This document shows, piece after piece, positions 1 to 64,000 of a stretch of 64,000 bases of DNA. The stretch lies in the NCBI RefSeq assembly GCF_000236585.1, contig NC_017278.1:992001-1056000 (forward strand), written 5' to 3'. The first letter of the stretch is position 1. Every line of letters starts with the position of its first letter. The stretch is from Thermus sp. CCB_US3_UF1. Lineage in GTDB: Bacteria; Deinococcota; Deinococci; Deinococcales; Thermaceae. The notes below the pieces were generated by a model. It worked only from the letters and a program-made list of their open reading frames with translations. It was not told where the DNA came from and searched no databases. Position numbers and translations under genes: made by a program.

Positions 1-671
1 GTGCGCTCCACGAAGTGGATCATGGCGTAGATGGCGGGCACGCTTAAGGGGTTTCCCCCGATGAGGAGGCTTTCAAAGGAGAAGACCCGGCGCATCTTGG
101 GGTTTTGGAAGTACTTGCGCACGAAGGCGAAAAGGGGGCGGACCGCGTCCAGCCTGAGGAGGTCCGGGGCCACGCGGAGGAGGTCTAAAACGCTCCCGAA
201 GTGGGTGAAGCCCAGCTCCAAAAACCCCCGCCGGAAGATGGCCCGGGCGTCCCGCTCAAAGCGCAGGTAGCCCTCCAGGTCCTCAGGGGCCAGGCGGCGG
301 ATCTCGGAAAGGAGGTGCTCCCGGTCGTCCTTGTAGTCAAAGTGGGTGCCGTCGGGGAAGTGGATGCGGTAGAAGGGGTCCAGGGGCACCAGCTTCACGT
401 AGCGCTCCGTGTGCTTAAGCCCCTCCTCTTGGGGGAAGTCCGGGTAGAGCCGGGGGTCCCCGGGGCGGGTGGCGAAAAGGTCTTCCAGAAAGGCGGGCAC
501 GGTGATCACCGTGGGGCCCATATCGAAGGTGAAGCCTTCCGCCCGGTGCACCCGGGCCCGGCCCCCGGGGCCGTCCAGCTTTTCCAGGACCAGGACCTTC
601 AGGCCCATGGCCGCCAGGCGGATGGCGGCGGAAAGCCCACCTACCCCGCTGCCGATGACGATGGCGCGCAT
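1..671 (-). CDS. crtI: Phytoene desaturase CrtI (partial, cut by window start)
   Basis: FAD-dependent desaturase converting phytoene to lycopene. The visible 223 residues begin at ATG 671 with the dinucleotide-binding fold [20 protein letters not shown], then a GGRA turn (about residue 37) and a DMGPTVIT segment typical of CrtI. The C-terminal part lies beyond base 1, so the catalytic C-terminal motif cannot be checked. It is the last visible gene of a minus-strand carotenoid operon, 51 bases after the glycosyltransferase. Identification is firm; the desaturation number is inferred from the lycopene cyclase upstream. Confidence 0.9.
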
Positions 672-722
672 GCCTAGGAGTCTACCAGCCTCACCCGCGG
701 CGGAAGTTGGGCGGGGCCCACA

Positions 723-1751
723 CTAGAGGGCGCGCCCCTTCCAACGCTTTCCCGGCAGGAGGGCCCGGAGGTAGGCGGGGAGGAGGAGGAGGGGGGCCAG
801 GGGGGCGAGGAGGCCGGGCCAGAGGGGCCCCCCTAGGGCCTTTTGCACCCAAGTCCTTTCCAAAACGCCCAAAAGGCCCAGGTCCAGCCGGCCACAAAGC
901 CAGGGAAGGGTGTAAAGGGCCAGGTGGTAGAAGGCCGAGCCCAGGAGGACCAGGGGATTATGCAGGTGGATCTCCAGGAAGTTCTTGCCAAACCCCTCCA
1001 CCACCTCCCCGTAGCCCCGGTACATGCGGGTGCGGAAAAGGGGGTGGCCTAGGGCCAGGCGGTAGCGCCGCACCCGCTTGGCCAGGGCCACGTCCTCCAG
1101 CACCTCCCCCCGCACGGCCTGGTGCCCCCCCATGGCCAAGTAGGCCTCCCGGCGGAAGGCCAACACCTGGCCATTGGCCACCCGCAGTTCCTCCAGGAAA
1201 GGGTGGGGTAGGAAGGAGAAAAGCCCCCCCATGACGAAGGGCACCGTGGCCCCCACCAGGGGGTTTTCCCCCACCTCCTGCCGGGGGAGGGCGGAGAGGA
1301 GGTCTTGGCCTTCCAGGGCCTCCAGGAGGCCGCCCAAGGCCCCTTCCTCCCAAAGGACGTCGGCGTCGGTGAAGATCAGGACCTCCCCCCGGGCGGCCTG
1401 GGCCAGCTGCCAGCAGGCCCAGTTCTTTCCCGTCCACCCTGGGGGAAGGGGCTGGCCCCGCAGGAGGCGGAAGCCGGGGTGTCCCCCGCCCAGGGCCTCG
1501 GCCACCTGGGGGGTACCGTCCTCCGAGGCGTCGTCCAGGACCAGGACCTCCAGGGCTCCCTGGCGCAGGAGGGCGGGGAGGGTTTGGGAAAGGTTGGCCG
1601 CCTCGTTCCGGGCCGGCACCAGGAGGGAGGCCGTGGGGCGGGAAGGGGTGGGGGCGGGTCGGAGACGGGGGAAGCGGAGGAGGTTATAGAGGAGGGCCAG
1701 GAGGCGGAGGAGGAGGAAGAGGAAGACCCCAAAGAAGAAGTCCCCGCTCAT
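723..1751 (-). CDS. Family 2 glycosyltransferase, probable carotenoid glucosyltransferase (CruC/CrtQ-like)
   Basis: 342 residues: an N-terminal membrane segment (about 5-27), a GT-A domain with [22 protein letters not shown] and the metal-binding FTDADVLW near 130, then C-terminal hydrophobic segments. This is the build of membrane GT2 enzymes such as hydroxychlorobactene glucosyltransferase. Thermus makes thermozeaxanthins, zeaxanthin glucoside fatty-acid esters. Lying between an acyltransferase and crtI, downstream of the hydroxylase, it most likely glucosylates zeaxanthin. The start overlaps the acyltransferase stop by 4 bases (ATGA). Substrate is inferred from context. Confidence 0.8.
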
Positions 1752-2416
1752 AGCCGCTTCAAGGCCGCCACCAGGGGCCTGACCCGCTCCTCCAGGCTCC
1801 GCCGCCCCTTAAGGACCTCCTGGAAACCCTCGGGCACCTCCCGGGGATGGGTGGCCCTCAGGAGGGCGTCTAGGGCCTCCAGGAGGCCGCCCATGGCCCC
1901 TGGCAGGTCCCCTTCCGGGGGAAGGGGCTCCCCCACCCAGAGGAAGGCCTCGGGGTGCTCAAAGCCCCGCACCGCCACCCGTAGGGCCACGGGGAGGAGG
2001 GGTACCCCCGCTTTTGCCGCCAGCCAGGCCGCCCCCGGGCGCAAGGGGCCCAAAGGGCCCGGGTAGCGCATCTCCCCCTCGGGGAAAAGGGCCACCCACT
2101 CCCCCCGGCCAAGCCGCCTTAGGGCCTCCCGTACCCGCGTGGCCTCGAGGGCCCCCGCCAGGGCGAGCACGGGAAAGGCCTTTAGGTTCTCCCCCGCCAC
2201 CAAAAGGCTCGTGGGCCTCCCCGCAAAGCGGCCCAAAAACCAGACCAGGTGGCCGTCAAAGAAGCTGTGGTGGTTCAGGGCCAGGACCAGGGGCCCTTCC
2301 GGCACCCTTCCCCGGAGGTAGACCCCCCGGAGGCTCCCCTTGAGGCTCAAGAGGAGCATCCCTTGCACCAGGAAGCGCAGGAAGCGCCCCAGGGGGCGGT
2401 CGGGGGAAAGCCTCAT
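1748..2416 (-). CDS. PlsC-type acyltransferase, probable carotenoid glucoside acyltransferase (CruD-like)
   Basis: 222 residues with the glycerolphosphate acyltransferase signature NHHSFFDGH (HX4D, about residues 48-56) and a [10 protein letters not shown] block (about 111). Such enzymes move a fatty acyl group from acyl-CoA or acyl-ACP to a hydroxyl. Here it is coupled by ATGA overlaps to lycopene cyclase before it and the glycosyltransferase after it, so the likely acceptor is the glucose of zeaxanthin glucoside, giving the thermozeaxanthin tail that anchors the pigment in the membrane. A role in ordinary phospholipid synthesis cannot be excluded. Confidence 0.78.
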
Positions 2417-3114
2417 CGCAGGCGCCTCAGGGCCTCAGGATGCCACGCCAGGAGGAGGCCCTGCACCACGGCCAGGTTGGTAAAGAGGAAGAAGACCATC
2501 TCCTCTAGGGGCAAGCCCAAGGCCTTCAGCCCCAGGGTGTAGGCCGGGGAGATCCACCAGATCCCTTCCCGGGTAATGGCCCAGAAATCGGCGAACCATA
2601 GGTAAAAGGTGGGGAGGAAAACCCCTAGAAGGAAAGGCCCCCGCCAGGCCCAAAGGAGGTCCCCGCCGAAGGCCCATTGCAGAACGAAGACGGGGGCGAA
2701 GTAGGCCAGGATGAGGCCCAGGTAGAGGTAGGGCCCCCCCAAGGCCAAGAGCATCACCCCCAAGGCGGCCAGGAGGAGCCACACCCCGCCCCCCACCACC
2801 CGGGAAAGCCCCGGCCCAGGCGGGGGCGGGCTTCCGGCCAGGCGCAGGAGGAGGGCCCCGGTGAGGAGGGGCTGGAGGAGGAAGAAGAGGTACTCCTCAA
2901 AGGGGACGTAGCCGATGCGGAAGAGGACCCGCCCCTCGGGGTAGCCCCACACCCCCCGCCAGACCAGGTAGTTGTCCCAGGGGGTGGTGTAGAGGAGGGC
3001 GATGAGGGGCATGAGGAGGTAGGCCCAAAGCCGTGGGGGCCGGGGCCGGGCTCCAAGGAGGAGGAGGAGCAAGGGGGGAAGGAGGAAGACCAGGTGGAAC
3101 TCCAGGTAGGTCAT
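2413..3114 (-). CDS. crtY: Lycopene beta-cyclase, fused CrtYc-CrtYd type
   Basis: 233-residue membrane protein, about seven hydrophobic helices. It contains two copies of the lycopene cyclase domain: the first with PWDNYLVWRGVWGYP and VPFEEYLFFLLQPLL (about 45-85), the second with FWAITREGIWWI and LPLEEMVFFLFTN (about 165-215). The paired (P)xE(E) motifs are the conserved acidic residues of the heterodimeric CrtYcd type, here in one chain. It closes both ends of lycopene to beta-carotene. Start ATG 3114 is chosen because it overlaps the P450 stop as ATGA; a longer open frame upstream is a shadow of the P450. Confidence 0.88.
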   Translation of the reverse strand: MTYLEFHLVFLLPPLLLLLLGARPRPPRLWAYLLMPLIALLYTTPWDNYLVWRGVWGYPEGRVLFRIGYVPFEEYLFFLLQPLLTGALLLRLAGSPPPPGPGLSRVVGGGVWLLLAALGVMLLALGGPYLYLGLILAYFAPVFVLQWAFGGDLLWAWRGPFLLGVFLPTFYLWFADFWAITREGIWWISPAYTLGLKALGLPLEEMVFFLFTNLAVVQGLLLAWHPEALRRLR

Positions 3115-4274
3115 GCGCCCTCCAGGACGGCCCAAAGCCCCCCCTGGGGCCTCAGGGTGACCCCGGCGTGCACCCGGGGTTCGGGCAAGGGGGGAAGCCG
3201 GAAGCGGCGGAAGAAGGCCATGAGGGCCACGGGGCCTTCCAGAAGGGCGAAGTCCCGCCCTAGGCAGAGCCTCTGGCCCAGGCCGAAGGGGAAGTAGCGC
3301 CCCGAGGGGGTTCCCCTTTCCCCCAGGAAGCGTTCGGGACGGAAGGCCTCCCCCTCGGGGAAGTGCAGGCGGTGGGTCACGTAGGGGGAGAGGACCACCG
3401 TGCTCCCCCGGGGGACCTCCTCCTTGCCCAGGTCCAGGGGGGCCTCGGCCTTGCGGGTGAGGATCCACGCCGGGGGGTAGAGCCGGAGGGCCTCCTGGAA
3501 AGCGGCCAGGGCGTGGGAGGGGCTTTGGGCCACGGCCTCCTGCCACTCGGGCCTGTGGGAGAGGAGGTAGAGGCTCCAGGTGAGGGCGCTGGCCGTGGTC
3601 TCGTGCCCGGCCACCAGGAGGGTCTTGGCCTCGGCCAGGGCCCGCTCCCGGGGCAGGGCGTTCAAGGGGGGCTCCTGAAGGAGGGGAAGGGCCTCTTGCT
3701 CCAAGGCCTTCTTGTCCCGGTGAAACCGCCGCTCCGCCAGGAGGTCCAGGCGGGAGAAGGGGTGTTGCATGCGGGTGAGGATCCGCTCCAAAGCGGAGAG
3801 GGCCAGCCCGGCGATGCGCTCGGGTAGGGGTTTTCCCCAAAGGGCCCGCCCCAAAAAGCGCAAGGAGAGGTGGAGCATCTCCTGGTCCAGATCCCGCCTT
3901 TCCCCGGGACGCCAGGGGGCGAAGAAGGCCTCGGCCTCCTCCTGCAAAAGGGGGCGGTATCCGGCCACGGCGCGGGGCAGGAAGGGGTCTTTGAGGGCCT
4001 TGCGGGCCTTCCGGTAGTCGGGCCCCCAGTCGGTGAGGAGGCCTTTGCCCGTGAGGCGGGCAAGCTCTTGGTACTGAAAGGTGGCCTTGGCGTCCGGGCC
4101 CAGGAGAACCCGCTCCACCCCCTCCGGATCAAAGACCAGGAAAAGGGGCATCCCTGGTAGGGGGAGGCGGAGCCTGGGGTGGGCCCGTCCCCAGGCCAGG
4201 AGGGCGGCTAGGGGGTCTTCCCGCAGGCGGCGCAGGTCGGGGAGGGCCCGCTTTAGGTCCAGGGTAGCGGTCAT
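3111..4274 (-). CDS. Cytochrome P450 CYP175A1-type beta-carotene 3-hydroxylase
   Basis: 387 residues, close to the 389 of T. thermophilus CYP175A1. Visible P450 signatures: I-helix AGHETT (222-227), ExxR as E261-A-L-R264, and the heme-ligand loop FPFGLGQRLCLGR with Cys337. It hydroxylates beta-carotene at both 3 positions to zeaxanthin using electrons from ferredoxin. It is the first gene of the minus-strand crt operon; a -10-like box sits 7 bases before the ATG, so the message is probably leaderless. Neighbouring cyclase and sugar/acyl transferases fit a thermozeaxanthin pathway. Confidence 0.9.
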   Translation of the reverse strand: MTATLDLKRALPDLRRLREDPLAALLAWGRAHPRLRLPLPGMPLFLVFDPEGVERVLLGPDAKATFQYQELARLTGKGLLTDWGPDYRKARKALKDPFLPRAVAGYRPLLQEEAEAFFAPWRPGERRDLDQEMLHLSLRFLGRALWGKPLPERIAGLALSALERILTRMQHPFSRLDLLAERRFHRDKKALEQEALPLLQEPPLNALPRERALAEAKTLLVAGHETTASALTWSLYLLSHRPEWQEAVAQSPSHALAAFQEALRLYPPAWILTRKAEAPLDLGKEEVPRGSTVVLSPYVTHRLHFPEGEAFRPERFLGERGTPSGRYFPFGLGQRLCLGRDFALLEGPVALMAFFRRFRLPPLPEPRVHAGVTLRPQGGLWAVLEGA

Positions 4275-4281
4275 GGGTATA

Positions 4282-4287
4282 AGGATA
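4282..4287 (-). promoter_or_regulatory. -10 element of the P450/crt operon (putative, leaderless)
   Basis: On the minus strand TATCCT lies exactly 7 bases before the P450 ATG, which would place +1 at the start codon. The same hexamer TATCCT is the best -10 for crtB (6619-6624). No good -35 is seen 16-18 bases upstream of either, which suits activator-dependent transcription, possibly by the CRP-family protein encoded nearby. The 198-base gap 4275-4472 holds nothing else I can support. Confidence 0.45.
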
Positions 4288-4472
4288 CTAGCGGCCCACC
4301 AGGGGGCAGTACCCCCCTTGGGCCAGGGGGAGGAAGCCCAGGATTTCGCCCCGGACTGGGCTCGGGGAGGGGAAGGGGGTGGAAAGCCTAGGGCGGAAGG
4401 CCACTCGGGGGGTGGGTGCGCGGAACATGGCCCCAGGCTAGCCTGGCCCCATTCCAGAGGGTGTGGCCCCGC

Positions 4473-5729
4473 CTACCCTCGGAGGAGACCCTGGGCCAGG
4501 GCCAGGTAGCGGCGCCTTGCCCTTTCCAGGTCCACCACGGGGTTCAGGGGGGTGTAGGAGGGGTACTCGGGGGCCCAGCGGGCCAGCCACTCCCCCTGGG
4601 GGTCGTGCCGCTTGCCCTGTTCTACCAGGTTGAAGACGCGGAAGTAAGGGGCCGCATCCACCCCCAGCCCCCCCGCCCATTGCCAGCCCTGGAGGTTTTG
4701 CGGCGTGTCCCCGTCCAGGAGGAGTTCCTTGAAGTGGGCCTCGGCCTTCCGCCAGGGGAGGAGGAGGTACTTCACGGCGAACTGGGCCACGCACATCCGC
4801 GCCCGGTTGGAGAGGAAGCCCGTGGCCCAGAGCTCCCGCATGGCCGCGTCCACCAGGGGCACCCCCGTCTTGCCCAGGAGCCAGGCCTGGAAAAGCTCCT
4901 CGTCCTCGTTCCAAGGAAGGGCCTCGAGGCGGGGGTCCAGGGGTTTTTCCCTTAGCCAAGGGAAGTGGTAGAGGAGGTGGTAGGAGAAGTCCCGCCAGAG
5001 GAGCTCGGCCACCCACTTCCTGGCTCCTTCCCCCCCGGCCTGCAGGGCGGGCCAGGCGGCCTGGCGGGGGGAGAGGACCCCCAGGGTGAAGTAGGGGGAG
5101 AGCCTCGAGCCTCCCTGCCCATCCAGGCGGTCCCGCCTTGCGGCGTAGGGGCCAAGCCCTTCCTGGAGAAAACGCCGGAGGCGCTCCAGGGCCGCTTCCT
5201 CCCCGGGAGGGGGCAAGGGGATGCCCGCCTCCTCCCGGGGGATTTCCCCCTCCTCGGGGGCGGGGGGGAGGCTTTCCGGCGGGGGGAGGGGAGGGTCTAC
5301 CCCCTGGAAGTTCCGGCTGAAGGGGGTATAGACCCGGTAGGCCCGGGGCAGGTCCGGGGGGATGAGGTGGGGGGCGGGGAGGAGGTGGAGGGGCACGGGA
5401 AGGGCCTCCTGCACCCGTTCGTCCCGGTGGCGGCCATAGGGGGTGTAGGCCTTGAGGGCGTAGACCCCCCGGGCCCGCAGGGCCCGGGCCGCCTCGGGCA
5501 CCTTCTCCCAGGGCAGCCCCTCCAGGACCCAAAGGGCCCCGCCCCGTTTTCGGTAGGCTTCCCTTAGGGCCCGGACGTTTTCCAGGAACCAGGCCCGCCG
5601 CCTGGGGGTGGTCCTCAGGTTGTTGGGGTCCAGGACCACCAGGCCCACCAGGGGGCCTTGGCGTAGGGCCTTAAGAAGGGCCGGGTGGTCGCCTAGGCGC
5701 AGGTCGGCCCGGTGCCAGACCAGGAACAT
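4473..5729 (-). CDS. phr: Deoxyribodipyrimidine photolyase (CPD photolyase)
   Basis: 418 residues, near the length of the well-studied T. thermophilus enzyme (420). N-terminal Rossmann-type antenna domain (MFLVWHRADLRLGDHPAL) and C-terminal FAD domain with GKTGVPLVDAAMRELWATGF, NRARM and QWAGGLGVDAAPYFRVFNP. It repairs cyclobutane pyrimidine dimers using blue or near-UV light. It lies 25 bases after crtB in what looks like a crtB-phr operon, next to the light regulator carH, so repair and carotenoid protection are probably induced together. Confidence 0.93.
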   Translation of the reverse strand: MFLVWHRADLRLGDHPALLKALRQGPLVGLVVLDPNNLRTTPRRRAWFLENVRALREAYRKRGGALWVLEGLPWEKVPEAARALRARGVYALKAYTPYGRHRDERVQEALPVPLHLLPAPHLIPPDLPRAYRVYTPFSRNFQGVDPPLPPPESLPPAPEEGEIPREEAGIPLPPPGEEAALERLRRFLQEGLGPYAARRDRLDGQGGSRLSPYFTLGVLSPRQAAWPALQAGGEGARKWVAELLWRDFSYHLLYHFPWLREKPLDPRLEALPWNEDEELFQAWLLGKTGVPLVDAAMRELWATGFLSNRARMCVAQFAVKYLLLPWRKAEAHFKELLLDGDTPQNLQGWQWAGGLGVDAAPYFRVFNLVEQGKRHDPQGEWLARWAPEYPSYTPLNPVVDLERARRRYLALAQGLLRG

Positions 5730-5754
5730 GGGAGGCAGGCTATGCGCCTCGGGC

Positions 5755-6603
5755 CTAGGTTTCCGTAGCCGGGAACCCGTTTCGGGAAAGCCGCAGGGCC
5801 TCGGGCAGGAGCCTGAGCCTTTCCCAGGGCTTGAGGTGGGCCCGCCTCCGCAGGTTGTCGTAGCCGGATAGGCGGAGCTTATCCAGGATGCCTTGGTACT
5901 GCAGGGCGGCCAAGGCGATGGCCGCCTGGCCCACCTTCAGCTCCTTGAGGCCGGCAAGCCCCTCCCGGTAGAACCGGCGGGCCAGGGCCTCCAGGTGCCC
6001 CATGAGGGCCCGGTAACCGGGTCCGGTCCGGCCCAGGCGTAACTCCTCCAGGCTCACCCCGAAGCGTTCCAGGAGATCCTGGGGCAGGTAGACCCGGTCC
6101 TGGGCCAGGTCCTCCCCCACGTCCCGCAGGATGTTGGTGAGCTGCATGGCCTGGCCCAGACGCACCGCCTTTTCCTCCACCTCCGGGCCCCCGCCGGCGA
6201 TGGGGGCCATCATCCGCCCCACGGTGCCCGCCACCTGGTAGCAGTAGGTGAGGAGTTCGGCTTCCGTCCCGAGGCGCACCGGCCCCAGGTCCCGCAGGAA
6301 GCCCTCGTACATGTGGCGGAAGGCCTCTTGGGGGATGGGCCAGCGGGCAAGGGCCCAGGCCAGCCCCCTTTCCCAGGCCGTCTGGGGCCTGCCCCCGTAG
6401 GCCCGCTCCACCCCCTGCCACCAGGCCTCCAGGGCCTCCCGGCCAGCCCCGGGCCCGTCCACCGCCTCGTCCCCCAGGCGGCAGGCGGCGTAGACCGCCC
6501 AGGCCCCCTTGCGCTCCTCCTTGGGGAAGAGGAGGCTCCCCAGATAGAAGGTGGCGGAATGGGCTCGCACAATACCCGCCAGGGCTTTCCAATCGGGTTC
6601 CAT
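5755..6603 (-). CDS. crtB: Phytoene synthase CrtB
   Basis: 282 residues. Condenses two geranylgeranyl diphosphates to phytoene, the first committed carotenoid step. Both aspartate-rich metal motifs are seen: LGDEAVDG (about 59-66) and QLTNILRDVGED (about 150-161). Start ATG 6603 is preferred over an in-frame ATG 51 bases further up because AGAAGG sits just before it and because MEPDWKALAGIVRAHSATF is the usual N-terminus. It is divergent from carH across 111 bases; its -10 is TATCCT at 6619-6624 with a weak -35. Confidence 0.93.
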   Translation of the reverse strand: MEPDWKALAGIVRAHSATFYLGSLLFPKEERKGAWAVYAACRLGDEAVDGPGAGREALEAWWQGVERAYGGRPQTAWERGLAWALARWPIPQEAFRHMYEGFLRDLGPVRLGTEAELLTYCYQVAGTVGRMMAPIAGGGPEVEEKAVRLGQAMQLTNILRDVGEDLAQDRVYLPQDLLERFGVSLEELRLGRTGPGYRALMGHLEALARRFYREGLAGLKELKVGQAAIALAALQYQGILDKLRLSGYDNLRRRAHLKPWERLRLLPEALRLSRNGFPATET

Positions 6604-6618
6604 ATGCCTTCTAGTTTC

Positions 6619-6624
6619 AGGATA
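6619..6624 (-). promoter_or_regulatory. -10 element of crtB-phr (putative)
   Basis: Minus-strand TATCCT, 15 bases before the crtB start with an AGAAGG Shine-Dalgarno between them. The hexamer 17 bases upstream reads GGACAA, a poor -35. In T. thermophilus the crtB promoter is reported to need the CRP-family factor TTHB099, whose homolog is encoded at 7548-8135. The dependence here is inferred. Confidence 0.45.
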
Positions 6625-6667
6625 CCACCTGGGAGGGACTTTTGTCCTGCCCACACTTGGGTAAGAC

Positions 6668-6696
6668 CTGTACTAATACTTGACAAAACTTGTTCA
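6668..6696 (+). promoter_or_regulatory. Putative CarH/LitR operator at the carH promoter
   Basis: Three similar words follow one another at about 10-12 base spacing: CTGTAC (6668), CTTGAC (6679) and CTTGTTC (6689). CarH tetramers are known to bind tandem direct repeats of about 11 bp overlapping the -35. The core GACAAAACTTGTTCA (6682-6696) recurs with two mismatches at 15321-15335 between the rhodopsin and blh genes. Confidence 0.55.
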
Positions 6697-6708
6697 ACCC
6701 CCTAGACT
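6680..6708 (+). promoter_or_regulatory. carH promoter, leaderless
   Basis: TTGACA at 6680-6685, 17-base spacer, TAGACT at 6703-6708, then 6 bases to the carH ATG at 6715. The -35 matches the consensus fully, and the start codon falls at the expected +1, so the transcript is probably leaderless. The -35 is buried in the putative CarH operator, which fits autorepression. Confidence 0.7.
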
Positions 6709-6714
6709 GGGGGC

Positions 6715-7551
6715 ATGACCCGGCCAGGGGTGTACACCATCGCCGAGGTAGAGGCCATGACCGGCCTCTCCGCCGAGGTCCTCCGGCAATGGGAGCGGCG
6801 CTACGGTTTTCCCCGCCCTGAGCGTACCCCCGGGGGACACCGCCTCTACCGGGAGGAGGAGGTGGAGGCCTTACGCCAGATCCGCCGCTGGCTGGAGGAG
6901 GGGGCAACCCCCCAGGCGGCCATCCGCCGCTACCTGGCCCAGGAAACCCATCCCCAGGACCTTTCCCAGGAGCTCAAGGCCGCCCTCCTCGAGGCCGACC
7001 TCCCCCGGGCCGAGGCCCTCTTCCGCCGGGGGCTTAGGCTCTTGGGCCCGGAAGGGGCGGCCCAGGGGCTCGTGGTCCGGGTTCTGCGGGAGGTGGGGGA
7101 AGGCTGGCACCAGGGGGAGGTGAGCGTAGCCCAGGAGCATCTGGCCACCCAGTTCCTGCGGGCCCGCCTGCACGAGCTTCTGGACCTGGTGGGCTACCCT
7201 CGTGGGGCCCCCATCCTGGTCACCACCCCCCCGGGGGAGCGGCACGAGCTCGGGGCCATGCTGGCCGCCTACCACCTGCGCCGCCGCGGTTTCCCTGCCC
7301 TGTACCTGGGCCCCGACACCCCCTTGCCTGACCTGCGGGCCCTAGCCGCCAAGCTGGAGGCCAGGGGGGCCGTCCTCTCCGTCCTCCTTAGGGAAAACCT
7401 CCAGGCCCTGCCTGCTGGGGCCCTGCAGGACCTGGCTCCCCGGGTCTTCCTGGGCGGTCCCGGGGCCAGCCTCGAGGAGGCCAGGCGCCTGGGGGCGGTG
7501 TACGTGGAACGGTTGGAGGATCTGCCCAAGGCATTGGAGGAGGCAGCATGA
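6715..7551 (+). CDS. carH: CarH/LitR, B12-dependent light-sensing MerR-family repressor
   Basis: 278 residues. Residues 7-75 are a MerR-type winged helix ([28 protein letters not shown]). Residues about 85-270 form the four-helix bundle and cobalamin-binding domain. The photoreceptor set is intact: W131, H132, E141, H142 (W-x9-EH) and the lower-axial ligand H177 in ERHELG, at the same numbers as T. thermophilus CarH. With adenosylcobalamin in the dark the tetramer represses; light breaks the Co-C bond and releases DNA. Its stop overlaps the start of the CRP-family gene (ATGA), so both are derepressed together. In Thermus this leads to crtB-phr induction. Confidence 0.95.
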
Positions 7552-8135
7552 AAAGGATTGCCCGCAAGGAAGTGGTCTATCTGGCTGGGGACCGGGCCGA
7601 CACCCTCTACCGCCTGGAGTCCGGGCTGGTGCGCATCGTGGAACTCCTCCCCGACGGCCGCACCCTCACCCTGCGCCACGTCCTCCCCGGGGACTTCTTC
7701 GGGGAGGAGGCCCTGGAGGGGCGGCGCTACCGCTACGCCGCCGAGGCCATGACCGAGGTGGTGGTGCGGGGGTTTGAGCCCAAGGCCATGACCCATGAGG
7801 AGCTGCACCAGGTGGCCAGGAACCTGGCCCGGCAGATGCGCCGGGTGCAGGCCTACGAGACCCACCTGCAGACGGGGGAACTCCGGGCCCGCATCGCCCG
7901 CTACCTCCTCTTCCTGGCGGACACCCCGGCTTCCTTCCGCGACGCCAAGGGCCTTTACGTGACCGCCTCCCACGAGGAGATCGCCGACGCCACCGCCTCC
8001 ACCCGGGAGTCGGTCTCCAAGCTCCTTTCCGACCTGCGCCGGGAGGGCCTTATCGCCACCGCCTACCGCAAGGTCTACCTCCTGGACCTGAAGGCGTTGG
8101 AGCGGGAGGCGGAAGGGGTCTTGGAAGCCGCCTAG
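7548..8135 (+). CDS. CRP/FNR-family transcriptional activator (TTHB099-type)
   Basis: 195 residues: an N-terminal cyclic-nucleotide-type beta-barrel (about 10-110, with [12 protein letters not shown]) and a C-terminal winged helix with [20 protein letters not shown] (about 145-165). The T. thermophilus homolog TTHB099, encoded in the same position after litR/carH, activates crtB-phr in the light and works without an effector. Cotranscription with carH makes a cascade: light removes CarH, this activator is made, and carotenoid and photolyase genes are turned on. Target genes here are inferred from that precedent. Confidence 0.88.
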
Positions 8136-8136
8136 C

Positions 8137-9000
8137 ATGCGGGTCTTGGTGGTGGGGGGAACAGGGTTTGTGGGGCGGCACCTGGTCCGCCGCCTCCTCC
8201 AGGGGGGGCATACCCCCCTGGTCCTGGCCCGCTCCCCCAGGGACCTTCCCCCCGGGGCGGTCTTCCTTCCCGGGGACATCACCCGGGAAGCCCCGGACCT
8301 AAGGGGGGTGGAGGCCGCCATCTACCTGGCGGGGATCATCCGGGAACGGGGGCAGACCTTCCAACAGGTCCACGTGGAGGGGGTGAGGAACCTTCTCATG
8401 GGGATGCGCCGGGCAGGGGTGGACCGCCTCCTGCACATGTCCGCCCTGGGGGCCCGGCGGGGGACGGGAAGCCGCTACTACGAGACCAAGGCCCAAGGGG
8501 AGGAGCTGGTGCGGGAAAGCGGGGTTTCCTGGACCATTTTCCGCCCGAGCCTCATTTTTGGCCCTGGGGACGAGTTCTTTGGCGGGGTCCTTCGGGGCCT
8601 GGTCTGCCAGCCCTTGCCCTTTGTTCCCCTCATTGGGGATGGCTCCTTCCCCTTCCGGCCCGTGTACGTGGGGGACGTGGCCGAGGCCTTCGCTGGGGCC
8701 CTGGAACGCGGGGTGATGGGGACCTGGGACCTGGTGGGGCCCAGGGAGTACACCTTCCGCGAGCTCCTGGAGCGCACCATGGAGGTCCTGGGCCGGAGGA
8801 AGCCCTTTCTCCCCATCCCCTTGGGCCTCATGGACCGCCTGGTCCCCCTCCTCGGCCTCCTACCCTTCGCCCCCATCACCCAGGACCAGTACCGGATGCT
8901 CAAGGAGGGGAACACCGCCCCTTTCCCCGAAGGGCTAAGGGACCTCCTCCCGAGCCCCAAGGCCCTGGAGGAGGTCCTGCCCAGCTACCTCAGGTGCTAG
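8137..9000 (+). CDS. NAD(P)-binding SDR protein, NDUFA9-like (atypical SDR)
   Basis: 287 residues. N-terminal VVGGTGFVGRHLVRRLL is the nucleotide-binding TGxxGxxG motif; MSALGA and YYETKAQGEE (YxxxK, about 116-120) and FRPSLIFGPGD follow, as in the complex-I NDUFA9 subfamily. It starts 1 base after the CRP-family gene and so may belong to the light-controlled carH operon. Substrate unknown; quinone- or lipid-related chemistry is possible for this subfamily. The 3' end overlaps the opposing transporter gene by 11 bases. Confidence 0.75.
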   Translation: MRVLVVGGTGFVGRHLVRRLLQGGHTPLVLARSPRDLPPGAVFLPGDITREAPDLRGVEAAIYLAGIIRERGQTFQQVHVEGVRNLLMGMRRAGVDRLLHMSALGARRGTGSRYYETKAQGEELVRESGVSWTIFRPSLIFGPGDEFFGGVLRGLVCQPLPFVPLIGDGSFPFRPVYVGDVAEAFAGALERGVMGTWDLVGPREYTFRELLERTMEVLGRRKPFLPIPLGLMDRLVPLLGLLPFAPITQDQYRMLKEGNTAPFPEGLRDLLPSPKALEEVLPSYLRC

Positions 9001-10198
9001 GGACCTCTTGGGCCTGGGGCCGGGCCTCGTTCTCCAGGCGGCAGACGGGGCGTAGGCGCAGGCCCAAGGCGGTGCCCAGGAGGGCGAAGACCCCCCAGAG
9101 GGGCCCGTGGAGGCTAAAGGAGGCCGTGCCCCCCAGGTAGGCCCCGATGTTGCACCCCCCGGCCAGCCTGGCCCCGTATCCCATGAGCACCCCGCCCAGG
9201 AAGACCCCCAGGTGGGTGGTCCAGGGGATCTGCCTTAGGTCCTTGAAGCGCAAGGCCCCTCCCAGGGCGGCCCCCAGGAAGGCTCCCAGGAAGAGGCCGA
9301 AGTTGGTGACGCTGGTGGCGTCCTTAAGTACACTCTCCTGGAGTTTTTCCGCAAAGGGCGGGTTGTGGAAAAGGGCCCAGTCCAGCACGGGAACCCCCAG
9401 GGCCTCGGCCAGCTTCCCTCCCCAGAGGGCGAAGGCCGCCGTTACCCCCCAGGGCCGGCCCAGGAGGAGGAGGATGAGGAGGCTGCCCAGGGCCAGGACC
9501 ACCGCGCCCCCCGCCAGGCTCCAGGGGCCGAAGAGGGGGTGGGTGGCCTCTCTGCGCAGGAGGGGTTCCACCTGGCCCCGGCGCTTTCTTTCCACCCAGG
9601 AGACGCCCAGGTAGAGGGCGGCCAAGAGGGCAAGCCAGAGGAGGAGGCCCAGGGTGGGGGAGGGGAACCAGGTGAGGGCGCTTCCCGGGGCCCAGGCCGG
9701 CAGGGCCTGCCAGAAGGGGAGGTGGTAGACCCCAAGAAGGGAGCCCACCATGAAGCCCAAAAGGACCAAGACCCCCCGGGTGTCCCCGCTGCCCGTGTGG
9801 TAAAGGGTGCCGGAGGCGCACCCGTCCCCCAGTTGCATCCCGATGCCGAAGAGGAAGGCCCCCACGGCCAGGGCCACCCCCAGGGGCACCACGAAGCCCT
9901 GGATGGGGGTTCCGAAGGCCTCCCCTTGGGCCAGGAAGGGGAAGAAGAGCAGGCTGGCCAGGGCGAAGAGGAGGAAGTGGGCCCGCATGAGGCGGCTTTC
10001 CCCGGTGAGGAGGAAGCGGCGGAAGCCCGAGGCAAAGCCGAACTTGGCGTGGAAGAGGGCCATGCCCAGGAGGACCGCCACCCAGAAGGCGAAAACAAGC
10101 CGGGGGCCGGAAGCCTGGTAAACCGCCAGGGAAAGCCCTCCCCCCAGGAGGAAGAAGGCCAGGAGGGGGAGGGGTTGGGGACGCGCCGTCCGCTCCAT
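8990..10198 (-). CDS. YeeE/YedE (TsuA-like) family transporter, probable thiosulfate uptake
   Basis: 402 residues and about ten to twelve membrane helices, two related halves. The conserved cysteine motifs of thiosulfate transporter TsuA are present: GDGCASGTLYHTGSG in the middle and AGGCNIGAYLGG near the C-terminus. TsuA relays thiosulfate across the membrane by SH-S hydrogen bonds to such cysteines. Start ATG 10198 is chosen over an in-frame site 93 bases upstream because a promoter (10206-10233) ends 7 bases before it. Substrate is inferred; other small sulfur species are possible. Confidence 0.78.
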   Translation of the reverse strand: MERTARPQPLPLLAFFLLGGGLSLAVYQASGPRLVFAFWVAVLLGMALFHAKFGFASGFRRFLLTGESRLMRAHFLLFALASLLFFPFLAQGEAFGTPIQGFVVPLGVALAVGAFLFGIGMQLGDGCASGTLYHTGSGDTRGVLVLLGFMVGSLLGVYHLPFWQALPAWAPGSALTWFPSPTLGLLLWLALLAALYLGVSWVERKRRGQVEPLLRREATHPLFGPWSLAGGAVVLALGSLLILLLLGRPWGVTAAFALWGGKLAEALGVPVLDWALFHNPPFAEKLQESVLKDATSVTNFGLFLGAFLGAALGGALRFKDLRQIPWTTHLGVFLGGVLMGYGARLAGGCNIGAYLGGTASFSLHGPLWGVFALLGTALGLRLRPVCRLENEARPQAQEVPST

Positions 10199-10205
10199 GC
10201 CCCTT

Positions 10206-10233
10206 ATGGTACCTATGAGTCCATAAAAGTCAA
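10206..10233 (-). promoter_or_regulatory. Promoter of the YeeE/YedE transporter, leaderless
   Basis: Minus strand: TTGACT (10228-10233), 16-base spacer, TACCAT (10206-10211), then 7 bases to ATG 10198. This arrangement decides the start codon, because the longer reading frame would begin upstream of the promoter. Confidence 0.6.
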
Positions 10234-10297
10234 GGGTATAGGCCGCCAAAACCCAGGGCCCCGGGGGTACCCCCAGGGCCTCGAGGCCCACCCAGGG

Positions 10298-10852
10298 CTA
10301 GAAGGCGAAGTCCTCCAGGTACCAGCGCTCGGTCTTCTTGTGCTCCTCCTTGGGGTCCATCTTCTCCGCGTGGGCCAGCATCACGATAAGCTTCCTTCCC
10401 GGGGCGATCTCCACGTCCGTGGCTTCCCCGGTTTTCAGCTTGCGGCTAAACTCCACCATCCACTTTTCCCCCTCGTAGGTGGCCATGGCGGCGAGGATGG
10501 AGTTCTTACCCCCTTCCTTGTCGTCGGTTACCGGGGCACCCGTGCGCTTGGTCTGGTACATGTCCAAGGCCACCAGCTTGCCGCCCTCCATGTAAAAGAG
10601 GTACTGGTCCCCTCCCTTCTTCTTGTCGCTTTTCTCCGCCAGGAAGCCGATTCCGATCCAGCCCTTGCTTTGGCCCTCGAGGGCCAGATACAGGGTGTCC
10701 CCCACCACGCTCCAGTACAGGGTGATCCCGCTTTTCTCGTGCTTGTAGCTCTTGGCGTACTCCCCGCCCGCGATCTTCCCGTCCACCTTGGGCGCCTGCG
10801 CCAAAGCCGCACCCAGAACCAGAACCCAAAGCCAGGCTAAGCTCCGCTTCAT
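10298..10852 (-). CDS. Secreted DOMON-domain protein (possible heme or redox protein)
   Basis: 184 residues with a clear signal peptide (MKRSLAWLWVLVLGAALAQA, cleavage about 19/20). The rest is a beta-rich DOMON-type domain: TLYWSVVGDTLYLALEGQS, KGWIGIGF, DQYLFYMEGG, WMVEFSRKL. DOMON domains in bacteria often bind b-type heme or sugars. A methionine (about residue 103) could be an axial ligand, but no ligand pair can be fixed by eye. It lies 13 bases after two paralogous membrane proteins on the same strand, so a membrane redox role is inferred. Confidence 0.68.
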   Translation of the reverse strand: MKRSLAWLWVLVLGAALAQAPKVDGKIAGGEYAKSYKHEKSGITLYWSVVGDTLYLALEGQSKGWIGIGFLAEKSDKKKGGDQYLFYMEGGKLVALDMYQTKRTGAPVTDDKEGGKNSILAAMATYEGEKWMVEFSRKLKTGEATDVEIAPGRKLIVMLAHAEKMDPKEEHKKTERWYLEDFAF

Positions 10853-10865
10853 CCTCGCACCTCCC

Positions 10866-11309
10866 TTAGTCCCTTATGGTTATCCCTACCACGAAGGCCA
10901 CGGCGCCCACGTGGGTGTGGGCCAAAGCCGCCAGTACGGGGCGGCTCCCTTCAAAGGCCTCCAAGAAGCCTTTGAGGCTCCAGAGGCTTACCTCCGCGTC
11001 CTGGGCGTTCCAGAGGAGGTGGTAGTAGGCTCCCAGGACACCCGTAACCACGCTCAGGAGCATCCAGGCCAGGAAGGGGTAGCGCACCCACCTACCCCGG
11101 TGGAAGAACATGAGGAGGGTGAGGGGAAAGCCCACCAGGGAAACGTAGAAGGGGATCCTGCTCTGCCAGCTTTCCGTCCAGTGATCCAAGACCCAGTGCT
11201 CCATGCCGTAGAAGGCAAAGCCCACCAGGGCGATGAGGAGGAAGACCGAGCGAAGGAACTCCAGAAGCCTTTCCTCCTCGGTCTGGGCTTTGATGAGGGC
11301 CTCGATCAT
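10866..11309 (-). CDS. Conserved membrane protein, paralog A of a tandem pair
   Basis: 147 residues, about four membrane segments. Shared with its neighbour: LDHWTESWQS(R/K)IPF (about 44-57), VVTGVLGAYYHLLWN (about 88-102) and GSRPVLAALAHTHVG (about 120-134). The invariant histidines in HWTESWQ, HLLWN and THxG are candidates for heme or quinol contacts, but this is a guess. I do not recognise a named family. Encoded 10 bases after paralog B and 13 bases before the DOMON gene, so the three are probably one operon. Confidence 0.6.
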   Translation of the reverse strand: MIEALIKAQTEEERLLEFLRSVFLLIALVGFAFYGMEHWVLDHWTESWQSRIPFYVSLVGFPLTLLMFFHRGRWVRYPFLAWMLLSVVTGVLGAYYHLLWNAQDAEVSLWSLKGFLEAFEGSRPVLAALAHTHVGAVAFVVGITIRD

Positions 11310-11319
11310 GCGCCACCTC

Positions 11320-11757
11320 CTACCTGGCCCGGTACAGGGCGAGGAGCCCCGTCACCCCCATATGGGTGAAGGCTAGGGCCGCCAATACTGGGCGGCTTCC
11401 CGCCATGGCCTCCATGGCCGCCTCAAACTCCCAGGCCACCTCCCCCTCAAAGTTCCAAAGCAGGTGGAAGTAGGCCCCCAGGACCCCCGTCAGCACCGAG
11501 GCCCACATGGTGAGGATGAAGGCCCAGCGCACCCAGGGCGTCTTGCGGTCAAAGAGCACCCAAAGGGTGAAGACGAAGCCAGGAACGGCCACCAAGAAGG
11601 GGATCTTGCTCTGCCAGCTCTCCGTCCAGTGGTCCAGGAGCAGGAGCTCCACCGGGTACATCACCCAGCCCACCAGGCAAAGGAGGAGCATCACCAGCCG
11701 AATAAACTCCAGGGCCCACTGGGTGGGGTTTTGCGCGCTTCTAAAGGCGGGTATCAC
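11320..11757 (-). CDS. Conserved membrane protein, paralog B of a tandem pair
   Basis: 145 residues, about four membrane segments, clearly homologous to the following gene (LDHWTESWQSKIPF, SVLTGVLGAYFHLLWN, GSRPVLAALAFTHMG). Start GTG 11757 is supported by AAGGAGGTGA just upstream, a strong ribosome binding site. It is the first gene of a three-gene set ending in a secreted DOMON protein. A possible -10 (TATGGT, minus, 11783-11788) lies upstream without a good -35. Function unknown. Confidence 0.6.
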   Translation of the reverse strand: MIPAFRSAQNPTQWALEFIRLVMLLLCLVGWVMYPVELLLLDHWTESWQSKIPFLVAVPGFVFTLWVLFDRKTPWVRWAFILTMWASVLTGVLGAYFHLLWNFEGEVAWEFEAAMEAMAGSRPVLAALAFTHMGVTGLLALYRAR

Positions 11758-11846
11758 CTCTCACCTCCTTACCCCTGCCAAGACCATAACACAGGTATCC
11801 GGGGAGGTTTGTCCCCCCTTAGGCATCGCCCTGCGCAAGGGCTGGC

Positions 11847-12722
11847 TCAGGGGCTAAGGGCAGGGGTAAGCCAGGTCTGCGCCCCCAAGGGAAGGCCCTG
11901 CTCCTTGCCCTTGGCCTCCACCATGATGTCCGCCGGGCCCGGAAGGGCCCTTAGAAGCTCCCCCCAGTCCGCTTCCGTCACCCGGAAGGCGTGGGCCCCG
12001 GGGCGTTTTCCTGGGTCTTGGCTTGCCAGGTGGACCTTGGGGCGGCCCTTCCAGGTGGGGAAGGCCGCCCTCAGGGCCTCGGATAGGGAAAGCCGCCCCG
12101 GGTTTAGGGCGTGGTGCAGGGTATCCACCACCGCCCTCACCCCTAGGGCCTCCGCCGCCTTCAAGACCTCCTCCACCCCCCAAAGCCGCTCGTCGTTTTC
12201 CAGGGCCAGGTAGCGGAGAACCTCCCTTTCCCCCCGGAGGTTTTCCACAAAGCGCCTGAGCGCTCCCTCCCGCCCCCCATACACCCCGCCCAGGTGGAGG
12301 ACCAGCACCCCGTCCTCTGCCCCCAGGAGGGAGAGGGCCCGGGCGGAGTAGCGGAGTTCAGCCAGGGAGCGCGCCACCACCTGGGGGTCTGGGCTTCCTG
12401 GGTTCACGTAGGGCCCTGGGTGGAAGGAAAGCCGCTGCCCCCTTTCCCGGGCCAGGCGGCCCAGCCGCCCTAGCTCCTCTCCGTGGGCCCTTTCCCAGTC
12501 GTAGGGAAAGGCGGGATGGGAGGCAAAGGGGATGAGGTGCTGGCCGATGCGGAAAAGGCGGAAGCCTGCCTTGGCGTTCCAGCGAAGGATGCGCTCCAGG
12601 TCCTCGAGGTTCTCCGCCACCTTGGCCCGGACCCTTTCCTCGCTGAGGGAGGCCAAGCGCAAGGTGTGGTTGGTGCTGGCCCCTAGGGTGAGGTTTTCGC
12701 AGGGGTAGCCCAGACGGATCAC
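11847..12722 (-). CDS. uvsE: UV damage endonuclease UvdE/UvsE
   Basis: 291 residues with the TIM-barrel signature of UVDE: N-terminal [59 protein letters not shown] and [12 protein letters not shown], which together supply the His/Glu/Asp metal ligands. It nicks DNA 5' of dimers and 6-4 products independent of light. Starts at GTG 12722, whose GTGA overlaps the YceI gene stop, so it is translationally coupled to that operon. With photolyase 6-8 kb away this block holds both light-dependent and dark repair of UV damage. Confidence 0.92.
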
Positions 12723-13228
12723 CGGCGCACCTCAGCCTCCAGGTAGACCTCCACCTCGTCCCGCACCTCCAGGAAGAGGAAGCGGGGTCTTTCCAGGTTC
12801 CAATCGGAAAACCGGGTGCGAAACCCCCCGCGGAAGCGGTAGCCGCTGGGTTGGTCCAGAAGCTCCCCCTCCACCCGCACCCGCCGCCTCAGGCCCGCCA
12901 TCTCCAGCTCACCTTCCAGAAGGAACCGGCCTCCCTCCAGGCGGGCTCGCTGGGGGTAGAAGCAGGCCTGGGGAAACTCCTTGGCCCTAAGGATCTCCAG
13001 GGCCTTCTTGTCCCGCTCCCCGTTCCCCGAGTCCCAGGCGCGTTGCTCCAGGCATACCCGCCCGGAAGCCCTTTCCCCGTCCCACACCACCTCCCCCCGG
13101 GGGGTGGGGTTTCGCCCCTCCCAGCTGCCCAAAGGGTAGGAGCCCCGGTAGCGGGCCTCCCCCTCCACCCGGTAGGGGGCCTGGGCCAGGGCCAGGAAGG
13201 GAAGGAGGAAGGCAAGGAGCCACCTCAT
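12719..13228 (-). CDS. YceI-like periplasmic lipid-binding protein
   Basis: 169 residues with a signal peptide ([17 protein letters not shown]). The YceI fold is seen in [20 protein letters not shown] (about 67-86) and the C-terminal [15 protein letters not shown]. YceI proteins are extracytoplasmic lipocalin-like barrels; the Thermus homolog TT1927b binds a polyisoprenoid quinone. Coupled by ATGA to the flavin-reductase gene before it and by GTGA to uvsE after it. A role in carrying an isoprenoid or carotenoid is conceivable given the surroundings but not shown. Confidence 0.8.
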
Positions 13229-13749
13229 GGCCTAAACCGCCACCTCTCCCCCAAGGTGGCGTAGTCGCGAAAGCCCAGGAAGAGGATGGGCCGTTCCTTG
13301 GCCTCCCTAAAGCCTTCGGCGTGGACCACCTCCCCCAGGAAGAGGGCGTGGTCCCCGTCCGTGGGCCACTCCGTCACCGATAGTTCGTAGACCGCCAGGG
13401 CTTTTTCCGGCACCTGGGTATGGGAAAGCCTCCGTGCCGGGCGCAAGGCCACGCCCAACCTTTGCGCCTTGTCCGCTTTCCTTCCCGAGAGGTAGCCCGC
13501 CCGCACCACCCAGGCCCGCTCCTCCCAAGGCAGAAAGCAGAGGGCGGCCTCCCCCAGTTCCCGCAGGAGGCTTAGGCTGTGGTTCTGGCGGTCCATGGCG
13601 AAGAGGAAGCGGAAGGGCGTCTTGGAAACCGGGGTCCACCAGGCCAGGGGCATGAAGTTGCGCCCCACGGCCAAAAGGGCCAGGCGCATGGGGTAGAAGA
13701 AGGCCCGGTAGGCGGTTTGGGGTTGGCCCTTAGGGGCTTGTGCGGCCAT
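13225..13749 (-). CDS. Flavin reductase-like (FMN-binding split-barrel) protein
   Basis: 174 residues. PLAWWTPVSKTPFRFLFAMDRQNHSL (about 36-61), ALCFLPWEE and DHALFLGEVVHAEG are typical of the flavin reductase/flavoredoxin family, which binds FMN and reduces flavin or passes electrons with NAD(P)H. Start ATG 13749 lies 2 bases after the SDR stop; a longer frame upstream is a shadow of the SDR. It sits between an SDR and YceI in a four-gene operon. Could serve as a redox partner for a nearby oxygenase; substrate unknown. Confidence 0.75.
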   Translation of the reverse strand: MAAQAPKGQPQTAYRAFFYPMRLALLAVGRNFMPLAWWTPVSKTPFRFLFAMDRQNHSLSLLRELGEAALCFLPWEERAWVVRAGYLSGRKADKAQRLGVALRPARRLSHTQVPEKALAVYELSVTEWPTDGDHALFLGEVVHAEGFREAKERPILFLGFRDYATLGERWRFRP

Positions 13750-13751
13750 GG

Positions 13752-14375
13752 CTAGACCTCCAGAAGCTCCGCTGGGGGTTCCTGCAGGAGGCCTTGGAGC
13801 ACCTTGGCCGCCGCCTCTTCCGGGGAGAGGGCGTGCCTCGGGGGGCCGCCCAAGGGGTCCCAAAGCCCGGTGGCCACCGCGGGGAGGCGCACCACCACCA
13901 GGTGCACCCCCTCCCGGCGGAACTCCTTACGGGCGGCCTCCACGTAGGCCTCGAGGGCCCCCTTGGCCGCGGCGTAGGCGGCAAACCCCGGCACCCGCAC
14001 GTAGGCGGGGTAGGCGCCGAAGAAGGCCGCCCGGGCCCCCGGGCGGAAGCGGGCGTGCTTAAGGGCAAGGTGGGCGGTGAGGAGGTGGGCCTGGAGGGTT
14101 TCCTCCAGGAGGTCCCTGGGGGTTTCCCGCACCGGGGCCCGGGCCCCCACCCCCACCGCGTGGAGGAGGAGGTCCACTGGGCCTGCTTCCTCCAGAAGGG
14201 CCTTGGCCTCTAGCTCGTCCGTCAGGTCTGCGGGCAGGGGCTTTCCCCCCACCTCCTCCCCCAGGGCCCGTAGGGCCTCGGCCCGCCGCCCGGAAAGGAG
14301 AAGCTCATGCCCCTTAAGGGCCCGGGCCAGGGCCCTCCCCAAGCCTCCCGTGGCGCCTAGGATCAAGACCCGCAT
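13752..14375 (-). CDS. Short-chain dehydrogenase/reductase (classical SDR)
   Basis: 207 residues with the complete SDR pattern: LGATGGLGRALARAL (TGxxxGxG, 6-20), ADLTDE, HAVGVGA in place of NNAG, and the catalytic YAAAK (about 134-138) with an upstream serine position replaced near FFGAYPAY. NAD(P)H-dependent; substrate unknown. First gene of SDR - flavin reductase - YceI - uvsE. It follows rhodopsin on the same strand but behind a UUCG-capped terminator, so some independent promoter is expected (a weak TAGGGT lies 6 bases before the ATG). Confidence 0.8.
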   Translation of the reverse strand: MRVLILGATGGLGRALARALKGHELLLSGRRAEALRALGEEVGGKPLPADLTDELEAKALLEEAGPVDLLLHAVGVGARAPVRETPRDLLEETLQAHLLTAHLALKHARFRPGARAAFFGAYPAYVRVPGFAAYAAAKGALEAYVEAARKEFRREGVHLVVVRLPAVATGLWDPLGGPPRHALSPEEAAAKVLQGLLQEPPAELLEV

Positions 14376-14416
14376 GGCCTTACCCTACCCTTGGGTCTCG
14401 CCCGGCTCTGTAGCCC

Positions 14417-14443
14417 AAAAAGACTTGGGGCCGAAGCCCCCAG
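14417..14443 (-). terminator. Intrinsic terminator after the rhodopsin gene
   Basis: On the minus strand CTGGGGGC-TTCG-GCCCCAAG forms a hairpin (14424-14443) with a UUCG loop and one mismatch, followed directly by TCTTTTT (to 14417). It lies between the rhodopsin stop (14460) and the SDR start (14375), so rhodopsin is probably monocistronic. Confidence 0.8.
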
Positions 14444-14459
14444 GCAGGCCCCGAAGGCT

Positions 14460-15242
14460 TTAGGCGGCCCTGGCCTCGGCCCCAAAACCCTCCTCTAGGC
14501 TCTTGGCCCGGGCGATGGCAAAGACCAGCAGGCCGTAGATGGGCTTGGCGATCAGGTCGGCCAGGCTGTAGCCAATCTGGATGGCCACCTCCTGGGCCGC
14601 GCCCCCGGGGAGCCAGGTACCCAGGGCGTAGGCGATGGGGTAGAAGCCCCAGGACATCAGGAGAACATACCGGGTGGCGTTTAGGAGCTCCAGCACCCTG
14701 GGGCCGAACTTGGCCTCACGGATGGCCTGGCCTAGCTCCACCCAGAGCACGTAAAGGATGTAGAAGAAGGGGATGGAGGAAAGAGCCCCCCAAAGGGTCC
14801 TGGGCCCGGCTTCGGTGTTCACCTCCCCCACGTACCCCAAGGCCAGCATGAGCACCGAGGCCACCACCAGCTTCAGGCTCAGGTTCCAGGTGCGGGCAGC
14901 GGTAAGCCCCAGGACCAGGATGAGCTCCAGGAGGAGGAGCGGTACGGTGAGGAGCCAGTCGGCGTAGCGGTAGAAGTCGTTAAAGGGCTTTCCCGTGGGC
15001 ACGTAGACCCCGTCCTGGAGCTGGTAGGCCCCGATCCAGCTTTCAAAGATCCGTAGGTAGTGGTAGCCGGCGATGAAGACGATGAGGGCCGAGAGGTAGA
15101 GGGCGATGTGGTAACGGGGGGCCACGTAGCTCCTCGCCAGGAGGAAGAAGACGAAGGCGGCCAGCATCCCAGCGATGGTTAGGGAGAGCATGTTGAAGAC
15201 CAACCAGTACTGTCCAAAGGTGAGTTCCGGCATCTCCCGCAT
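14460..15242 (-). CDS. Thermophilic rhodopsin, light-driven proton pump (xanthorhodopsin-like)
   Basis: 260 residues, seven helices. Start ATG 15242 is fixed by AAGGAGGT just upstream and gives the published numbering of Thermus thermophilic rhodopsin: proton acceptor D95, T99 and donor E106 (DTE motif of proton pumps), H61 paired with D95, and retinal Schiff-base lysine K233 in ADLIAKPIYG. At the place of bacteriorhodopsin W138 it has glycine (G152 in LWGALSS), the small residue that opens the window for a carotenoid antenna in xanthorhodopsins. Divergent from blh, which makes its retinal. Light energy would add to the proton gradient. Confidence 0.96.
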   Translation of the reverse strand: MREMPELTFGQYWLVFNMLSLTIAGMLAAFVFFLLARSYVAPRYHIALYLSALIVFIAGYHYLRIFESWIGAYQLQDGVYVPTGKPFNDFYRYADWLLTVPLLLLELILVLGLTAARTWNLSLKLVVASVLMLALGYVGEVNTEAGPRTLWGALSSIPFFYILYVLWVELGQAIREAKFGPRVLELLNATRYVLLMSWGFYPIAYALGTWLPGGAAQEVAIQIGYSLADLIAKPIYGLLVFAIARAKSLEEGFGAEARAA

Positions 15243-15296
15243 GGGTACCTCCTTAGGGGCCTGCCTGGGCCGTAGGCCAACTCCATTGGAAACCTT

Positions 15297-15325
15297 AAGG
15301 TACACTGAAACCTTTACTTAGACAA
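15297..15325 (-). promoter_or_regulatory. Putative rhodopsin promoter
   Basis: Minus strand TTGTCT (15320-15325), 17-base spacer, TACCTT (15297-15302), leader of about 50 bases to ATG 15242 with a strong AAGGAGGT ribosome site. The -35 lies within the putative CarH operator. Confidence 0.5.
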
Positions 15326-15335
15326 CACTTGTACA
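15321..15335. promoter_or_regulatory. Putative CarH operator between rhodopsin and blh
   Basis: GACAACACTTGTACA differs at only two of 15 positions from GACAAAACTTGTTCA at the carH promoter. It overlaps the -35 elements of both divergent promoters here, so bound CarH would block both. AT-rich matches of this length are unlikely by chance in DNA this GC-rich. Binding itself is inferred. Confidence 0.55.
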
Positions 15336-15358
15336 TAAAGCATACGCACCGCTACAAA
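15329..15358 (+). promoter_or_regulatory. Putative blh promoter
   Basis: TTGTAC (15329-15334), 18-base spacer, TACAAA (15353-15358), about 25 bases of leader before ATG 15390. No clear Shine-Dalgarno precedes the start. The -35 overlaps the putative CarH operator. Confidence 0.4.
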
Positions 15359-15389
15359 TGGGGATAACGGGGAAACAAAGCATGAGATT

Positions 15390-16157
15390 ATGCTGAGTGT
15401 GTACCTTCTCCCCTTGGCCCTCCTTCCCGAGAGCTGGGGGCAAGCCCTCCTCCTGCTTTCGGCCTTGGTTTTAGGGCTTCCCCATGGGGCTGCGGACCTC
15501 CTGGTGGCCCGGAGGCTAGGCTGGCCCCTGGCCCCTTTCCTTGGGGCCTACCTCCTCCTGGCCGCCCTCCCCCTGGCCCTTCTCCTCGCACACCCTCCCT
15601 TGGGCCTCCTAGGCTTCCTCCTCCTTGCCCTTTTGCACTGGGGCCGGGTGGAGGGAAAGGGCTTTCTCGGTTACCTGCGGGCGGGCACGGTCCTCCTTTT
15701 CCCCTTCCTTTTCCACGGCGAGGCCATCGCTCCTTTCCTGAAGGCCTTTGCCCAAGGGTTTGCCCTTCCTCCTGGGGTGGCCTTCGCCCTATGGCTTGGC
15801 CTTCTCCTACTGGCCCTTCGGGAGCGCCATTCCTTGAGGCTTTGGGGGGATACCTTGGCCCTGGCCCTCCTGGCCTTTGTGGCCCACCCCTATGCGGCCT
15901 TGGCGGGTTACTTCCTCCTGCAGCACAGCCTGGATAGCCTGCGCCTCGTGGGCGTGCGGGACCGGGAGTGGCTTGGCGTTTACGCCGCTACCTTGGCCGC
16001 CCTGGTCCTGGCCTTACTTCTCTACCCCCATTTCCAGGACCCCCTGGCCGCCTACATGGCCCTCCTCTTCGCCCTCACCCTGCCCCACGCCCTAACCCTC
16101 GAGGCCTGGCTGAGGCGGCCTCCGCTTCCCGGGCGATGGCCCGCGCCAGGTCGCTGA
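15390..16157 (+). CDS. blh: Brp/Blh-type beta-carotene 15,15'-dioxygenase
   Basis: 255 residues, about seven membrane helices. Conserved histidines for the non-heme iron: GLPHGAADLL (about 29-38), LHWGR, FHGEA, LQHSLDSLR (about 175-183) and LPHALTLE near the C-terminus. It cleaves beta-carotene, made by the crt genes 11 kb away, into two retinals for the adjacent rhodopsin. Divergent from the rhodopsin gene across 147 bases that carry a putative shared CarH operator. The last 83 bases overlap the opposing DUF2867 gene. Confidence 0.93.
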   Translation: MLSVYLLPLALLPESWGQALLLLSALVLGLPHGAADLLVARRLGWPLAPFLGAYLLLAALPLALLLAHPPLGLLGFLLLALLHWGRVEGKGFLGYLRAGTVLLFPFLFHGEAIAPFLKAFAQGFALPPGVAFALWLGLLLLALRERHSLRLWGDTLALALLAFVAHPYAALAGYFLLQHSLDSLRLVGVRDREWLGVYAATLAALVLALLLYPHFQDPLAAYMALLFALTLPHALTLEAWLRRPPLPGRWPAPGR

Positions 16158-17523
16158 AGATGGGACGGTGGATGGGGTAGAGGAGCCACCAGTAGAGGAA
16201 GCCCGTAAGGCCCACAGGCTCAAAGTAGGCCGTCTGGACCAGCCTTGCCCCTTCCCCCTCCGGAAGGGCCTGCCACTCCAGCCAGGCCTTGCCCGGGAGG
16301 CGCATCTCCGCCCGCAGGCGGAGGAGGCGCGGGGGCTCCACCCGCTCCACCCGCCAGAAGTCCACCGCCTCCCCAGGGAGGAGTTGTTTGGGGTGGCGCC
16401 GCCCCCGGCGAAGCCCCGGTCCCCCCAGGAGGCGGTCCAGAAGCCCCCTTAGGGCCCAGGCCCAGTTCCAGACCAGCCATCCCCTTTCCCCGCCCAAGGC
16501 GGAGAAGACCTGGAAAAGGGCCTCGGGCGGGGCCTCCACGGGCAGGGAGCGCACCTCCCGGATGAGGCCTTCCCGGTCCTCCAAACGGTAGGCCTGGCCG
16601 AAGAGGGCCCCCGACCAGCGGGTTTCCACCTCCCCCAGGGCGGTGCGCTCCAGGGCCAACTCCACCGCCTTGCGGTAGGGAAGGGGGTCTACCTGCGGGA
16701 AGAGCGCCCGGGCCCTTCCCGTGTCCGCCACCAGGGGGTGGAGGATCCCCTCCACCAGGGGAAGGGCTAGGCGGTTGGGGATGGGGGTGACGAGCCCCAC
16801 CCAAAGGGCGGCCAGCCTGGGGGCCAGCACGGGCACGGGCAGGATGAGGCGCCTAAGCCCCCGCACCCCGGCGTAGACCTCCATCATGCCCTTGAAGGTG
16901 AGGGACGGGGCCCCGATCTCCACTACCCCCGAAGGCCCCCGTTCCAGGGCCAGGAGGAGGTAGGCCAGGACGTCCCGGATGGCGATGGGGGAGATGGGGT
17001 TTAGGATCCAGCGGGGGGCCAGCATCACGGGAAGCCGCTCCGTGAGGTAGCGGACCATCTCAAAGCTGGCTGAGCCCGAGCCCACGATGGGCCCGGCCCG
17101 GAACTCCGTGGTGGGAAGGTGGGCCCTCAGGATCTCTCCCACCTGGGCCCGGCTTTGCAGGTGGGGGGAGGGCCTGCCCTCCTTGGGGAGGAGGCCCCCC
17201 AGGTAGATGGCGTGCCCTAGCCCGGTTTCCCGGGCCACGCGGGCGAAGGTTTCCGCCTGGCGGCGTTCGGCCTCGAGGAAGGCCTTTTCCGAGAGCATGG
17301 CGTGGACCAGGTAGTAAGCGGCTTCCACCCCCTCTAAGGCCCGGCGGAGGGAGGAAGGGTCTTCCAGGCTCCCCTGGACCACCTCCACCTGGGCCACCCA
17401 GGGCCGCCCCACCAGCCGGGAGGGGTCCCGCACCAGGAGGCGGACCCGGTGCCCCCTTTCCAAGAGCCGGGGAACCAGCCTTCCCCCCACGTACCCCGTG
17501 GCCCCCGTGACCAGAACGGTCAT
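16075..17523 (-). CDS. SDR-type NAD(P)-binding protein with C-terminal DUF2867
   Basis: 482 residues. N-terminal atypical SDR (TVLVTGATGYVGGRLVPRLLERGH; HAIYLGGLLP; about 1-300) followed by a DUF2867 domain (about 310-470, ending FLYWWLLYPIHRPIF). This two-domain build is widespread but of unknown substrate, often near carotenoid or photoprotection genes. The 3' end overlaps blh by 83 bases in the opposite direction. Whether the C-terminal domain binds lipid is not visible. Confidence 0.8.
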   Translation of the reverse strand: MTVLVTGATGYVGGRLVPRLLERGHRVRLLVRDPSRLVGRPWVAQVEVVQGSLEDPSSLRRALEGVEAAYYLVHAMLSEKAFLEAERRQAETFARVARETGLGHAIYLGGLLPKEGRPSPHLQSRAQVGEILRAHLPTTEFRAGPIVGSGSASFEMVRYLTERLPVMLAPRWILNPISPIAIRDVLAYLLLALERGPSGVVEIGAPSLTFKGMMEVYAGVRGLRRLILPVPVLAPRLAALWVGLVTPIPNRLALPLVEGILHPLVADTGRARALFPQVDPLPYRKAVELALERTALGEVETRWSGALFGQAYRLEDREGLIREVRSLPVEAPPEALFQVFSALGGERGWLVWNWAWALRGLLDRLLGGPGLRRGRRHPKQLLPGEAVDFWRVERVEPPRLLRLRAEMRLPGKAWLEWQALPEGEGARLVQTAYFEPVGLTGFLYWWLLYPIHRPIFSDLARAIAREAEAASARPRGLGRGAG

Positions 17524-17546
17524 GCCCCTAGCCTAAGGGAGGGCCC

Positions 17547-17862
17547 CTAGGGGGAAGGGTGTCCGGGAAGGGGGTTCTCTAGGAGGACCATCCCCTCCTG
17601 GGCCGCCTGGCCCACCGCCCCGATCTCCTCCCGCCGCTTGGACCACTCCTCGGGGGTTAGGGCCACGTCGTAGGGCTAGGGTGCGGTGAAGGCAGGTGAG
17701 GCGCTCCAGATAGTCCATGCCCCGAAAGGCGGGGAGGTCCCAGTCGCTTGCCTCCAGGGCCTCCCCCCGGGCCCTGGAGGCAAAGAGGAGGGCGAGGGCA
17801 GTCGGGAAAGGGGCGCCGGCAAGGGCCTCCCTCGGCTTTTGCCAAACTTCCCTTCCACCCAT
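17547..17862 (-). pseudogene. Frameshifted MNT-type nucleotidyltransferase
   Basis: From ATG 17862 the frame encodes LALLFASRARGEALEASDWDL, the nucleotidyltransferase motif (usually GSRARG...SDxDL; the glycine is alanine here). Near base 17,680, after CLHRTLA, similarity stops, and the next frame continues as YDVALTPEEWSKRREEIG... to a TAG at 17547-17549. A one-base indel in a C-rich run joins the halves into about 105 residues. Minimal MNT proteins are usually antitoxin or AMP-transferase partners of HEPN proteins; no HEPN partner is seen. A sequencing error could also explain it. Confidence 0.65.
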
Positions 17863-18010
17863 GCAGGGATTTTCCTGCAGGCTTTAGACGGGCTTCCGCT
17901 TGGGCGCGGCCCTAGAGCTTGGCCGGTAGGGCGTTTCGCTTCCGGCCGCGTCCCCTTCCATCTTAGCCTGGGCCATGGTAAGGGGGATGGGGAGGCTTAG
18001 CCTAAGAAGC

Positions 18011-19414
18011 ATGCGGGCGGTGGTGGTGGGGGCGGGGATCGGCGGCCTGGTGGCGGCCAGGCTCCTGAAGCGGGCAGGCCTCGAGGTGGTGGTCCTCGAG
18101 GCCCACACCTACCCCGGGGGCCTGGCGGGGAGTTTCTACCACCGGGGCTTTCGCTTTGACGCCGGGGCCACCCTGCTTTCCGGCCTGGCCCCAGGGGCGC
18201 CCCTGGCCCGGGTGGGGGAGGCCTTGGGGATGGCCTGGCCCGTGGAGCCCCTGCCCCTGGGCTTTCCCCTCATGGAGGTCCTCCTTCCCCGGGGTAGGCT
18301 TCTTCGCCCCGTGGGCCGGGAGGCGGAGCGGGAGGCCCAGAGGGATTTCTTCGGTCCCCAGGTTCTCCCCTTCTGGACCTGGCAGGAGGACCGGGCCAAG
18401 AGGCTTTTGGAGGTGGCCCATAGGCTCCCCTGGCCCCCCGAGAGGGAGGAGGTGGGCCTCCTCCTGGGGCTTCTCCCCGGCCTCCTTCCCCTCCTGCCCG
18501 ACCTCTTGCGGCGGGTGAGCCGCCTCGCCCCTAGCGCACCGGATTTCCGCCGCTTCCTCGAGGCCCAGCTCCTCATCAGTGCCCAGCACGCCGACCCCTA
18601 CGCCCTCTACGCCGCCTTGGCCCTGGACCTTCCCCACCTGGGCCCGGCCCTGGTCCCTGGGGGGATGGGAAGGGTGGCCGAGGCCCTGGCCCAGGGCCTG
18701 GAGGTGCGCTACAAGGCCCGGGCCCGGCGGCTTCTCCTCCGGCGAGGCCGGGCCCTGGGCGTGGAGGTGGTCTACGGGGGGAGGCGGCGCGGGGAAAAGG
18801 AGGTGGTGGAGGGGGAGTTTTTCCTCCTCAACGTCCCCCTGGAGCCCCTTCTCGGCCTCCCCGGGAGGGCGCCCCGGGACGGCTGGGGGGCCTTTGTCCT
18901 CTATGGGGTGCTCCCCTTTGCCGTCCCACCCCCCTACTACCGGCAAAACGCCCGGGAGAGGCCCTTTGCCTTCCTTTCCTTACGCCCCGAGGGCGAGAGG
19001 ACGGTCTTCGCCCTTTCCCTCCACACCCCCTTGGCCCCCTGGGAGGGGCTGGAGGGGGAAGCTTACCGCCGGCTCAAGGCCCTTTGGCAGGAGAAGGCCC
19101 TGGCCCTGGGGGAGGCCCTCCTTCCGGGCCTGAGGGAGGCCGAGCCCCTCTTCGCCGCCACCCCCCATACCTACCGCCGCTTTGCCGGGCGGGCCTGGGT
19201 GGGGGGCTACCCCCAGACCCATCCCTTCCGCTTCCCCCGGGTGCGCCTGGCGGCCAACGCCTTCCTTGTGGGGGAGAGGGTTTTCCCCGGGCAGAGCGTG
19301 CCTGCCGCCGCCCTTTCCGGCCTCAGGGCTGCCCGCCTCCTCCTGGCCCACCTAGGGGTAGACCCCCTAGGTACCCCAGGATGGCCCTGGCCGTCTTGCC
19401 CTCCCGCTCCGTGA
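18011..19414 (+). CDS. CrtI-like FAD-dependent carotenoid oxidoreductase (second copy)
   Basis: 467 residues. Start ATG 18011 precedes VVVGAGIGGLVAARLLKRAGLEVVVLEAHTYPGG, the FAD fold. RFDAGATLLSG, LVPGGMGRVAEAL and the C-terminal RLAANAFLVGERVFPGQSVPAAALSG match phytoene-desaturase-like enzymes. It is distinct from crtI at the left edge, so it may carry out another step such as isomerisation, 3,4-desaturation or ketolation. Stands alone on the plus strand; its last 92 bases overlap the hydrolase gene. Confidence 0.78.
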   Translation: MRAVVVGAGIGGLVAARLLKRAGLEVVVLEAHTYPGGLAGSFYHRGFRFDAGATLLSGLAPGAPLARVGEALGMAWPVEPLPLGFPLMEVLLPRGRLLRPVGREAEREAQRDFFGPQVLPFWTWQEDRAKRLLEVAHRLPWPPEREEVGLLLGLLPGLLPLLPDLLRRVSRLAPSAPDFRRFLEAQLLISAQHADPYALYAALALDLPHLGPALVPGGMGRVAEALAQGLEVRYKARARRLLLRRGRALGVEVVYGGRRRGEKEVVEGEFFLLNVPLEPLLGLPGRAPRDGWGAFVLYGVLPFAVPPPYYRQNARERPFAFLSLRPEGERTVFALSLHTPLAPWEGLEGEAYRRLKALWQEKALALGEALLPGLREAEPLFAATPHTYRRFAGRAWVGGYPQTHPFRFPRVRLAANAFLVGERVFPGQSVPAAALSGLRAARLLLAHLGVDPLGTPGWPWPSCPPAP

Positions 19415-20594
19415 GGAGGTCCAGGTGGGTAAGGCTGGGAAGGATCTGGACCCCTAAAGGGGTCTTGGGGAAGGTCTCCCCCACCCGGAAGCCCGCTGCC
19501 TCGGGCAGAAGCCCCCTTTCCGCCCCTAGGGCCAGCACGGGGTAGGGGAGGGGGCGGGGCCGGTAGGGGCCCACGTAGGGGTAGCCGGCGATCTCCAAGA
19601 GGAGGCGGTAGGGGAAGTACCACTCCGAAAACCCGGTTTCGGGACGGGTGAAAGCCCTGAGGAAAGCCCTGGGGTCCGTGGCCTCCCCCGTGTCCCGCCA
19701 CTCCACCAGCCTCCCCCTAGGCCCCCGCACCGTGTGGACCAGCCGCCCCTGGAGAAGCCCCAGAAGGCTCAGCCCCTCCCGGGCCCAGGCCCGGCCCGCG
19801 CTCACGCTGAAGATGGGGAAGAGGCTGTAGTGGTCGTCCACCCGGAGGAGGGCCCGGGCCTCGCGGGTGGCCCAGTGGGCCCCCAAGGGGACGGGCTCCA
19901 GGGGGCGGCGGGCCGCCAGCCAGGCCTCGGCCTCGGCCAGGGCCAGGTCTTTGGGGGAGAGGAAGGCGGTCTGAAAGACGGGGCTCGCCCGTCCGGCCAG
20001 CAGGTCCTCCAGGCCGGGCAGGCGGCCCAAGGGGGTCTCCTGCCCCTGGCGGAAGGCCTCCTCGGAAACCCGCACCGCCCCTAGGCTTCCGTCCAAGAGG
20101 AGGAGGCCCGAGAGCTTCTCCCCGTGCTGCCAGGCGTAGAGGGTGGCCAGGGCGGCCCCCAAGGAGTGCCCCCCGAGGACCACGGGGGCCCGCTTCCGGG
20201 CCGCCTCCACCGCCAGGTCCAGGTCCTGGAGGTGCACCGCCAGGCCCCAGGCCCGCAAGGGGGAGAGGTCGGGCGCCTTCAGGGCCTGGTAGTAGGCCAA
20301 GGGGTCTTGGGCCAGGAAGCCCCGGCGGTCCTCGAGGCCGTTGGCCCGCCGTTCCCAGGCCCAGACCTCGAGCCAGGGGGCCTCCGCCCGCAGGCGTTCG
20401 GCCAGGAGGGCGAAGTTGGTGCTCCCCCCCAGGAGCCCCGGCACCAGGAGGAGGACCGCCTTGGGGTTCTCCGCGCGGTAGACCAGGGCGTAGCTCTGGT
20501 CCAGGGCCCCGTGGCCCGTGGGCGCTCCGGGAAGGGCCCGGTACTCCTGGGCCAAGGCCAGGGAGAGGAAAAGGGCAGGCAGCAGGGCGCGCAT
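19323..20594 (-). CDS. Secreted alpha/beta-hydrolase
   Basis: 423 residues with signal peptide (MRALLPALFLSLALAQ). LLLVPGLLGGSTNF forms the oxyanion region, VLGGHSLGAALATLYAW holds the nucleophile serine (about residue 143), a DHYSLFPIF segment and SLTHLDLL near the end could supply Asp/His. Lipase or esterase activity in the periplasm or medium is likely; substrate unknown. It follows R2lox by 44 bases on the same strand. Confidence 0.75.
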   Translation of the reverse strand: MRALLPALFLSLALAQEYRALPGAPTGHGALDQSYALVYRAENPKAVLLLVPGLLGGSTNFALLAERLRAEAPWLEVWAWERRANGLEDRRGFLAQDPLAYYQALKAPDLSPLRAWGLAVHLQDLDLAVEAARKRAPVVLGGHSLGAALATLYAWQHGEKLSGLLLLDGSLGAVRVSEEAFRQGQETPLGRLPGLEDLLAGRASPVFQTAFLSPKDLALAEAEAWLAARRPLEPVPLGAHWATREARALLRVDDHYSLFPIFSVSAGRAWAREGLSLLGLLQGRLVHTVRGPRGRLVEWRDTGEATDPRAFLRAFTRPETGFSEWYFPYRLLLEIAGYPYVGPYRPRPLPYPVLALGAERGLLPEAAGFRVGETFPKTPLGVQILPSLTHLDLLTEREGKTARAILGYLGGLPLGGPGGGGQP

Positions 20595-20638
20595 ACCCCC
20601 ATCCTGCCCCGGAAGCCGTGGGGCATTTGCGGGAAAGC

Positions 20639-21511
20639 TTACAGGTCTTCCAGGGCTTCCGTCCCCAGGGTCCGGGAGCGCTCCAGGACCCGCAGGCGGC
20701 TTTGGAACTGGCCTTGGGCGTAGGCGAAAAACTCCTCGGCGGAAAGCCCCAAGGGGGCGCCCCCGGGGTAGGCGGCAAAGATCTCCCCCACCACCCCCAG
20801 AGCCTCAGGGAGGAGGAGGCCAAGCCGCTCCTCCACTGCCGCCCAAAGCCCCGGGTGGGCCTTCAGGTGCCGGGCAAGGAAGTAAAGCCCAAAGGCCACG
20901 TGGCGGCTTTCGTCGCGCTTCACGTGGCCCACGCCTTCCAGGGTACCGGGCATGGCCAACCCCCCTTGGGCCAGCCGTTCGGCCATGCGGAAGAAGCCGT
21001 GGTAGCCGGTTTCCGCCAACACCCCCTCCACCACCACGTTGTAGGTGAGGGCGGCCGCCACCTGGGCCTCGGGGCTCGGGTCCTGCCAGAGGCGTTCCAT
21101 GGCCTGGGGGAGGAGCTCGTGGAAAATCCGCCGGTAGTGGGGCCCATGGTAATGGGCAAGGCCTCCCCGCCGTCCCGCTACCCTTTCCAGGAAACGGGCG
21201 AAGAACTCCACGTGCTTGGCCTCCTCCAGGAGGAAGGTGGTAAGGTACATCTCCTCCTCCAGCCGTCCCTCCCGGGCCACCGCCCATAGGAGGGGCAGGA
21301 GGTCCAGGGTTACCGCCTCCTCCCCACCCAGGAAAAGGCTCACCAGGCGCAGGATGAGGTCTTGCCCCTCTGGGGGGAGGCTTTGGAAGGTTTCCTGGTC
21401 TTGGCCCAGATCCAAGGCGGCCGGGTCCCAGAAGAAGCGCTTGGCCTTGTGGTAGAGGCGCAAGGGGTAGCTATCCTCTAGCCCCCGTTCCACGCTGAGG
21501 AAGTTGCGCAT
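20639..21511 (-). CDS. R2-like ligand-binding oxidase (R2lox)
   Basis: 290 residues of the ferritin-like ribonucleotide-reductase-R2 superfamily. Metal ligands are recognisable: E64, E97 and H100 (EEAKH), E162, E201 and H204 (RDESRH). V67 and Y157 correspond to the Val and Tyr that form the ether cross-link in Geobacillus R2lox after Mn/Fe assembly and O2 activation. R2lox proteins hold a fatty acid and their biological reaction is unknown. Encoded 8 bases after the methyltransferase. Confidence 0.85.
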   Translation of the reverse strand: MRNFLSVERGLEDSYPLRLYHKAKRFFWDPAALDLGQDQETFQSLPPEGQDLILRLVSLFLGGEEAVTLDLLPLLWAVAREGRLEEEMYLTTFLLEEAKHVEFFARFLERVAGRRGGLAHYHGPHYRRIFHELLPQAMERLWQDPSPEAQVAAALTYNVVVEGVLAETGYHGFFRMAERLAQGGLAMPGTLEGVGHVKRDESRHVAFGLYFLARHLKAHPGLWAAVEERLGLLLPEALGVVGEIFAAYPGGAPLGLSAEEFFAYAQGQFQSRLRVLERSRTLGTEALEDL

Positions 21512-21519
21512 CCTGGTTC

Positions 21520-22203
21520 TCAGCTTACCTCAGCCTCGAGGAGGCCCAGGGCCCCATCCCGCTCCAGCCTGGGTTGGAAGCCCGCTTCCGCCAGCAGGGC
21601 CAAGACCTCCTCCTCCCTGGGCCGCCAAAGCCCCAGGGTAGGCCCCGGGCCCAGGAGGAGCATGCCCCAAAGCCTCCCCCCTGGCCGCAGCACCCGCCGG
21701 GCCTCCAGGGCCGCCTTCCGGGGGTGGAGGAACTCGTTCCAGGTGGGGCCGATGGCCACCCCGCCGAAGGCCCCCTCCCGAAAGGGCAGGGCCTCCCCGT
21801 GGCCCAGGAGATAGGCTCCAGGGCGCCTTTGGGCCGCCACCCGCAGGAAGGTGGGGGAGGGGTCCAGGCCTACCGCCCTCTCGCCCAGGGCTTCCCGGTA
21901 GAGGCCGGTTCCTGTACCCACGTCCAGAAAGGGCCCTCCCGTGGGCAGGAGCCAGGCCTGGAGGCGCCGCACCTCCTCGGCCCAGAGGAGGCTTCCCCGG
22001 GAGAGGAGCCGGTCCGCGCGGACCCGCCAGAGGTCGTAGAGGGAGGCCACGGGGGGAAGGGCGTTGGCTAGGCGTAGGAGGGGCCTCTCCCGCCAGGCCC
22101 GTAGGTCCAGGAAGCCTCCCCTCTCCCCGTAAAAGGCCCCGCATCCCAGGCAGCGGGCCCCTCCTTCCTGGGCCAGCTCCCCCCGGCACCGGGGGCAGGC
22201 CAG
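21520..22203 (-). CDS. Class I SAM methyltransferase with N-terminal zinc ribbon
   Basis: Core methyltransferase: FLDVGTGTGLYREAL (motif I), VGLDPSP, GHGEALPFREGAFG and RRVLRPGGRLWG. The first ATG/GTG/TTG in frame is GTG 22050, giving 176 residues, but the same open frame upstream encodes LACPRCRGEL...CLGCGAFYGERGGFLDLR, a CxxC-x-CxxC ribbon as in RlmA-like methyltransferases. I therefore extend to CTG 22203; the true start codon is uncertain. Operon with DUF4397 before and R2lox after. Substrate unknown. Confidence 0.65.
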   Translation of the reverse strand: MACPRCRGELAQEGGARCLGCGAFYGERGGFLDLRAWRERPLLRLANALPPVASLYDLWRVRADRLLSRGSLLWAEEVRRLQAWLLPTGGPFLDVGTGTGLYREALGERAVGLDPSPTFLRVAAQRRPGAYLLGHGEALPFREGAFGGVAIGPTWNEFLHPRKAALEARRVLRPGGRLWGMLLLGPGPTLGLWRPREEEVLALLAEAGFQPRLERDGALGLLEAEVS

Positions 22204-22262
22204 GAGGGGGTAAAGCCAAAGGGGAAGCCCCCCGAAAGGCCGGGGGGCTTGGGCGAGTCCCG

Positions 22263-22928
22263 TTATCGGTTCCCTCCCAGGGCGGCGGCATCCACCACCG
22301 CCACCACGGTCAGGGTGCCTGCCCGGACGCTGCCCACGGCGAAGACGGTGTAGGTCTTCCCGCTTTCCAGGTTCACCCCAGGCAGGTTCAGGGCCACCTG
22401 GTTGGTTCCTGCCACCCGGACCTCGAGGTCATACCGCCCGGCGGGCACCACCAGGTACTCGCTGGCCCGGGGGAAGGGGAGGTTGGGGAAGAGGACCGCG
22501 CCGCCCTTCACCGCCACGTCCACCGCCGGGGCATCGGGGGAGGTGTGCACCACCCGCACCCGGGCGAAGCCCGCCCGGGGGAAGAGGCCGGCCAGGGCGT
22601 CCGTGTACACCTGGGGCCGGATCTGGGCCAGGAAGCCCGTGGCGGCCACGGTGTAGTAGACCCCCTCGCGGAGGTCCAGCTCCGCGTCGATGACCGCGGG
22701 GGAGTTCTGGCCCGCGGGCACCACCTGTACCCGTACCCTGGCCGCAGGCAGGGCAAGATAAGGGGTGACCTCTTTAAAGGCCAGGTTGGTGATGGCCCGT
22801 TGGCCGTTTACCAGCACGTCCACCGCGGGGGCATCCGGGGAAAGGTGGGCCACCCGCACCATGGCCCCTTGGGCCAGGGCCAAGCCGCCTGCCGCCAACG
22901 CCAAGAGCACGCCTAGAAGCTTTTTCAT
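22263..22928 (-). CDS. Secreted protein with two DUF4397 domains
   Basis: 221 residues. Signal peptide MKKLLGVLLALAAGGLALAQ, then two repeats of about 95 residues, each starting VRV(A/V)H(L/T)SPDAPAVDV and ending in YTVxAxG. DUF4397 repeats are beta-sandwich units of surface or secreted bacterial proteins with unknown role. GGGAGGGAAAAAGC precedes the ATG. First gene of the DUF4397 - methyltransferase - R2lox set and the last gene before the chromosomal-type block. Confidence 0.85.
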   Translation of the reverse strand: MKKLLGVLLALAAGGLALAQGAMVRVAHLSPDAPAVDVLVNGQRAITNLAFKEVTPYLALPAARVRVQVVPAGQNSPAVIDAELDLREGVYYTVAATGFLAQIRPQVYTDALAGLFPRAGFARVRVVHTSPDAPAVDVAVKGGAVLFPNLPFPRASEYLVVPAGRYDLEVRVAGTNQVALNLPGVNLESGKTYTVFAVGSVRAGTLTVVAVVDAAALGGNR

Positions 22929-23004
22929 GCTTTTTCCCTCCCAGAATCAGATTGGCCCAGGTTGACTTGTAAAACCTTTGTCTAGGATACGAAAGGGTTC
23001 TTGC

Positions 23005-23505
23005 CTATAGGGGCTTCTCGGCCTTGAGCCGGGCGTGGAAGGCGTGGGTCAGGGCGATGGCCAAGGCGTCGGCCAGGTGGCTCGGTTTGGGGGCCTCCCT
23101 TAGGCCCAGCATTCCCCGCACCATCAGGGCCACCTCCTCCTTGGGGGCATGGCCGTGACCGGCCAGGGCCTGCTTGACCTGCATGGGGCCGTAGGCGTAG
23201 ACGGGTACCCCTGCCTCAAAGGCGGCCACCAGCACCGCACCCAGGGCCCAGCCCACCTTGTAGGCCAGCTCGTTTTGCCGGTAGAAGAACTGCTCCTCCA
23301 CCGCCACCGCCTCGGGGCGGAAGCGGAGGAGGGCTTCCCTGACCCGGGCGTGGATCCGCCCCACCCGCACCTGGGCGGGCTCCTTGGCCGAGGTGGTCAC
23401 CACCTCCCCGTGCAGGAGCTGGGCCTTCAGGGCGCCCCTCGCCTCCACGGCCACCACCCCCAGGCCCAGGTGGGTGATGCCTGGGTCAATCCCCAGAACC
23501 ACCAT
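23005..23505 (-). CDS. ruvC: Holliday junction resolvase RuvC
   Basis: 166 residues. RNase H-like fold MVVLGIDPGITHLGLGVV with the catalytic quartet D7, E70 (AVEEQFF), H143 and D146 (PSHLADALA), the same numbers as T. thermophilus RuvC. Dimer that cuts four-way junctions symmetrically after RuvAB branch migration. Follows ftsZ by 15 bases, so probably expressed from the end of the dcw run. No ruvA or ruvB in the window. Confidence 0.97.
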   Translation of the reverse strand: MVVLGIDPGITHLGLGVVAVEARGALKAQLLHGEVVTTSAKEPAQVRVGRIHARVREALLRFRPEAVAVEEQFFYRQNELAYKVGWALGAVLVAAFEAGVPVYAYGPMQVKQALAGHGHAPKEEVALMVRGMLGLREAPKPSHLADALAIALTHAFHARLKAEKPL

Positions 23506-23520
23506 GGGGAGGATGTGGCC

Positions 23521-24576
23521 CTAGTTGCCCCGCTTGGGGGGGTAGTCCCCGTCCCCGTAGCGGATGAAGGCGGGGATATCCAAGTTGTAGAGGTCCGCGT
23601 GGCTTGGGAAGTCCAGGGGGCGGGCAGGGCGGGGGACCACGGTGCTCTCCCCGAAACCCGCGGCGATAAGGATCACCCGCAGCTCGTCCTGGGCCCGCTC
23701 GTCGTAGGTGACCCCGTAGAGGATGTCCACCTCCTCTACCCCTGTGGCCTCGCGCACGCGCTCCACCACCTCGGCGGCCTCCATGAGGGAGAGGTCCTCG
23801 GAGCCCACCACGTTGAGGAGGAGCCTCCTCGCCCCCTCAATGGAACGCTCCAGGAGGGGGCTGCTGACGGCGGTTTTGGCCGCCTCCTCCACCCGGCCCT
23901 CCCCCCGGCCCGCCCCGATGCCCATGAGCACCTGGCCTGCCCCTTCCAGGAGGGCCTTCACGTCGGCGAAGTCTACGTTGATGAGGCCGGGGAGGTTGAT
24001 GACGTCCGTGATCCCTTTCACGCCATGGTAGAGGACCCGGTCGGCGATGAGGAAGGCGTCCTTGAGGCTCACCTTCTTGTCCACGGCGGAGAGGAGGCGG
24101 TCGTTTTGCACCACCACCATGGCGTCCACCCGCTCCTTGAGGCGGCGGATGCCCTCTTCCGCAGCCTTTAGCCGCTTGGGGCCTTCGAAGCTGAAGGGCC
24201 GGGTGACCACGGCCACGGTGAGGGCCCCCTGCCGCTTGGCCACCTCGGCCACCACGGGGGCACTCCCCGTACCCGTCCCGCCCCCCATCCCGGCGGTGAT
24301 GAAGACCATGTCGGCCCCCTCCAGGGCCTCGGCGATCAGGTCTTCCGCTTCCTGGGCCGCCTTCTCCCCAATCTCCGGGTTGGCCCCTGCCCCCAGGCCC
24401 CGGGTGAGCCTTTCCCCCAGCTGGATGCGCACGTCGGCCAGGCTCTTGGCCAGGACCTGGGCGTCGGTGTTGGCGGCGATGAACTCCACCCCCGAGAGCC
24501 CGGCCTCGATCATGCGGTTCACAGCGTTATTGCCCGCGCCCCCTAAGCCGATGACCTTGATGACCGCTCCTTCCAT
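23521..24576 (-). CDS. ftsZ: Cell division protein FtsZ
   Basis: 351 residues. Tubulin-like GTPase that forms the division ring. [16 protein letters not shown] (nucleotide binding), [16 protein letters not shown] (tubulin signature, about 105-120), T7-loop [11 protein letters not shown], and a very short linker to the C-terminal peptide [11 protein letters not shown] that docks FtsA/SepF-type partners. The linker is only about 10-20 residues. Last division gene of the dcw cluster, 25 bases after ftsA. Confidence 0.98.
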
Positions 24577-24601
24577 GCCCTGCCTCCTCCCCCATGCCTA
24601 G

Positions 24602-25834
24602 TTAGAATAGATTGTTAAATATCTCCTTGAGCCTGGCCCAAAAGCCTTCCCCCTTGGGTTTTTCCTCCTTGGCCCGAACCCTTTTGGGCTCCGGGGCGCG
24701 CACCGGCAGGCTGGCCCCGAAGCGCACCAGGCCCACCGCGGCCGCGTGGGCGGGGGTGGCCACCACGTCGGTGAGACCGGAAACCCCGTGGGGCCGGCCC
24801 ACCCGGACGGGCAGGGTGTACTGCTGTCGGGCCAAGAGGTCAAAGCCCCGGAGCATGGCCGTTCCCCCAGTGAGCACCACCCGGTTCACGTGGATCTCCA
24901 GGGGGCCTAGGGCCTCGTCCACGCTCTGGCGGGCCAGGTGGAGGATCTCCCGCAGCCGGGGGCGGATGATGCGGGCCAGCTCGGGGGCAGGCACCTCCCC
25001 CAAGGAGCCTCCTTCCTGGTTGATCTCCAGGACCAGCTCGGGGTCGGCCAGCTCCGGGAGGGCGGCCCCGTACTTGCGCTTCACCCTTTCTGCCTCCTCA
25101 AAGGGGATTTTCAGGAGCTGGGCGATGTCCTGGGTCACGTGGTCCCCCCCTAGGGGGAGGACGGCAGAGTGGGCCAGCCGCCCCCCGCGGAACACGGCCA
25201 CGTCGGTGGTGCCCCCGCCCACGTCTAGGAGGAGGACGTTCATCCTCTCCTCGTCGGGGTTGAGGACGCCCAGGCCGCCGGCCAGGACCTGGACCGCCAG
25301 GGCCTCCACGGTGAGGCCAGCCTCCTCCACGGCCCGGCGCAGGTTGGCCAAGGGTCCCCGGCCCGCCGCCACCAGGTGGACGTCCACCTCGAGGCGCACC
25401 CCTGCCATGCCGATGGGGTCCCGGATCCCCTCCTGCCCGTCCACCTTGAACTCCAAGGGCAGGGCGTGCAGGAGCTCCAGCTCCCCGTCAAAGGGGTAGG
25501 CCTTGGCCTGCTCAATGGCCCGTTCCACGTCGGCCTCGGTGATGCTGTGCCCCCGCCGGATGGCCGCCAGCCCATGGCTGGTCACGCTCTTGAGGTGGGG
25601 CCCCCCCACCCCCACCACCACCCGCTCCACCTTGACCCCCGCCACCCGTTCCGCCTGGAAGACGCTTTGCCGGATGGCCTCGGTGGTGCGCTCCAGGTTC
25701 ACCACCACGCCCCGCTTCAACCCCTGGGAGGGGACGGTTCCCTCGCCGATGATGTCCAGCACGCCGTCGGGGGCCAGTTCCCCGATGACGGTGGTAACCT
25801 TGCTGGTGCCTACGTCCAGTCCGGCGATAATCAT
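24602..25834 (-). CDS. ftsA: Cell division protein FtsA
   Basis: 410 residues. Actin-like ATPase that tethers FtsZ to the membrane: IIAGLDVGTSKVTTVIGE (phosphate 1), the 1C domain, LLDVGGGTTDVAVF (phosphate 2), VVLTGGTAMLRGF (adenosine), and a C-terminal amphipathic helix FWARLKEIFNNLF. Start ATG 25834 overlaps the ftsQ stop as ATGA; an in-frame site 21 bases upstream lies inside ftsQ. Confidence 0.96.
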   Translation of the reverse strand: MIIAGLDVGTSKVTTVIGELAPDGVLDIIGEGTVPSQGLKRGVVVNLERTTEAIRQSVFQAERVAGVKVERVVVGVGGPHLKSVTSHGLAAIRRGHSITEADVERAIEQAKAYPFDGELELLHALPLEFKVDGQEGIRDPIGMAGVRLEVDVHLVAAGRGPLANLRRAVEEAGLTVEALAVQVLAGGLGVLNPDEERMNVLLLDVGGGTTDVAVFRGGRLAHSAVLPLGGDHVTQDIAQLLKIPFEEAERVKRKYGAALPELADPELVLEINQEGGSLGEVPAPELARIIRPRLREILHLARQSVDEALGPLEIHVNRVVLTGGTAMLRGFDLLARQQYTLPVRVGRPHGVSGLTDVVATPAHAAAVGLVRFGASLPVRAPEPKRVRAKEEKPKGEGFWARLKEIFNNLF

Positions 25835-26415
25835 GGGCGTACACTCACCCCCCAAGAATACACGTAAACCTGGCCTTCGGGCCGAGCGCTTTGCGCATAC
25901 TCTAGCAGAAGGCGAACGTTTGGGGCAAAGATCCTAGCCTGGGGCAGTTCCACCCAGAAGCCCCCTGGGGTGTAGCGGAGCCGTTGCGCCCCGGGGTAGG
26001 CCCGGGCCAGGGCCAGAAGGTCCTGGACGGGCAAGGGCCCCTTTCCTTCCACCCGGGGGCCCCGGGCCAGGGGGGCCCCCCCGGGGAGGAGGGTGCCGTC
26101 CTCCGCCAGGGCGTCCCCGCCGGGGAGGGGCAGGAAGGGGGTGCGTTCCCGCAGGAGGAGGCGCACCCGGCCAGGCCCGGGCTTTTCCATGCGGGCGGAG
26201 GCCACCCAAGGGTCTTGCAGAAGGGGGTTTAGGCGGCGGGCGGTGAGCCAGAGCCAGGGTTCCCCGGGGAGGATCCCAGTGCGGGCCAGCACCTCCTCCC
26301 GCTTCAGGTGCCTAAGCCCTTCCACCGTCACCTCTTCCACCGGGAAGAGGACCAGGCTGGCCACGTAAAGGGTGGCGAGGAGCAAAAGGGCCAGCATTGC
26401 CCTCACGGTTCCCAT
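25831..26415 (-). CDS. ftsQ: Cell division protein FtsQ/DivIB
   Basis: 194 residues: one N-terminal membrane helix (about 6-25), then a POTRA domain starting FPVEEVTVEGLRHLKREEVLARTGI and the beta domain. Shorter than most FtsQ (about 250). Recruits FtsI/FtsW with FtsL at the septum. Between murB and ftsA in the standard order, 33 bases after murB. Confidence 0.88.
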   Translation of the reverse strand: MGTVRAMLALLLLATLYVASLVLFPVEEVTVEGLRHLKREEVLARTGILPGEPWLWLTARRLNPLLQDPWVASARMEKPGPGRVRLLLRERTPFLPLPGGDALAEDGTLLPGGAPLARGPRVEGKGPLPVQDLLALARAYPGAQRLRYTPGGFWVELPQARIFAPNVRLLLEYAQSARPEGQVYVYSWGVSVRP

Positions 26416-26448
26416 CTTATCCCCCCTGTAGGCTTTCCGGGAAAGGCT

Positions 26449-27246
26449 TCACGGCCAGACCTCCCACTCCAGTTCCAGGGGCAGCTCCTCCTGGATGCGC
26501 CTAAGGAGCTCCAGGACGTCCTGGGCCGTGGCCTGGCCCAGGTTGACGATAAAGTTGCCGTGCTCCAGGGAGACCATGGCATCCCCCACCCTGAGGCCCT
26601 TCAGGCCCCGCTCGTCGATGAGACGGCCCGCTGACTGCCCCGGGGGGTTTTTGAAGGCGCAGCCGGCGCTTTTGCGCTTGGGCTGACCCCTTCGGGCGGC
26701 GTCCACCTCGGCCATGCGCCGCCGGATTTCCTCTAGGGGGCGCTCCTTAAGCCTGAGCCGTACCCGGGTCACGATGCCCCCCGGGGGAAGCCGGCTTTGC
26801 CGGTAGCCGAAGCCAAGTTCCTCAGGCAGGTAGATCTGGAAGCGCCCCTCGTGGAAGATCTCTACCGCCTCCAGGGCCTCGGCCATCTCCCCGAAGCGGG
26901 TGCCGGCGTTCATCTTCACCGCCCCTCCCACCTGGGCGGGGATGCCCAGGAGGCCTTCCAGCCCGGAAAGCCCGGACCGGGCCGCCTCCTGCACCAGAAG
27001 CGGAAGGAGGGCCCCGGCGCCCACCCAGCCCCTCAGGTCATAGGCCTGGAACTCCCCCGCTAGGCGGATGACCCGCTCCGGCACCCCCTGGTCCAGCACC
27101 AGGAGGTTGGAGCCGTTGCCCAGCACCCGGTAGGGGGCCTCGGTGGCCTTTAGGAGTTCCTCCCGGGTTTCCACCGTCCAGAGCTCGGCTGGACCCCCCA
27201 CGCCCAGGGTGGTGTAGTCCCTGAGGAGAACCCGTTCAACCCGCAT
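26449..27246 (-). CDS. murB: UDP-N-acetylenolpyruvoylglucosamine reductase MurB
   Basis: 265 residues. FAD enzyme reducing UDP-GlcNAc-enolpyruvate to UDP-MurNAc. TLGVGGPAELW, LGNGSNLLVLDQG (FAD pyrophosphate), GIPAQVGGAVKMNAGTRFGE, and SAGCAFKNPPGQSAGRLIDE with the catalytic serine/cysteine region. The length and the short loop fit type II MurB of Gram-positive and Thermus lines. Start overlaps the murC end by 11 bases. Confidence 0.96.
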   Translation of the reverse strand: MRVERVLLRDYTTLGVGGPAELWTVETREELLKATEAPYRVLGNGSNLLVLDQGVPERVIRLAGEFQAYDLRGWVGAGALLPLLVQEAARSGLSGLEGLLGIPAQVGGAVKMNAGTRFGEMAEALEAVEIFHEGRFQIYLPEELGFGYRQSRLPPGGIVTRVRLRLKERPLEEIRRRMAEVDAARRGQPKRKSAGCAFKNPPGQSAGRLIDERGLKGLRVGDAMVSLEHGNFIVNLGQATAQDVLELLRRIQEELPLELEWEVWP

Positions 27247-28576
27247 GGACCAGCCTCCGGGCCAGTTCCGTCACGTCCCCTGCTCCCAGGGTGAGCCAGA
27301 GGTCTTCCGGGCCTGCCGTGGCCAAGGCGTAGGCCAAGGCCTCCTCCTTGTCCAGGAAGCGCGCCTGGCAACCCAGGTCCTTTAGGCGCTCTGCGATCCG
27401 TTGCCCCAGGGCCTCCGGGGTCACCTGGCCCCGTTCCCCTGCGGTGTAGACGGGTAGGACCACCACCTCCTGGGCCAGGGTCAGGGCCTGGGCAAACTCC
27501 TCCCAAAGCTCCAGGGTGCGCAGGAGGCGGTGGGGCTGGAAGAGGACCCGCACCCGGCGGCCCAGGAGGTGGGCGGCCTCGAGGGTGGCCCGCACCTCCG
27601 TGGGGTGGTGGGCGTAATCGTCCACCACCCAGGCCCCGCGGATCTCCCCTACCTTCTGGAAGCGCCGCCCCACGCCGGGAAAGCGGGCCAGGCCCTCCCG
27701 GATGGCCTCAAGGTCCACCCCGAAGGCCAGGGCGGCCAGGGCCGCCGCCAGGGCGTTTTTCACGTTGTGCCCCCCGGGGACCCCCAGGCGGACCTCCCCC
27801 AGATCCTTCCCCTGGTGGACCAGGCGGAAGCGGCTTCCCGTGGGGCCCAGGGCCACGGCCTCGGCCCAAAGCTCCCCGCCCTGGCCGAAAAGCCGGCGGG
27901 GAAGCCCCTGGGAGGCCTCCAGGAGGAGGGGGTCAAAGGCGGGGACCACGGCCACCCCTGCCCGGGCCAGGAAGCCCCGCATGGCCGTCTGGAGCTCCTC
28001 CAGGCTCCCGTGGTAGTTGGGGGCCCGCTGGCCAGGGGGGGCGATGTGGTCGGCCTCGAGGTTGGTGGCCACGGCCACCCTCACCCGCACCTCCTGGAAA
28101 AGGGCGTCGGACTCGTCCACCTCGGCCAGCCGAGGCCCTAGCCCGTAGCGGGCGTTGCCGGGCAGGAGGGAGAGTTCCCCCCCCAGGAAGACCCAGGGGT
28201 CCAGGCCCGCCGTGAGGAGGATGCTGGCCAGCATCCCGGTGGTGGTGGTCTTCCCGTGGGTGCCCGTTACGCCCAAGGAGGGCTTGGCCTCCAGGAGGTG
28301 GGCCAGGAGCTCCATGCGCCTCAGGATGCGCATGCCCCGCCGCCTGGCCTCGGCCACCTCGGGGTGGTCCAGGGGCACGGGGGTGGGGACCACCAGGACC
28401 TCCTCCTCCCCCAGGTGGCTGGGGTCGTGGCCGGGGAAGACGGATACCCCCAGGGCCTGGGCCCGTGCCCCCGGGGCCAGGTCGCACCCCGTTATCCCCA
28501 CCCCCTCCGCCAGGAGGAGGCGGGCTAAGGCGCTCATGCCCACCCCCTCAATGCCCATGATGTGTGCCCGCTTCAT
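27236..28576 (-). CDS. murC: UDP-N-acetylmuramate--L-alanine ligase MurC
   Basis: 446 residues. MKRAHIMGIEGVGMSALARLL, ATP loop GVTGTHGKTTTTGML (about 105-119), DESDALF, NLEADH and VVDDYAHHPTEVRATL. Adds L-Ala to UDP-MurNAc. Start ATG 28576 overlaps the murG stop by 4 bases. Confidence 0.96.
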   Translation of the reverse strand: MKRAHIMGIEGVGMSALARLLLAEGVGITGCDLAPGARAQALGVSVFPGHDPSHLGEEEVLVVPTPVPLDHPEVAEARRRGMRILRRMELLAHLLEAKPSLGVTGTHGKTTTTGMLASILLTAGLDPWVFLGGELSLLPGNARYGLGPRLAEVDESDALFQEVRVRVAVATNLEADHIAPPGQRAPNYHGSLEELQTAMRGFLARAGVAVVPAFDPLLLEASQGLPRRLFGQGGELWAEAVALGPTGSRFRLVHQGKDLGEVRLGVPGGHNVKNALAAALAALAFGVDLEAIREGLARFPGVGRRFQKVGEIRGAWVVDDYAHHPTEVRATLEAAHLLGRRVRVLFQPHRLLRTLELWEEFAQALTLAQEVVVLPVYTAGERGQVTPEALGQRIAERLKDLGCQARFLDKEEALAYALATAGPEDLWLTLGAGDVTELARRLVHAG

Positions 28577-29592
28577 AAGAATTCCTCCAACCAATCCGCA
28601 ATCCTTCCCGCCGCCCCCTCAGGGGAGAGGCGGGCCATAGCCTCCCGGTAGGGTTCGGGCCGGGCCAGGAGGGCTTCCACCTGCTGCCAAAGCCTGGAAT
28701 AGGCCCCAAGCTCCGCCGCCCCCGCCCTCTGGTAGGCGCGGGCGTTGGCCAGCTGGGCCCCCCCGTCCAGCCCTGGGGGAAGGGGGAAGAGGAGGGCGGG
28801 CAGGCGGTGGAAGGCCGCCTCCGCCAGGGTCCCCGCCCCCGCCCGGGCCAGAAGGAGGTCGGCGGCGCTCATGGCCAAGGGCGCGTCCACAAAGCCGGCG
28901 ATGCGGTACGCCCCTTCCTCCAGGAAGCGGAAGCGCTCGGTCCACCGTTCCCCCACCTGGTGGAGGACGGGAAGGCCCAGGGGCTTGAGCAGGGGAGGGA
29001 GGTGTTGGTTCAGCTCCAGGCTGCCCTGGCTCCCCCCCAGGACGAGGAGGAGGGGCTTTCCCGGGTCAAAGCCCAGGCGGCGTTTGGCCTCGGCCCGGGG
29101 GTAGCGCACCTCCCGCACGGGGTAGCCGGTGCGGCGGGCCTTTCTGGCCAGCCACGGGGGGAGGTCCAGGGGGACGGAAAGGGCCAGGCCCCGGGCCAGG
29201 GGGGCAAGGAGGCGAAGGGCCAGGCCCAGCTTGGCGTTTTGCTCGTGGAGCAGGACGGGAAGCCCCTTGAGCTCCGCCAGGAAGGCCGCGGGGAAGCCCG
29301 CATACCCTCCCGTGGAGAGCACCGCCTTGGGGGGCCATTCCCGCAGCACCCGCGCCGCGCCTTTTAGCCCCTTAAGGAGGCGCCAAGCCTCCCCTGGCCG
29401 CAGGGCGCTCCGGTCCAGCTTGCCCGCGGGCACCAGGGCGTAGGGCAGGGGGGTCTGGGGCAGGAGGCGGGCCTCGAGGCCCCCCTCGGCCCCCAGGTAG
29501 AAGACCTCGTGCCCCCGGCGCCGCAGCTCCTCAGCCACCGCCAGGGCGGGGAAGAGGTGCCCCCCCGTGCCGCCTCCCGTCAGGAGGACCAT
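28573..29592 (-). CDS. murG: UDP-GlcNAc--lipid I N-acetylglucosaminyltransferase MurG
   Basis: 339 residues. GT-B enzyme making lipid II at the inner membrane face: LLTGGGTGGHLFPALAVAEELR (G-loop 1), STGGYAGFP, HEQNAKLGLA, LLVLGGSQGSLELNQHLP (G-loop 3) and RAGAGTLAEAAF for UDP-GlcNAc. Start ATG 29592 lies 13 bases inside ftsW; a much longer frame upstream is a shadow of ftsW. Confidence 0.95.
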   Translation of the reverse strand: MVLLTGGGTGGHLFPALAVAEELRRRGHEVFYLGAEGGLEARLLPQTPLPYALVPAGKLDRSALRPGEAWRLLKGLKGAARVLREWPPKAVLSTGGYAGFPAAFLAELKGLPVLLHEQNAKLGLALRLLAPLARGLALSVPLDLPPWLARKARRTGYPVREVRYPRAEAKRRLGFDPGKPLLLVLGGSQGSLELNQHLPPLLKPLGLPVLHQVGERWTERFRFLEEGAYRIAGFVDAPLAMSAADLLLARAGAGTLAEAAFHRLPALLFPLPPGLDGGAQLANARAYQRAGAAELGAYSRLWQQVEALLARPEPYREAMARLSPEGAAGRIADWLEEFL

Positions 29593-30635
29593 GGGGCCAC
29601 CTCCTTCCCTCCCTCCCGGGCCAGGCGGAGCAGGATCCCCACGGCCAAGCCGGATACCAAAAGGGAGCTTCCCCCGTAGGAAACCAAGGGCAAAGGCACC
29701 CCGGTCACCGGCAGGAAGCCCATGGTGACCCCGATGTTGAGGGCTGCCTGCAGGGTCAGGTAGAGGGTGAGGCCCAGGGCCAAAAGCCCCAAGGACCCAG
29801 GGAGGCTTAGGGCCAGGGAGAGGCCCCGGGCGAAGAGGAGGAGGTAAAGGAGAAGGACCACCCCTCCCCCCAGCCACCCCGTGGCGAAGACCACGCTGGC
29901 GAAGACCATGTCGTTGTGCCCCTCGGGCAGGTGGGGGAGGCTTCCCCCGGGCCCGTGGCCTAAGGGCCCTGCCAGGAGGAGGGCCTTTTGCGCCTGGACC
30001 ACCTGGTAGGCCCCATGGGAGGAGCTGGCCTCTCCCTGAAGGTAATCCAGAAAGTTTGCGAAGCGCTCGGAAACGTACTGGAAGCGGGCGAAGTAGTACC
30101 CAGAGAAGGGGGAAAAGGCCAAAAAGCCCGCCAGGCTCACGGCCACGAGCCGCCGCCACGGCACCCCGGCCAGGACGAAGAGGAGGCCCCCTAGGGTGAG
30201 GAGGAAAAGGGCGGTGGCGAAGTCGGGCTCCACCAAGACCAGGCCGGCGGTGACCCCCACCAGGGCCGCCGCCCCCAGGATGGGGGCATCCCTGCCCTTG
30301 CGCGCCACAAAAGAGGCCAGGTAGAGCACCAGGGCCACCTTGGCCAGCTCGGAGGGCTGGAAGGCCATGGGCCCCAGGTAAAACCAGCGGCGTACCCCCC
30401 CAGGCCCATCGCCCAGGAAGAGGACCAGGACCAAAAGGCCCAGGGTGGCCCACAGGAGGGGCCGAGCCCAACGCAAAAGCCCCTGGGGAGGCAGGAGAAA
30501 CCCCAGGCCCAGGGCCGCCAGGCTAGCGGCGAGGCGCAGGAGATGGCCTCCCAGGAGTTCGGGCTCGGCCACCCCCACCCCGAGGAGGCCAAAGGCCATG
30601 AGGAGGAGGGCGCTTAAGAGGAGGACGGGGTCCAC
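29580..30635 (-). CDS. ftsW: SEDS peptidoglycan polymerase FtsW
   Basis: 351 residues, about ten membrane helices. GGVRRWFYLGPMAFQPSELAKVALVLYLA and VEPDFATALFL carry the SEDS signature; GHGPGGSLPHLPEGHNDMVFASVVFATG and TGVPLPLVSYGGSSLLVSGLAVGILL are the conserved C-terminal parts. Polymerises glycan strands with FtsI. RodA is the alternative, but location among dcw genes favours FtsW. Overlaps murD by 22 bases. Confidence 0.95.
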   Translation of the reverse strand: MDPVLLLSALLLMAFGLLGVGVAEPELLGGHLLRLAASLAALGLGFLLPPQGLLRWARPLLWATLGLLVLVLFLGDGPGGVRRWFYLGPMAFQPSELAKVALVLYLASFVARKGRDAPILGAAALVGVTAGLVLVEPDFATALFLLTLGGLLFVLAGVPWRRLVAVSLAGFLAFSPFSGYYFARFQYVSERFANFLDYLQGEASSSHGAYQVVQAQKALLLAGPLGHGPGGSLPHLPEGHNDMVFASVVFATGWLGGGVVLLLYLLLFARGLSLALSLPGSLGLLALGLTLYLTLQAALNIGVTMGFLPVTGVPLPLVSYGGSSLLVSGLAVGILLRLAREGGKEVAPWSS

Positions 30636-31867
30636 GGTTCACCTCCTAAGGCGAACACCGCCTCCCGGAAAGCCTGGGCGCGGTCCTTGTAATCGCGGAA
30701 CTGGTCAAAGCTTTGCCCCAAGGGGGCGAGGAGGACGGATCCCTCTTCCAGGCGCCTAAGGGCCTCGGCCACCGCCTGGCGCATGGCCGCCCGGCCATCC
30801 TCCTCCCGGATGGCCACCACCTCCACCCCGCCTCCCAGGGCCTCGGCCATCCGGGGCCCATCCCGGCCAATGGCCAGCACCACCCGCACCCGGGAGAGGA
30901 GGGGCTTGAGGGCCTCCAGGTCCGCCCCCTTGTCCTCCCCACCCAGGATCCAAGCGATGGGGGCCGGGGCGGCGGCCAGGGCGGCGGCCACCGAGGGGGT
31001 GCGGGTGGCGATGGAATCGTCAATGAAGACCACCCTTCCCTTGCGGGCGAAGACCTGGAAGCGGTGGGGGGGCATGGGAAGGGTCTTTAGGCCCTGGGCC
31101 AGGGCCGCTTCGTCCAGAGGGCGGCCCAGAAGGTCCAGGTAGGCCCGGGTGGCCGCCAAGGCCGCCCGCAGGTTGCTTTCGCTTGGGTTGGGCCCCGGGG
31201 TGAAGGGGTAGGGCCGGGCCGGGGTGCGGGCCGCCGCTTCCCGCACCCGGGGGTCGGCGGCGTTGTAGACCAAGGCGTCCTCCTCCGTGAGGTTTTTGAG
31301 GAGGTTCAGCTTGGCGGCGTGGTAGGCCTCGAGGCTCCCGTGCCGGTCCAGGTGGTCCACCCCCAGGTTGAGGAGGACGGCCACCCGTGGACGGAAGCTG
31401 TGGACCCGCTCCAGCTGGAAGCTGGAAAGCTCGGCCACCGCCACCTCGGCCTCGTCCACCACGCTCACCAAGGGGGGGTCCACGTTCCCCCCTTCCTTGG
31501 CCCTCACCCCCTGCCCCCGGAGGAGGTGGGCGGTGAAGAGGGTGGTGGAGGTCTTGCCCGCCGTGCCGGTGATGCCGATGATGGGGGTGGGGGAGAGGCG
31601 GTAGGCTAGCTCCGCCTCCCCCATGACCAAGGCCCCCCTTTCCTGGAGGCGCCTAAGCCCCGGGTGGGTGAGGGGCACCCCGGGGGCGGCCACCACCTCC
31701 AGGTAGCGGCCTTCCAGCTCCCAGTCCGGAGCAAAGCCCAAGGCCAAGGCTTCCTGCACCTCGGCCTCCTTGGGCCGGTCGTCGTAGAAGCGGGCAGGAA
31801 GCCCCCGCCCCTTGAGGAAGCGCAACACCCCCATCCCGCTCCGCCCCAGGCCGAAGACCAGGATCAT
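30614..31867 (-). CDS. murD: UDP-N-acetylmuramoyl-L-alanine--D-glutamate ligase MurD
   Basis: 417 residues. ILVFGLGRSGMGVLRFL, ATP loop IGITGTAGKTSTTLFTAHLL (about 100-119), LNLGVDHLDRHGS, MPPHRFQVF and FIDDSIATRTPSVAAAL. Adds D-Glu. Start ATG 31867 overlaps the mraY stop as ATGA; the long extension upstream is a shadow of mraY. Confidence 0.95.
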   Translation of the reverse strand: MILVFGLGRSGMGVLRFLKGRGLPARFYDDRPKEAEVQEALALGFAPDWELEGRYLEVVAAPGVPLTHPGLRRLQERGALVMGEAELAYRLSPTPIIGITGTAGKTSTTLFTAHLLRGQGVRAKEGGNVDPPLVSVVDEAEVAVAELSSFQLERVHSFRPRVAVLLNLGVDHLDRHGSLEAYHAAKLNLLKNLTEEDALVYNAADPRVREAAARTPARPYPFTPGPNPSESNLRAALAATRAYLDLLGRPLDEAALAQGLKTLPMPPHRFQVFARKGRVVFIDDSIATRTPSVAAALAAAPAPIAWILGGEDKGADLEALKPLLSRVRVVLAIGRDGPRMAEALGGGVEVVAIREEDGRAAMRQAVAEALRRLEEGSVLLAPLGQSFDQFRDYKDRAQAFREAVFALGGEPWTPSSS

Positions 31868-32721
31868 CCCCCACCCCCCAGGCCAAAGGCCAGGGCCGTG
31901 GCCAAGGCGGTGAGGATGGCGAAGCGGAAGACCACCTTGGCCTCGTCCCAACCGGAAAGCTCCAGGTGGTGGTGCAGGGGGCTCATGCGCAGAAGCCGCC
32001 GCCCCGTGCGGCGGAAGTAGGCCACCTGGACCACCACAGAGAGGACCTCCAAAACGGGCACGATGGCCGCCAAGGGCAGGAGCCAGAGGTTCCCGCTGAG
32101 GACGAAAAGCCCGGCCACCAAGGCTCCCAGGGCCTGGCTCCCCGTGTCCCCCATGAAGACCTTGGCCCGGGGGGCGTTGTGCCAGAGGAAGCCCAACACC
32201 CCGCCCAGGAGGGTCTGGGCGAAGGGGTAGCCGTGGAAGGGGAGGAGGAGGATGGCGGCCACGCTGGCCAGAAGGCCGTCCAGCCCGTCGGTGAAGTTGA
32301 AGGCGTTGGCCGCCCCCACCACGGCCAGGGCTATAAGGAGGACGTCCAGGATGGGCCAGGGGGTGTAGGCCACCTGCCGGGCAGCCCAAAGGGCGAAGAC
32401 CAGGGCCATGAGGCTTTGCAGGGCCAGCTTTTCCCGGGCCCTGAGGGGCCGGGCAAGGCTTCCCCCCAAGTCGTCCAAGAGCCCAAGCAGGGCAAAGCCC
32501 AGCCCCAGAAGCCAAAGCCCCAAGAAGGCGTCCTTTCCCGTGGCCAAATAGGCCAGGAAGGCGGCCAGCAGAAAGGCCACCCCGCCCATGCTGGGGGTGC
32601 CCTCCTTGGTCAGGTGGGTCTGGGGACCGTCCTGGCGTACCCTCTTCCCCAGGCCCAGACCCTTCATGAGGGAGATCCAAAAACCAGTAAAGATCCAGGA
32701 TAGGAGGAGGGCTAGGGCCAT
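31864..32721 (-). CDS. mraY: Phospho-N-acetylmuramoyl-pentapeptide transferase MraY
   Basis: 285 residues, about ten helices; shorter than E. coli MraY (360), as in other Thermus. KRVRQDGPQTHLTKEGTPSMGG near the N-terminus, GLLDDLGG, ANAFNFTDGLDGLLAS and GDTGSQALGA carry the Asp/His active site. Transfers phospho-MurNAc-pentapeptide to undecaprenyl phosphate, forming lipid I. Overlaps the preceding lipoprotein gene by 10 bases. Confidence 0.95.
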   Translation of the reverse strand: MALALLLSWIFTGFWISLMKGLGLGKRVRQDGPQTHLTKEGTPSMGGVAFLLAAFLAYLATGKDAFLGLWLLGLGFALLGLLDDLGGSLARPLRAREKLALQSLMALVFALWAARQVAYTPWPILDVLLIALAVVGAANAFNFTDGLDGLLASVAAILLLPFHGYPFAQTLLGGVLGFLWHNAPRAKVFMGDTGSQALGALVAGLFVLSGNLWLLPLAAIVPVLEVLSVVVQVAYFRRTGRRLLRMSPLHHHLELSGWDEAKVVFRFAILTALATALAFGLGGGG

Positions 32722-33410
32722 ACCACCTCCTTGCAGGAGAGGACCCTGGGGCCGGGGGTGAGGTACAGGGCCTCGCCCCAGGCCGCAAAGTCCTCCGCCT
32801 CGGCCACGGCCTTTACCCCTTCCGGCCGCACCAGGTAGAGCCTAGAGCCCAGGAGGGCCGCCACCCCGCAGGCGCTGGCCTGGGCTTTCCGCGGGGGCTC
32901 GGGCAGGGGCTGGCTTTGGCCTTCGGGGAGGAAAAGGGCCACCTCTCCCAGGGCTACCACCCGGCCCTCCCAGGCCACCACCTGGGTGAAGCGGCCCGGG
33001 CGGAGGAGACGGCCTTCCAGGTAGAGGCCTTCCCGCCCCACCCAGTAAAGGCCTCCTTCCGTCAGGACCCCGTCCAGGGCGGGGTAGGGCAGCAGCCCGG
33101 CCTCGGTGTACACGGCGTTTCCCAGGCCCAGGACCAGCCTGGGCGAGGCCCGCAGAAAGCGGGGCAGCCCCGGCAGGGGGAGGCTTTCCAGGCGCCCCTC
33201 GCGGAGGACCAGGAGCTGGTAGGGGTAGGCGGCGTAGAGGGCTTGCCCGTCCGCGTCCAGGAAGAGGGGAGGGCCGGGCAGGGCCGCTGGGAAGCGCCCC
33301 CCCACCAGGCCTCCCTGGGCGAAGCCTCCGGGGTAGGACAGGAGGGGGGCCTGGGCCTGCAGGGGGGCGCAGGCCGCGAGGAGGAGGGGAAGGGCGGCTA
33401 GGCGTCCCAT
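32712..33410 (-). CDS. Putative lipoprotein of unknown function inside the dcw cluster
   Basis: 232 residues. The N-terminus MGRLAALPLLLAACAPLQ ends in a lipobox (LAAC), so it is probably anchored to a membrane by Cys14. The rest consists of short beta-strand repeats (AYPYQLLVLREGRLESLPLPG, GLYWVGREGLYLEGRLL, GRVVALGEVALFLPEG) suggesting a small propeller. Its overlap with murF (13 bases) and mraY (10 bases) shows it is a true operon member. I know no named family; a role in envelope growth or septum assembly is inferred from location only. Confidence 0.72.
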   Translation of the reverse strand: MGRLAALPLLLAACAPLQAQAPLLSYPGGFAQGGLVGGRFPAALPGPPLFLDADGQALYAAYPYQLLVLREGRLESLPLPGLPRFLRASPRLVLGLGNAVYTEAGLLPYPALDGVLTEGGLYWVGREGLYLEGRLLRPGRFTQVVAWEGRVVALGEVALFLPEGQSQPLPEPPRKAQASACGVAALLGSRLYLVRPEGVKAVAEAEDFAAWGEALYLTPGPRVLSCKEVVWP

Positions 33411-34708
33411 AGGTCCAGGATGCGTTCCAGCCCTAGGGCCCTCGAGGCCTTGAGGTAGACCAAATCCCCGGGTTTTACCCGGGCCTTAAGCCACGCCAGG
33501 GCCTCCTCCAGGCTGCCTGCGGCCTCCCCGCCCAGGGCCGCTTGGGCTGGGGCGTAGCTTCCCAGGTAAAGGGGCCTGAGCCCCAGCCGGACCGCTTCCT
33601 CGGCCACCTCCAGGTGGAGCCGAAAGGCTTCTTCCCCCAGCTCCCGCATCTCCCCCAAGACCGCCCACTTGCGCCCAGGCTGGGCGGCCAGCCAGGCCAG
33701 CCCCGCCTTGACCGAAAGGGGGTTGGCGTTGTAGGCGTCGTGAAGGAAGACCACCCCCTCCTTTTCCCGCCGCTCCATCCGCCCGGGGGGAAGCCGGAGG
33801 CCCTCCAGGCGCTCGGCCACCTCCTTGGGGTCCCGCCCCAGGAGGTCGGCCACGGCCAGGGCCGCCAAGGCCCCCAAGGCCGGGCCCAGGCCCGGGTAGG
33901 GCACCCGCACCTCCAGGCCGCCGTAGCGGAAGCGGCTTTCCTCGGGGAGGAGGGAGAGGTCGTGGCCGGGGAAGGTGGCCTGGCCAAAGCCGTAGGTGGG
34001 CCAGCCTCCCCCCAGGCCGAAGGCCCCGAGCACCTCAGCCGCCTGCAGGCTCACCAGGACCTGAGGGGCTTGCAGGAGGCCGCTTTCCTCCGCCACCACC
34101 CCCTCGAGGCTGCCCAGGGCCTGGAGGTGCTCCTCCCCTAGGGCGGTAAGCACCCCCAGGTGGGGCTGGGCCAGGGCCATGAGCTCCGCCATCTCCCCCT
34201 TGCGGTCCACCCCCAGCTCCACCACGGCTCCTTCCGCCTTGGGGTCCAGGTGCAGGAAAAAGCGGGCCAGGGGCGGGGCGGTGTTCTGGTTCCCGGGTGG
34301 GGCGGGAAAGCCCAGGCCCTGGGCCAGGGCCTCCTTGGTGGTGGTCTTGCCCGAGCTACCCCCCACGGCCACCACCAACCCCGGGAATAGCCCCCGCAGG
34401 GCGCCTCCCAGGCGCAGAAGGGCCTGGGCCGTGTCCGCCACCTCCACCGTGGCCGGCCCTGGCCGGTCGGAGAGGACCAGGTGGGCCCCCCGGGCCCGGG
34501 CTTCCTCAGCGAAGGCCCGGCCATGGACCCTGGTCCCGGGGAGGGCCACGAAAAGGCTCCTTGGGCCTATTTCCCGGCTATCCCAATGGAGGTCCCTCAC
34601 GGGCTTGCCCCCGGGGTGGAGCCGGCCCCCCGTGGCCTCGGCCACCCATTCCGGCGTTAGTTCCCTAACTTGAGCAAGATGCACAAGCCGCTCACCGCCC
34701 TTCAGCAT
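33398..34708 (-). CDS. murF: UDP-N-acetylmuramoyl-tripeptide--D-alanyl-D-alanine ligase MurF
   Basis: 436 residues. HWDSREIGPRSLFVALPG (UDP-binding domain), VVAVGGSSGKTTTKEAL (ATP loop, about 108-124), GNQNTAPP and FLHDAYNANPLSVKAGL. Adds D-Ala-D-Ala to the stem peptide. murE and ddl are not in this cluster. Start ATG 34708 overlaps the ftsI end by 17 bases. Confidence 0.95.
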   Translation of the reverse strand: MLKGGERLVHLAQVRELTPEWVAEATGGRLHPGGKPVRDLHWDSREIGPRSLFVALPGTRVHGRAFAEEARARGAHLVLSDRPGPATVEVADTAQALLRLGGALRGLFPGLVVAVGGSSGKTTTKEALAQGLGFPAPPGNQNTAPPLARFFLHLDPKAEGAVVELGVDRKGEMAELMALAQPHLGVLTALGEEHLQALGSLEGVVAEESGLLQAPQVLVSLQAAEVLGAFGLGGGWPTYGFGQATFPGHDLSLLPEESRFRYGGLEVRVPYPGLGPALGALAALAVADLLGRDPKEVAERLEGLRLPPGRMERREKEGVVFLHDAYNANPLSVKAGLAWLAAQPGRKWAVLGEMRELGEEAFRLHLEVAEEAVRLGLRPLYLGSYAPAQAALGGEAAGSLEEALAWLKARVKPGDLVYLKASRALGLERILDLWDA

Positions 34709-36007
34709 AGGGGGGGAGGCCCCGGTAGGCCAAGAGCCTGGCGGCGATCTCGCGGAAGATGGGGGCCGCCACCTGGCTGCCGTGCACCTCCCCCTTGGGG
34801 TGGTGGACCGCCACCACCACGGTGTACAGGGGCCGATCCCCGGGGACGAAGCCGGCGAACCAGGCGGTGAAGACCTCCCGGGAGTACCGCCCTCCCACCA
34901 CCACCTGGGCGGTGCCCGTCTTGCCCGCCAGGGGGTAGCCGGGAAGGTGGGCCCGGGGGGCCAGGCCCTCCCGCAGGGCCTGGCGCACCGCCTGGACCGT
35001 GGCCGGGGAAAAGACCCGCTCGGGCTGGACCTCCTGGCCTGCGAAGAGGCGGGGGGTGCGGTACAGGCCGTCCGTGAGGCTGGCGAAGGCCGCCGCCAGG
35101 TGCAAGGGGGTGATGAGGAAGCCCTGCCCAAAGGTGTGGTTGGCGTAGGCTACCCGGCTCCAGGCCTCGGGGGACTTGACCACGGGCGGCGTGGTCCGCA
35201 CCCCAGGAAGGGGCGTGGGGTCGGTGAGGTGGAGCCTTTGCATGTAGCCGTAGAAGACCTCCTTGGGAAGCGCTTCGGCCAACAGGCTGATCCCCACGTT
35301 GGAGGAGTACTTGAGCACCTCGGCCAGGGTGAGCCGGGGCGGGTGGGGCACCACGTCCTGGATGGTCCACCCCTCCAGCCGGCGGGCCATGGGGGCCTCC
35401 ACCCGGGTGTCCAGGGTGGCCGCGCCTTCCTCCAGGAGCATGGCGGCGGTCAGGGCCTTCATGGTGGAGCCGGGCTCCAAGGCCACCAAGAAGGCGTGGT
35501 TGCGCCAGGAGAGGTCCCGGGCGGGGTCTTTGCGGGGGGCCAGGGGGTCAAAGGCCGGGCCGTTGGCCACCGCCAGGAGCCTGGCCTCCCGGTCCAGGAC
35601 CAGGGCGGTGGCGAAGGCCCCCCGGCTCTGGGCCAGGCCCTGCCACAGGGCCTGCTCGGCCATGGCCTGGATCCAGGGGTCTATGGTGAGGGTGAAGGAG
35701 CGCCCTTGGGAAAGGGCGCCGTTGAGGTCCCGCTCCAGGCCCTCGAGGCCCCTGCCCGAACCCCGCTCGCCAAAGCCCAGAAGCTGGCTGGCGCTCTTGC
35801 CCAGGGGGTAGTACCGCCCCTCCTCCAGGCTAAGGGCCAGGGGGGTACCGTCTTGGGCGTAAAGCCCCCCCCGGACGACCGGGGTGGGGGGCAGGTGGGG
35901 GGTGGGCCTGGGGGCGTGGGCCACCAGGGCGTACACCCCCAGGGCGAAGAGCACGAGCCACACGCTCAGGCCTACGAAGACCAAGGAAACCCGGCTAACC
36001 CCTACGG

Positions 36008-36011
<4 letters not shown>
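34692..36011 (-). CDS. ftsI: Septal transpeptidase FtsI (PBP2/PBP3-type)
   Basis: 439 residues: one membrane helix (about 9-30), a short N-terminal module beginning VVRGGLYAQDGTPLAL, then the transpeptidase with S182-T-M-K185, SSN at 236-238 and GKTGTAQ near 365. Cross-links septal peptidoglycan with FtsW. No PASTA domains and a compressed pedestal region compared with E. coli (588 residues). Starts at GTG 36011, overlapping the ftsL stop as GTGA. Confidence 0.94.
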
Positions 36012-37116
<1,105 letters not shown>

Positions 37117-37551
37117 CTATCCGATAAGCCCCCGCAGGGCCTCCGGGGCCGGGGGGTTTTGCATAATGGCCTCAATGGCTTGCCACCACCGCGCCTGGCT
37201 CCAAATCTCCAGCCTGCCCGGGGCCCCGGCGATCACCACCTCAGCCCCCTCCTCCAGCCCGGCGAACTGGCGCAGGGGGGGAGGGATGAGGATGCGGGAG
37301 GCATTGTCCATCCGGGTTTTGTGGGCGCCCGAGTAGAAAAAGCGCACAAAGGCCCGGGCCTCGGCGTCGGTGAGGGGCAGGTTGACCAGCTGTTCCTCAA
37401 TCTTGCGCCAGCGGTCCGAGGGGAAGACGTAAAGGCAGCCCTCCATGCCCCGGGTGAGCACCAGCCCGTCCTCGAGGAAGTCGCGAAAGGGGCCGGGAAT
37501 GACCACCCGCCCCTTGTCGTCCAGGCTGTACTGGTACTCGCCGAAGGGCAT
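37117..37551 (-). CDS. mraZ: Transcriptional regulator MraZ
   Basis: 144 residues with two AbrB-like halves: GEYQYSLDDKGRVVIPGPFRDFL (5-27) and KTRMDNASRILIPPPLRQFAGL (about 80-101), each carrying the DxxGR / DxxxR motif. MraZ rings bind TGGGN direct repeats in their own promoter; five such repeats are present at 37643-37687. Start ATG 37551 has AGGTGGGAG before it; the frame runs further upstream across the promoter. First gene of the dcw cluster. Confidence 0.95.
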   Translation of the reverse strand: MPFGEYQYSLDDKGRVVIPGPFRDFLEDGLVLTRGMEGCLYVFPSDRWRKIEEQLVNLPLTDAEARAFVRFFYSGAHKTRMDNASRILIPPPLRQFAGLEEGAEVVIAGAPGRLEIWSQARWWQAIEAIMQNPPAPEALRGLIG

Positions 37552-37636
37552 CTCCCACCTGCTCCCACCTTCCGGGTCTGGGCCCTGCGCCCGTGCCGAG
37601 GTATTAGGCCGTACCCAGGGAAGGCTTTCGCAGGGC

Positions 37637-37642
37637 AGTATA
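37637..37642 (-). promoter_or_regulatory. -10 element of the dcw promoter
   Basis: Minus-strand TATACT at 37637-37642, about 85 bases before mraZ. It directly abuts the MraZ repeat array, which covers the -35 area where no good TTGACA match is seen. Confidence 0.55.
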
Positions 37643-37687
37643 CCACGCTTCTCCCACGCTTTTCCACCAGGTCCCACTCTAGACCCA
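37643..37687 (-). promoter_or_regulatory. Putative MraZ operator, five TGG repeats
   Basis: On the minus strand the words TGGGT, TGGGA, TGGAA, TGGGA, TGGTA begin at 37687, 37676, 37666, 37656 and 37645, spaced 11, 10, 10 and 11 bases. MraZ from E. coli and mycoplasmas binds three or four TGGGN boxes each separated by five bases, so period and word agree. The array lies just upstream of the -10, fitting control of the whole dcw operon. Confidence 0.7.
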
Positions 37688-37710
37688 CCTATACCCCACC
37701 TCGAGGGGCA

Positions 37711-37737
37711 AAAAAATCCCCGAGCCGAGGCTCGGGG
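37711..37737 (-). terminator. Intrinsic terminator of rnpB
   Basis: Minus strand CCCCGAGC-CTCG-GCTCGGGG hairpin followed by ATTTTTTTG. A perfect 8-bp stem with a four-base loop and a seven-T tract right after the RNase P RNA 3' end. Confidence 0.9.
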
Positions 37738-37739
37738 GA

Positions 37740-38105
37740 CCAGGACAGGGCGTAAGCCGGGTTCTGTTTTCTGCGGTCATCTCTCTGGGACCGGCGTCGC
37801 CGCCGGCCTCAAGCGGCCCATCCCAGGGGTTTTGGCGGGCCGGGCAAGCCCTTCCCCTCTACTGGGCCTTGCACCGGGTGGGGTTTGCCGTGCCGCCCCT
37901 GTTTCCAGGAAGCGCGGTGGGCTCTTACCCCGCCGTTTCACCCTTGCCCGCACCAGGCTAAGCCTGGCCGCTGGCGGTCTTTTCTCTGTGGCACTTTCCG
38001 TCGGGTTACCCCGCCCAGCCGTTAGCTGGCACCCTGCCCTATGGTGCCCGGACTTTCCTCACCCAGGGGGTACGTCCCCTAGGCGCGACCGCACCCCTGT
38101 CCTGG
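37740..38105 (-). ncRNA. rnpB: RNase P RNA (bacterial type A)
   Basis: The minus strand holds the universal P4 core GAGGAAAGTCCGGGC near the 5' end and ACAGAACCCGGCTTA near the 3' end. The terminal helix P1 is formed by CCAGGACAGGG at the 5' end and CCCTGTCCTGG at the 3' end, which set the limits within a few bases. About 366 nt. The catalytic subunit that matures tRNA 5' ends. Own promoter (38116-38145) and terminator (37711-37737). It explains the long stretch without a protein gene between mraZ and rpmE. Confidence 0.95.
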
Positions 38106-38115
38106 GGCATGCTTA

Positions 38116-38145
38116 AGTTTAGCAAAGCCCTTTTGGGCTTGTCCA
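38116..38145 (-). promoter_or_regulatory. rnpB promoter
   Basis: Minus strand TGGACA (38140-38145), 18-base spacer, TAAACT (38116-38121), about 10 bases before the RNase P RNA 5' end. Confidence 0.6.
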
Positions 38146-38162
38146 CCTGGTATGGTGAAAGG

Positions 38163-38342
38163 GTGCGGTTTCCCTGGTATGCCCCCCTCATCCTCCTCTT
38201 CTTGGCCCTGGTGGGCCTAGGGGTTTTGGGCCTTTTGTGGCTGCTAGGGGCCCTGGCCCTGGGAGCGGGGTTGTTGTGGCTGGCCTGGCGGCGGCTAGGC
38301 CGCCTTCTTGGCCCCCGTTGGCGACGCCTGCCGCCCCCCTAG
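38163..38342 (+). CDS. Small membrane protein of unknown function
   Basis: About 59 residues from GTG 38163: [20 protein letters not shown], two hydrophobic segments (about 7-45), then a basic tail [13 protein letters not shown]. The frame is open back to ATG 38109 (77 residues), but that start lies in the rnpB promoter; TATGGT six bases before GTG 38163 favours a leaderless start there. No family recognised; could be a chance frame, though the hydrophobic-then-basic pattern and the gap it fills support it. Confidence 0.45.
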
Positions 38343-38344
38343 GC

Positions 38345-38373
38345 TTGCGCTTTGGGAAGCCTGCGGGTACACT
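38345..38373 (+). promoter_or_regulatory. rpmE promoter
   Basis: TTGCGC (38345-38350), 17-base spacer, TACACT (38368-38373), with about 40 bases of leader before the rpmE GTG. Confidence 0.65.
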
Positions 38374-38385
38374 TAAAGGCGGTTT

Positions 38386-38407
38386 TCGCACGGCCAAGAC
38401 CGTGCGA
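38386..38407 (+). promoter_or_regulatory. rpmE leader hairpin abutting the ribosome binding site
   Basis: TCGCACGG-CCAAGA-CCGTGCGA, a perfect 8-bp stem with a six-base loop, immediately followed by GAGGAGG (38408-38414) and GTG 38420. There is no T tract, so it is not a terminator. It may be a protein-binding site for translational control of L31, or a stabiliser that keeps the ribosome site open. Confidence 0.55.
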
Positions 38408-38419
38408 GAGGAGGCAGAC

Positions 38420-38635
38420 GTGAAAGAGGGCATTCATCCCAAGCTGGTGCCCAGCCGCATCATCTGCGGTTGCGGCAACGTGATCCACACCTACTCCACC
38501 AAGCCGGAGATCCACGTGGAAGTCTGCAGCAAGTGCCACCCCTTCTACACCGGGCAGCAGCGCTTCGTGGACACCGAGGGGCGGGTGGAGCGCTTCCAGC
38601 GCCGCTTTGGCGATAGCTACCGTAAGGGGCGCTAG
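38420..38635 (+). CDS. rpmE: 50S ribosomal protein L31
   Basis: 71 residues, the exact length of T. thermophilus L31. [19 protein letters not shown]...[13 protein letters not shown]16, C18, C36 and C39 form the C+ (zinc-type) pattern. GTG 38420 is set by GAGGAGG six bases before it and the length match; the frame is open further upstream. Bridges the subunit interface near 5S rRNA. Confidence 0.96.
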
Positions 38636-38647
38636 CCTTTCCAGGGT

Positions 38648-38680
38648 GGGCGGGGGCCTGGGCCTCCGCCCCCTCCTTTT
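38648..38680 (+). terminator. rpmE terminator overlapping the tdk -10
   Basis: GGGCGGGGGCC-TG-GGCCTCCGCCC, an 11-bp stem with one G-T pair (38648-38671), then CCTCCTTTT. The last T starts TAGAAT (38680-38685), a likely -10 for tdk. Confidence 0.7.
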
Positions 38681-38700
38681 AGAATGGCACCGGAGGAAGG

Positions 38701-39279
38701 ATGCCGCCGGTTTTGCACCGCCAGGGTTGGATTGAGGTCATCGCAGGGCCCATGTTCTCCGGCAAAAGCGAGGAGCTGATCCGCCGGGTGAAACGGGCCC
38801 TCATCGCCCGCCAGCGGGTTTTGGTCTTCAAGCCACGGCTGGATAACCGCTACGGGGAGGGCCACGTGGTCAGCCACGACGGGGAGCGGGTGGAGGCCAT
38901 CCCCATCGCCCGGGCGGAGGAGATGGAGGCCTACCTAAAGCCCCTGCCCCAGGTGGTGGCCGTGGACGAGGTCCAGTTCCTGGACCGTGCCCTCTTGCCC
39001 TTGGTGGAGCGGCTGGCCCAAGAGGGGGTGCGGGTGATCCTGGCGGGGCTGGACCTGGACTTCCGCGGGGAGCCCTTCGGCCTCATGCCCGAACTCTTGG
39101 CCCGGGCGGAGTTCGTGGAGAAGCTCACCGCCATCTGCCCCCGCTGCGGGGCTCCCGCCACCCGCACCCAGCGCTTGGTGGACGGAAAACCCGCCCGCTA
39201 CACCGACCCCATCATCCTGGTGGGAGCCCAGGAGCACTACGAGCCCCGTTGCCGGGCCTGCCACCAGGTGGCCTACTGA
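38701..39279 (+). CDS. tdk: Thymidine kinase (type II)
   Basis: 192 residues. P-loop [18 protein letters not shown] (about 16-33), VDEVQFLD (Walker B and catalytic Glu), zinc site CPRC...CRACH, and substrate lasso [25 protein letters not shown]. Salvages thymidine to dTMP. GGAGGAAGG precedes ATG 38701. The 3' end overlaps the opposing hsp20 gene by 7 bases. Confidence 0.95.
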
Positions 39280-39680
39280 ACCAGAGGCAGGGCCGCTCCT
39301 TTGCGCTTGCGGAAGCGCACCTCCAGGACCCCCTGGCGCAGGCTGGCCTGGGCGGTACCCTCCTCAATGGGCCCGGGGAGGTCCAGGGTGCGGCGGAAGG
39401 TGCCCATGGGCCTTTCCTCCAGGAGGTAGGTCCCGGGAAGGGGGTGGCGCACCCCGGCCAGGGTGACGCGGTTCCCTTCCTCCAGGAGTTCCAGGTCTTC
39501 CGGGCGCACCCCGGGCAGGTCCACCAGGAGGACGTAGTGCTCCTCATCCTCCAGGAGGTCTACCCGGGGCGTCCAGGCGGCGGGTTCCTCCCCCGTGAGC
39601 TGGTAGGCCAGCTCGGCGATGCGCTCTTGCAGCTCTTTCAGTTTCCGCAGGGTTTCCAAGCGGTCCAAGGGCTCCAGCAT
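39273..39680 (-). CDS. Small heat shock protein (Hsp20/alpha-crystallin)
   Basis: 135 residues. Alpha-crystallin domain about 38-125: [41 protein letters not shown] and [12 protein letters not shown] (the A-x-x-x-n-GVL motif). ATP-independent holdase for unfolding proteins. Only 18 bases separate its start from miaA on the other strand; TATGCT six bases before its ATG suggests a leaderless transcript. Confidence 0.93.
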
Positions 39681-39685
39681 GCCCT

Positions 39686-39692
39686 TAGCATA
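39686..39692. promoter_or_regulatory. Overlapping divergent -10 elements for hsp20 and miaA (putative)
   Basis: The near-palindrome CCCTTAGCATAAGGG contains TAGCAT (plus, 39686-39691) 7 bases before the miaA GTG and TATGCT (minus, 39687-39692) 6 bases before the hsp20 ATG. Both spacings equal those of leaderless Thermus promoters. Neither has a good -35. Confidence 0.45.
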
Positions 39693-39698
39693 AGGGAT

Positions 39699-40607
39699 GT
39701 GGAGCGCATACCCGTCCTGGCGGGCCCCACGGGAAGCGGCAAGACCCTCCTGGCCCTGCGCCTAGGGGAGGAGATGCCCGTGGAGGTGGTATCCGCCGAC
39801 GCCACCATGGTGTACCGGGGCCTAGACGTGGGCACGGATAAGCCCTCGCCGGAGGAGCGCCGCCGCGTCCCCCACCACTTGGTGGACGTGCTGGAACCCA
39901 GCGAGGCCATGAGCGTGGCCCGCTGGGTGGCCATGGCCGAGGCCGCCATCGCCGAGGTCCTCTCCCGGGGCCGGCTGCCCCTGGTGGTGGGGGGGACGGG
40001 GTACTACATCCGGGCCCTTTCCGAAGGGCTTCCCGGGCTTCCTCCCCCGGACCCAGAGGTGCAGGCAGCCCTTTGGCAGGAACTGGAGGCCAAGGGGCTT
40101 GAGCCTTTGCAGGCCGAGCTGGCCCGGGCCAGCCTCGAGGACGCTCTGCGGGTGGGGAAAAACCCCCGCAGGCTCGTCCGGGCCCTGGAGGTCCTGCGCC
40201 GCACGGGTATCCCCCCTGCCCGTTTTCCCCGCCGCCCCCCCCGCTTTGGCTACGCCAAGCTGGTGCTTTGGCCCGAGCGGGCCTGGCTTTTCCCCAAGCT
40301 GGAGGCCAGGGCCAGGCGGCAGTTTGCCCAGGGCCTGGTGGAGGAGGTGAGGGCCCTCCTGGCCCGTTACCCCGGGATGCCCACCGCCCTCCAGGCCATC
40401 GGGTACAAGGAGGTGGTGGGCTACCTCAAGGGGGAGTATGGCCTGGAGGAGGCCATCCTGCGGGACATCCGGGCGGTGAAGGCTTATGCCAAGCGGCAGT
40501 ACACCTGGTTCCGCCACGAGCCTGGGGAGGTGGTCTACCTGCCCCGGGGCGGGGAGGAGGCCTACCGGGGCTTTCGGGACTGGCTCCGCCTCCACTTCGG
40601 GCTATAG
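39699..40607 (+). CDS. miaA: tRNA dimethylallyltransferase MiaA
   Basis: 302 residues from GTG 39699. [21 protein letters not shown] (P-loop), [45 protein letters not shown] and [14 protein letters not shown]. Isopentenylates A37 of tRNAs reading UNN codons. The frame is open upstream across the opposing hsp20 gene but similarity begins at ERIPVLAG. Followed by gatA after 7 bases. Confidence 0.95.
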
Positions 40608-40608
40608 T
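40603..40608 (+). promoter_or_regulatory. -10 element before gatA (putative, leaderless)
   Basis: TATAGT, 6 bases before the gatA ATG and overlapping the miaA stop codon. It suggests that gatA can be transcribed separately from miaA; no good -35 is visible. Confidence 0.4.
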
Positions 40609-40614
40609 GGGGGC

Positions 40615-42030
40615 ATGTTGGCCTACGAGATCCGCGCCAAGGTGGCCCGAGGGGAGGTTTCCCCCCGGGAGGTAGCCCAGGTTTACCTGGAACGGGTTCG
40701 CACGTTGGACCCTAGCCTGGGGGCCTTCCTCACCTTGAACGAAAACCTCCTGGAGGAGGCCGAGGGGGTGGACCCCGGCCTTCCCCTGGCGGGCCTCGTG
40801 GTGGCGGTGAAGGACAACATCGTCACCCAAGGCCTGCGCACCACGGCGGGAAGCCGCCTTCTGGAGAACTTCATCCCCCCTTACGAGGCCACGGCGGTGG
40901 CCCGGCTTAAGGCCATGGGGGCCTTGGTCTTGGGCAAGACCAACCTGGACGAGTTCGGCATGGGCTCCTCCACCGAGCACTCGGCCTTCTTCCCCACCCG
41001 CAACCCCTTTGACCCCGGAAGGGTCCCTGGGGGTTCCAGCGGGGGAAGCGCCGCGGCGGTGGCCGCAGACCTGGCCCCCGTGGCCCTGGGTTCCGACACC
41101 GGGGGCAGCGTGCGCCAGCCCGCTGCCTTGTGCGGGGTCTACGGCCTCAAGCCCACCTACGGCCGGGTGAGCCGGTATGGCCTCATCGCCTACGCCTCCA
41201 GCCTGGACCAGATCGGCCCCATGGCCCGTTCCGTGCGGGACCTGGCCCTGCTGATGGACGCCATGGCGGGCCTGGACCCCCTGGACGCCACCAGCCTGGA
41301 CCTGCCCCCCCGTTTCCAGAGGGCCTTGGCCGAGCCCCTTCCTGCCCTGCGCCTGGGCCTGGTGCGGGAGGGGCTTTGGGGAAATAGCCCCGGGGTGGAG
41401 CGGGCCCTGGAGGAGGCCTTGGCCGTGTGGCAGGGGCTAGGGTTTTCCGTGCGGGAGGTTTCCTGGCCCTCCTTGCCCCTGGCCCTGAACGCCTATTACA
41501 TCCTGGCCCCGGCGGAGGCCAGCTCCAACCTGGCCCGTTATGACGGCAGCCTGTACGGGTACCGGGGGGAAGGGGAGGAGGGGGTGCAGGTGGTGGAGGC
41601 CACCCGGGCCCGGTTTGGCCTCGAGGTCAAGCGCCGCGTCCTGGTGGGCACCTTCGTCCTCTCCAGCGGTTATTACGAGGCCTATTACGGCCGGGCCCAG
41701 GCCTTCCGCCGGCGGCTCAAGGCCGAGGCCAGGGCCCTTTTCGCCGAGGTGGACCTTCTCCTCCTGCCCACCACCCCCCACCCGGCCTTCCCCTTGGGGT
41801 CCAGGCCCGACCCCCTGGCCATGTACCGGGAGGACCTTTACACCGTGGGGGCCAACCTGGCAGGCATCCCGGCCCTTTCCTTCCCCGCAGGGTGGGAGGA
41901 GGGGTTACCCCTGGGGTTGCAGCTCCTGGCTCCCTGGGGGGAGGATGAACGCCTGTTGCGGGCGGCTTTGGCCTTTGAGGAGGCCACGGACCGCGCCTTC
42001 TTGAAGGCGCCTCTGGGAGAAGCCCTCTAG
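40615..42030 (+). CDS. gatA: Glutamyl-tRNA(Gln)/aspartyl-tRNA(Asn) amidotransferase subunit A
   Basis: 471 residues. Amidase-signature family with the Ser-cisSer-Lys triad at K66 (VAVKDN), S141 (PGGSSGGS) and S165 ([11 protein letters not shown]), the spacing 75 and 24 found in GatA. Releases ammonia from glutamine for transamidation of mischarged tRNA. gatB and gatC are not in the window. In Thermus it chiefly serves Asn-tRNA formation. A general amidase is the less likely reading. Confidence 0.9.
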
Positions 42031-42773
42031 TGGAGCCCGTCTTCCGCTACCGCCTGGCCACCCGCCTAGCCCGAAAGTTGCGGGCCCAGGGCCATCCCCT
42101 GCCCTTGCCTGCCCTGGGGGAGGCCTTGGGCCTTCGGGGTCCGGTGGAGCCCATCCTCAAGCCGCTTCTGGACGGCCGTTTCTTCCTGGCGGAAGGGGTG
42201 GGTCTGTGGGAGTGGCGCTACCCCTTTCCCCATCCTGGCGAAAGCCTGGTCTTCCTGGACCTAGAGACCACGGGCCTAGCCCCCGGCCTCCACGAGGTCA
42301 TTGAGCTGGCCCTGGTGCGCCTGGAGGGGAACCGGCGCGTGGCCTTCCAGAGCCTGGTGCGCCCTGAGCACCCCCCAAGCCCCTTCATCCAGCGCCTCAC
42401 GGGGATACGGGCCGAGGAGCTGGAAGGGGCCCCATGCCTAGAGGAGGTGCTGGAAAGGGCCTACCCCTTACTCCAAGGGGCCACCTTGGTCCTCCACAAC
42501 GCCCCCTTTGACCTGGGCTTCCTGCGCCCGGCCCTGGAGGCCATGGGCTGGCGGCTGGAAGGTCCCGTGGTGGACTCCATCCCCTTGGCCCGGCGGGCCA
42601 TGCGCGGCCTGAAGCGGTATGGTCTGGACGCCCTTTCCCAGGTGTTGGAGCTTCCCCAAAGGCGGGAGCACCGGGCTTTGGACGATGTGGAACGGACCCT
42701 TGCCGTGGTCTATGAGGTGTATTATATGCTCACTTCAGGGAGCCCCCGCCCCCTTCGGGACCTTGGGAGGTGA
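42030..42773 (+). CDS. DnaQ-like 3'-5' exonuclease (DEDDh)
   Basis: 247 residues from GTG 42030, which shares its first base with the gatA stop. An N-terminal extension of about 65 residues is followed by exonuclease motifs FLDLETTGL (ExoI), HNAPFDLGFL (ExoII) and HRALDDVE (ExoIII with the catalytic His). Likely DNA proofreading or repair; the extension has helical, wing-like features. Whether it is the replicative epsilon subunit is uncertain. Confidence 0.85.
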   Translation: MEPVFRYRLATRLARKLRAQGHPLPLPALGEALGLRGPVEPILKPLLDGRFFLAEGVGLWEWRYPFPHPGESLVFLDLETTGLAPGLHEVIELALVRLEGNRRVAFQSLVRPEHPPSPFIQRLTGIRAEELEGAPCLEEVLERAYPLLQGATLVLHNAPFDLGFLRPALEAMGWRLEGPVVDSIPLARRAMRGLKRYGLDALSQVLELPQRREHRALDDVERTLAVVYEVYYMLTSGSPRPLRDLGR

Positions 42774-42774
42774 T

Positions 42775-43839
42775 ATGACCGCGCGTTATGTCCTTACGAG
42801 TACCTGTATCCAGTCCGGGACCATGGCCCTTACCCTCTCCCTCCGCCAGCACCTCCTGGGCCGGGAGCGGGTGCGCTTTGTGGACGAGGATGGGGAGGTG
42901 TACGAGGCCGAGGTGGACTGGAAAGGGGGGGTGATCCGGGGGCTTCTCCCTTACTACCAGAAGCGCCGCCTGGGGGTGAACGAAACGGTGTGGCTCCACT
43001 TCCGGGGGGAGGAGGTGGAGCTTCGGGCCACCCCCAGGGGCCAGCCCCGGGGGGAGTCCCCCCGGCCTGAGCGCCACGAGCCCTTGCAGGAGGCCGAGGC
43101 CCGCCCGGAAAGGCGCCGGGTGCGGGTCACCCCCTACCCCAAGGAGGTCCTTTTCCCCCATGGGCCCAAAGGGGCCTTGGAACCCCCGGGGATCACCGAG
43201 GACCTGCGCCGCTTGGGTTTCCTCCTGGAGGGGGGGCCCCCTTGGGTCTACAAGGCCCCCCTGGGCAGGCGGCAGGTGGCCCTGGCCCTCCTGCGCCTGG
43301 GGGAGGGGGAGGCGGCGGCCTTGCGCCCCTTGCGCCAGCAGGGGTTTTACACCGCCTTTTTGGCCCCGGAGTCGCAAAAGGGGGAGGTACCCCAGGGCGT
43401 GGGCTACCTCTCCCCTGAGGCGGTGAACCGCCTGGTGCGCCTGAAGGCCCGCTTTCCCCTCTCCCCGGTGGACGTGGAGGACCTCCTGCGCCAGGGCCGG
43501 GTGGACCTCGAGGCGGTGGAGGCCCTGGAGGACCGGCTGGTGGCGGAGCTTTCCGAACGGGGAGCCCTGGCGGCCTTGCTCCTCCTCCTGGCCAAGAAGC
43601 CCTTGGGGGAGGTGTTCCTCCTGGCGGACCTCGAGGCCGAGGCCCTGGAGGAGGGCCTGATCCCCGAGGTGGTCCGCCAGGGGGTGGAGCTCCTTTCCCA
43701 GCCGCCTTTCCTGCTCCTCAAGCGCCTTTCCCCGGGGGAGTTCTTGCTGCGGCAGGAGGTGGAGGAGGCCCTATCCGACCTCCAGGCCTTCGCCGAGGGG
43801 CTCAAGGGCCGCCTCAGCCGCGTCCGTGGGGGCGCTTGA
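42775..43839 (+). CDS. Conserved hypothetical protein, Thermus type
   Basis: 354 residues from ATG 42775 with GGGAGGTGAT before it. An N-terminal beta-rich region (ERVRFVDEDGEVYEAEVDWKGGVIRGL) resembles an SH3-like barrel, a charged linker (about 95-125) follows, then an alpha-helical C-terminal half rich in Leu/Glu. No motif I can assign. One base after the DnaQ-like gene, so probably cotranscribed; a nucleic-acid role is possible but unsupported. Its 3' end overlaps csaB by 26 bases. Confidence 0.65.
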   Translation: MTARYVLTSTCIQSGTMALTLSLRQHLLGRERVRFVDEDGEVYEAEVDWKGGVIRGLLPYYQKRRLGVNETVWLHFRGEEVELRATPRGQPRGESPRPERHEPLQEAEARPERRRVRVTPYPKEVLFPHGPKGALEPPGITEDLRRLGFLLEGGPPWVYKAPLGRRQVALALLRLGEGEAAALRPLRQQGFYTAFLAPESQKGEVPQGVGYLSPEAVNRLVRLKARFPLSPVDVEDLLRQGRVDLEAVEALEDRLVAELSERGALAALLLLLAKKPLGEVFLLADLEAEALEEGLIPEVVRQGVELLSQPPFLLLKRLSPGEFLLRQEVEEALSDLQAFAEGLKGRLSRVRGGA

Positions 43840-44790
43840 CCGGGGTGGCCTCCCCCAGGGCCAGGTCAAAGCTCTGCCGGGCCCGCTCCTTCAGGGCCGC
43901 CACCTTTTCCCAGTCGGGGATGCGGCCGTACATGGCCGCCTTGGAGAGCTTGATGGGGTCCCCGGGCAGTTCCTGGTAGTAGGCCCCCGTCTCCTTGGCA
44001 AAGGCGGCCACCTTGGGGTCGTAGGAGAGGGCGGCGAAGGGGGTGCCCGCGGCCGCGGCCAGGATGAGGCCGTGGAGGCGCATGGAGATCACGTACCCCG
44101 CCTGGGCCGCCAGGTACAGGACCCGCCGGGGGTCGGAGGTCTTCTCGATGCGGTGCAGGTAGAAGGTGTCCATGACCTCGTCGTCGTAGCCGGGCTGGAG
44201 GAGGAGGACCAGGACCTGCTTGCCCTCGTGCACCAGGTGGTTGGCGGTGATGTAGAGGTTTTTCAGGGCCTCCCGGTCCACCCCGGCCCGGGGGATGACC
44301 AGGACCAGGTCCTCCTCCCGTTTCACCGGGGGAGGGGTGAGGAGGAGGGCGGGGTCCGCCCCCAAGGCGGCGGGGAGGCCCAGGCGCTTGGCGTACTCCA
44401 CGGAGTCCTGGTCGCGGAAGATGAGGGGCACGCCCCTCAGGGCCCGGGCCACCTGGCGCTCCCCCCAAGGGGAGAGGGGCCCCAGGGACTGGTTGAAGAC
44501 CACCACCCGCTTGCGGAAGAAGCGGGCGGTCCTCAGCACGGAGAGGTAGTAGAGGAGGCTTAGGGAGCTGGTGGCGTCCTGCAGGAGGCCGCCGCCCCCC
44601 AGAAGCCAGAGGTCGGCCTGGAGGAGGGCCAGAGGGTTCAGGCGGTGGGCGGCGCGGAGGCCGTGTTCTTCCTGGGTTTTGCGGGGGTCCCCGGAAAGGG
44701 CCAGCACCCTGTGCCCCCTGGCCTTGAGCTCCCGGGCGATGGCCTCGAGGATGGCCTCGTCCCCGGCGTTTTTGAACCCGTAGTACCCGG

Positions 44791-44806
<16 letters not shown>
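43814..44806 (-). CDS. csaB: Polysaccharide pyruvyl transferase CsaB
   Basis: 330 residues. GYYGFKNAGDEAILEAI, LLGGGGLLQDATSS, FNQSLGPLS and VISMRLHGLILAAAAGTPFAALSYDPKV are hallmark motifs. Transfers pyruvate from PEP to secondary cell-wall polysaccharide, creating the ligand for SLH domains of S-layer proteins; Thermus anchors its S-layer and outer envelope this way. Overlaps the following-upstream DUF5693 gene by 16 bases. Confidence 0.93.
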
Positions 44807-48309
<3,503 letters not shown>

Positions 48310-48388
48310 GCCAAACCTCCTCTAAACCCCGCGCTTTGAGCACCCTTGGCCCATCGGGGGTCGGGCTTATTTTACCGGCTCTTGCCGA

Positions 48389-48394
48389 TATACT
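48389..48394 (+). promoter_or_regulatory. -10 element of mscL (putative)
   Basis: TATACT 47 bases before the mscL start; -35 region poor. On the opposite strand TAAAAT (48369-48374) may serve the divergent ATPase gene. Confidence 0.4.
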
Positions 48395-48441
48395 ACTGAG
48401 GACTGGGGCGGCTCAGCCCAAGGGCTATGAAGGTGATACGA

Positions 48442-48810
48442 ATGTGGCAGGGGTTCAAGGCGTTTTTGATGCGGGGCAACGTGGTGGACCTGGCGGTGGC
48501 CGTGATCCTTGGGGGGGCCTTCGGCCAGGTGATGAACTCCTTGGTGGCCGATGTCTTAACCCCTTTGCTCGGGGCCTTGGGTGGGGTTCCTGATTTTTCC
48601 GCGGTCAAGCTGGGGCCCGTGGCCCTGGGGAAGTTCATCAACGCGGTACTGAACTTCCTAGTGGTGGCGGCGGCCATCTACTTCCTGGTGGTGGTGCCCA
48701 TGCAGCAGGTGCAGAAGCGCCTGCGCAAGGAGGAGGCAGCCCCCTCAGAGCCCCCCGAGGAGGTCAGGCTTCTTCGGGAGATCCTCCAGGAGCTGCGGAA
48801 GAGGGCTTGA
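48442..48810 (+). CDS. mscL: Large-conductance mechanosensitive channel MscL
   Basis: 122 residues. MWQGFKAFLMRGNVVDLAVAVILGGAFGQVMNSLV is the N-terminal helix and TM1; TM2 is KFINAVLNFLVVAAAIYFLVVVP; a cytoplasmic helix ends the chain. Pentamer that opens under membrane tension. Start ATG 48442 is preferred over ATG 48427 because AAGGTGAT lies between them. Overlaps the opposing hypothetical gene by 47 bases. Confidence 0.93.
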   Translation: MWQGFKAFLMRGNVVDLAVAVILGGAFGQVMNSLVADVLTPLLGALGGVPDFSAVKLGPVALGKFINAVLNFLVVAAAIYFLVVVPMQQVQKRLRKEEAAPSEPPEEVRLLREILQELRKRA

Positions 48811-49615
48811 GGCGGTTCCACAGGAAAAGGGCCGCGTACCCTAGGCCAAGCTCCGGCCTGGGCTCGAGGGTGACCGAGAGGGCGAAGGCGTGGAAGAGAA
48901 GGCTTTCCAGGGCGTGCCGCGGGGTGCACAGCAAAAGGGCCTTCAAGGCCCCCCCTTGCCGTAGGGCCAGGAGGGCCAGGTAGGGCAGGTAGGGCCAGGG
49001 GCCCGTGGGGAGGCCCAGGGCCGAGGCCCCCAAGGCGGCGAAGGCCAGCCCCCGGGCCCAGGGCAAGGGGTCAGGGTCCAGGGGGTGGAGGCTATCCCAA
49101 AAGGGTTCCGTCTCCCCCGGCCAAGGGGCCTTGAGGAGGAGGAGCCTCCGCCCCTCGTGCCCGCCCAGATACAGGCTGGGCTCGGGGGCCACCCCCAGGG
49201 GGAGGAGGCGGCCAGGGTGCTCCCGAAGCTCCTGGTAGAGGGCCGGGTCCAGGGGGAGGCCGTCCACCAGGAACCAGGTGTGGGGGCGGCCCGAGAGCAA
49301 AAACCCCAAGGCCCTTTCCACCCGGTGCCCCCGGTGGGCCAGGATGCCCGGCCAGGCTTCCGGGGGCTCCCGGAGGAGGCTTGGGCCCCAGGGGGGGCGG
49401 TGGGTGAGGGGGCTGGCCCTTAGGCGGAAGCGCACCTCCAGCCTTTCCCCTTCCCCCAAGGCGAAGCGGGCCAGGAGGTTGTCCCTGGCCTCGTACACCG
49501 CCTCTGGCCTTTGGGAAAGGAAGAGATCCCCCACCTCCTGGCCGGCCAGGGACTGGGGCAGGGGAAGGAGGAAGCTTCCCGCATGGGGGGCTCGGAAGCG
49601 GAGGGCGAGCCGCAC
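48764..49615 (-). CDS. Conserved hypothetical protein
   Basis: 283 residues, no signal peptide and no motif I recognise. The first two thirds look soluble (MRLALRFRAPHAGSFLLPLP); about 185-230 is hydrophobic (GLAFAALGASALGLPTGPWPYLPYLALLALRQGG) and may be one or two membrane helices. Stands alone, divergent from the class V aminotransferase by 23 bases and converging on mscL. The coding frame is consistent with neighbours in base composition. Confidence 0.55.
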   Translation of the reverse strand: MRLALRFRAPHAGSFLLPLPQSLAGQEVGDLFLSQRPEAVYEARDNLLARFALGEGERLEVRFRLRASPLTHRPPWGPSLLREPPEAWPGILAHRGHRVERALGFLLSGRPHTWFLVDGLPLDPALYQELREHPGRLLPLGVAPEPSLYLGGHEGRRLLLLKAPWPGETEPFWDSLHPLDPDPLPWARGLAFAALGASALGLPTGPWPYLPYLALLALRQGGALKALLLCTPRHALESLLFHAFALSVTLEPRPELGLGYAALFLWNRLKPSSAAPGGSPEEA

Positions 49616-49638
49616 AGAGGATACGATACACTCTTCCC

Positions 49639-50697
49639 ATGGAGTGGCTCCTCACCCCCGGACCTGTGCGGCTTCACCCTAAGGCCCTGGAGGCCTTGGC
49701 CCGCCCCCAGCTCCACCACCGCACCGAGCCCGCGCGGGAGCTTTTTCTGAGGGCCCGAAGCCTTCTGCAGGCGGCCTTTGCCACCCAGGGCGAGGTGCTC
49801 ATCCTTACGGGAAGCGGCACCCTGGCCATGGAGGCCCTGGTGCTCAACCTCTTCGCCCCGGGGGAGAGGGTGTTGGTGCCCGTCTACGGCAAGTTCTCCG
49901 AGCGCTTCGCCGAGATTGCGGAAAGCGCGGGGCTTCGGGTGGACCGCCTCGAGCTTCCCTACGGCCAGGTGCCCACCCCCGAAAGGGTGGCCCGCCCCGG
50001 GTACCGGGGGCTCCTCCTCGTCCACTCGGAAACCTCCACCGGGGCCCTGGTGGACCTCCCCGCCTTGGCCCAGGCCTTCAAGGGGGAAAACCCCGAGGGC
50101 CTGGTGGGGGCGGACATGGTCACGAGCCTCCTGGTCTCCCCGGTGGCCCTCGAGGCCTGGGGGGTGGACGGGGCGGTCTCCGGGAGCCAAAAGGGCCTCA
50201 TGTGCCCACCCGGCTTGGGCTTGGTGGCCCTTGCCCCTCGGGCCTTGGAGGGGCTTAGGCCCCGGGGGTACTACCTGGACCTGGCCCGGGAACTCCGGGC
50301 CCAGCGGGAAGGGGAGAGCGCCTGGACCCCGGCCATCAACCTGGTGGGGGCGGTGGCGGCGGTGCTGGAGGAGGTCCTGCCCCGCCTGGAGGACCACCTG
50401 GCCCTCAAGGCCTGGCAGAACGCCCTCCTCTACCGGGTGGGAGAGGAGCTGGGCCTAAGGGCGGTGCCTGTGACCCAAAGCCCGGCGGTGGCCGCCTTTT
50501 ACCTGCCCGAGGGGGTGCCCTACCGGGCGGTCAAGGAGGCCTTTGCCCAGCGGGGGGCGGTGATCGCCGGGGGGCAGGGCCCCTTGCGGGGAAGGATCTT
50601 CCGCCTCTCCCTCATGGGCTCCTACGACCGCTACGAGGCCCTGGGGGTGGCGGCCCTCTTCAGGGAAGCCCTTGGCGATATTCTTCTACCTTCCTGA
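49639..50697 (+). CDS. Class V aminotransferase (serine/alanine--glyoxylate type)
   Basis: 352 residues. TPGPVRLHPKALEAL, ILTGSGTLAMEALVLNLF (PLP phosphate), VHSETSTGALVDL, DMVTSLLVSPV (the Asp on the PLP ring) and SGSQKGLMCPPGLG with the Schiff-base lysine. Resembles PucG/SgaA-type aminotransferases. The exact amino donor cannot be told by eye. The 3' end overlaps the TIGR01440 gene by 38 bases. Confidence 0.85.
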   Translation: MEWLLTPGPVRLHPKALEALARPQLHHRTEPARELFLRARSLLQAAFATQGEVLILTGSGTLAMEALVLNLFAPGERVLVPVYGKFSERFAEIAESAGLRVDRLELPYGQVPTPERVARPGYRGLLLVHSETSTGALVDLPALAQAFKGENPEGLVGADMVTSLLVSPVALEAWGVDGAVSGSQKGLMCPPGLGLVALAPRALEGLRPRGYYLDLARELRAQREGESAWTPAINLVGAVAAVLEEVLPRLEDHLALKAWQNALLYRVGEELGLRAVPVTQSPAVAAFYLPEGVPYRAVKEAFAQRGAVIAGGQGPLRGRIFRLSLMGSYDRYEALGVAALFREALGDILLPS

Positions 50698-51250
50698 GCA
50701 TCTCCTCCCGGGTGTAGACCGCCCGGGCCCCGCCCACCAGCTTGGGCCGGGTCTTGGCGGCGATGAGGGGTGCCTCCCCGATCCGCCTCGAGGGAAGGCG
50801 CAAGGGGACGGCCACGGGCCTCAGGTGCATGCCAATGAGCACCCCGCCGATGTCCATCCCCCCGTGGGCCTGGGCCCGGAGGGACTCCACCATCACCGGG
50901 TCCCGGAAGCGGAGGAAAGCCGCGGTGGCCAGGCTGCCCCCCGCCTTGGGGTGGGGGAAGACCGTCACCTCCTCCAGGCCGTAGGCCCGGGCCGCCTCCC
51001 GCTCCACCACCAGGGCCCGGTTTAGGTGCTCGCAGGCCTGGACCGCCACCCACACCCCCCGCTCCAGAAGGGGGGATAGGAGGCCCTCCAGGATGGCCTC
51101 GGCGGCCTCGAGGCTGGGCCTTGTCCCCACCCGCTCCCCCAGGACCTCGCTGGTGGACCCCCCAAGGACGAAAAGGGCGCCCCGCTCCATGGGGAAGAGT
51201 TCCAAAAACTCCCGGATGGCCCGTTCCGCCTGCCGCTTTAGCCCCTCCAT
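50660..51250 (-). CDS. TIGR01440/YwlG family protein (DUF436)
   Basis: 196 residues. LGGSTSEVLGERVGTRPS, VQACEHLNRALVVEREAA, VFPHPKAGGSLATAAF and AHGGMDIGGVLIGMHLRPVAVPLR are the conserved blocks of this widespread family of unknown function. Last gene of the carB-to-mqnP run, 15 bases after mqnP. Confidence 0.88.
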   Translation of the reverse strand: MEGLKRQAERAIREFLELFPMERGALFVLGGSTSEVLGERVGTRPSLEAAEAILEGLLSPLLERGVWVAVQACEHLNRALVVEREAARAYGLEEVTVFPHPKAGGSLATAAFLRFRDPVMVESLRAQAHGGMDIGGVLIGMHLRPVAVPLRLPSRRIGEAPLIAAKTRPKLVGGARAVYTREEMLRKVEEYRQGLP

Positions 51251-51265
51251 GCCCCCAGGCTACAC

Positions 51266-52114
51266 CTAGAGGAGGAGGTCCAAGACGAGGAAGAGAAACA
51301 TCCCCAGGCTTACCCCTACGTTGGCCTGGAAGAAGGCCACGTCCACCCGGGAGAGGTCCCGAGGGGAGACCAAGCGGTGCTCGTAGAGGAGGAGCCCCCC
51401 CACCAGGAGGAGGCCCAGGAAGTAAAGGGGCCCAGCCCCGTAGGCCAGGCCCGCCTCGAGGAAGGCCAGCCAGGCCAAAAGGTGGGTGGCCCGGGCCAGG
51501 GCCAGGGCCCTAGGGATGCCGAAGCGGGCGGGGATGCTCTTCACCCCGTAGGCCCGGTCAAAGGCGTAGTCCTGGGTGGCGTAGAGGATGTCAAACCCGG
51601 CGATCCAAAGCCCCACCCCGGCCCAAAGCCAGTAGGCGGTGGGGGCAAAGCTTCCCGTGACCGCGATCCAGCCCCCGGCAGCCGCCGCCCCAATGGTGAG
51701 GCCCAGGACGTAATGGCAAAGCCAGGTGAAGCGCTTGGTGTAGGAGTAGCCGGTGAGGAAGAGGACGGCCACGGGCAAGAGCCTTGCGGTGAGGGGGTTT
51801 AGGGCAAGGCCGGCGTAGACCAATAGGACCAGGCCCAAAAGGGCCAGGAGGAGGGTTTCCCCGGGCTTGACCAGCCCCCGGGGCAGGTGGCGGTTTTGGG
51901 TGCGGGGGTTGAGGGCGTCGATCCGCCAGTCGATGAGGCGGTTCAGGGCCATGGCCATGGTCCTGGCCCCCACCATGGCCAAGGTGACCAGGAGGAAGGT
52001 CCGGAATCCCGGCCAGCCCCCTGCCGCCCAGAGCATCCCCCCGTAGGCGAAGGGAAGGGCGAAGAGGGTATGCTCAAAGCGGATGAGTTCCAGGTAAAGC
52101 CGGAGGCGCCTCAC
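51266..52114 (-). CDS. mqnP: UbiA-family prenyltransferase, probable MqnP (menaquinone futalosine route)
   Basis: 282 residues, about nine helices. The two aspartate motifs are [18 protein letters not shown] (about 58-75) and [19 protein letters not shown] (about 175-193). Thermus makes menaquinone by the futalosine pathway, where this UbiA clade attaches the prenyl tail. 4-hydroxybenzoate prenyltransferase is the usual automatic label. Start overlaps panD by 4 bases. Confidence 0.85.
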
Positions 52115-52473
52115 CCTTTGCGCACCTCCAGGATGCGGTTTTTCTCGTCCACCAGGACCACGGTGGGCTTCAGGGCCCGCGCCTCCTCCTCGGTGAACAC
52201 CCCGTAGGCCACCAGGATCACCAGGTCCCCTGGGCGCACCAGGTGGGCGGCGGCCCCATTGATCTGCACCACCCCCGAGCCCCGGGGGCCAGGGAGGGCG
52301 TAGGTGGTGAGCCGGGCCCCGTTGCTGATGTCGTAGATGTCCACCTGCTCGTAGGGAAGGATGCCAGCGGCGTCCAGGAGGTCTTGGTCCACGGTCACCG
52401 AGCCCACGTAGTGTAGGTCGGCCTGGGTCACGGTGGCCCGGTGGATTTTGGCGTGGAACATCACCCTCTTCAC
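52111..52473 (-). CDS. panD: Aspartate 1-decarboxylase proenzyme PanD
   Basis: 120 residues. Self-cleavage occurs between G24 and S25 (HYVGSVTVD), forming the pyruvoyl cofactor. [20 protein letters not shown] and [16 protein letters not shown] follow. Makes beta-alanine for pantothenate and CoA. 11 bases after rqcH; other pan genes are elsewhere. Confidence 0.97.
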
Positions 52474-52484
52474 GGGGTCTAAGT

Positions 52485-54035
52485 TTATCCCGCCTCCCCC
52501 TCCCCGGGAAGCGTGCCCTCCACGAAAAGGGTCTTGGCCCCCGTGTAGAGCACCTGCCCGGGGGGGGCTTTGCGGGGCCGCCAGACGTGCTTTTTGCGGG
52601 TGTAGTCCACGGGCACCTGCTTCTCCCCCCGGGCCTTGGAGTGGTAGGCGGCGAGCCTGGCGGCGAAGAGGAGGTCCTCTAGGGGCGGGTTTTTCCCCTC
52701 AGCCTTCAGGATCACGTGGCTCCCCGGTACCCCTTGGGCGTGGAACCAGAGGTCCTCGGAGTGGGCCAGGCGGGTGAGGAGGTCGTTTTCCTTGGCGTTG
52801 CGCCCCACCAGGACGGGGAAGCCCGAGGGGGAGGTGTAGCGCAGGCCCAGCCTGGGGCCCTTGTCCTCCCTGGGCTTCCGGGTAAGGGCCAGAAGCTCCC
52901 CCAGGTCCGCCCGGGCGATGCGGGCCATCTCCGCCTCCAGGGCCCGTACCCTTTCCTCCGTTTTGGGGATGAGGTCCAGGGCCCGCTCCGCCAGCTCCTC
53001 CAGGCGCCTGGCCCGCTCGTAGAGCTTCTTGGCGTTCTCCTGGGGGGTGAGGCCCGGGTCCAGGGGGATGGCCACGGGCTGGCCGTCAAAGCCTTCCAGG
53101 ATCACCTCCTTGGCCCCCTTGGGCACGGCCTTGAGCCGGGCCAGGAGGAGGTCGGCCTTCTGGCGCAAGCCCGCCGCCTCCTCCAGGCGGGCCAGGGCCC
53201 CCTGGTAGTCGGCAAGCCGGGCAAGCAGGGTTCTCTTTTCCCGTTCCAGGGCCTCGAGGAGGGGCTTTCTTAGGGCTTCCTTCTCCTCCTCGGCCCACCT
53301 GGCCCTAAGCTCCTCCGAAAGGGTGGTGCGCAGCCTGGGGTCTTCCACCAGGCCTTTCAGGGCCTGGTAGAGCCTTTCCAGACCCGGTGGGTCCAGGGGG
53401 GTTTCGGGGGTAAGGCCGGCCCGCCGGGCCAGCTCCCGCATCAGCTCCAGGCCCACCCCGTCCACGTGGCGCACCACCGCCTTGAGGGGCTGGCCCAGAA
53501 GCCCCTGGAGGTCCTCTGGGGTAAGGGTCCTGGGGTCCAGCTTGGCGTAGGGGGGTGGGGGGGTGTAGGGGAGGCCGGGCCGCAGCTCGCGGTAGCGGTT
53601 CACCTCCTGGGTGATGACCCGGTCCACCCCCAGGATCCGCCCTTCCTCGTCCAGGAGAAGGAGGTTGGCGTTCCTCCCCGTGGCCTCAAAGACCAGGGTG
53701 GTGGGGGGGGTGTCCACGAACCCCTTTTCCCCGGCGAAGCGCAGGAAGACCACCCGGTCCAGCTTGAGCTGCTCCGCCTCCTTCAGGGGGCCTTTCACCC
53801 GGGCGGCGAGCTGGCGCTGGAAGGGGGTCTTGGCCTCCCCCAGGAGGGTGCCCTCCTCCAGCACCAGGCTTGGGCTTGGGGGCCGGTAGTGGAGGACCAG
53901 GTTGAAGATCCGCCCCGACCGCCCCTTGAGGAGGACCGCCAGGGTGCCCTCCTCGGGGAAGGCCAGGCCCAGGTTGAGGGCGGGCAGCTCGGGGAGGAGC
54001 TCCCGCAAGACGGCATGGATCAGGAGGCCTTCCAT
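52485..54035 (-). CDS. rqcH: NFACT protein RqcH (ribosome quality control, Rqc2 homolog)
   Basis: 516 residues: NFACT-N (about 1-170) with D93-R94 in [11 protein letters not shown], the DR pair needed for Ala-tailing in Bacillus RqcH; HhH and a coiled-coil middle (about 250-370); and NFACT-R (about 400-510) with [16 protein letters not shown]. Binds stalled 50S-peptidyl-tRNA and adds C-terminal alanines that mark the chain for ClpXP-type proteases; tig-clpP-clpX lie 6 kb away. Overlaps trmI by 16 bases. Confidence 0.92.
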
Positions 54036-54793
54036 TTTCTAAAGACCACCAAAAAGGCCGTGTGCCCCACCTGCTGGAAGCGGGGGTGGGCCACGGGAGG
54101 GCGCACCTCCCACTCCCGCCAGGCCACCTCCAAGACCCTCTCCAGCCTAAGGGGCAGGCCCTCTGCTTCCCGCACCAGCTCCAGGACCTGGGTGATGTTG
54201 GGCAGGTAGGCGGCCAGGAGGCGGTCGGGCATCAGGGCCCGGGCCGCCTGGGGCAGGACCTTCCAGGGCTCCATCAGGTCCAGGGCCACCCCGTGGAAGC
54301 TTTCCCCTTCCAGCTGGGCTTCCTCCAGGCTTAGGGCGTGGAAGCGGACGTTTTCCACCCGCCAGAAGGCTCGGACGTTCCTTTGGGCCTGGGCCAGGTG
54401 CTGGGGGCGCTTTTCGTAGCTTTCCACCCAGCCCTCAGGCCCCACGGCCCGGGCCAGGAAGAGGGTGAGCCCTCCGGAACCGGTGCCGGCCTCGAGGACC
54501 CGCATGCCCGGGGCCAGGTCCAGGAGGGCTACCAGGGCGCTGGCGTCCTTGGGGTAGGTGGGGGTGGCGCTCCGCCGCATGTGGAGGACGTACTCCTCCA
54601 GGGTCGGGCGGTGCACGGAAAGCACCTCGCCCAGATGGGTGCGGACCTGCCCCCCGGGGCCGGCCTTTCGGATGGCCTCGTGGGGGACCGTACCCCGGTG
54701 GTGGTGGAAGACCCCGCCCTCCTTGAGCCACACCAAAAAGGCCCGGCCCTTTTGGTCCTTGAGGAGGAAAACCTCGCCTTCCACCCCGCCCAC
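54020..54793 (-). CDS. trmI: tRNA (adenine-58-N1)-methyltransferase TrmI
   Basis: 257 residues. Closely matches T. thermophilus TrmI: VFHHHRGTVPHEAI, SVHRPTLEEYVLHMRRSATPTYPKDASA, VLEAGTGSGGLTLFLARAV (motif I), DLMEPWKVL and HPRFQQVGHTAFLVVF. Methylates A58 (m1A), needed for growth at high temperature. GTG 54793 is chosen next to the stop of the preceding gene; GTG 54784 is also possible. Confidence 0.95.
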   Translation of the reverse strand: MGGVEGEVFLLKDQKGRAFLVWLKEGGVFHHHRGTVPHEAIRKAGPGGQVRTHLGEVLSVHRPTLEEYVLHMRRSATPTYPKDASALVALLDLAPGMRVLEAGTGSGGLTLFLARAVGPEGWVESYEKRPQHLAQAQRNVRAFWRVENVRFHALSLEEAQLEGESFHGVALDLMEPWKVLPQAARALMPDRLLAAYLPNITQVLELVREAEGLPLRLERVLEVAWREWEVRPPVAHPRFQQVGHTAFLVVFRKWKAS

Positions 54794-54794
54794 T

Positions 54795-55652
54795 TTAGCG
54801 GGCAAGCTCCAGGTAGTCCAGCACCTGGGGGAGGTCAAAGGGGTTGGGCACCCGGTAGGGGCCGGCGAAGACCGCCGGGGTACCCCGTAAGCCCAGCCTT
54901 AGGGCCAAGGCCCGCTCCTCCTCCACCTTGGCCCGCACCCCAGGGTCCCTTAGGCATCGGGCAAAGGCTTCCTCCTCCAGCCCCAGGGCCTGGGCCAGGC
55001 CTAGGTAGTCCCCCAGGCGGCCCGCCATTAGGCGGTCGTGGTAGGCCCAGAAGGCCCCCTGGCGGTGGGCGCACTCCGCGGCCATGGCCGCGGGCAGGGC
55101 CTCGGGGTGGATCTCCGTGAGGGGGAAATGGCGGTAGCTGAGGCGCACCTTCCCCCGGGCCGCCCGGGCCTTGAGGGCAGGGAGGACCTCCCGGGCCAGG
55201 CGTTGGCAGAAGGGGCACTGGAAATCGGAAAACACCCGGAGAAAAGGCCCCTGTTGCCCCAGGACCAGGCGGTCCTGGCCGAAGGCGCTTTCGGGCACGC
55301 TTACGGGGGCCACCCGGGCCCACAAGCCCTCACCCAGGGATAGCTCCAGCAGGTGGGCCTCCCCCAGGCGAAGGGTGAGGCGCTGGCCCGTGAGCCTGGG
55401 GGCGTTTTGCGCGTACCAACTGAGGAAGGCCTGCCCCAGGGCCTCCCCGGTGGCCTTTTCCAGCAGGAGGGCTAGGAAGGCCGCGTTCCTGGGCCCCTGG
55501 TAGGTGGCGGCCAGGAGGCGGCCATTCCGGGCTTCCACCTCCACCCTGGCCCCGGGCGGGGGTTCGCCCAGGGCCCGGGTAAAGGCCTCCACCGGCCTGG
55601 CGGTCTGGGCCAGGGCCAGGCCCAGGAGGAGCCCTAAGGCCAGCCCCCTCAT
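54795..55652 (-). CDS. Secreted DsbA/DsbG-like thioredoxin-fold protein
   Basis: 285 residues with signal peptide MRGLALGLLLGLALAQ. An N-terminal domain of about 110 residues precedes a DsbA-like domain (about 135-280): LRVFSDFQCPFCQRLAREVLP with the CPFC active site, YRHFPLTEIHPEAL, and the cis-proline loop LRGTPAVFAG. Likely periplasmic thiol oxidase or isomerase. Overlaps darA by 4 bases. Confidence 0.88.
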   Translation of the reverse strand: MRGLALGLLLGLALAQTARPVEAFTRALGEPPPGARVEVEARNGRLLAATYQGPRNAAFLALLLEKATGEALGQAFLSWYAQNAPRLTGQRLTLRLGEAHLLELSLGEGLWARVAPVSVPESAFGQDRLVLGQQGPFLRVFSDFQCPFCQRLAREVLPALKARAARGKVRLSYRHFPLTEIHPEALPAAMAAECAHRQGAFWAYHDRLMAGRLGDYLGLAQALGLEEEAFARCLRDPGVRAKVEEERALALRLGLRGTPAVFAGPYRVPNPFDLPQVLDYLELAR

Positions 55653-55978
55653 ACCTTGAAGAAGCCTTCCACCGGCAGGACGAAGACCACCGCCCCCCCC
55701 ACCTGCACCTCCACCGGCTGGGCCAGGAAGGGGTCAGGGGCTTCGGATAGGGGGAGGCCCCGGGTCACCAGGCGGGTGCGGGTGCGGCACTTTTCCCGGA
55801 TGAGATCCAGCACCTCCTCCACCCGGTCGTCCTCCAGGCCGATGAGCAAGGTGGTGTTCCCTTCCCGGAGAAACCCCCCCGTGGAGGCCAGCTTGGTGGA
55901 CTGCAGGCCCCGCTCCATCAGGGCCTTGGTGAGCCCGGGAGCGTCGGTGTCCTGCACGATGGCCACGATGAGCTTCAT
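55649..55978 (-). CDS. darA: PII-like cyclic-di-AMP receptor DarA (DUF970)
   Basis: 109 residues. MKLIVAIVQDTDAPGLTKAL, TKLASTGGFLREGNTTLLIGL (the T-loop/ligand segment) and GGAVVFVLPVEGF match the c-di-AMP-binding PstA/DarA family. Trimeric sensor with unknown target. Lies 12 bases after carB, a link between nucleotide signalling and an early pyrimidine/arginine enzyme that may be only positional. Confidence 0.92.
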   Translation of the reverse strand: MKLIVAIVQDTDAPGLTKALMERGLQSTKLASTGGFLREGNTTLLIGLEDDRVEEVLDLIREKCRTRTRLVTRGLPLSEAPDPFLAQPVEVQVGGAVVFVLPVEGFFKV

Positions 55979-55990
55979 TTGCGACCCATT

Positions 55991-58900
55991 CTACACCCTT
56001 GGGGTTGGGAGGGGCTTGGGCATCCGGTGCCACTCCTGCAGGCTTCGGGCCTCGGGGTCCTTTTCCCGGGCCCTTAGGATGGCCTGGAGGCTCCACCAGG
56101 CCCCCTCGAGGGTGGTGATGAAGGGAAGCCCCTTCTCCACCGCCCGCCTCAACTCGGGATGGGGCACGGGGCTGATGAGGAGGTCGTACGCGTCCTGGGC
56201 GAGGGAAAAGCCCGCTTCCAGGTAAAGGCGCTTCACCTCCTCCAGCCGCGCCCTTTCCCCTTCCGGGAGGCCTTCTTCCAGGAAGCGCACCCGCCCCGTG
56301 AGGGGGAGCTTCTGCCCGGCGCCAAGCTGGGCCTTGTAGTAGGCCAGGTAGGGGTCCTCGTCCATCCCCATGCTCTCCCCCGTGGAGCGCATCTCCGGGC
56401 CCAGGACCGGGATGACCCCGGGAAACTTGAGCCAGGGGATGACCACCTCCTTGACCGCGTAGTAGGGGGGCACGGGTTCCAGGTCCTCTATCCCAAGCTC
56501 CCTAAGGGTCTTGCCCACGGCGATCAGGGCCGCCAGCTTGGCCAGGGGTACGCCGATGGCCTTGGAGACGAAGGGCACGGTGCGGCTGGCCCGGGGGTTG
56601 GCCTCCAGGATGTAGACCTCTTCCCCTTGAACGGCGTACTGCACGTTGAGAAGCCCCTTCACCCCCAGGGCCAGGGCCAGGCGGCGGGTGTAGTCCTTCA
56701 CCTTGGTCAAGGCCGCGGGGGAGAGGTGCACCGGGGGGAGGACCGTGGCCGAGTCCCCGGAGTGGACCCCGGCCCGCTCCACGTGCTCCATCACCCCGGC
56801 GATCATCACCTCCTCCCCGTCGGCTAGGGCGTCCACGTCCAGCTCCAGGGCCCCTTCCAGGTAGCGGTCCAGGAGGATGGAGGGCTTGTCCTGGAGGGGA
56901 GCGTAGACCTCTTCCAGGTAATGCCGAAGCTCTTCCCGGTTCCTCAGGACCCGCATGGCCCGTCCCCCCAGGACGTAGCTGGGCCGGGCCAAGAGGGGGA
57001 AGCCCACCTCCTCGGCCAGGCCCAGGGCCTCCTCGGGGGTGGCCGCTACCCGGCCCTCGGGCTGGGGGATGCCGAGCCGTTGGCAAAGGCGGTGGAAGGC
57101 CTCCCGGTCCTCCGCCTGATGGATGGCCGCGAAGGGGGTGCCGAGGAGCTTGACCCCGGCCTCCTCCAGCCCTTGGGCCAGCTTCAAGGGGGTCTGGCCC
57201 CCCAGGGTGGCGATCACCCCCAGGGGCTTTTCGTGCTCCACCAGGTTGAGGACGTCCTCCAGGGTGAGGGGTTCAAAGTAGAGGCGGTCGGCGGTGTCGT
57301 AATCGGTGGAAACCGTTTCGGGGTTGGAGTTCACCATGATGGTCTCGTAGCCCGCCTCCTTCAGGGCCCAGACCGCGTGCACCGTGGCGTAGTCAAACTC
57401 CACCCCCTGGCCGATGCGGATGGGCCCGGAGCCCAGGATCACCACCTTGGGCCTTTCCGAGGCCCAGACCTCGTCCTCCAGCTCATAGGTGGAGTAGTGG
57501 TAGGGGGTGTAGGCCTCAAACTCTGCGGCGCAGGTGTCCACGGTCTTGTAGACGGGGGCCACCCCGTGGGCCTGGCGGGCCTGGCGCACGGCCTCCTCCC
57601 CTTGGCCCAAGAGTTCCCCTATCCGCCGGTCGGAGAGGCCCAGGCCCTTGTAAAACCGCCAGTCCTCCCGGTCCCTGGGGGGGTGGCCCTTGAGCCACTC
57701 CTCGGCCTCCACCACCTCCTTCATCTGGTGGAGGAACCAGGGGTCAATGCGGGTGGCCCCGTAGAGCTCCTCCACCGGCATCCCCCGCCTGAGAAGTTCC
57801 AGCACGGCGTAGATGCGGTCAGGGTTGGGGTAAAGCTTCCCTTCCAGGGCCTCTGTTTTCACCCCTGCCAGGGCCCGCACGTCCCGCTCCAGGCCGCGGA
57901 GGGCCTTGAGGAGGGCCTCCTTGAAGGTGCGGCCGATGGCCATCACCTCCCCCACGGACTTCATCTGGGTGGAGAGCTCGTCCTTAAGCCCCCCCAGGGT
58001 GTTGGGCAGGTCCTGGAACTTCTCGAAGGCGAAGCGGGGGATCTTCACCACTACGTAGTCGATGGTGGGCTCAAAGGAGGCCGGGGTCTTGCGGGTGATG
58101 TCGTTGGGCAGCTCGTCCAGGCGGTAGCCCACCGCCAGGAGGGCGGCGATCTTGGCGATGGGGAAGCCGGTGGCTTTGGAGGCCAGGGCGCTGGAGCGGG
58201 ACACCCGGGGGTTCATCTCAATGACCACCTGGCGGCCCGTCTTGGGGTCCACGGCGAACTGGATGTTGGACCCGCCGGTGTCCACCCCGATCTCCCGGAT
58301 CACCGCCTTGGCCGCATCCCGCATGCGCTGGTACTCCTGGTCGGAAAGGGTCTGGGCTGGGGCCACGGTGATGGAGTCCCCGGTGTGGACCCCCATGGGG
58401 TCCACGTTCTCAATGCTGGTGATGATGACCACCGTGTCCGCGTGGTCCCGCATCACCTCCAGCTCAAACTCTTTCCAGCCTAAGACCGATTCCTCCACCA
58501 AGGCGGTGTGCACGGGGGAGAGGAGGAGGCCCCGGCCCAGCACCTCCTTGAGCTCCTCTTCGTTGCGGGCGATGCCGCCTCCGGTGCCCCCCAGGGTAAA
58601 GGAGGGTCGGACCACCACGGGGTAGCCCACCTCCCGGGCGAAGTGGAGGCCCTCCTCCAGGCTAGCCACCATCCTGCCCCGGGGCACCTCGAGGCCGATC
58701 TTGCGCATGGCCTTCTGGAACTCCTCCCGGTCCTCCCCCTTGCGTATGGCCTCGGCCTTGGCCCCGATGAGCTCCACCCCGTAGCGGGCCAGGATCCCCT
58801 CCTCGTAAAGGGCCATGGAGAGGTTCAGGGCCGTCTGGCCGCCCAGGGTGGGCAGGAGGGCATCGGGGCGCTCCTTGGCCAGGACCTTCTCCAGGTACTC

Positions 58901-59113
58901 CAGGGTAAGGGGCTCCACGTAGGTGCGTTCGGCCAGGTCGGGGTCGGTCATGATGGTGGCGGGGTTGGAGTTGACCAGGATGGCCTCGTACCCCGCTCCC
59001 CGCAGGGCTTTCACCGCCTGGGTGCCGGAGTAGTCAAACTCCGCGGCCTGCCCGATGGTGATGGGCCCCGAACCGATGATGAGGATCTTCTTGAGGTCTC
59101 TTCTCGGCGGCAT
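55991..59113 (-). CDS. carB: Carbamoyl phosphate synthase large subunit
   Basis: 1,040 residues, two ATP-grasp halves. First half: [69 protein letters not shown]. Second half from about 540: [68 protein letters not shown]-terminal MGS-like allosteric domain starts near 930. Makes carbamoyl phosphate for pyrimidines and arginine. ATG 59113 is set by the promoter at 59131-59159; the frame stays open further upstream through tRNA-His. carA is not in the window. Confidence 0.97.
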
Positions 59114-59130
59114 CGCGTACCCAAGGGTAA

Positions 59131-59159
59131 AGCTTAGCACAAAGGCCCTGGACCGCCAA
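59131..59159 (-). promoter_or_regulatory. carB promoter
   Basis: Minus strand TTGGCG (59154-59159), 17-base spacer, TAAGCT (59131-59136), 17 bases before ATG 59113. It decides the carB start. Upstream at 59175-59187 lies the palindrome CTTATGCAATAAG, a possible regulator site. The rest of the gap to 59247 holds the rhodanese -10. Confidence 0.6.
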
Positions 59160-59235
59160 GGATGAGCCGGCGTTCTTATGCAATAAGGCCGGGAATATCT
59201 GCATAGACTTGCGGAGTGGGCGGAGGGGGCTGGGG

Positions 59236-59241
59236 TATACT
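59236..59241 (+). promoter_or_regulatory. -10 element of the rhodanese gene (leaderless)
   Basis: TATACT 6 bases before ATG 59248. No good -35 at the usual distance. Confidence 0.5.
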
Positions 59242-59247
59242 CAGGCC

Positions 59248-59532
59248 ATGCGCAAGGTGCCTCCCGAGGAGCTCCCCGCCCTTTTGGCCCAAGGGGTGAA
59301 GGTGGTGGACGTGCGCCCTGCGGAGCGGCGCACTTCCCCCTTGCCCTTTGCCGCCGACTGGGTGCCCCTGGAGAAAATCCAAAAGGGTGAGCACGGCCTG
59401 CCCCGGGTTCCCCTGCTTCTGGTGTGCGAGAAGGGGCTTTTGAGCCAGGTGGCGGCCCTTTACCTCGAGGCCGAGGGGTACGAGGCCATGAGCCTGGAGG
59501 GCGGGCTTCAGGCCTTGACGGAGGGGAGGTAG
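59248..59532 (+). CDS. Rhodanese-like domain protein
   Basis: 94 residues. [11 protein letters not shown] near the start and [35 protein letters not shown] at the end, with the active cysteine (about residue 60) in the VCEKG loop. A single-domain sulfur transferase of the GlpE/PspE size. Start ATG 59248 is supported by TATACT just upstream. Its 3' end contains the -35 of the tRNA-His promoter. Confidence 0.85.
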
Positions 59533-59543
59533 GCCCGTAGAAT
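59515..59543 (+). promoter_or_regulatory. tRNA-His promoter
   Basis: TTGACG (59515-59520), 17-base spacer, TAGAAT (59538-59543), about 17 bases before the tRNA. The -35 lies within the rhodanese coding sequence. Confidence 0.75.
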
Positions 59544-59559
59544 GGCGGATGCTGAGCGT

Positions 59560-59637
59560 GGTGAGCGTAGCTCAGCTGGTTAGAGCACCGGACTGTGGAT
59601 CCGGGGGTCGTGGGTTCAAGTCCCATCGCTCACCCCA
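59560..59637 (+). tRNA. tRNA-His (GTG)
   Basis: Acceptor GTGAGCG pairs with CGCTCAC; D arm GCTCAGCTGGTTAGAGC; anticodon stem CCGGA/TCCGG with anticodon GTG at 59595-59597; GTGGGTTCAAGTCCCAT T arm; CCA is encoded (59635-59637). An extra G at position -1 pairs with C73, the identity element of tRNA-His. Confidence 0.97.
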
Positions 59638-59643
59638 ACCCCG

Positions 59644-59667
59644 CCACCCCGTAAGGGGTGGTATTTT
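59644..59667 (+). terminator. Hairpin with U-rich tail after tRNA-His
   Basis: CCACCCC-GTAA-GGGGTGG, a perfect 7-bp stem with a GTAA loop, followed by TATTTT. Likely a terminator or partial terminator, as tRNA-Leu follows closely. Confidence 0.6.
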
Positions 59668-59668
59668 G

Positions 59669-59689
59669 AAGGAGGGCCTCGCCCTCCTT
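59669..59689 (+). other. Hairpin abutting the tRNA-Leu 5' end
   Basis: AAGGAGGGC-CTC-GCCCTCCTT, a 9-bp stem ending one base before tRNA-Leu. It may guide processing of a His-Leu precursor. No separate tRNA-Leu promoter is evident. Confidence 0.5.
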
Positions 59690-59774
59690 GCGAGGATGGC
59701 GGAACCGGTAGACGCGCCGGACTTAGGATCCGGTGGGGCAACCCGTGCGGGTTCAAGTCCCGCTCCTCGCACCA
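59690..59774 (+). tRNA. tRNA-Leu (TAG)
   Basis: 85 nt class II tRNA. Acceptor GCGAGGA/TCCTCGC, anticodon loop CTTAGGA with anticodon TAG, long variable arm TGGGGCAACCCGT, GCGGGTTCAAGTCCCGC T arm, A73 and encoded CCA at 59772-59774. Confidence 0.97.
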
Positions 59775-59817
59775 GCCGGGCGAGGCCCTTCTCCATGGCA
59801 GATACGCGAGGTGAGGC

Positions 59818-61032
59818 GTGGCGGAGATCCTGGAGCGTTCCGGCTATCGGGTAAAGGTCCGGGTGGAGGTTCCGGCGGATAAGGTGCAGGAGAGCTACCA
59901 GGCCCTCCTTAGGGACCTGGCCAAACGGGTGCGGATCCCCGGCTTCCGTCCGGGGAAGGCGCCTTTGAAGGTGGTGGAGGCCAGGCTGGGCCGGGAGGAG
60001 CTCCTTTCCGACCTGCAGGAGCGCCTGGTGGAGGAGACCTACCCCGAGGCGGTGCGGGAGCTTGGCCTCCTCCCCGTGGCCGCCCGGGTGGTGGAGCAGG
60101 AGCTCAAGGAGGGGGAGGGCTTCCGCTACGTGGCCGAGGTGGAGAACTACCCCGAGGTCCACCTCCCCGACTGGCGAGGCTTCACCCTGGGGGTGGAGCC
60201 TCCCGAGGTCACCGAGGAGATGGTGGAGCGGGCCCTGGAGGAGCTTCGCCACCGCTACGCCGAGCTGGTCCCCGTGGACCGGGAGGCCCAGGAGGGGGAC
60301 CACGTCTTCGTGCGCACCGAGGAGGGGGCCGAGTTCCCCATTGACCTGGCCAAGGCCCTGCCCCACGTGAAGGAGGCCCTTTTGGGCAAGCGGGCCGGGG
60401 ACGTGGTCCAGGTCCCGGTGCTCAACGAAAAGGGCGAGAAGGTGCGGGAGGTGCGCACCGAGGTCTTGGAGGTGAAGGCCCTGGAGCTTCCCGCCCTGGA
60501 CGAGGAGTTCGCGAAGACCCTGGAGGCGGCCAGCCTCGAGGACCTTAAGGAGCGGGTGCGGGAAAGCCTCAAGCGCCAGGCGGAGCGGGAGTACCAGGAG
60601 GCCCGGGAGCGGGTCTTCTTGGAGAAGCTGGCCGAGGGCCTGGAGGCCGAGGTGCCCCCCTCCATGCTGGAGGCGGAGGAGCGCCACCTCCTGGAGCACC
60701 TGGCCCAGGACCTGGCCCGGCAGGGGGTGGCCCTCGAGGCCTACCTCCAGGCCCTGGAGGAGCGGGGCGAGCTGGCCAAGTTCCGCGAGGACCTCAAGGC
60801 GGAGGCCCTGAAGCGGGTGCGCCGCTCCTTGGCCAAGGAGCGCCTGGCGGAGGAGCTCAAGCCTGAGCTCACCGAGGAGGAGTGGCAGGCCTACCTGCAG
60901 GCGGTGGCCCGCTCCTACGGCCTTTCCCTCCCCGAGTTCAAACGGGAGTTCGGGGAGCGGGGCCTGGCCCGCCTGAAGGCCGCCTACCTCCAGGACAAGG
61001 CCCTGCGCCAGGCGGTGGCCCAGCTGGCCTAA
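59818..61032 (+). CDS. tig: Trigger factor (ribosome-bound chaperone)
   Basis: 404 residues from GTG 59818, preceded by GAGGTGAGG. Ribosome-binding domain with the GFRPGKAP signature loop (about 42-49), a PPIase-like FKBP domain (about 150-230, [12 protein letters not shown]), and a long helical C-terminal arm. Binds ribosomes at the exit tunnel. Standard tig-clpP-clpX order follows. Confidence 0.96.
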
Positions 61033-61046
61033 GGCGGCCAGGGTGG

Positions 61047-61069
61047 CCCAGGGGGGATTTCCCCCTGGG
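61047..61069 (+). terminator. Hairpin between tig and clpP (weak terminator or attenuator)
   Basis: CCCAGGGGG-GATTT-CCCCCTGGG, a 9-bp stem with no U tract. It lies just before TACAAT (61078-61083), a likely -10 for clpP, so it may lower read-through from tig. Confidence 0.45.
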
Positions 61070-61093
61070 GTTACGGCTACAATGGGAAACGGT

Positions 61094-61678
61094 ATGGTCA
61101 TACCCTACGTCATAGAGCAGACCGCCCGCGGCGAGCGGGTCTACGACATCTACTCCCGCCTCCTCAAGGACCGGATCATCTTCCTGGGCACCCCCATTGA
61201 CGCCCAGGTGGCCAACACCATCGTGGCCCAGCTCCTCTTTCTGGATGCGCAAAACCCCAACCAGGAGATCCGCCTCTACATCAACTCCCCTGGAGGCGAG
61301 GTGGATGCGGGGCTGGCCATCTACGACACCATGCAGTTCGTGCGGGCCCCCGTGTCCACCATCGTGATCGGCCTGGCGGCCAGCATGGCCGCCGTCATCC
61401 TGGCGGCGGGGGAGAAGGGAAGGCGCTACGCCCTGCCCCACTCCAAGGTGATGATCCACCAGCCCTGGGGCGGGGCCAGGGGCACGGCCAGCGACATCGC
61501 CATCCAGGCCCAGGAGATCCTCAAGGCCAAGAAGCTCCTCAACGAGATCCTGGCCAAGCACACCGGCCAGCCCCTGGAGAAGGTGGAAAAGGATACGGAC
61601 CGTGACTATTACCTTTCCGCCCAGGAAGCCTTGGCCTACGGCCTCATCGACCAGGTGGTGACCCGTGAGGAAGCCTAG
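61094..61678 (+). CDS. clpP: ATP-dependent Clp protease proteolytic subunit
   Basis: 194 residues. Start ATG 61094 gives the usual [24 protein letters not shown]; the frame also holds earlier ATGs at 61043 and 61082. S97 ([11 protein letters not shown]), H122 (KVMIHQP) and an Asp near 171 form the catalytic triad. Tetradecameric chamber served by ClpX. TACAAT 10 bases upstream suggests its own promoter. Confidence 0.97.
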
Positions 61679-62867
61679 ACCCACCTGCAGCTTTTGTGGC
61701 CTGCGCCCCCCGGAAACGGGGCGGCTTCTGGAAAGCCCCATCGCCGAGGCCTACATCTGCGAGAGCTGCGTGGAGCGGGCCGGGGAAGTGTTGCGCCAGG
61801 AACGGCGCCAGCCCAGGGGGCCGAGCCGCCTGCCCAGGCCCCAGGAGATCAAGGCCCACCTGGACGCCTACGTGGTGGGGCAGGAGGCGGCCAAGCGGGC
61901 CCTTTCCGTGGCCGTCTACAACCACTACAAGCGCCTCCTGCACCCGGAGGCGGAGATCGGCAAGGCCAACATCCTCCTCATCGGGCCCACGGGCACGGGC
62001 AAGACCCTCCTGGCCGAAACCCTGGCCCGCTACCTGGATGTGCCCTTCGCCATCGCCGACGCCACGACCCTCACCGAGGCCGGCTATGTGGGCGAGGACG
62101 TGGAAAACGTCATCCTCCGCCTGCTGCAGAACGCCGACTTTGACGTGGAGCGGGCGGAGATGGGCATCGTCTACATTGACGAGATCGACAAGATCGCCCG
62201 CAAGTCGGAAAACCCCTCCCTCACCCGGGACGTTTCCGGGGAAGGGGTACAGCAGGCCCTGCTCAAGATCATTGAGGGTACCATCGCCAACGTGCCCCCC
62301 CAGGGTGGCCGGAAGCACCCCCATCAGGAGTTCATCCCCGTGAACACCAAGAACATCCTCTTCATCCTGGGCGGGGCCTTTGAGGGCCTGGAGAACATCG
62401 TCAAGGCCCGCACCGAGCGCACCACCATCGGTTTTACCCGGCCCAAGGCCACCGGGGCCAAGGAGGAGGCCCTGGAGGTTCTCCCGGAGGACCTGGTGAA
62501 GTTTGGCATGATCCCGGAGTTCGTGGGCCGGGCCCCCCTGATCGTCCAGCTCCACCCCCTTTCCGAGGACGACCTGGTGCGCATCCTCACCGAGCCCAAG
62601 AACGCCCTGGTGCGGCAGTACCAGGAGCTTATGCGCATGGAGGGGATTGAGCTCCGCTTTACCCAGGCGGCCCTCAAGGAGGTGGCCCGCCGCGCCCTCA
62701 AGCGGGGCACCGGGGCCCGGGGCCTTAGGGCCATCCTGGAGAAGACCATGGTGGACCTGATGTTTGAGGCCCCGGGGAGTGGGGTGAAGGAGCTGGTCAT
62801 TGACCTGCCCCACCTGGACCACCCCCTGAAGGCCCTCGAGGAGGCCAGGCTCAGGCAGGCCTCCTAA
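61665..62867 (+). CDS. clpX: ATP-dependent Clp protease ATPase subunit ClpX
   Basis: 400 residues from GTG 61665, overlapping clpP by 14 bases. N-terminal zinc-binding CSFC...CESC (about 8-34), Walker [23 protein letters not shown], Walker [31 protein letters not shown], and sensor 2 [12 protein letters not shown]. Unfolds tagged proteins into ClpP. Its stop overlaps the opposing pncB stop by 4 bases. Confidence 0.97.
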
Positions 62868-64000
62868 TCCCGGCTGAGCCGGGCCACCATCTCCTCCTTG
62901 AGGGCAAAAAGCCTCTCCGTGAGGGAAACGTGGTAGATGTGGGGGTTCACCAGGCGGCGCACCCCGGGGTCCAGGCGCTCCACGTCCTTGCGCCGCCTCT
63001 CCTGCAGGACCTCGAGGGGCAGGGGAGGGAAGAGGCGCCGGCCCCGGTAGGCCTCCTGCAGCAGGGGTTCCAGGGTGAACTCCCCCGGCCTTAAGGTGCG
63101 GCGCTTGGTGGGGTCGGTGGGGTGGCGCAGGCAGAGGGCCTGGTCCTCCCGCACCTCCTCCTCGGAGGTGGCCAGGAGGTCGGCCGTGGCCAGGCCCCGC
63201 CGGTCGTAGACCCGGTAGACCTTCTTGTGCCCCGGGTTCAGGATCTTTTCCAAGGAGTCCGAGATCTTGATGGCTGGGGCCCAGGTGCCGTTTTCCCGGA
63301 TGGCCACCAGCTTGTACACCCCGCCCAAGGCCGGATACCCCCAGGAGACCACCATCTTGGTGCCTACCCCGTAGACCAGGCGCTTCAGGAGGGCCTCGGG
63401 CTCCACCCCGTAGCGGGGGGCTTCCTCCAGGATCTGGCTCTTGATCTGCCAGATCACCAGCTCGTCCAGGTCCCCGGAGAGGACGATGAGGGTGTCGGGG
63501 AAGCCGGCCTTGTCCAGCTCCTTGGCCACCTGGATGGCCAAATAGGCCAGGTCCCCCGAGTCAATGCGCACCCCCACGGGCTTATGCCCCTTGCGGCGCA
63601 AGCCCTCAAAGACCCGGATGGCGTGGGGGAGGCCGGAGCCCAGGGTGTCCACGGTGTCCAGGAGGAGGATGGTGTCGTCGGGGAAGACCTCGGCGAAGGC
63701 CTGGAAGGCCTCCTCCTCCGAATGGCCTAGGGCCAGGAAGGCCTGGACCAGGCTGTGGGCATGGGTGCCCGAGGAGGGGAGGCCCAGGAGGTGGGAGAGG
63801 CTTACGGCGCTGGAGCGGTTGGCCCCGCCGATGAGGCTGGCCCGGGTGGCGCTTTCCCCCCCCTTGGCGGGGGCGCGGCGGAGGCCGAACTCCAGGACCG
63901 CCGCCTCCCCCGCCGCCTCCCGCACCCGGCTGGCCTTGGTGGCGATGAGGGTTTCGTAGTTGATGCGGTTGAGGAGGGCGGTCTCCAGGAGCTGGGCCTG
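62864..64000 (-). CDS. pncB: Nicotinate phosphoribosyltransferase (partial, cut by window end)
   Basis: 379 visible residues; the N-terminus lies beyond base 64,000, and the frame is open to the edge ([28 protein letters not shown]). [61 protein letters not shown] and [13 protein letters not shown] are the family motifs. Makes nicotinate mononucleotide for NAD salvage. Confidence 0.94.

Follow-up and report, generated by a model that had tools for sequence, protein, structure and literature searches.

The stretch of DNA analysed here (the window) comprises 64,000 nucleotides from Thermus sp. CCB_US3_UF1. In its first third, two genes are transcribed away from each other. The minus-strand gene (14460..15242, with its ATG at 15242) encodes a rhodopsin of the thermophilic-rhodopsin (TR) type, a xanthorhodopsin-like proton pump (PF01036). 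Its closest solved structure is TR itself from T. thermophilus JL-18 (5azd; E 9e-161), which is 96% identical and belongs to the same proton-pump family. The plus-strand gene (15390..16157) is blh, encoding the beta-carotene 15,15'-dioxygenase of retinal synthesis (PF15461). Its product scores 106 bits against TIGR03753, above the curated cut-off of 95, and is thus classed as a Brp/Blh retinal synthase.

About 8 kb upstream of the gap between these genes lies the carH-ldrP pair (6715-8135), divergent from crtB and a photolyase gene. The product of carH (6715..7551, plus strand) is a B12-dependent light-sensing repressor that matches the NF052513 equivalog model with 499 bits (cut-off 400) and the structures 5c8d and 3whp with E of about 1e-126. 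It carries the MerR and B12-binding domains of a CarH photoreceptor, the Wx9EH motif, and the His-ligand motif ExHxxG. Its identity to T. thermophilus CarH, whose structure is solved, is 74% (64 of the first 75 residues), and all six of the other Thermus genomes with a rhodopsin have almost the same DNA-binding domain (65-73 of 75 residues). The co-encoded ldrP (7548..8135, plus strand; NF052518 equivalog) specifies a CRP-family activator. On the minus strand, crtB (5755..6654; PF00494) encodes phytoene synthase; these coordinates are from the first GTG, and the true start is probably an ATG near 6604. A DNA photolyase gene (4473..5729, minus strand; PF03441, PF00875) lies downstream of crtB. 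The neighbouring genes named in the original prediction agree with this arrangement.

CarH operators consist of tandem 11-bp repeats of the form nnnnTnnACAn, with the promoter -35 element inside one repeat (PMC9304148). T. thermophilus CarH uses three repeats, one of which contains the -35; operators with two perfect repeats plus degenerate ones are also bound, and Haliangium has mixed operators that are bound (PMC9304148). Such an operator lies at the window's carH promoter, at 6669..6696 (plus strand): TGTACTAATAC TTGACAAAACT TGTTCA. Every Thermus carH promoter examined has the repeats in a single register, beginning 46 bases before the start codon and retaining 9-12 of the 12 key bases. The carH-crtB gap also contains, at about 6636-6660, a crtB-side block that is kept across most Thermus (GGGACTTTTGTCCC followed by CACACT, in carH orientation) and is perhaps a site for a crtB activator.

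A tandem array of the same form, TAGACAACACT-TGTACATAAAG-CATACGCACCG, occupies 15319-15351 in the gap between rhodopsin and blh. Its first two 11-bp direct repeats (15319..15329 and 15330..15340, plus strand) are perfect for TnnACA, and the third (15341..15351) is degenerate, with 2 of 4 key bases. The array therefore retains 10 of 12 key bases (4+4+2), which is the score of the window's own carH operator; in its 28-bp form it reads TAGACAACACT TGTACATAAAG CATACG (15319-15346).

The original prediction had noticed part of this array, reporting that a 15-base word between rhodopsin and blh agrees with one at the carH promoter in 13 of 15 bases. The match itself is correct: GACAACACTTGTACA at 15321-15335 and GACAAAACTTGTTCA at 6682-6696, both on the plus strand, differ at 2 of 15 bases and are the only matches to the word in the window with up to 3 mismatches. 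Shuffled sequences gave a mean of 0.14-0.28 matches, and two or more in 1-3% of shuffles. The register of that alignment does not stand, as it sets repeats 1-2 of the rhodopsin site against carH repeats 2-3, one unit off. In promoter register, repeat 2 of the rhodopsin site (15330-15335) corresponds to the carH repeat that contains the -35 TTGACA. The word amounts to two units of the 11-bp repeat and, judged by its sequence, is part of a multi-repeat CarH-type operator, so that the case was understated.

It had also been proposed that the site overlaps the -35 elements of both divergent promoters. Pairs of elements assigned by eye agree with this: a candidate blh promoter reads TGTACA-N17-TACAAA, with repeat 2 as its -35 and the -10 at 15353..15358, 17 bp past repeat 2, and a candidate rhodopsin promoter on the minus strand reads TTGTCT-N17-TACCTT, with its -35 at 15320..15325 and its -10, incompletely conserved among relatives, at 15297-15302. 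A strict sigma-70 scan of 15200-15420 returned no promoter, and the assignments are only plausible. This overlap raises the possibility that the conserved word is nothing other than the overlapping -35 pair of back-to-back promoters and resembles the carH site through a shared -35 sequence, since TTGACA itself fits TnnACA. The result of the strict scan argues against this explanation, as does the pattern of conservation across the genus.

Among the 27 Thermus genomes, the same 7 have full-length genes for both rhodopsin and blh, and five more retain remnants of at least one of the two (L014, L016-L019, L182-L185). In this distribution the pair acts as a single unit that has been lost repeatedly. 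In contrast, nearly all Thermus genomes contain a strong CarH match. No Thermus rhodopsin was found in plasmid records.

The repeats are kept upstream of rhodopsin in other Thermus genomes, a conservation on which the original prediction had staked its proposal. Repeat 1 is present in all seven gaps and perfect for TnnACA in six; the gap of G043 has no perfect repeat. In three of the seven (G027, G035 and G041) all three repeats are perfect and follow one another at intervals of exactly 11 bp, the third being TGTACA, an arrangement that a -35 pair would not account for. In the window and three further gaps the third repeat is degenerate. Mean agreement across the seven gaps is 45%, and the 17 bp spanning repeats 1-2 form the best stretch at 81% (equalled in 0 of 20,000 column permutations). 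Within these two repeats the key positions T, A, C and A are kept in 54 of 56 instances and the nn positions differ from gap to gap; T and ACA escape variation, whereas TTG does not. On sequence grounds, this pattern is the signature of CarH and not of a -35 element alone. Taken singly, four of the seven gaps are only weakly significant (P 0.02-0.07), and all such probabilities are guides and not exact values, the gaps being of common ancestry.

The rarity of the pattern was assessed by genome-wide pattern searches. When up to 2 mismatches are allowed, the three-repeat pattern of 28 bp has 15 matches on both strands of the strain's own genome, compared with 8 for the reversed pattern. Setting aside the carH and rhodopsin sites leaves 13, equivalent to about 0.0008 expected in the 146-bp gap. 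Among the 27 Thermus genomes, 38 matches with at most 1 mismatch are found: 21 at carH promoters, 3 in rhodopsin/blh gaps, and 14 elsewhere, which are scattered and recur only in the sister genomes G033 and G034. From these 14, the expectation for the seven rhodopsin/blh gaps is 0.0002 matches, against the 3 observed. Exact triples outside carH are confined in Thermus to the G027, G035 and G041 gaps and one locus common to two sister genomes, and the control gave 0. In G033 and G034 (L069:1501, L070) an exact triple, TGCACACAATTTTCACACATTTTGGACA, lies where a gene for an FAD-linked oxidase meets one for a GGDEF-domain protein. Arrays of TTATCCACA in Meiothermus, which resemble oriC, also match the three-repeat pattern; they were discounted because the reversed control matches there too.

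Rhodopsins of the Meiothermus type are about 60% identical and lie in another gene setting, with no blh match within the flanks examined. Three of their promoters (L009, L011, L012) carry triples with 11 of 12 key bases followed by a fourth partial repeat, a score that 500 shuffles attained once, once and never, respectively. In G011 the triple at the rhodopsin promoter is the genome's sole match with at most 1 mismatch. No repeats were found at L010 (175 bp of upstream sequence) or L013. They are likewise missing from G049, which represents a different genus of the same family, and from several more genomes with rhodopsins. A second TnnACA triple, common to two Meiothermus-type genomes (L214:1501, L215:1501), is flanked by an SDR gene and by one whose function is unknown and, from its sequence, is a possible further target of CarH.

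Upstream regions of 79 rhodopsins from named genomes were also scanned. About 9% of these loci reach P <0.05, little above chance, and apart from the Thermus and Meiothermus records L128 alone stands out. This locus, from the uncultured isolate O_MB67, a distant bacterium, has a perfect triple before its rhodopsin gene (9830-9990), and a crtI-like gene follows the rhodopsin. No other perfect triple occurs in this genome of 5.9 Mb, which has a gene for a CarH homologue as well, and the Wx9EH motif is present in that protein. Farther upstream of the same rhodopsin lies another array, a partial one, TGCACAAGGTT TGCACAAAGTA TGCACC. The recurrence of triples at Meiothermus-type and L128 rhodopsin promoters is again not expected of a -35 pair, and that explanation, although the repeats do overlap the likely -35 regions, is judged improbable.

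The observations comprise the repeats and how conserved and rare they are, the identities of the proteins, and the residues of the photosensor. The proposed link between CarH and this gap holds up well on sequence comparison, as the site has the published operator form, is kept in other Thermus, and recurs at Meiothermus-type promoters and one distant rhodopsin promoter. The favoured reading, with a probability of roughly 0.83, is that 15319-15351 is a CarH operator through which AdoCbl-bound CarH represses rhodopsin and blh in the dark and from which light releases it; binding, repression, light release and the exact promoters are all inferred. In the dark, a CarH tetramer would sit on the tandem 11-bp repeats and cover the -35 regions of this divergent pair of promoters, repressing rhodopsin and blh alike. 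Green, blue or UV light would break the Co-C bond, and the tetramer would fall apart. Rhodopsin and its retinal-forming enzyme would then be made along with CarH and LdrP and, via these, carotenoids and photolyase. On this sequence-level case, light probably switches on rhodopsin and blh jointly with protective carotenoids; the joint induction of carotenoids and photolyase would follow by analogy with published Thermus biology (CarH/LitR, LdrP, crtB).

A slightly less probable alternative than the -35 explanation is that LdrP is the main direct activator of blh and rhodopsin, through a TGT-N10-ACA site in the gap, while CarH acts solely through carH-ldrP. The LdrP/TTHB099 regulon shares the carH operon and the light-related control of carotenoids, and its motif is a palindromic TGT-N10-ACA (PMC7662524). 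Such a site lies over repeat 3 in the G027, G035 and G041 gaps (L004, L005 and L006), centred at about -42 from the blh start codon and agreeing with the TTHB099 motif at 13-14 of 16 positions (PMC7662524); the core is also present in G024. However, the core is absent from the window and two other gaps, the TTHB099 motif is not seen at crtB (PMC7662524), and the 11-bp TnnACA repeats would be left unexplained. LdrP was accordingly rejected as the main regulator in the window, where the gap has no TGT-N10-ACA. In the three gaps that carry the site, LdrP may add activation, and because the site overlaps repeat 3, CarH and LdrP may compete there. The least probable explanation, that the repeats are a chance resemblance or a relic no longer bound in this strain, could draw on the degenerate third repeat and on the decay of rhodopsin and blh in several Thermus genomes, but it is very unlikely given that both genes are intact in the window, that the site equals the carH operator of this strain in score, and that it is the most conserved portion of the gap.

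If the site is a CarH operator, it is of a known kind with a new target. The known operators (T. thermophilus carH, Bacillus megaterium, Myxococcales crt; PMC9304148 and the works it cites) are likewise 11-bp nnnnTnnACAn tandem repeats placed over the -35, tolerate degenerate repeats, adjoin carotenoid genes, and are served by an orthologous CarH protein. The targets differ: the known ones are carH itself and carotenoid genes, and in the window they would be rhodopsin and a retinal-forming dioxygenase across a divergent gap. In Dokdonia, Vibrio campbellii and Photobacterium, rhodopsin and retinal genes are light-responsive (works cited in PMC9040609), as proposed here, and the papers found on them do not describe a CarH operator. 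The TR literature that was found concerns structure and stability, and regulation is not described there. Searches of the open-access literature that paired CarH or LitR with rhodopsins, proteorhodopsins, Thermus and Meiothermus turned up no such control. The statement that a CarH-controlled rhodopsin had not been described before therefore holds for open-access sources, and a report outside them is possible.

Rhodopsin genes of the Rhodothermales type present a different arrangement. At L136, L143, L159, L163 and L164 a divergent gene about 150 bp upstream of rhodopsin encodes a regulator of about 290 residues with HTH_17 and B12-binding domains, which keeps the EH of Wx9EH and not the W. CarH-type triples were not seen in these gaps, and for that reason the regulators were not counted as support for the CarH link. 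A wider proposal, put forward tentatively and at somewhat under even odds, is that B12-photoreceptor control of rhodopsin phototrophy is general and has evolved repeatedly, with CarH operators in Thermus, the Meiothermus type and at least one distant bacterium, and a diverged regulator in Rhodothermales.

The known role of CarH is the switching of protective carotenoids, and to our knowledge the control of rhodopsin expression in bacteria is poorly understood. If rhodopsin and the synthesis of retinal are under its control as well, the harvesting of light and the protection from it would belong to a single regulon, set by one B12 photochemical event, and in hot springs the expression of rhodopsin would be tied to cobalamin. 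The control of rhodopsin could then be put to the test with a 28-bp site and a repressor whose structure is solved. Should the wider proposal be true, a single photoreceptor, responding to light and to the supply of cobalamin, would decide when another light-using protein is built.
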